Positions 1 through 11,086 of a stretch of DNA of 11,086 nucleotides are shown here, piece after piece. A program made the translations under genes and the position numbers. The notes beneath the pieces are model-generated. The model saw nothing but the letters and a program-made list of their open reading frames with translations. It was not told the origin of the DNA and made no database searches. The number at the start of each line of letters is the position of its first letter. The first letter of the stretch is position 1. This DNA is from Candidatus Rokuibacteriota bacterium (GTDB lineage: Bacteria > Methylomirabilota > Methylomirabilia > Rokubacteriales > JACPHL01): the NCBI GenBank assembly GCA_016188625.1, contig JACPHL010000008.1, positions 22,117-33,202 on the forward strand, written 5' to 3'.

Positions 1-128
1 CCCCGACATGTCCCGACGCCAGCGACCCGAAGAGGATCGCCTTGGTCACGCCGAGGCGCGGCAGCTCGGCGAGGATCCGCCGGAGCTCCGCCTCGAGCCG
101 GGCTCGCCGTCGCTCCCCCCCCGCCCAT
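1..128 (-). CDS. Minimal nucleotidyltransferase (MNT/pol-beta fold), 5' part only
   Basis: The first 42 codons of a gene that leaves the window at its left edge. From the ATG at 128-126 the protein has a basic, Leu-rich amphipathic helix (residues about 5-22) and then a beta strand leading into ILFGSLASG at residues 31-39. This is the LFGSxxxG nucleotide-binding turn of minimal nucleotidyltransferases. The Asp-x-Asp metal motif would come next but lies outside. The start is the only one possible, because an in-frame TGA lies four codons upstream. In this family such short proteins often pair with a HEPN protein as MNT-HEPN toxin-antitoxin modules, in which the MNT protein adenylylates the toxin; others are stand-alone. 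The partner, if any, would lie beyond the edge. Family call is fairly sure; the antitoxin role is inference. Confidence 0.72.
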   Translation of the reverse strand, partial: MGGGGATASPARGGAPADPRRAAAPRRDQGDPLRVAGVGTCR

Positions 129-132
129 CTCA

Positions 133-150
133 CCATGGTTTCAGCCATGG
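133..150. promoter_or_regulatory. Palindrome at predicted transcription start of the nucleotidyltransferase gene (candidate operator)
   Basis: Two CCATGG hexamers, at 133-138 and 145-150, flank a 6-base spacer and form a perfect 18-base inverted repeat with a short loop. It covers the transcription start expected from the promoter at 155-183 and ends 4 bases before the ATG. It could be an operator for self-repression or an RNA hairpin near the ribosome site. No clear Shine-Dalgarno is seen apart from a weak GGTGAG touching the start codon. Its role is inferred from position only. Confidence 0.4.
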
Positions 151-154
151 AGCC

Positions 155-183
155 ACTCTAATACCGGAGGACGGAAACGTCAA
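155..183 (-). promoter_or_regulatory. Sigma70-like promoter for the nucleotidyltransferase gene
   Basis: On the minus strand, TTGACG (183-178, 5 of 6 to consensus) is followed after exactly 17 bases by TAGAGT (160-155, 4 of 6). Transcription would start near 148, about 20 bases before the ATG at 128. It lies between the end of the ABC operon and the gene, so the gene is probably transcribed separately from the transporter. Confidence 0.5.
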
Positions 184-192
184 AGAAGGCCC

Positions 193-220
193 CGGGACTG
201 GTCCCGCTGGCGGCCGCCAG
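193..220 (-). terminator. Two adjacent hairpins after the ABC operon (possible terminator)
   Basis: The stretch holds CGGGAC/GTCCCG (193-206) next to a perfect 14-base palindrome, CTGGCGGCCGCCAG (207-220). Both lie just past the stop codon of the last permease gene. On the minus strand the first is followed only by a short pyrimidine run with TTCTTT, not a real T-tract, so intrinsic termination is possible but unproven. Confidence 0.3.
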
Positions 221-236
221 AGAGATCCAGGGCCCC

Positions 237-983
237 TCAGCCGCGCCAGCGGCCCAGCCGGCGGTTCAGCACCTCGAGCCCCACCACGATCCCGATCGAG
301 AGCGCCGAGACGAGCGCCGTCGCCGCGAAGAGCTCGGCCGCCTGGAAGGCGTTGGCCAGCCCCGAGAGCAGGTGCCCCATCCCCCGGACCCCCGCGAACA
401 TCTCCACGAGCAGGACCCCGAGCAGGCAGAAGATGATCCCCAGGCGCATCCCGGCCAGCACCGACGGCAGCACCGCGGGGAGGATGACCTTCCGGTAGAC
501 CTGCCAGGTCGTCGCCCCCATGGAGCGGGCGACCAGGATCGGCGTCCGGTCCACGTCCCGGACCCCGCCGATCACCAGCAGCGCGATGGGGAAGAAGCCG
601 TGGAGGGTCGCGTAGACGACCGCCGGGGTCACGCCGATCCCGAAGATGAGGACGATCCAGGGGAGGAGCAGGATCTTCGGGATCGCGTAGCCGGCGACCA
701 GGTACGGGTTGACGACGTCGTAGAGGTGGCGGAGCGAGCCGACGACGATCCCGCACCCGACGCCGAGGCCGACGGCGAGCCCGTAGGCCAGGAGCGTCTT
801 CGCCAGCGTCTCCCAGAAGAGGCGGAGCGCCTCCGGCCCGATTCCCAGGAAGGCCGCCGCCACGGCGCTCGGCGCGGGGACGAAGAGCGGATCGGCAAGC
901 CCGGCCCGGACCGCCCCCTCCCAGGCCGCCAGGAGCAGGGCGAGCGACAGGGCCTGCGCCCCGACGGTCCTCAGGCGCTCCAC
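237..983 (-). CDS. ABC transporter permease, SsuC/TauC type (second permease)
   Basis: Inner-membrane channel subunit of an importer of the nitrate/sulfonate/taurine class. The 248-residue protein has about six hydrophobic segments. It carries the binding-protein-dependent permease loop at residues 152-183 (ARSMGA, then LPA and GMRLG), which docks on the ATPase. The start is GTG at 983, with GGAG six bases upstream; it lies inside the end of the preceding permease gene (13-base overlap), so the two are translationally coupled. It is the last gene of the ATPase-permease-permease operon. It aligns without gaps with its neighbour, so the pair probably forms a heterodimeric channel. Substrate cannot be told: this superfamily moves taurine, alkylsulfonates, nitrate, pyrimidines and other small organics. 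Confidence 0.9.
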   Translation of the reverse strand: MERLRTVGAQALSLALLLAAWEGAVRAGLADPLFVPAPSAVAAAFLGIGPEALRLFWETLAKTLLAYGLAVGLGVGCGIVVGSLRHLYDVVNPYLVAGYAIPKILLLPWIVLIFGIGVTPAVVYATLHGFFPIALLVIGGVRDVDRTPILVARSMGATTWQVYRKVILPAVLPSVLAGMRLGIIFCLLGVLLVEMFAGVRGMGHLLSGLANAFQAAELFAATALVSALSIGIVVGLEVLNRRLGRWRG

Positions 984-1717
984 CGCCGGCTCCGCGCCTC
1001 CACGGCCGCCGCCAGGCCGTCGAGCGCCATGACCAGGGCCAGGATGATGACCACCAGGGCCACGTACTCGGGCGTCCGGAGGAGGCCGTAGGCGTAGTTG
1101 ATGAGGTAGCCGAGCCCGGCCTTCGAGCCCAGGACCTCCCCCACGATCACCCCCACCACGGTCAGCGCCAGCCCGGCGCGGAGGCCCGAGATCAGGGTGG
1201 CGCTCATGGCGGGGAGGACCACCTTGACGAAGAGCGTCCGCGGCCGGGCCCCCATGGAGACCGCCACGGTGAGGAGGTGGCGGTCCACCTGCCGGATCCC
1301 CGCCAGGACCGCGAGGACCACGGGGAAGAAGCCGAGGAGGAACCCGAAGGCGACCTTCGAGGAGGGGCCGAGCCCGAAGAAGAGCATCAGCGATGGGTAC
1401 CAGACCACGCTCGGGACCGCGTAGAGGGCGGCGAGGATCGGCTCGTAGACCGCCCCCAGGCGCGCCCGGAGCCCGAGGAGGAAGCCGAGCCCGAGCCCGG
1501 TCGAGACAGCCAGGAGGTAGGCGAGGAGGATCTCCCTGACGGTCAGCGCCAGGTGCTCGGGGAACTCGGGCCAGGCCTCGAGGCCGAGGATCCGGCCGAG
1601 GGCCGGGAGGACCGCGGAGGGGGGGACGTAGAGGAGCGGGTTCAGCTGGCGCGCACCGACCTCCCAGCCGAGGAGGAGGAGGGCGAGGAGCCCGGCGCGC
1701 CAGGCCAGGACCCTCAC
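971..1717 (-). CDS. ABC transporter permease, SsuC/TauC type (first permease)
   Basis: First membrane subunit of the importer, 248 residues. Starts at GTG (1717), which overlaps the ATPase stop as GTGA, with GGAG eight bases upstream. The reading frame stays open upstream to 1963, but that part lies inside the ATPase gene and reads as Pro/Arg/Gly-rich shadow sequence, so it was excluded. An N-terminal hydrophobic helix (about 6-18) is followed by the periplasmic stretch LLYVPPSAV and five further membrane segments. The ATPase-coupling loop is at 152-183 (AVSMGA, VVLPA, GLRAGL). Key positions (VDR 144-146, SMGA 154-157, LPA 168-170, E194) have the same numbering in the downstream permease. Family certain; substrate unknown. 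Confidence 0.9.
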   Translation of the reverse strand: MRVLAWRAGLLALLLLGWEVGARQLNPLLYVPPSAVLPALGRILGLEAWPEFPEHLALTVREILLAYLLAVSTGLGLGFLLGLRARLGAVYEPILAALYAVPSVVWYPSLMLFFGLGPSSKVAFGFLLGFFPVVLAVLAGIRQVDRHLLTVAVSMGARPRTLFVKVVLPAMSATLISGLRAGLALTVVGVIVGEVLGSKAGLGYLINYAYGLLRTPEYVALVVIILALVMALDGLAAAVEARSRRWSA

Positions 1718-2493
1718 AGCCCCGACTCCATCGCCCGGAGCGACTCCTCCCGGATCTGACCCCAGAGGGCCGCGCGGAGGGCCGTGGCCTCCGGCGCGGT
1801 CGGGTCGCGGGGGTAGGGGAGCGGGACCTCGTAGACCGCCTTGATCCGGCCGGGGCGGGAGGTCATCACCACGATCCGCTGGGAGAGGAGGATCGCCTCC
1901 TGGAGGCTGTGGGTGACGAAGACGATGGTCTTCCGCGTCTGGCGGACGACCCCGAGGAGCCACTCCCCCATGAGGAGCCGGGTCTGCTCGTCCAGGGCCC
2001 CGAACGGCTCGTCCATCAGGAGGATCTCGGAGTCGAGGGCGAGGGCGCGGGCGATGGCGACCCGCTGCTTCATCCCGCCCGAGAGCTCGCGCGGGTACTT
2101 GGCCTCGAACCCCTTGAGCCCGAGCGGCTCGAGGAGGCCGAGGGCGATCCCCCGCCGCCGCCCCGGCGGGCTCCCCTGGAGCTCGAGCCCGAACTCGACG
2201 TTCTCGAGCGCGGTGCGCCAGGGGAAGAGACCCGGGTCCTGGAAGACCATGGCGATCTTCCGCGGGTCGGGGCCGTCGGAGGGGACGCCGCCGATGAGGA
2301 CGGTGCCCCGGTCGGGGCGGAGCATCCCGCCCATGATCGAAAGCAGCGTGGACTTCCCGCAGCCGGAGGGGCCGAGGAGGGTGAGGATCTCGTTCCGCTG
2401 GACCTCGAGGTCGATCCCGGTCAGGGCGTGGACCGGGCCGCTGGCGGTGTGGTAGCTCTTGGCGAGATCACGGACCTCGATGTGCGCGCTCAA
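1714..2493 (-). CDS. ABC transporter ATP-binding protein, SsuB/TauB type
   Basis: Cytoplasmic ATPase that powers the importer, 259 residues, normal for the family. Visible motifs in order: Walker A GPSGCGKST (41-49), Q-loop VFQDPGLFPW with Q85, ABC signature LSGGMKQR (137-144), Walker B ILLMDEP with D161 and E162, D-loop ALD (166-168), and switch His195 in VTHS. The start is TTG at 2493: the frame opens only 16 codons upstream at a TAA, with no ATG or GTG between, and the family's N-terminus begins right after it. The ribosome site is weak. It is the first gene of the operon, about 38 bases from the predicted transcription start. No periplasmic binding protein is encoded next to it, so that subunit must come from elsewhere. 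Confidence 0.94.
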   Translation of the reverse strand: MSAHIEVRDLAKSYHTASGPVHALTGIDLEVQRNEILTLLGPSGCGKSTLLSIMGGMLRPDRGTVLIGGVPSDGPDPRKIAMVFQDPGLFPWRTALENVEFGLELQGSPPGRRRGIALGLLEPLGLKGFEAKYPRELSGGMKQRVAIARALALDSEILLMDEPFGALDEQTRLLMGEWLLGVVRQTRKTIVFVTHSLQEAILLSQRIVVMTSRPGRIKAVYEVPLPYPRDPTAPEATALRAALWGQIREESLRAMESGL

Positions 2494-2537
2494 GGTCTCG
2501 TCCGGGAAGGCGAGGCTACGGCGTCCAGCCCTGGCGC

Positions 2538-2546
2538 ATTATAGCA
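2538..2546 (-). promoter_or_regulatory. Extended -10 promoter of the ABC operon
   Basis: On the minus strand TGCTATAAT (2546-2538) is a perfect extended -10 element (TGn plus TATAAT). Nothing near 17 bases upstream resembles TTGACA, as is usual for extended -10 promoters. Transcription would begin near 2531 and give a leader of about 38 bases before the TTG start. It is divergent from the plus-strand promoter at 2556-2584, and the two upstream regions overlap. Confidence 0.55.
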
Positions 2547-2555
2547 CGCAACCTC

Positions 2556-2584
2556 TTGACAGGGATCTTCACCGGGCTTAGATT
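2556..2584 (+). promoter_or_regulatory. Sigma70-like promoter for the lipoprotein gene
   Basis: Perfect TTGACA (2556-2561), 17-base spacer, then TAGATT (2579-2584, 4 of 6 to consensus). Transcription would start near 2591, leaving a leader of about 200 bases before the ATG at 2792. That leader has no convincing gene. A small GCCGC/GCGGC stem-loop at 2656-2671 is the only structure I see, and no riboswitch class is recognised. Confidence 0.5.
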
Positions 2585-2791
2585 CTAGTCGTGCATTACA
2601 CGCCTCCAGCGTTTCGTCTCCCCGGTCGCGGCGTGTTCTGACTGCGGCCGTGGCAGCCGCTAGGTGGCGGCCTTGGCGTCCTTCAGGCCCTCCGGTCTCG
2701 TGCTCCTCCCGCCCCTCGGTGCCCGCATCGCTCGCTCTTCACTCAGCAACGAACATTAACCCGTAGTCCTGTGCGGGGAGGACCCCTGTCG

Positions 2792-3382
2792 ATGAGTCAA
2801 TCTCGTGTCCGGGTGATCGTGTCCGTGCTGGTCGTGGTGGCCCTGGCGAGCTTTGGGTGCGCCTCGCCCCCCGAGGCGGAGAAGAAGGCCGCCGAGGCGG
2901 CGGTGAGCGCGGCCAGGGCGGCCGGCGCCGAACAGTACGCCTCGGGCGAGCTGGCCGCGGCGACGGGCGCCCTGAAGGCGGCGGAAGGCCAGATGCAGGC
3001 GAAGAAGTACCAAGACGCCAAGGCGGCCTATCTCAAGGTCAAGGGGCTCGCCGACAAGGCCGCCGGAGCGGTCCCGGCCGCCAAGGCCGCCATTGCCTCC
3101 CAGGTGGGGGCGCAGCTCGCCGAGCTCGAGAAGCGGTGGCGGGAGCTGGACGGGAAGGTCAAGGAGGCCGCCAAAAGACTCAAGGCCGAGCAGAAACAGG
3201 CGTGGGAGGCTGATGCCAAGGGCGCGGCCGAGGCGCTCCAGGCGGCCAAGTCGGCCGTCTCGGCCGACCCCCTCGCGGCGAAGGCTCGCCTGACGACCAT
3301 CACGGCGGCCCTCGACAAGTGGGAGGCCGAGCTGAAGGCCCTCCCCGCGCCCGCCAAGGTCGCCAAGAAGGCCAAGAAGTAG
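2792..3382 (+). CDS. Ala/Lys-rich lipoprotein with DUF4398-like domain
   Basis: Envelope lipoprotein of 196 residues. Signal peptide: basic start (SQSRVRV), hydrophobic core at residues 7-19, then SFG before Cys23, which fits the PROSITE lipobox pattern although Phe at -2 is not typical. The mature part is a long Ala/Lys/Glu-rich helix. Residues about 35-85 (ARAAGAEQYASGELAAA and a KKYQDAKAAY repeat) match the style of DUF4398 proteins, found in periplasmic or outer-membrane lipoproteins, sometimes beside OmpA domains. Residues 105-185 continue as likely coiled coil, ending in a Lys-rich tail (AKKAKK). The ATG at 2792 was chosen because GGGGAGG lies about ten bases upstream and the signal peptide begins there; a GTG at 2771 is in frame but would overlap the ribosome site. 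Exact function is unknown. Confidence 0.85.
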   Translation: MSQSRVRVIVSVLVVVALASFGCASPPEAEKKAAEAAVSAARAAGAEQYASGELAAATGALKAAEGQMQAKKYQDAKAAYLKVKGLADKAAGAVPAAKAAIASQVGAQLAELEKRWRELDGKVKEAAKRLKAEQKQAWEADAKGAAEALQAAKSAVSADPLAAKARLTTITAALDKWEAELKALPAPAKVAKKAKK

Positions 3383-3392
3383 GTCGATCCCG

Positions 3393-3695
3393 ATGCGTTT
3401 CTTCCTGCCCGTCACCCTCCTGCTCGGGCTCCTCTCCCTGGCCCAGGTCCACCACGGCGTGGCCGTCGCCGGCGGGATCTGGCAGGCGTTTCCGTCGTGG
3501 GACGCCCCCGAGACCCACGCCTGGGAAGCGGCCGCGGGCCTGACGGCCCCGCAGACCGACCCGACCCGCGAGGCGTCCGAGCAGGCGCTCGCGGTCGGTC
3601 GTCCCCTCGGGCGCCTCCCCCTCTGGGAGGAGCCGGGCCCCCTCGAGAGCCTCGCCCTCTCCTCCCGCCTCACCCGATCCCCTCCCCGCCCGTAG
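3393..3695 (+). CDS. Possible small secreted protein, unknown function
   Basis: A 100-residue frame starting 10 bases after the lipoprotein stop. The N-terminus looks like a Sec signal peptide: MRFFLPVTLLLGLLSLAQ, with likely cleavage after a VAVA around residue 26. The rest is Pro/Glu/Ala-rich with tryptophans (WQAFPSWDAP, HAWEAA) and no family that I recognise. Support is the signal-like start and the operon-like spacing. Against it are a poor ribosome site and overlap with frames in a GC-rich stretch, so it could be a chance frame. Confidence 0.4.
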   Translation: MRFFLPVTLLLGLLSLAQVHHGVAVAGGIWQAFPSWDAPETHAWEAAAGLTAPQTDPTREASEQALAVGRPLGRLPLWEEPGPLESLALSSRLTRSPPRP

Positions 3696-3797
3696 TCCTC
3701 GCGCACCTCCCGTTCTGAGCCGTTCGGCGGGCAGCACACGCCGTAGCCAGGGGCTCATGCGAAAGGCCTTGATCGCGGTATGCGGAGGGGATTGCTC

Positions 3798-3893
3798 ATG
3801 CAGTTGGGATTTGGGGATCGGATCACCGGGTGCGGCGCCCTTGTCGGGCTTCGCGGCCGCGGGGCGCGCGTGATCGAGGGGGTCCGGACATGA
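3798..3893 (+). CDS. 31-residue frame coupled to dctM (leader peptide or dctQ remnant)
   Basis: ATG at 3798 has a strong ribosome site (GGAGGGG, seven bases upstream). The frame ends in TGA overlapping the dctM start as ATGA, the usual dctQ-dctM junction. The peptide begins MQLGFGDRITGCGALVGL and ends RGRGARVIEGVRT. The first part looks like the start of a first membrane helix of a small TRAP (DctQ) or TctB-type subunit, and the last part like a basic C-terminal tail. One reading is an internally deleted dctQ; another is a leader that couples translation. Too short for a firm call. Confidence 0.35.
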   Translation: MQLGFGDRITGCGALVGLRGRGARVIEGVRT

Positions 3894-5242
3894 CTGACCC
3901 GCAAGTGGCCCTGATGATGATAGGGTTGCTGGTCTTCTTCATCATGCTGGGCTTCCCGGTGGCGTTCACCCTGATGGCGATGGGCGTGGGTTTCGGCTAC
4001 TACGCCTTCGCCACACCCGGCCAGCTGAACCACATCTTCGCCAATCGGATCTTCGACCTGCTGGTCAACCAGACGTATTCGGTGATGGTGAACGACGTGC
4101 TGGTGGCAGTGCCGTTGTTCCTGTTCATGGGTTACGGGGTGGAACGCACCAACCTCATCGGCCGGCTGTTCGAGACGCTGCAGATTCTCACGAGGCGGGT
4201 GCCCGGCGCCATGGCGGTGGCGGCGCTCGCCACCTGCGCGCTGTTCGCCACCGCCACCGGGATCGTCGGCGCGGTGGTCACGCTGATGGGGCTGCTGGCA
4301 CTGCCGGCGATGCTGAGGGCGCAGTACGACACCCGGTTGTCATCGGGGGTGATCTGCGCCGACGGCTGCCTCGGCATCCTGATACCGCCGAGCGTGATGC
4401 TGATCGTGTATGCGGCCGCGTCGGGAATATCGGCGGTACGACTTTACGCGGGGGCCATGGTGCCCGGCTTCCTGCTGGCGGGACTCTATATCGCCTACGT
4501 GATGATTCGGGTCATCCTGCGGCCCAGCCTGGCGCCCAGGCCCCCCGAGGCCGAGCCGATCCCGTTCGGCCAGCTCATGTCCATGGTGGCGACCTCGGTG
4601 TTCCCGCTCTCGATCCTGATCCTGGCGGTGCTCGGCGCGATCGTGTTCGGGCTGGCGACTCCGACTGAGGCCGCCGCGATAGGGGGGCTCGGCGGGCTCA
4701 TGCTGGCGATCGGGTATCGCGCGCTCAAATGGGAGACCCTGACCGAGTCCGTGTTCTTGACCGTGCGGGCGTCCGCCATGGTGTGCTGGCTGTTCGTCGG
4801 TTCCGCGACCTTCGCATCCGTGTTCTCCTATCTTGGCGGGCAGGCGGTGATCAAGGAGTGGGTGCTCACGTTGGACATGTCCCCCATCCAGTTCTTGATC
4901 CTCGTCCAGTTCATCATCTTCCTGCTCGGTTGGCCGCTGGAGTGGACCGAGATCATCATCATCTTTATCCCCATCTTCCTGCCGCTGTTGCCGCACTTCG
5001 GCATCGATCCCTTGCTGTTCGGCATTCTCGTGGCGCTGAACCTGCAGACGTCATTCCTGTCGCCTCCAGTCGCGATGGCCGCATTCTACCTGAAGGGGGT
5101 GGCGCCGCCCGGCGTACAGCTCACGGACATCTTCCGAGGCTGTCTACCCTTCATGTGGATCGTCATTTTTTCCATCGTGCTGGTCTACGTGATGCCGCAG
5201 CTCGCGCTGTGGCTGCCGGACACGCTCTATGGGGCGAGATGA
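3890..5242 (+). CDS. dctM: TRAP transporter large permease subunit (DctM family)
   Basis: Large inner-membrane subunit of a tripartite ATP-independent periplasmic transporter, normally a sodium-coupled importer of carboxylates or related acids. The 450 residues are almost wholly hydrophobic with about 12 segments. Family landmarks are the TATGIVGAVVTLMGLLALPAML stretch region (residues about 120-140), the SGVICADGCLGILIPPSVMLI region (about 152-172), FGLATPTEAAAIG mid-protein, and LNLQTSFLSPPVAMAAFYLKG near the C-terminus. The start at 3890 was chosen over an in-frame upstream one at 3830 because GAGGGGG lies seven bases before it and the family begins here. The expected partners DctP (binding protein) and DctQ (small subunit) are absent. 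Codon choice is less GC-biased than in all neighbours (ATA, TTG, TAT and ACT appear), which suggests transfer. Substrate unknown. Confidence 0.93.
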   Translation: MTDPQVALMMIGLLVFFIMLGFPVAFTLMAMGVGFGYYAFATPGQLNHIFANRIFDLLVNQTYSVMVNDVLVAVPLFLFMGYGVERTNLIGRLFETLQILTRRVPGAMAVAALATCALFATATGIVGAVVTLMGLLALPAMLRAQYDTRLSSGVICADGCLGILIPPSVMLIVYAAASGISAVRLYAGAMVPGFLLAGLYIAYVMIRVILRPSLAPRPPEAEPIPFGQLMSMVATSVFPLSILILAVLGAIVFGLATPTEAAAIGGLGGLMLAIGYRALKWETLTESVFLTVRASAMVCWLFVGSATFASVFSYLGGQAVIKEWVLTLDMSPIQFLILVQFIIFLLGWPLEWTEIIIIFIPIFLPLLPHFGIDPLLFGILVALNLQTSFLSPPVAMAAFYLKGVAPPGVQLTDIFRGCLPFMWIVIFSIVLVYVMPQLALWLPDTLYGAR

Positions 5243-5262
5243 CGTGGCGCCCGACCAACTCC

Positions 5263-5295
5263 GATCCCGTCACGGCCGCGGAGACCGTGAGGATC
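5263..5295. terminator. Bulged hairpin between convergent dctM and RND genes
   Basis: GATCC (5263-5267) plus TCACGG (5270-5275) pairs with CCGTGAGGATC (5285-5295): an 11-base-pair stem with a two-base CG bulge and a nine-base loop. It lies 20 bases after the dctM stop and 31 bases beyond the RND stop (5327), where a shared terminator is expected. There is no T-tract on either strand, so it may instead act as a 3'-end stabiliser. Confidence 0.4.
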
Positions 5296-5326
5296 GCACC
5301 GAGGAGGGGGCAGGCTGCGCCCTCCG

Positions 5327-8300
5327 CTACCCCCGACGGTCGAGCCGTTCGCGTGACGCCGGCTCCTCGGGCGGCCCGGGGGACACCGGCGAGGGCGCGT
5401 GCACGGGGCCATCGGGATGGAGATCCCCGCCCGCGCCCGTCCAGGCCACGGGGCTCTCCGGCAGGGAGGTCGCCACCGCGGCCGGCGCGGGCGCGGGGAC
5501 GCGACCTCGGCGGAGCAGGGCGCGGAGATCGTCGAGGAACGAGTAGGCGACGGGGGTCGCGAGGAGCGTCAGGAGCAGCGAGAGGGTCTGGCCGCCGATG
5601 ATGACCACGGCGATCGCGCGGCGCTCCTCGGCGCCTGGGCCGGTGCCGACGGCGATGGGGATCATCCCGGCCACGAAGGTCAGGGTGGTCATGAGGATCG
5701 GCCGGAGCCGGTCGCGATTGGCCTGGAGGATCGCGCTCGCCCGGTCCATCCCCGCGGCGCGGAGCTGGTTGGTGTGGTCGATCTGGAGGATGGCGTTCTT
5801 CTTGACGACGCCGAAGAGCACCAGGATGCCGAGGGCCGAGTAGAGGTTCAGGGTGTTGCCGCTCAGCGCGAGTGACAGGAGCGCGAACGGCACCGAGAGG
5901 GGCAGCGACAGCAGGATCGTCAGCGGGTGGATCAGGCTCTCGAACTGCGCGGCGAGGATCATGTACATGAACACGACCGCGAGCGTGAACGCCCAGACGA
6001 ACTCCCCGAAGGTGCGCTCGAACTCCTTGGCCCGCCCCGAGACGGTGGTGGTGTACCCCTCGGGCAGGCCCATGCGCGCGACCTCCGCGCGCAGGGCCTC
6101 GACCCGGTCGGCCAGCGCGTAGCCCGGCGCGACGTTGGCCCTGAGCCGCGCCTCCCGCTGCCGGTCCAGCCGGTCGATGCGCGAGGCCCCGTGGGCGGGC
6201 TCGACCGTCACCAGGTTGTCCAGCCGCACGAGCCCGCCGCCCGTGCGGGGGACATAGAGGTGCGAAATCGCGGCGGGGTCGTCCCGGTCCTCCGGACGCA
6301 GGCGGAGCTGCACGTCGTACTCGTCGTTGACCGACGGGTCGTAGAAGCGCGTGACCTCCGCGTCGCCGCCCACCATCAGGCGGAGCGCCGTGGCGATGTG
6401 CGCGGTGTCCACGCCGAGGTCGGCGGCGCGCGCCCGGTCGATCTGGACCCTCAGCTCGGGCTTGTCGAGCTTGAGGGTGGTGTCCGCGTCCATGAGGCCC
6501 AGCGCCTCCGATCGCTCGCGGAGCCGCTCGGCGTAGCCGGCGAGCGCCGCCAGGTCCGGGCCGCGCACGACGAAGTCGATGTCGATGAAGCCGCCCACGA
6601 ACCTGAACCCGGACGGGTTCCGCACGGCCACGCGGAGGTCACCCCGGTACTTCCGGAGCCGCTGGCGCACCTCCTGCATGACGTCCTGCTGGGAGTAGTT
6701 GCCCCGGAAGGCCTCCCCCGGGTCGCCGCGGACGAGGCCACGGGCGAGACGGGAGAGGGAGAAGGCGCGCCCCTCGTGCGGCGCGAGCTGGACGTACATC
6801 CGGGCTTCGTTGACCCCGCCGAGGAAGGAGCCGCCCACGGAGGTCAGGACCGTCCGCACGCCGCGGGCGGCGCGCACCCCGGCCTCCACGCTTCGCACGA
6901 TCTCATCCATGGCGGCCAGGCCGGTGCCCTGGGGCGCGTTGATCCGCACCTCGAACTCGCCCTCGTCCACCCCGCTAGGCAGGTACTCCTTGCCGACCGT
7001 CCGGTAGAGCGGGACCGCCGCCGCGACCACGGCCAGCGAGAGCAGAGCGACCAGCGCCCGGTGCCGCATGGCGAAGGTGAGGGTGGCCGCGTAGGCACGG
7101 TCCAGCCGGGCGTAGAAGCCACGACGAGAGCGGGGGGCGGCGTCGTCGTCCCGGGCCCCGACCCTCAGGAGCCGGGCGCTCATCATGGGCGTGAGGGTAA
7201 AGGAGACCAGCAGGCTCACCATGACCGCCACGCCCGCGGTGAGCCCGAACTGGAAGAGGAACCGACCGGAGATGCTGGACATGAAGGAGACCGGGACGAA
7301 GATGACCACCAGCGAGAGCGTGGTGGCCGTGACGGCCAGGCCGATCTCCGCCGTGGCCGCGCGCGCCGCCTCGGCCGGGCGCATCCGCTTCTCCTCGATG
7401 AAGCGGAAGGTGTTCTCCAGGACGACGATGGCGTCGTCGATGACCACCCCCACCATCAAGACCAGGGCGAGCATCGTCACGCTGTTGAGCGTGAAGTCGA
7501 GTGCCCGCATCATCCCGAAGGTCGCGATCAGCGAGGCCGGGATGGCCACGGCCGCGATCAGCATCGAGCGCCAGCTCCGCATGAAGGCCAGGACGACCAA
7601 CGAGGCCAGAATGCTGCCCAGCACCAGGTGGACGTTGATCTCGTGGAGCGCCGCGTAGATGTACCGCGACTGGTCCTGGATCACCTCCATGCGGACGGCC
7701 GGCGGCAGCTCGGGCGCCAGGTTCGTCAGCGCCGTCTTCACCCCCTCGATGACCGCCACCGTGTTGGCACCCGACTGGCGCCGCACCTCGAGGACGACCG
7801 CGGGCGCGCCGTTCAGCCGCGCCAGCGAGCGCTGTTCCTTGGCGTCGTCCTCGGCCCGACCGATGTCGCGGATGCGGATCGGCGCGCGGTTGACGGTGGT
7901 GATGACCAGGTCGTTGAACGCGGCGGCGTCGGTCAGCCGCCCCATGGTCCGCAGGGAGTACTCCCGCGCCCGCCCCGTCACGTTGCCGCCCGGCACGTCC
8001 GCGTTCTGACGGATCAGGGCCTCGCGCACCGCCGTGATCGGGATCTGGTAAGCCGCCAGCCGATGCGCGTCCACCCAGACGCTGATCGCCCGCTCGAGCC
8101 CGCCGACGATCTGCACCTCCCCGACGCCCGCGGAGCGCTCGAGCCGGGGCTTCACGCCCTTGTCCGCCAGCTCGGTGAGTTCCCGGATGGTGCGGTGGCC
8201 CGAGAGGGCGACCGTCATCACCGGGACGGACTCGTTGTCGAACTTGGAGACGACCGGGGGCTCGGTGTCCTGGGGGAGCCTCCGGATGGCGGCGGCGACC

Positions 8301-8635
8301 CGATCCCGCACGTCCTGCGCGGCGGCGTCGATATCCCGGTCCAGGCCGAACGTGACGATCACGATGGAGCGACCCGCGCCGGAGATCGAGCGCAGCTCTT
8401 CGACCCCCTCCACCGTGTTGACCGCCTCCTCGATCCGCTGGGAGATCTGGATCTCCACCTCCTCGGTGGAGGCGCCGGGCAGCTCCGTGCGGATCGTGAC
8501 CGTGGGGAGGTCGACGGCGGGGAAGCGGTCAACGCCGAGGCGGAACCACGAGGCCGCGCCGACCACGACGAGGGACAGCACGAGCATGGCGGCGAAGACC
8601 GGCCGCCGGATGCAGATCTCGGCGAGCTTCTGCAC
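5327..8635 (-). CDS. RND-family efflux pump, HAE1/AcrB type inner-membrane protein
   Basis: Proton-driven trimeric pump that exports hydrophobic compounds, 1102 residues against about 1030-1050 for AcrB. It is complete: first membrane helix (about 13-30), FPAVDLPTV (38-46), two periplasmic porter halves, and the membrane cluster from 336 to 482. The relay pair Asp400-Asp401 sits in GVVIDDAIVVLEN, and Lys946 in VVKKNAIL corresponds to AcrB Lys940. The family's four proton-relay charges thus look intact. The extra length is a 58-residue tail (1045-1102), rich in Pro and Ala, of no known fold. Start is GTG at 8635 with GAGG five bases upstream. No membrane-fusion protein or outer-membrane channel is adjacent; upstream is a fold-back element. 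Substrate cannot be told. Confidence 0.95.
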   Translation of the reverse strand: MQKLAEICIRRPVFAAMLVLSLVVVGAASWFRLGVDRFPAVDLPTVTIRTELPGASTEEVEIQISQRIEEAVNTVEGVEELRSISGAGRSIVIVTFGLDRDIDAAAQDVRDRVAAAIRRLPQDTEPPVVSKFDNESVPVMTVALSGHRTIRELTELADKGVKPRLERSAGVGEVQIVGGLERAISVWVDAHRLAAYQIPITAVREALIRQNADVPGGNVTGRAREYSLRTMGRLTDAAAFNDLVITTVNRAPIRIRDIGRAEDDAKEQRSLARLNGAPAVVLEVRRQSGANTVAVIEGVKTALTNLAPELPPAVRMEVIQDQSRYIYAALHEINVHLVLGSILASLVVLAFMRSWRSMLIAAVAIPASLIATFGMMRALDFTLNSVTMLALVLMVGVVIDDAIVVLENTFRFIEEKRMRPAEAARAATAEIGLAVTATTLSLVVIFVPVSFMSSISGRFLFQFGLTAGVAVMVSLLVSFTLTPMMSARLLRVGARDDDAAPRSRRGFYARLDRAYAATLTFAMRHRALVALLSLAVVAAAVPLYRTVGKEYLPSGVDEGEFEVRINAPQGTGLAAMDEIVRSVEAGVRAARGVRTVLTSVGGSFLGGVNEARMYVQLAPHEGRAFSLSRLARGLVRGDPGEAFRGNYSQQDVMQEVRQRLRKYRGDLRVAVRNPSGFRFVGGFIDIDFVVRGPDLAALAGYAERLRERSEALGLMDADTTLKLDKPELRVQIDRARAADLGVDTAHIATALRLMVGGDAEVTRFYDPSVNDEYDVQLRLRPEDRDDPAAISHLYVPRTGGGLVRLDNLVTVEPAHGASRIDRLDRQREARLRANVAPGYALADRVEALRAEVARMGLPEGYTTTVSGRAKEFERTFGEFVWAFTLAVVFMYMILAAQFESLIHPLTILLSLPLSVPFALLSLALSGNTLNLYSALGILVLFGVVKKNAILQIDHTNQLRAAGMDRASAILQANRDRLRPILMTTLTFVAGMIPIAVGTGPGAEERRAIAVVIIGGQTLSLLLTLLATPVAYSFLDDLRALLRRGRVPAPAPAAVATSLPESPVAWTGAGGDLHPDGPVHAPSPVSPGPPEEPASRERLDRRG

Positions 8636-8643
8636 AATAGCCT

Positions 8644-8826
8644 CTAGCCGGGCTTATTCATGAACGGCTTCCCGCGAGGCGGACGGGTCCTGTCGCGCCG
8701 GGCAGCCACACGCGGCTCGCCACCCCCGCCCGGGGTGGGGTCCCCCGTCACTCCGCGGGGGGCGCCCCGCCCGGCGCGCCACCCGGCCGCCGTCCGCTGG
8801 CGGCGTTCATGAATAACCCCCGCTAG
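8644..8826. mobile_element. Fold-back (MITE-like) element of 183 bp with imperfect terminal inverted repeats
   Basis: The ends 8644-8668 and 8802-8826 are inverted copies matching at 22 of 25 positions. Both begin CTAG at the outer edge and contain TTATTCATGAACG. The inversion continues inward as GCGGACGG (8679-8686) against CCGTCCGC (8790-8797), and CGCGCCGGGC (8694-8703) against GCCCGGCGCG (8769-8778). The whole element can therefore fold into one long hairpin. The centre holds further stems: CCACCCC/GGGGTGG (8720-8738) and GCGGGG/CCCCGC (8755-8770). Both flanks read CCT just outside the CTAG ends (8641-8643 and 8827-8829), a possible 3-base target duplication. There is no coding capacity. 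Size, inverted ends and lack of genes fit a non-autonomous element; the mobilising transposase is unknown. Confidence 0.6.
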
Positions 8827-8911
8827 CCTACCACACTATGGGTCCGCCTCTCGGGGGGTTCATGAATAACCCCCGCTAGCCTACCACACTATGGGTCCGC
8901 CTCTCGGGGGG
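8806..8911. repeat. Exact tandem duplication of a 53-bp unit
   Basis: Bases 8806-8858 and 8859-8911 are identical. Each unit starts TTCATGAATAACCCCCGCTA, the right end of the fold-back element, and continues with 32 bases of flanking DNA ending in six G. Identity over the full unit implies a recent event or active maintenance. Confidence 0.9.
8854..8874. repeat. Perfect hairpin at the junction of the two 53-bp units
   Basis: GGGGGTT (8854-8860) and AACCCCC (8868-8874) form a 7-base-pair stem with the loop CATGAAT. It exists only because the second unit follows the G-run of the first. It could serve as a terminator-like structure for the operon coming from the right, or be a by-product of the duplication. 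Confidence 0.5.
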
Positions 8912-8952
8912 CGCGATGGCGGGGCTCAGGAGAATCCCCCGGCGGGACGGCC

Positions 8953-9129
8953 CTACCCGCCGAAGAGATCGATCAGCGGCCTGGCCGCCCGCCAGACGTA
9001 CCCCTGGAGGCGGTGGCAGATCGTGGGTTGGAGGAGCCCGCGGAGCGCCCCGCAGAACAGCAGGGTGGAGCTGAGGTAGAGCAGCGCGGCGGCTGCGCAC
9101 CACTCCACGATGATCTTGATCGGCCACAT
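8953..9129 (-). CDS. 58-residue membrane microprotein, unknown function
   Basis: ATG at 9129 to TAG at 8953. The peptide begins MWPIKIIVEWC, has one clear hydrophobic helix at residues about 11-33 (AAAALLYLSSTLLFCGAL), and ends in an aromatic and basic stretch (CHRLQGYVWRAARPLIDLFGG). This reads as an inner-membrane single-pass protein with an interfacial tail. It starts 15 bases after the zinc-knuckle gene stops, so the two are probably co-transcribed. No strong ribosome site is visible. I do not recognise a family. It was kept because the composition is that of a real membrane protein, unlike the Arg/Pro-rich overlapping frames. Confidence 0.6.
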   Translation of the reverse strand: MWPIKIIVEWCAAAALLYLSSTLLFCGALRGLLQPTICHRLQGYVWRAARPLIDLFGG

Positions 9130-9144
9130 GCCGGGGTCAGGGGC

Positions 9145-9246
9145 TCACCGCGTGCCGGGCTTCGGCGGTTCCTTGGCGCACTCCGGGCAGGCCTCCCGCT
9201 CCTCGTCGTAGGCGATCCCGTGGATGGGGCACCGCACGATGTTCAT
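9145..9246 (-). CDS. 33-residue zinc-knuckle microprotein
   Basis: ATG at 9246, TGA at 9145. The peptide has CPIHG (Cys6, His9) and CPEC (Cys20, Cys23), a Cys-x2-His plus Cys-x2-Cys set suited to bind one zinc ion, followed by a Lys/Pro tail (KEPPKPGTR). Its start MNIVRCPIHGIAYDEERE reads like a rubredoxin- or zinc-ribbon-type knuckle. The gene lies 19 bases after the acetyltransferase stop and 15 bases before the membrane microprotein, so the three look like one transcript. GAGGAG is present but about 15 bases from the ATG, further than ideal. Function unknown; zinc binding is inferred from the residues. Confidence 0.65.
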   Translation of the reverse strand: MNIVRCPIHGIAYDEEREACPECAKEPPKPGTR

Positions 9247-9265
9247 GGCTGGCCGCCCGGTCTCC

Positions 9266-9724
9266 TCATAGCACGGAGGACGTTGGTGAGCCGTCCGCTC
9301 CGGGCTCGAGCCGCTTGTAGAAGAGGAGCTCGCGCGCGCCCTGCGGGAGGTTGTCCACGTATCCGCTCGGGGTGAACCCCAGCGCCCCGTGCATCCGGAT
9401 GGCCTCGGCATTGGTCTCGGGCGTGGAGGAGAAGAGCCGGGGGCTCGAGATCCGGACCTCCAGGGCCCGGTAGAGGGCCCGGGCCACGCCCCGGCGCCGC
9501 CAGTCTCCCCTCACGCTCACGAGGGTGACCAGGGAGCAGCCGAACCAGTCCGTCCGATAGGCGAGCGTCCCGATGACCTCCCCGCCCGCCTCGGCGACCA
9601 GGAGTTCCCGGCGCTCGAGGGCGCCTTGCACCAGCAGCCGGCTCCGCGGCGGCCCCGCGAGGCCTGCGGCCAGCTCCACGCAGGCGGCGACGTCGTCCAG
9701 CTCCGCCGGGCGAACCTCGATCAT
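9266..9724 (-). CDS. GNAT-family N-acetyltransferase
   Basis: Transfers an acetyl group from acetyl-CoA to an unknown amine; 152 residues, usual for a single GNAT domain. Residues 1-12 (MIEVRPAELDDV) are the first strand and helix. Motif A at 69-84 includes R76-x-x-G79-V-A81, the pyrophosphate-binding loop. Motif B at 99-117 has TNAEAIRMHGALGF, with the usual Asn105 and the terminal GF. The C-terminus YVDNLPQGARELLFYKRL closes the fold. The ATG at 9724 was chosen because the domain starts there; the frame is open to 9841, but that part is basic and low-complexity. First gene of a likely three-gene unit with two microproteins. Substrate cannot be inferred. Confidence 0.88.
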   Translation of the reverse strand: MIEVRPAELDDVAACVELAAGLAGPPRSRLLVQGALERRELLVAEAGGEVIGTLAYRTDWFGCSLVTLVSVRGDWRRRGVARALYRALEVRISSPRLFSSTPETNAEAIRMHGALGFTPSGYVDNLPQGARELLFYKRLEPGADGSPTSSVL

Positions 9725-9847
9725 CGGCTCGAAGTCTGCTCGATTCACGCAGATGCGGCTCGCGCGCTCTCGACCCTCGGCTCGCGCATGGATGGTCCGC
9801 TTCGAGCGCCCACCCTCACAGGGGGTACCCGGCCGGCGCAACCTTAT

Positions 9848-9877
9848 GGGGGAGGCTCGGAGGGGGGTGGAGCCCCC
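9848..9877 (-). terminator. GC-rich hairpin after the dioxygenase gene
   Basis: GGCTC (9854-9858) pairs with GAGCC (9870-9874), extended past a bulge by a G-run against a C-run (9848-9852 with 9875-9877). It begins 12 bases beyond the dioxygenase stop on the minus strand. No T-tract follows, so termination is plausible only by position. Confidence 0.35.
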
Positions 9878-9889
9878 TTCGAGTAAGAC

Positions 9890-10594
9890 CTAGCCCTTCA
9901 GCCGGCGGTACTCCCCGGTGGGCCGGCCGAAGCGCCCGTCCGCGGCGAGGACGATGTCGAAGCGCGCCACCAGCGACCCGCCCCCGTCACCGGCCGCCTT
10001 CCCGAAGGGAACGATCAGCCGCTGGCGCGCCCGCGGATCCGGGATCCCGTTCAGGAGGAAGTCCCGTTCGTTCTCCGGCGCGCCCGCCACGTACATCTGC
10101 GTGATGAGCGGCTCGAAGCCTGGCCCGCTGATGGCGAAGTGGATGTGCGGGGCGCGGCCGGGGTACGGGACGGGCTTGATCGTGCGGAACCGGTATCCGC
10201 CGTCGGGGCCGGTGAGGAACTGGCCGTACCCCTGGAAGTTGGGGTCGAGCGGCGCGTCCCGCCGGTCCCACGGGTGCCGGTAGCGGCCGTTGGCGTCGCA
10301 CTGCCAGATCTCGACCTGCGCGTTCGCGAGGGGCCGGCCGTGATCGTCCAGGATCCGGCCGACGACATCGGCGATCTCGCCCCTGGCGATCCCGGGCCGT
10401 CCGGCTACCGTCACCAGATCGTTGTCCTTGTCGAGGGGCAGCTCTGCGGGGTAGAAGGGGCCCCGGCTCTGGCGGGGGGTCCGCTTGAGGTGAGCCGCCA
10501 GGGTCCGGGCCGGGGCGCCGACCAGCGCCAGCCCGACCCCGGAGAGGGCCGCGCCCAACACACGCCGGCGCATGGAGTCCACTCGGTGGGTCAT
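9890..10594 (-). CDS. Exported intradiol ring-cleavage dioxygenase, protocatechuate 3,4-dioxygenase beta-like
   Basis: Non-haem Fe(III) enzyme that opens catechol-type rings between the two hydroxyls. The 234-residue protein has a Tat-like signal (MRRRVLGAAL at 8-17, cleavage after LAA near 34). Next come RGPFYP (44-49), the WQCDANGRYRHP block, APLDPNFQG, and RTIKPVPYPGRAPHIHF. All four iron ligands expected from PcaH are visible: Tyr105, Tyr144, His150 and His152, with Arg147 beside them. The loop between Tyr144 and the histidines is shorter than in PcaH, which should alter the active-site entrance. ATG at 10594 has AGGAGG five bases upstream, which rejects an in-frame start at 10678. There is no alpha (PcaG) partner and no beta-ketoadipate genes. 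Substrate is probably a catechol-like compound outside the cytoplasm; this is inference. Confidence 0.9.
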   Translation of the reverse strand: MTHRVDSMRRRVLGAALSGVGLALVGAPARTLAAHLKRTPRQSRGPFYPAELPLDKDNDLVTVAGRPGIARGEIADVVGRILDDHGRPLANAQVEIWQCDANGRYRHPWDRRDAPLDPNFQGYGQFLTGPDGGYRFRTIKPVPYPGRAPHIHFAISGPGFEPLITQMYVAGAPENERDFLLNGIPDPRARQRLIVPFGKAAGDGGGSLVARFDIVLAADGRFGRPTGEYRRLKG

Positions 10595-10649
10595 ACGATC
10601 CTCCTTCACGATGCCGGAGGGGCGCCGCCGTGCGCCTCCTCTCACGACC

Positions 10650-10678
10650 ATCATCCCCGCGCTCAGGGCCGGTGTCAA
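10650..10678 (-). promoter_or_regulatory. Sigma70-like promoter for the dioxygenase gene
   Basis: On the minus strand, a perfect TTGACA (10678-10673) is followed by a 17-base spacer and GATGAT (10655-10650, 4 of 6). The TGA stop of the NfeD-like gene lies within the -35 box. Transcription would start near 10643, about 48 bases before the ATG. Confidence 0.45.
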
Positions 10679-11086
10679 CCCGCCGGGGTCCGGGCGCGTC
10701 CCTGCTCCGACGCGCCTCCCTGGTCCGCGGCGCGGACGCCCGGGGCGTCCGGTTCGACGATGAGCGTGAGCCCCCGCGCGGCACAGACCGCCACGCGCCC
10801 GCCCGGCGGGATCGGGGGCTCCCCGGGGGCCGTCTCGGCGCGCCAGAGCTCGCCGCGGACCTGCACGTAGCCGGCCGGACCCACCCTCTCACGCGCGACG
10901 CCGCGGGCGCCGACCAGCGCGGCGGCCCCCGTCCTGGCCTCCGACGGCTCATAGGCGCGACGGACCAGGGGGTACATGGCGAGGTCTTTCGCGAGCCACA
11001 GCCCGAAGAGACCCGTGACGACCCAGAGTGGGAGGTCGAGCCAGTAGCGGAGACCACCCAGGACCAGCGCGGCGAGCGCCCACCCC
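10675..11086 (-). CDS. NfeD-like membrane protein, 5' end beyond the window
   Basis: The frame is open to the right edge, giving 136 residues of the C-terminal part. It starts inside a first hydrophobic segment (WALAALVLGGL), then a second (LPLWVVTGLFGLWLA, residues about 18-32), then the KDLAMYPLVRRAYEPS linker seen in short NfeD-like proteins. The remaining residues, about 53-115, read as the NfeD OB-fold domain: GARGVA, GYVQVRGELWRAE, IPPGGRVAV, GLTLIVEP. A variable hydrophilic tail follows. NfeD proteins are membrane proteins linked to stomatin/SPFH partners and membrane protease control; no such partner lies in view. An ATG at 10977 exists, but the upstream membrane segments in frame show that the true start is earlier. 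Confidence 0.82.
   Translation of the reverse strand, partial: GWALAALVLGGLRYWLDLPLWVVTGLFGLWLAKDLAMYPLVRRAYEPSEARTGAAALVGARGVARERVGPAGYVQVRGELWRAETAPGEPPIPPGGRVAVCAARGLTLIVEPDAPGVRAADQGGASEQGRARTPAG

Follow-up and report, generated by a model that had tools for sequence, protein, structure and literature searches.

The palindromic block at 8644–8826 of the window (by which we mean the whole stretch of 11,086 nt that was analysed) is, on the basis of sequence comparison, very probably a MITE of 175 bp within a 4-bp YTAR target duplication, with 19–20-bp terminal inverted repeats (TIRs) of the IS1380 family, and would be moved in trans by an IS1380-type transposase. The assignment to this transposase follows from the ends and their CTAG, which are common to insertion sequences carrying PF13701 and to no control locus outside the family. 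The block is short (within 30–300 bp), lacks a transposase ORF, belongs to a multicopy and dispersed family, and has TIRs like those of insertion sequences and a target duplication with empty sites. It also has the ends and the target duplication of the IS1380 family, as seen in the 8 of 30 PF13701 loci with paired ends. Mobilisation in trans is the part of this reading that we infer.

Geometry and Fold of the Block

The element proper lies at 8648–8822 (175 bp), with a copy of CTAG on either side. The left copy (8644–8647) is one of a pair that is double in filled sites, single in empty sites, and varies together on both sides in other copies; the right copy (8823–8826) was recognised in the same way, from the covariation of the two sides and from empty sites. 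The left TIR, CCGGGCTTATTCATGAACG, occupies 8648–8666 on the plus strand, and the same sequence ends IS1380-family insertion sequences, while the right TIR (8804–8822, minus strand) was defined by inverted-repeat search and end alignment. An inverted repeat of 23 nt at 91% spans 8644–8666 and 8804–8826, and 22 of 25 positions pair when the outermost 25 nt of the 183-bp block are compared, exactly as the original prediction had counted them. The further paired blocks and GC-rich centre with stems that it described are also present, as 8691–8703/8769–8781 and as a palindrome at 8753–8774. One strand of the block folds to -68.6 kcal/mol (DNA fold) against -49.6 ± 3.7 for shuffled sequences (z -5.2), and none of 200 shuffles folds as well, which bears out the view of the 183 bp as a near-continuous inverted repeat.

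The 175-bp element contains no transposase ORF, and a scan with consensus sequences found neither a promoter nor an intrinsic terminator in it. The window holds three occurrences of TTATTCATGAAC, where 0 are expected. Together with 31 bp of flank, the right end of the MITE forms a tandem duplication of two identical copies of exactly 53 bp (8805–8857 and 8858–8910), the second of which again comprises the right TIR, CTAG and the 31-bp flank; this duplication arose later than the element. On the other side, an RND efflux pump gene (ACR_tran, 5327–8635, minus strand; Pfam PF00873, E 5e-258), which lies outside the element, has its start codon 8 bp from the left CTAG. A gene for the membrane-fusion partner of the pump is not apparent upstream within the window.

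Copies, Target Duplication and Empty Sites

In the genome that contains the window (G000), a 2.6-Mb draft that is 84% complete and the sole member of its family, 14 copies reach at least 130 bp, with identities of 81–100%, and there are fragments besides. Several of these copies are broken by contig ends, as is expected of repeats. Of 59 genomes in the order, 34 contain matches, so that the dispersed copies with conserved ends that were predicted for a non-autonomous transposon are found, and a single-copy occurrence in all genomes is ruled out. Plasmid records contained no DNA resembling the element. The copies adjoin unrelated genes in both orientations, and this bears directly on the idea that the block serves the RND pump gene as a transcribed leader or riboswitch present once only. 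Its position 8 bp ahead of the pump start codon and its covarying pairs would suit this idea, but the dispersal beside unrelated genes, together with the lack of any Rfam match at E 1, leaves this idea with a negligible probability.

Among relatives, the consensus of the family reads CTAG-CCnGGATTATTCATGAACG, followed by the interior, the inverted copy of the end and CTAG. The outer four bases are the same on both sides of a given copy, being mostly CTAG/CTAG, TTAG/TTAG in two loci (L003 and L080) and CTAA/CTAA in one (L083). Because these four bases co-vary on the two sides, they constitute a 4-bp target duplication, YTAR, which lies outside the repeat. The CTAG noted at both edges in the original prediction is therefore a real target duplication. 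The CCT that was noted just outside both edges is present as well, but it is coincidental: other copies lack it, and the word that is duplicated, and that empty sites hold once, is YTAR (here CTAG) instead of CCT.

Empty sites were sought in relatives with the flanks joined around one YTAR. Three orthologous loci without the element were found in two sister species, and two of these show a single YTAR, with flanks 89–99% identical. At the site corresponding to L080 (L121, in G033), the element is absent, there is one TTAG, and the flanks are 99% identical over 183 bp; at that corresponding to the second element of L072 (L123, in G019), the element is likewise absent and there is one CTAG. The third empty site corresponds to L089 (L151, also in G033). 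Sites that lack the element and hold a single YTAR identify the filled sites as insertions. Both the target duplication and the empty sites were established on the copies of relatives, the genome of the window copy being alone in its family.

Full-Length Insertion Sequences with These Ends

The same TIRs are found, inverted around one long ORF and with YTAR outside, in 8 of 30 PF13701 loci from the genomes in which the short element had been sought. These full-length elements measure 1530–1697 bp and have an ORF of about 470 aa, and a scan of two of their transposase proteins gave PF13701 matches at E 1e-123 or better. Paired ends were never found in shuffled sequences (0 in all shuffles). As an unbiased check, bare TIRs were scanned in one genome per species. 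The closest end pairs, of which there were many, lie 67–284 bp apart, except for one pair at 1691 bp (L210, Verrucomicrobia), which encloses an IS1380-type transposase at 43–44% identity. A transposase gene flanked by the same ends, which was the third expectation for a mobile element, is thus found. The bare-TIR scan also located elements in Nitrospira, Gammaproteobacteria, Myxococcales, Planctomycetes, Kiritimatiellae, Verrucomicrobia, Acidobacteria and others.

IS5-group and IS630 elements use CTAG-like targets as well, and for this reason we considered that the MITE might belong to a different transposase family, one whose targets are YTAR or TA. This is very improbable, since full-length elements with exactly these ends encode PF13701 transposases, and the ends are missing from every PF01609 locus that is not of the IS1380 group. 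In the PF01609 control, the ends were present at four loci only, all of which are the same IS1380 elements reached via a cross-hit, and PF01609 (IS4/IS5-type) transposases were accordingly rejected as the source.

The 84% complete draft of the window's own genome yielded no PF13701 gene; a matching gene would be expected there, if not strictly required, for a MITE that is currently mobile. Most of the MITE-rich relatives likewise had no intact PF13701 gene. Multi-copy insertion sequences are often missing from metagenome bins. The element and the full-length insertion sequences have only their ends in common, and the element is therefore not a simple internal deletion of one of them. The mechanism that we propose for an IS1380-type MITE begins with a full-length IS1380-family element that would supply the transposase, either within the cell concerned or in a previous one. 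This enzyme would bind both TIRs and then excise or copy the element, which would be joined at a CTAG-like site with duplication of 4 bp.

Inverted repeats of the IS1380 family begin with CC. A second IS1380 subgroup, of 1511 bp, was seen at L104 (184–1694), L120 (1346–2856) and L415 (965–2475), and its ends read YTA(A/G)CCCC(A/G)ATCCGAAAAT, also written YTA(A/G)CCCCAATCCGAAAATA. Separately, another MITE interior (CGTAGCGAGG...GCAGTAGA) occurs with the same IS1380-type ends as the present element (L182, L187–L189, L191, L213, L222, L225 and L227), and is common to Gammaproteobacteria, Acidobacteria, Nitrospirae and Planctomycetes.

Siting at Stop Codons

In 22 of 32 complete elements, the duplication has as its TAG or TAA exactly the stop codon of an adjoining gene, whereas among the other CTAG sites of these loci the figure is 59 of 244 (Fisher p 1e-6; the gene calls came from a codon-usage caller for which six genes of the window were the training set). 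The window copy is outside this set, and sits before a start codon. Because CTAG, TTAG and CTAA each contain TAG or TAA and are duplicated on insertion, the stop of the neighbour stays intact. Insertion at a gene's own stop codon would thus regenerate the stop, and most surviving copies sit there. The simplest reading of the siting is selection, with both neighbours left intact and the stop regenerated.

The Core Hairpin

The interior of the element is a conserved hairpin and no remnant of the transposase gene; it would be carried as a passenger or as structural cargo. The core, GGGTCCTGTCGC...GCGCCACCC, covers 100 nt (8685–8784, plus strand) and has an invariant asymmetric internal loop, GGGT-CCTGT-CGC/GCG-CC-ACCC, in which CCTGT faces CC. 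The stems outside and inside this loop change in sequence and keep their pairing (28 double-changed cells vs 7.6 in shuffles; 0 of 500 shuffles). A full match to covariance model R1, which comprises the core hairpin and an outer stem, extends over 8671–8798 (plus strand) at 90.8 bits, the model having been built from 16 sequences with that of the window among them. The covariance model of the core has matches in 23 of 388 genomes, 22 of these in the same order or class. Rfam contains no family that matches the element or the core, either at the gathering score or at E up to 1, and a known Rfam structured RNA was accordingly rejected.

The core is found in several settings. MITEs with the present ends contain it, one from a Gammaproteobacterium (L178) among them, and it occurs in MITEs with ends like those of the second IS1380 subgroup (L294–L298, L310, L315 and L317), and within further inverted repeats in two genomes (G025 and G028). 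It is also found naked, without any TIR (naked or other-family copies are among L244–L263 and L294–L333). Naked cores often start no more than 15 nt from a stop codon, with 22 in the sense and 11 in the antisense orientation vs 8 beside a start, as counted by eye with orthologous copies counted separately. At orthologous sites, the core may be kept with compensatory stem changes (L280 vs L427), be in the opposite orientation, as if flipped between inverted flanks (L360 in G033:C53 vs L428 in G037:C112), or be missing from one of the two (L369 vs L431). Since it occurs with the present ends, with the second ends or with none, and is kept, inverted or absent at orthologous sites, the core behaves as a separable module. 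A sense-only RNA role of the naked core was considered and is not established, given that 22 vs 11 corresponds to p 0.08 and that one orthologous site is flipped.

These features recall a REP- or BIME-like palindrome that is moved as a single-strand hairpin by a Y1 (RAYT/IS200-type) transposase; a REP-type palindrome family was the alternative that the original prediction had offered. The strong hairpin with its conserved internal loop, its dispersed and extragenic position, and the cores that lie without TIRs beside stop codons are all in keeping with such a family. The element as a whole, however, is bounded by 19-bp TIRs and by a 4-bp target duplication for which clean empty sites exist, and Y1_Tnp is absent from the window's own genome and from most core-rich genomes (the core-bearing G000, G024, G025, G033, G046, G048, G059 and G082 all lack it). 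Mobilisation of the core by a RAYT-type enzyme has no support, and we regard a REP-type origin of the whole element as very improbable. The other suggestion made at the outset, a non-autonomous transposon, is upheld by the dispersed copies with conserved ends, the 4-bp duplication with empty sites and the transposase genes within the same ends.

Within the IS1380-type MITE, the core may, on a tentative reading, itself be a structured element that has not been described before, whether a motif of RNA 3' ends or a hairpin that is mobile. It would have been captured by MITEs with different IS1380-family ends and would persist alone right behind stop codons, where related species could differ by its gain, its loss or its flipping.

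Relation to Known Systems

The eukaryotic piggyBac, a relative of IS1380, has a TTAA target, ends that start with CC, and MITE derivatives; unlike it, the present element is bacterial and its target is YTAR, not strictly TTAA. IS1380 serves as the outgroup of piggyBac (PMC10813416), and is itself a known insertion sequence family (PMC3281130, PMC9330008). The full-length elements described here (1690–1697 bp, with 19–20-bp inverted repeats) resemble members of this family (ISEcp1, ISPme1, IS1247) in their PF13701 transposase, and are close to IS1247, which has 1672 bp, 16-bp inverted repeats and a 5-bp direct repeat (PMC3281130). The present element differs from the family in that it lacks a transposase, and the target duplication here is 4 bp, YTAR.

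MITEs are defined as multicopy elements of 30–300 bp that have TIRs like those of insertion sequences and a target duplication, lack an ORF and are foldable (PMC4133298). The present element fits the same definition as the bacterial MITEs, such as Correia elements, RUP, TIMEs and MITEAba12, but differs from them in its IS1380-type ends and in a core that is common to MITEs with second ends and to naked copies. With the REP/BIME sequences and their RAYTs it shares extragenic hairpins with a conserved stem irregularity; it differs in having no association with a Y1 transposase and in the TIRs and target duplication of the whole element, and the core (58–190 nt) is longer than REP. A literature search whose coverage excluded most subscription papers and ISfinder found no IS1380-derived MITE, hence we claim no priority; it also found no report of IS1380 with CTAG repeats. 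MITEs derived from insertion sequences and the IS1380 family are already known; the spread across phyla and the core common to different ends set the present element apart from a plain further member.

The finding raises the question of why the same internal loop is present in MITEs with different ends and at plain gene ends. It also suggests a route by which a transposon may be harmless, namely insertion at CTAG-type stop codons with the stop regenerated by the target duplication. One transposase family is now tied to unnamed short palindromes of Rokubacteria, Nitrospira, Gammaproteobacteria, Myxococcales, Planctomycetes, Acidobacteria and the Verrucomicrobia/Kiritimatiellae group.
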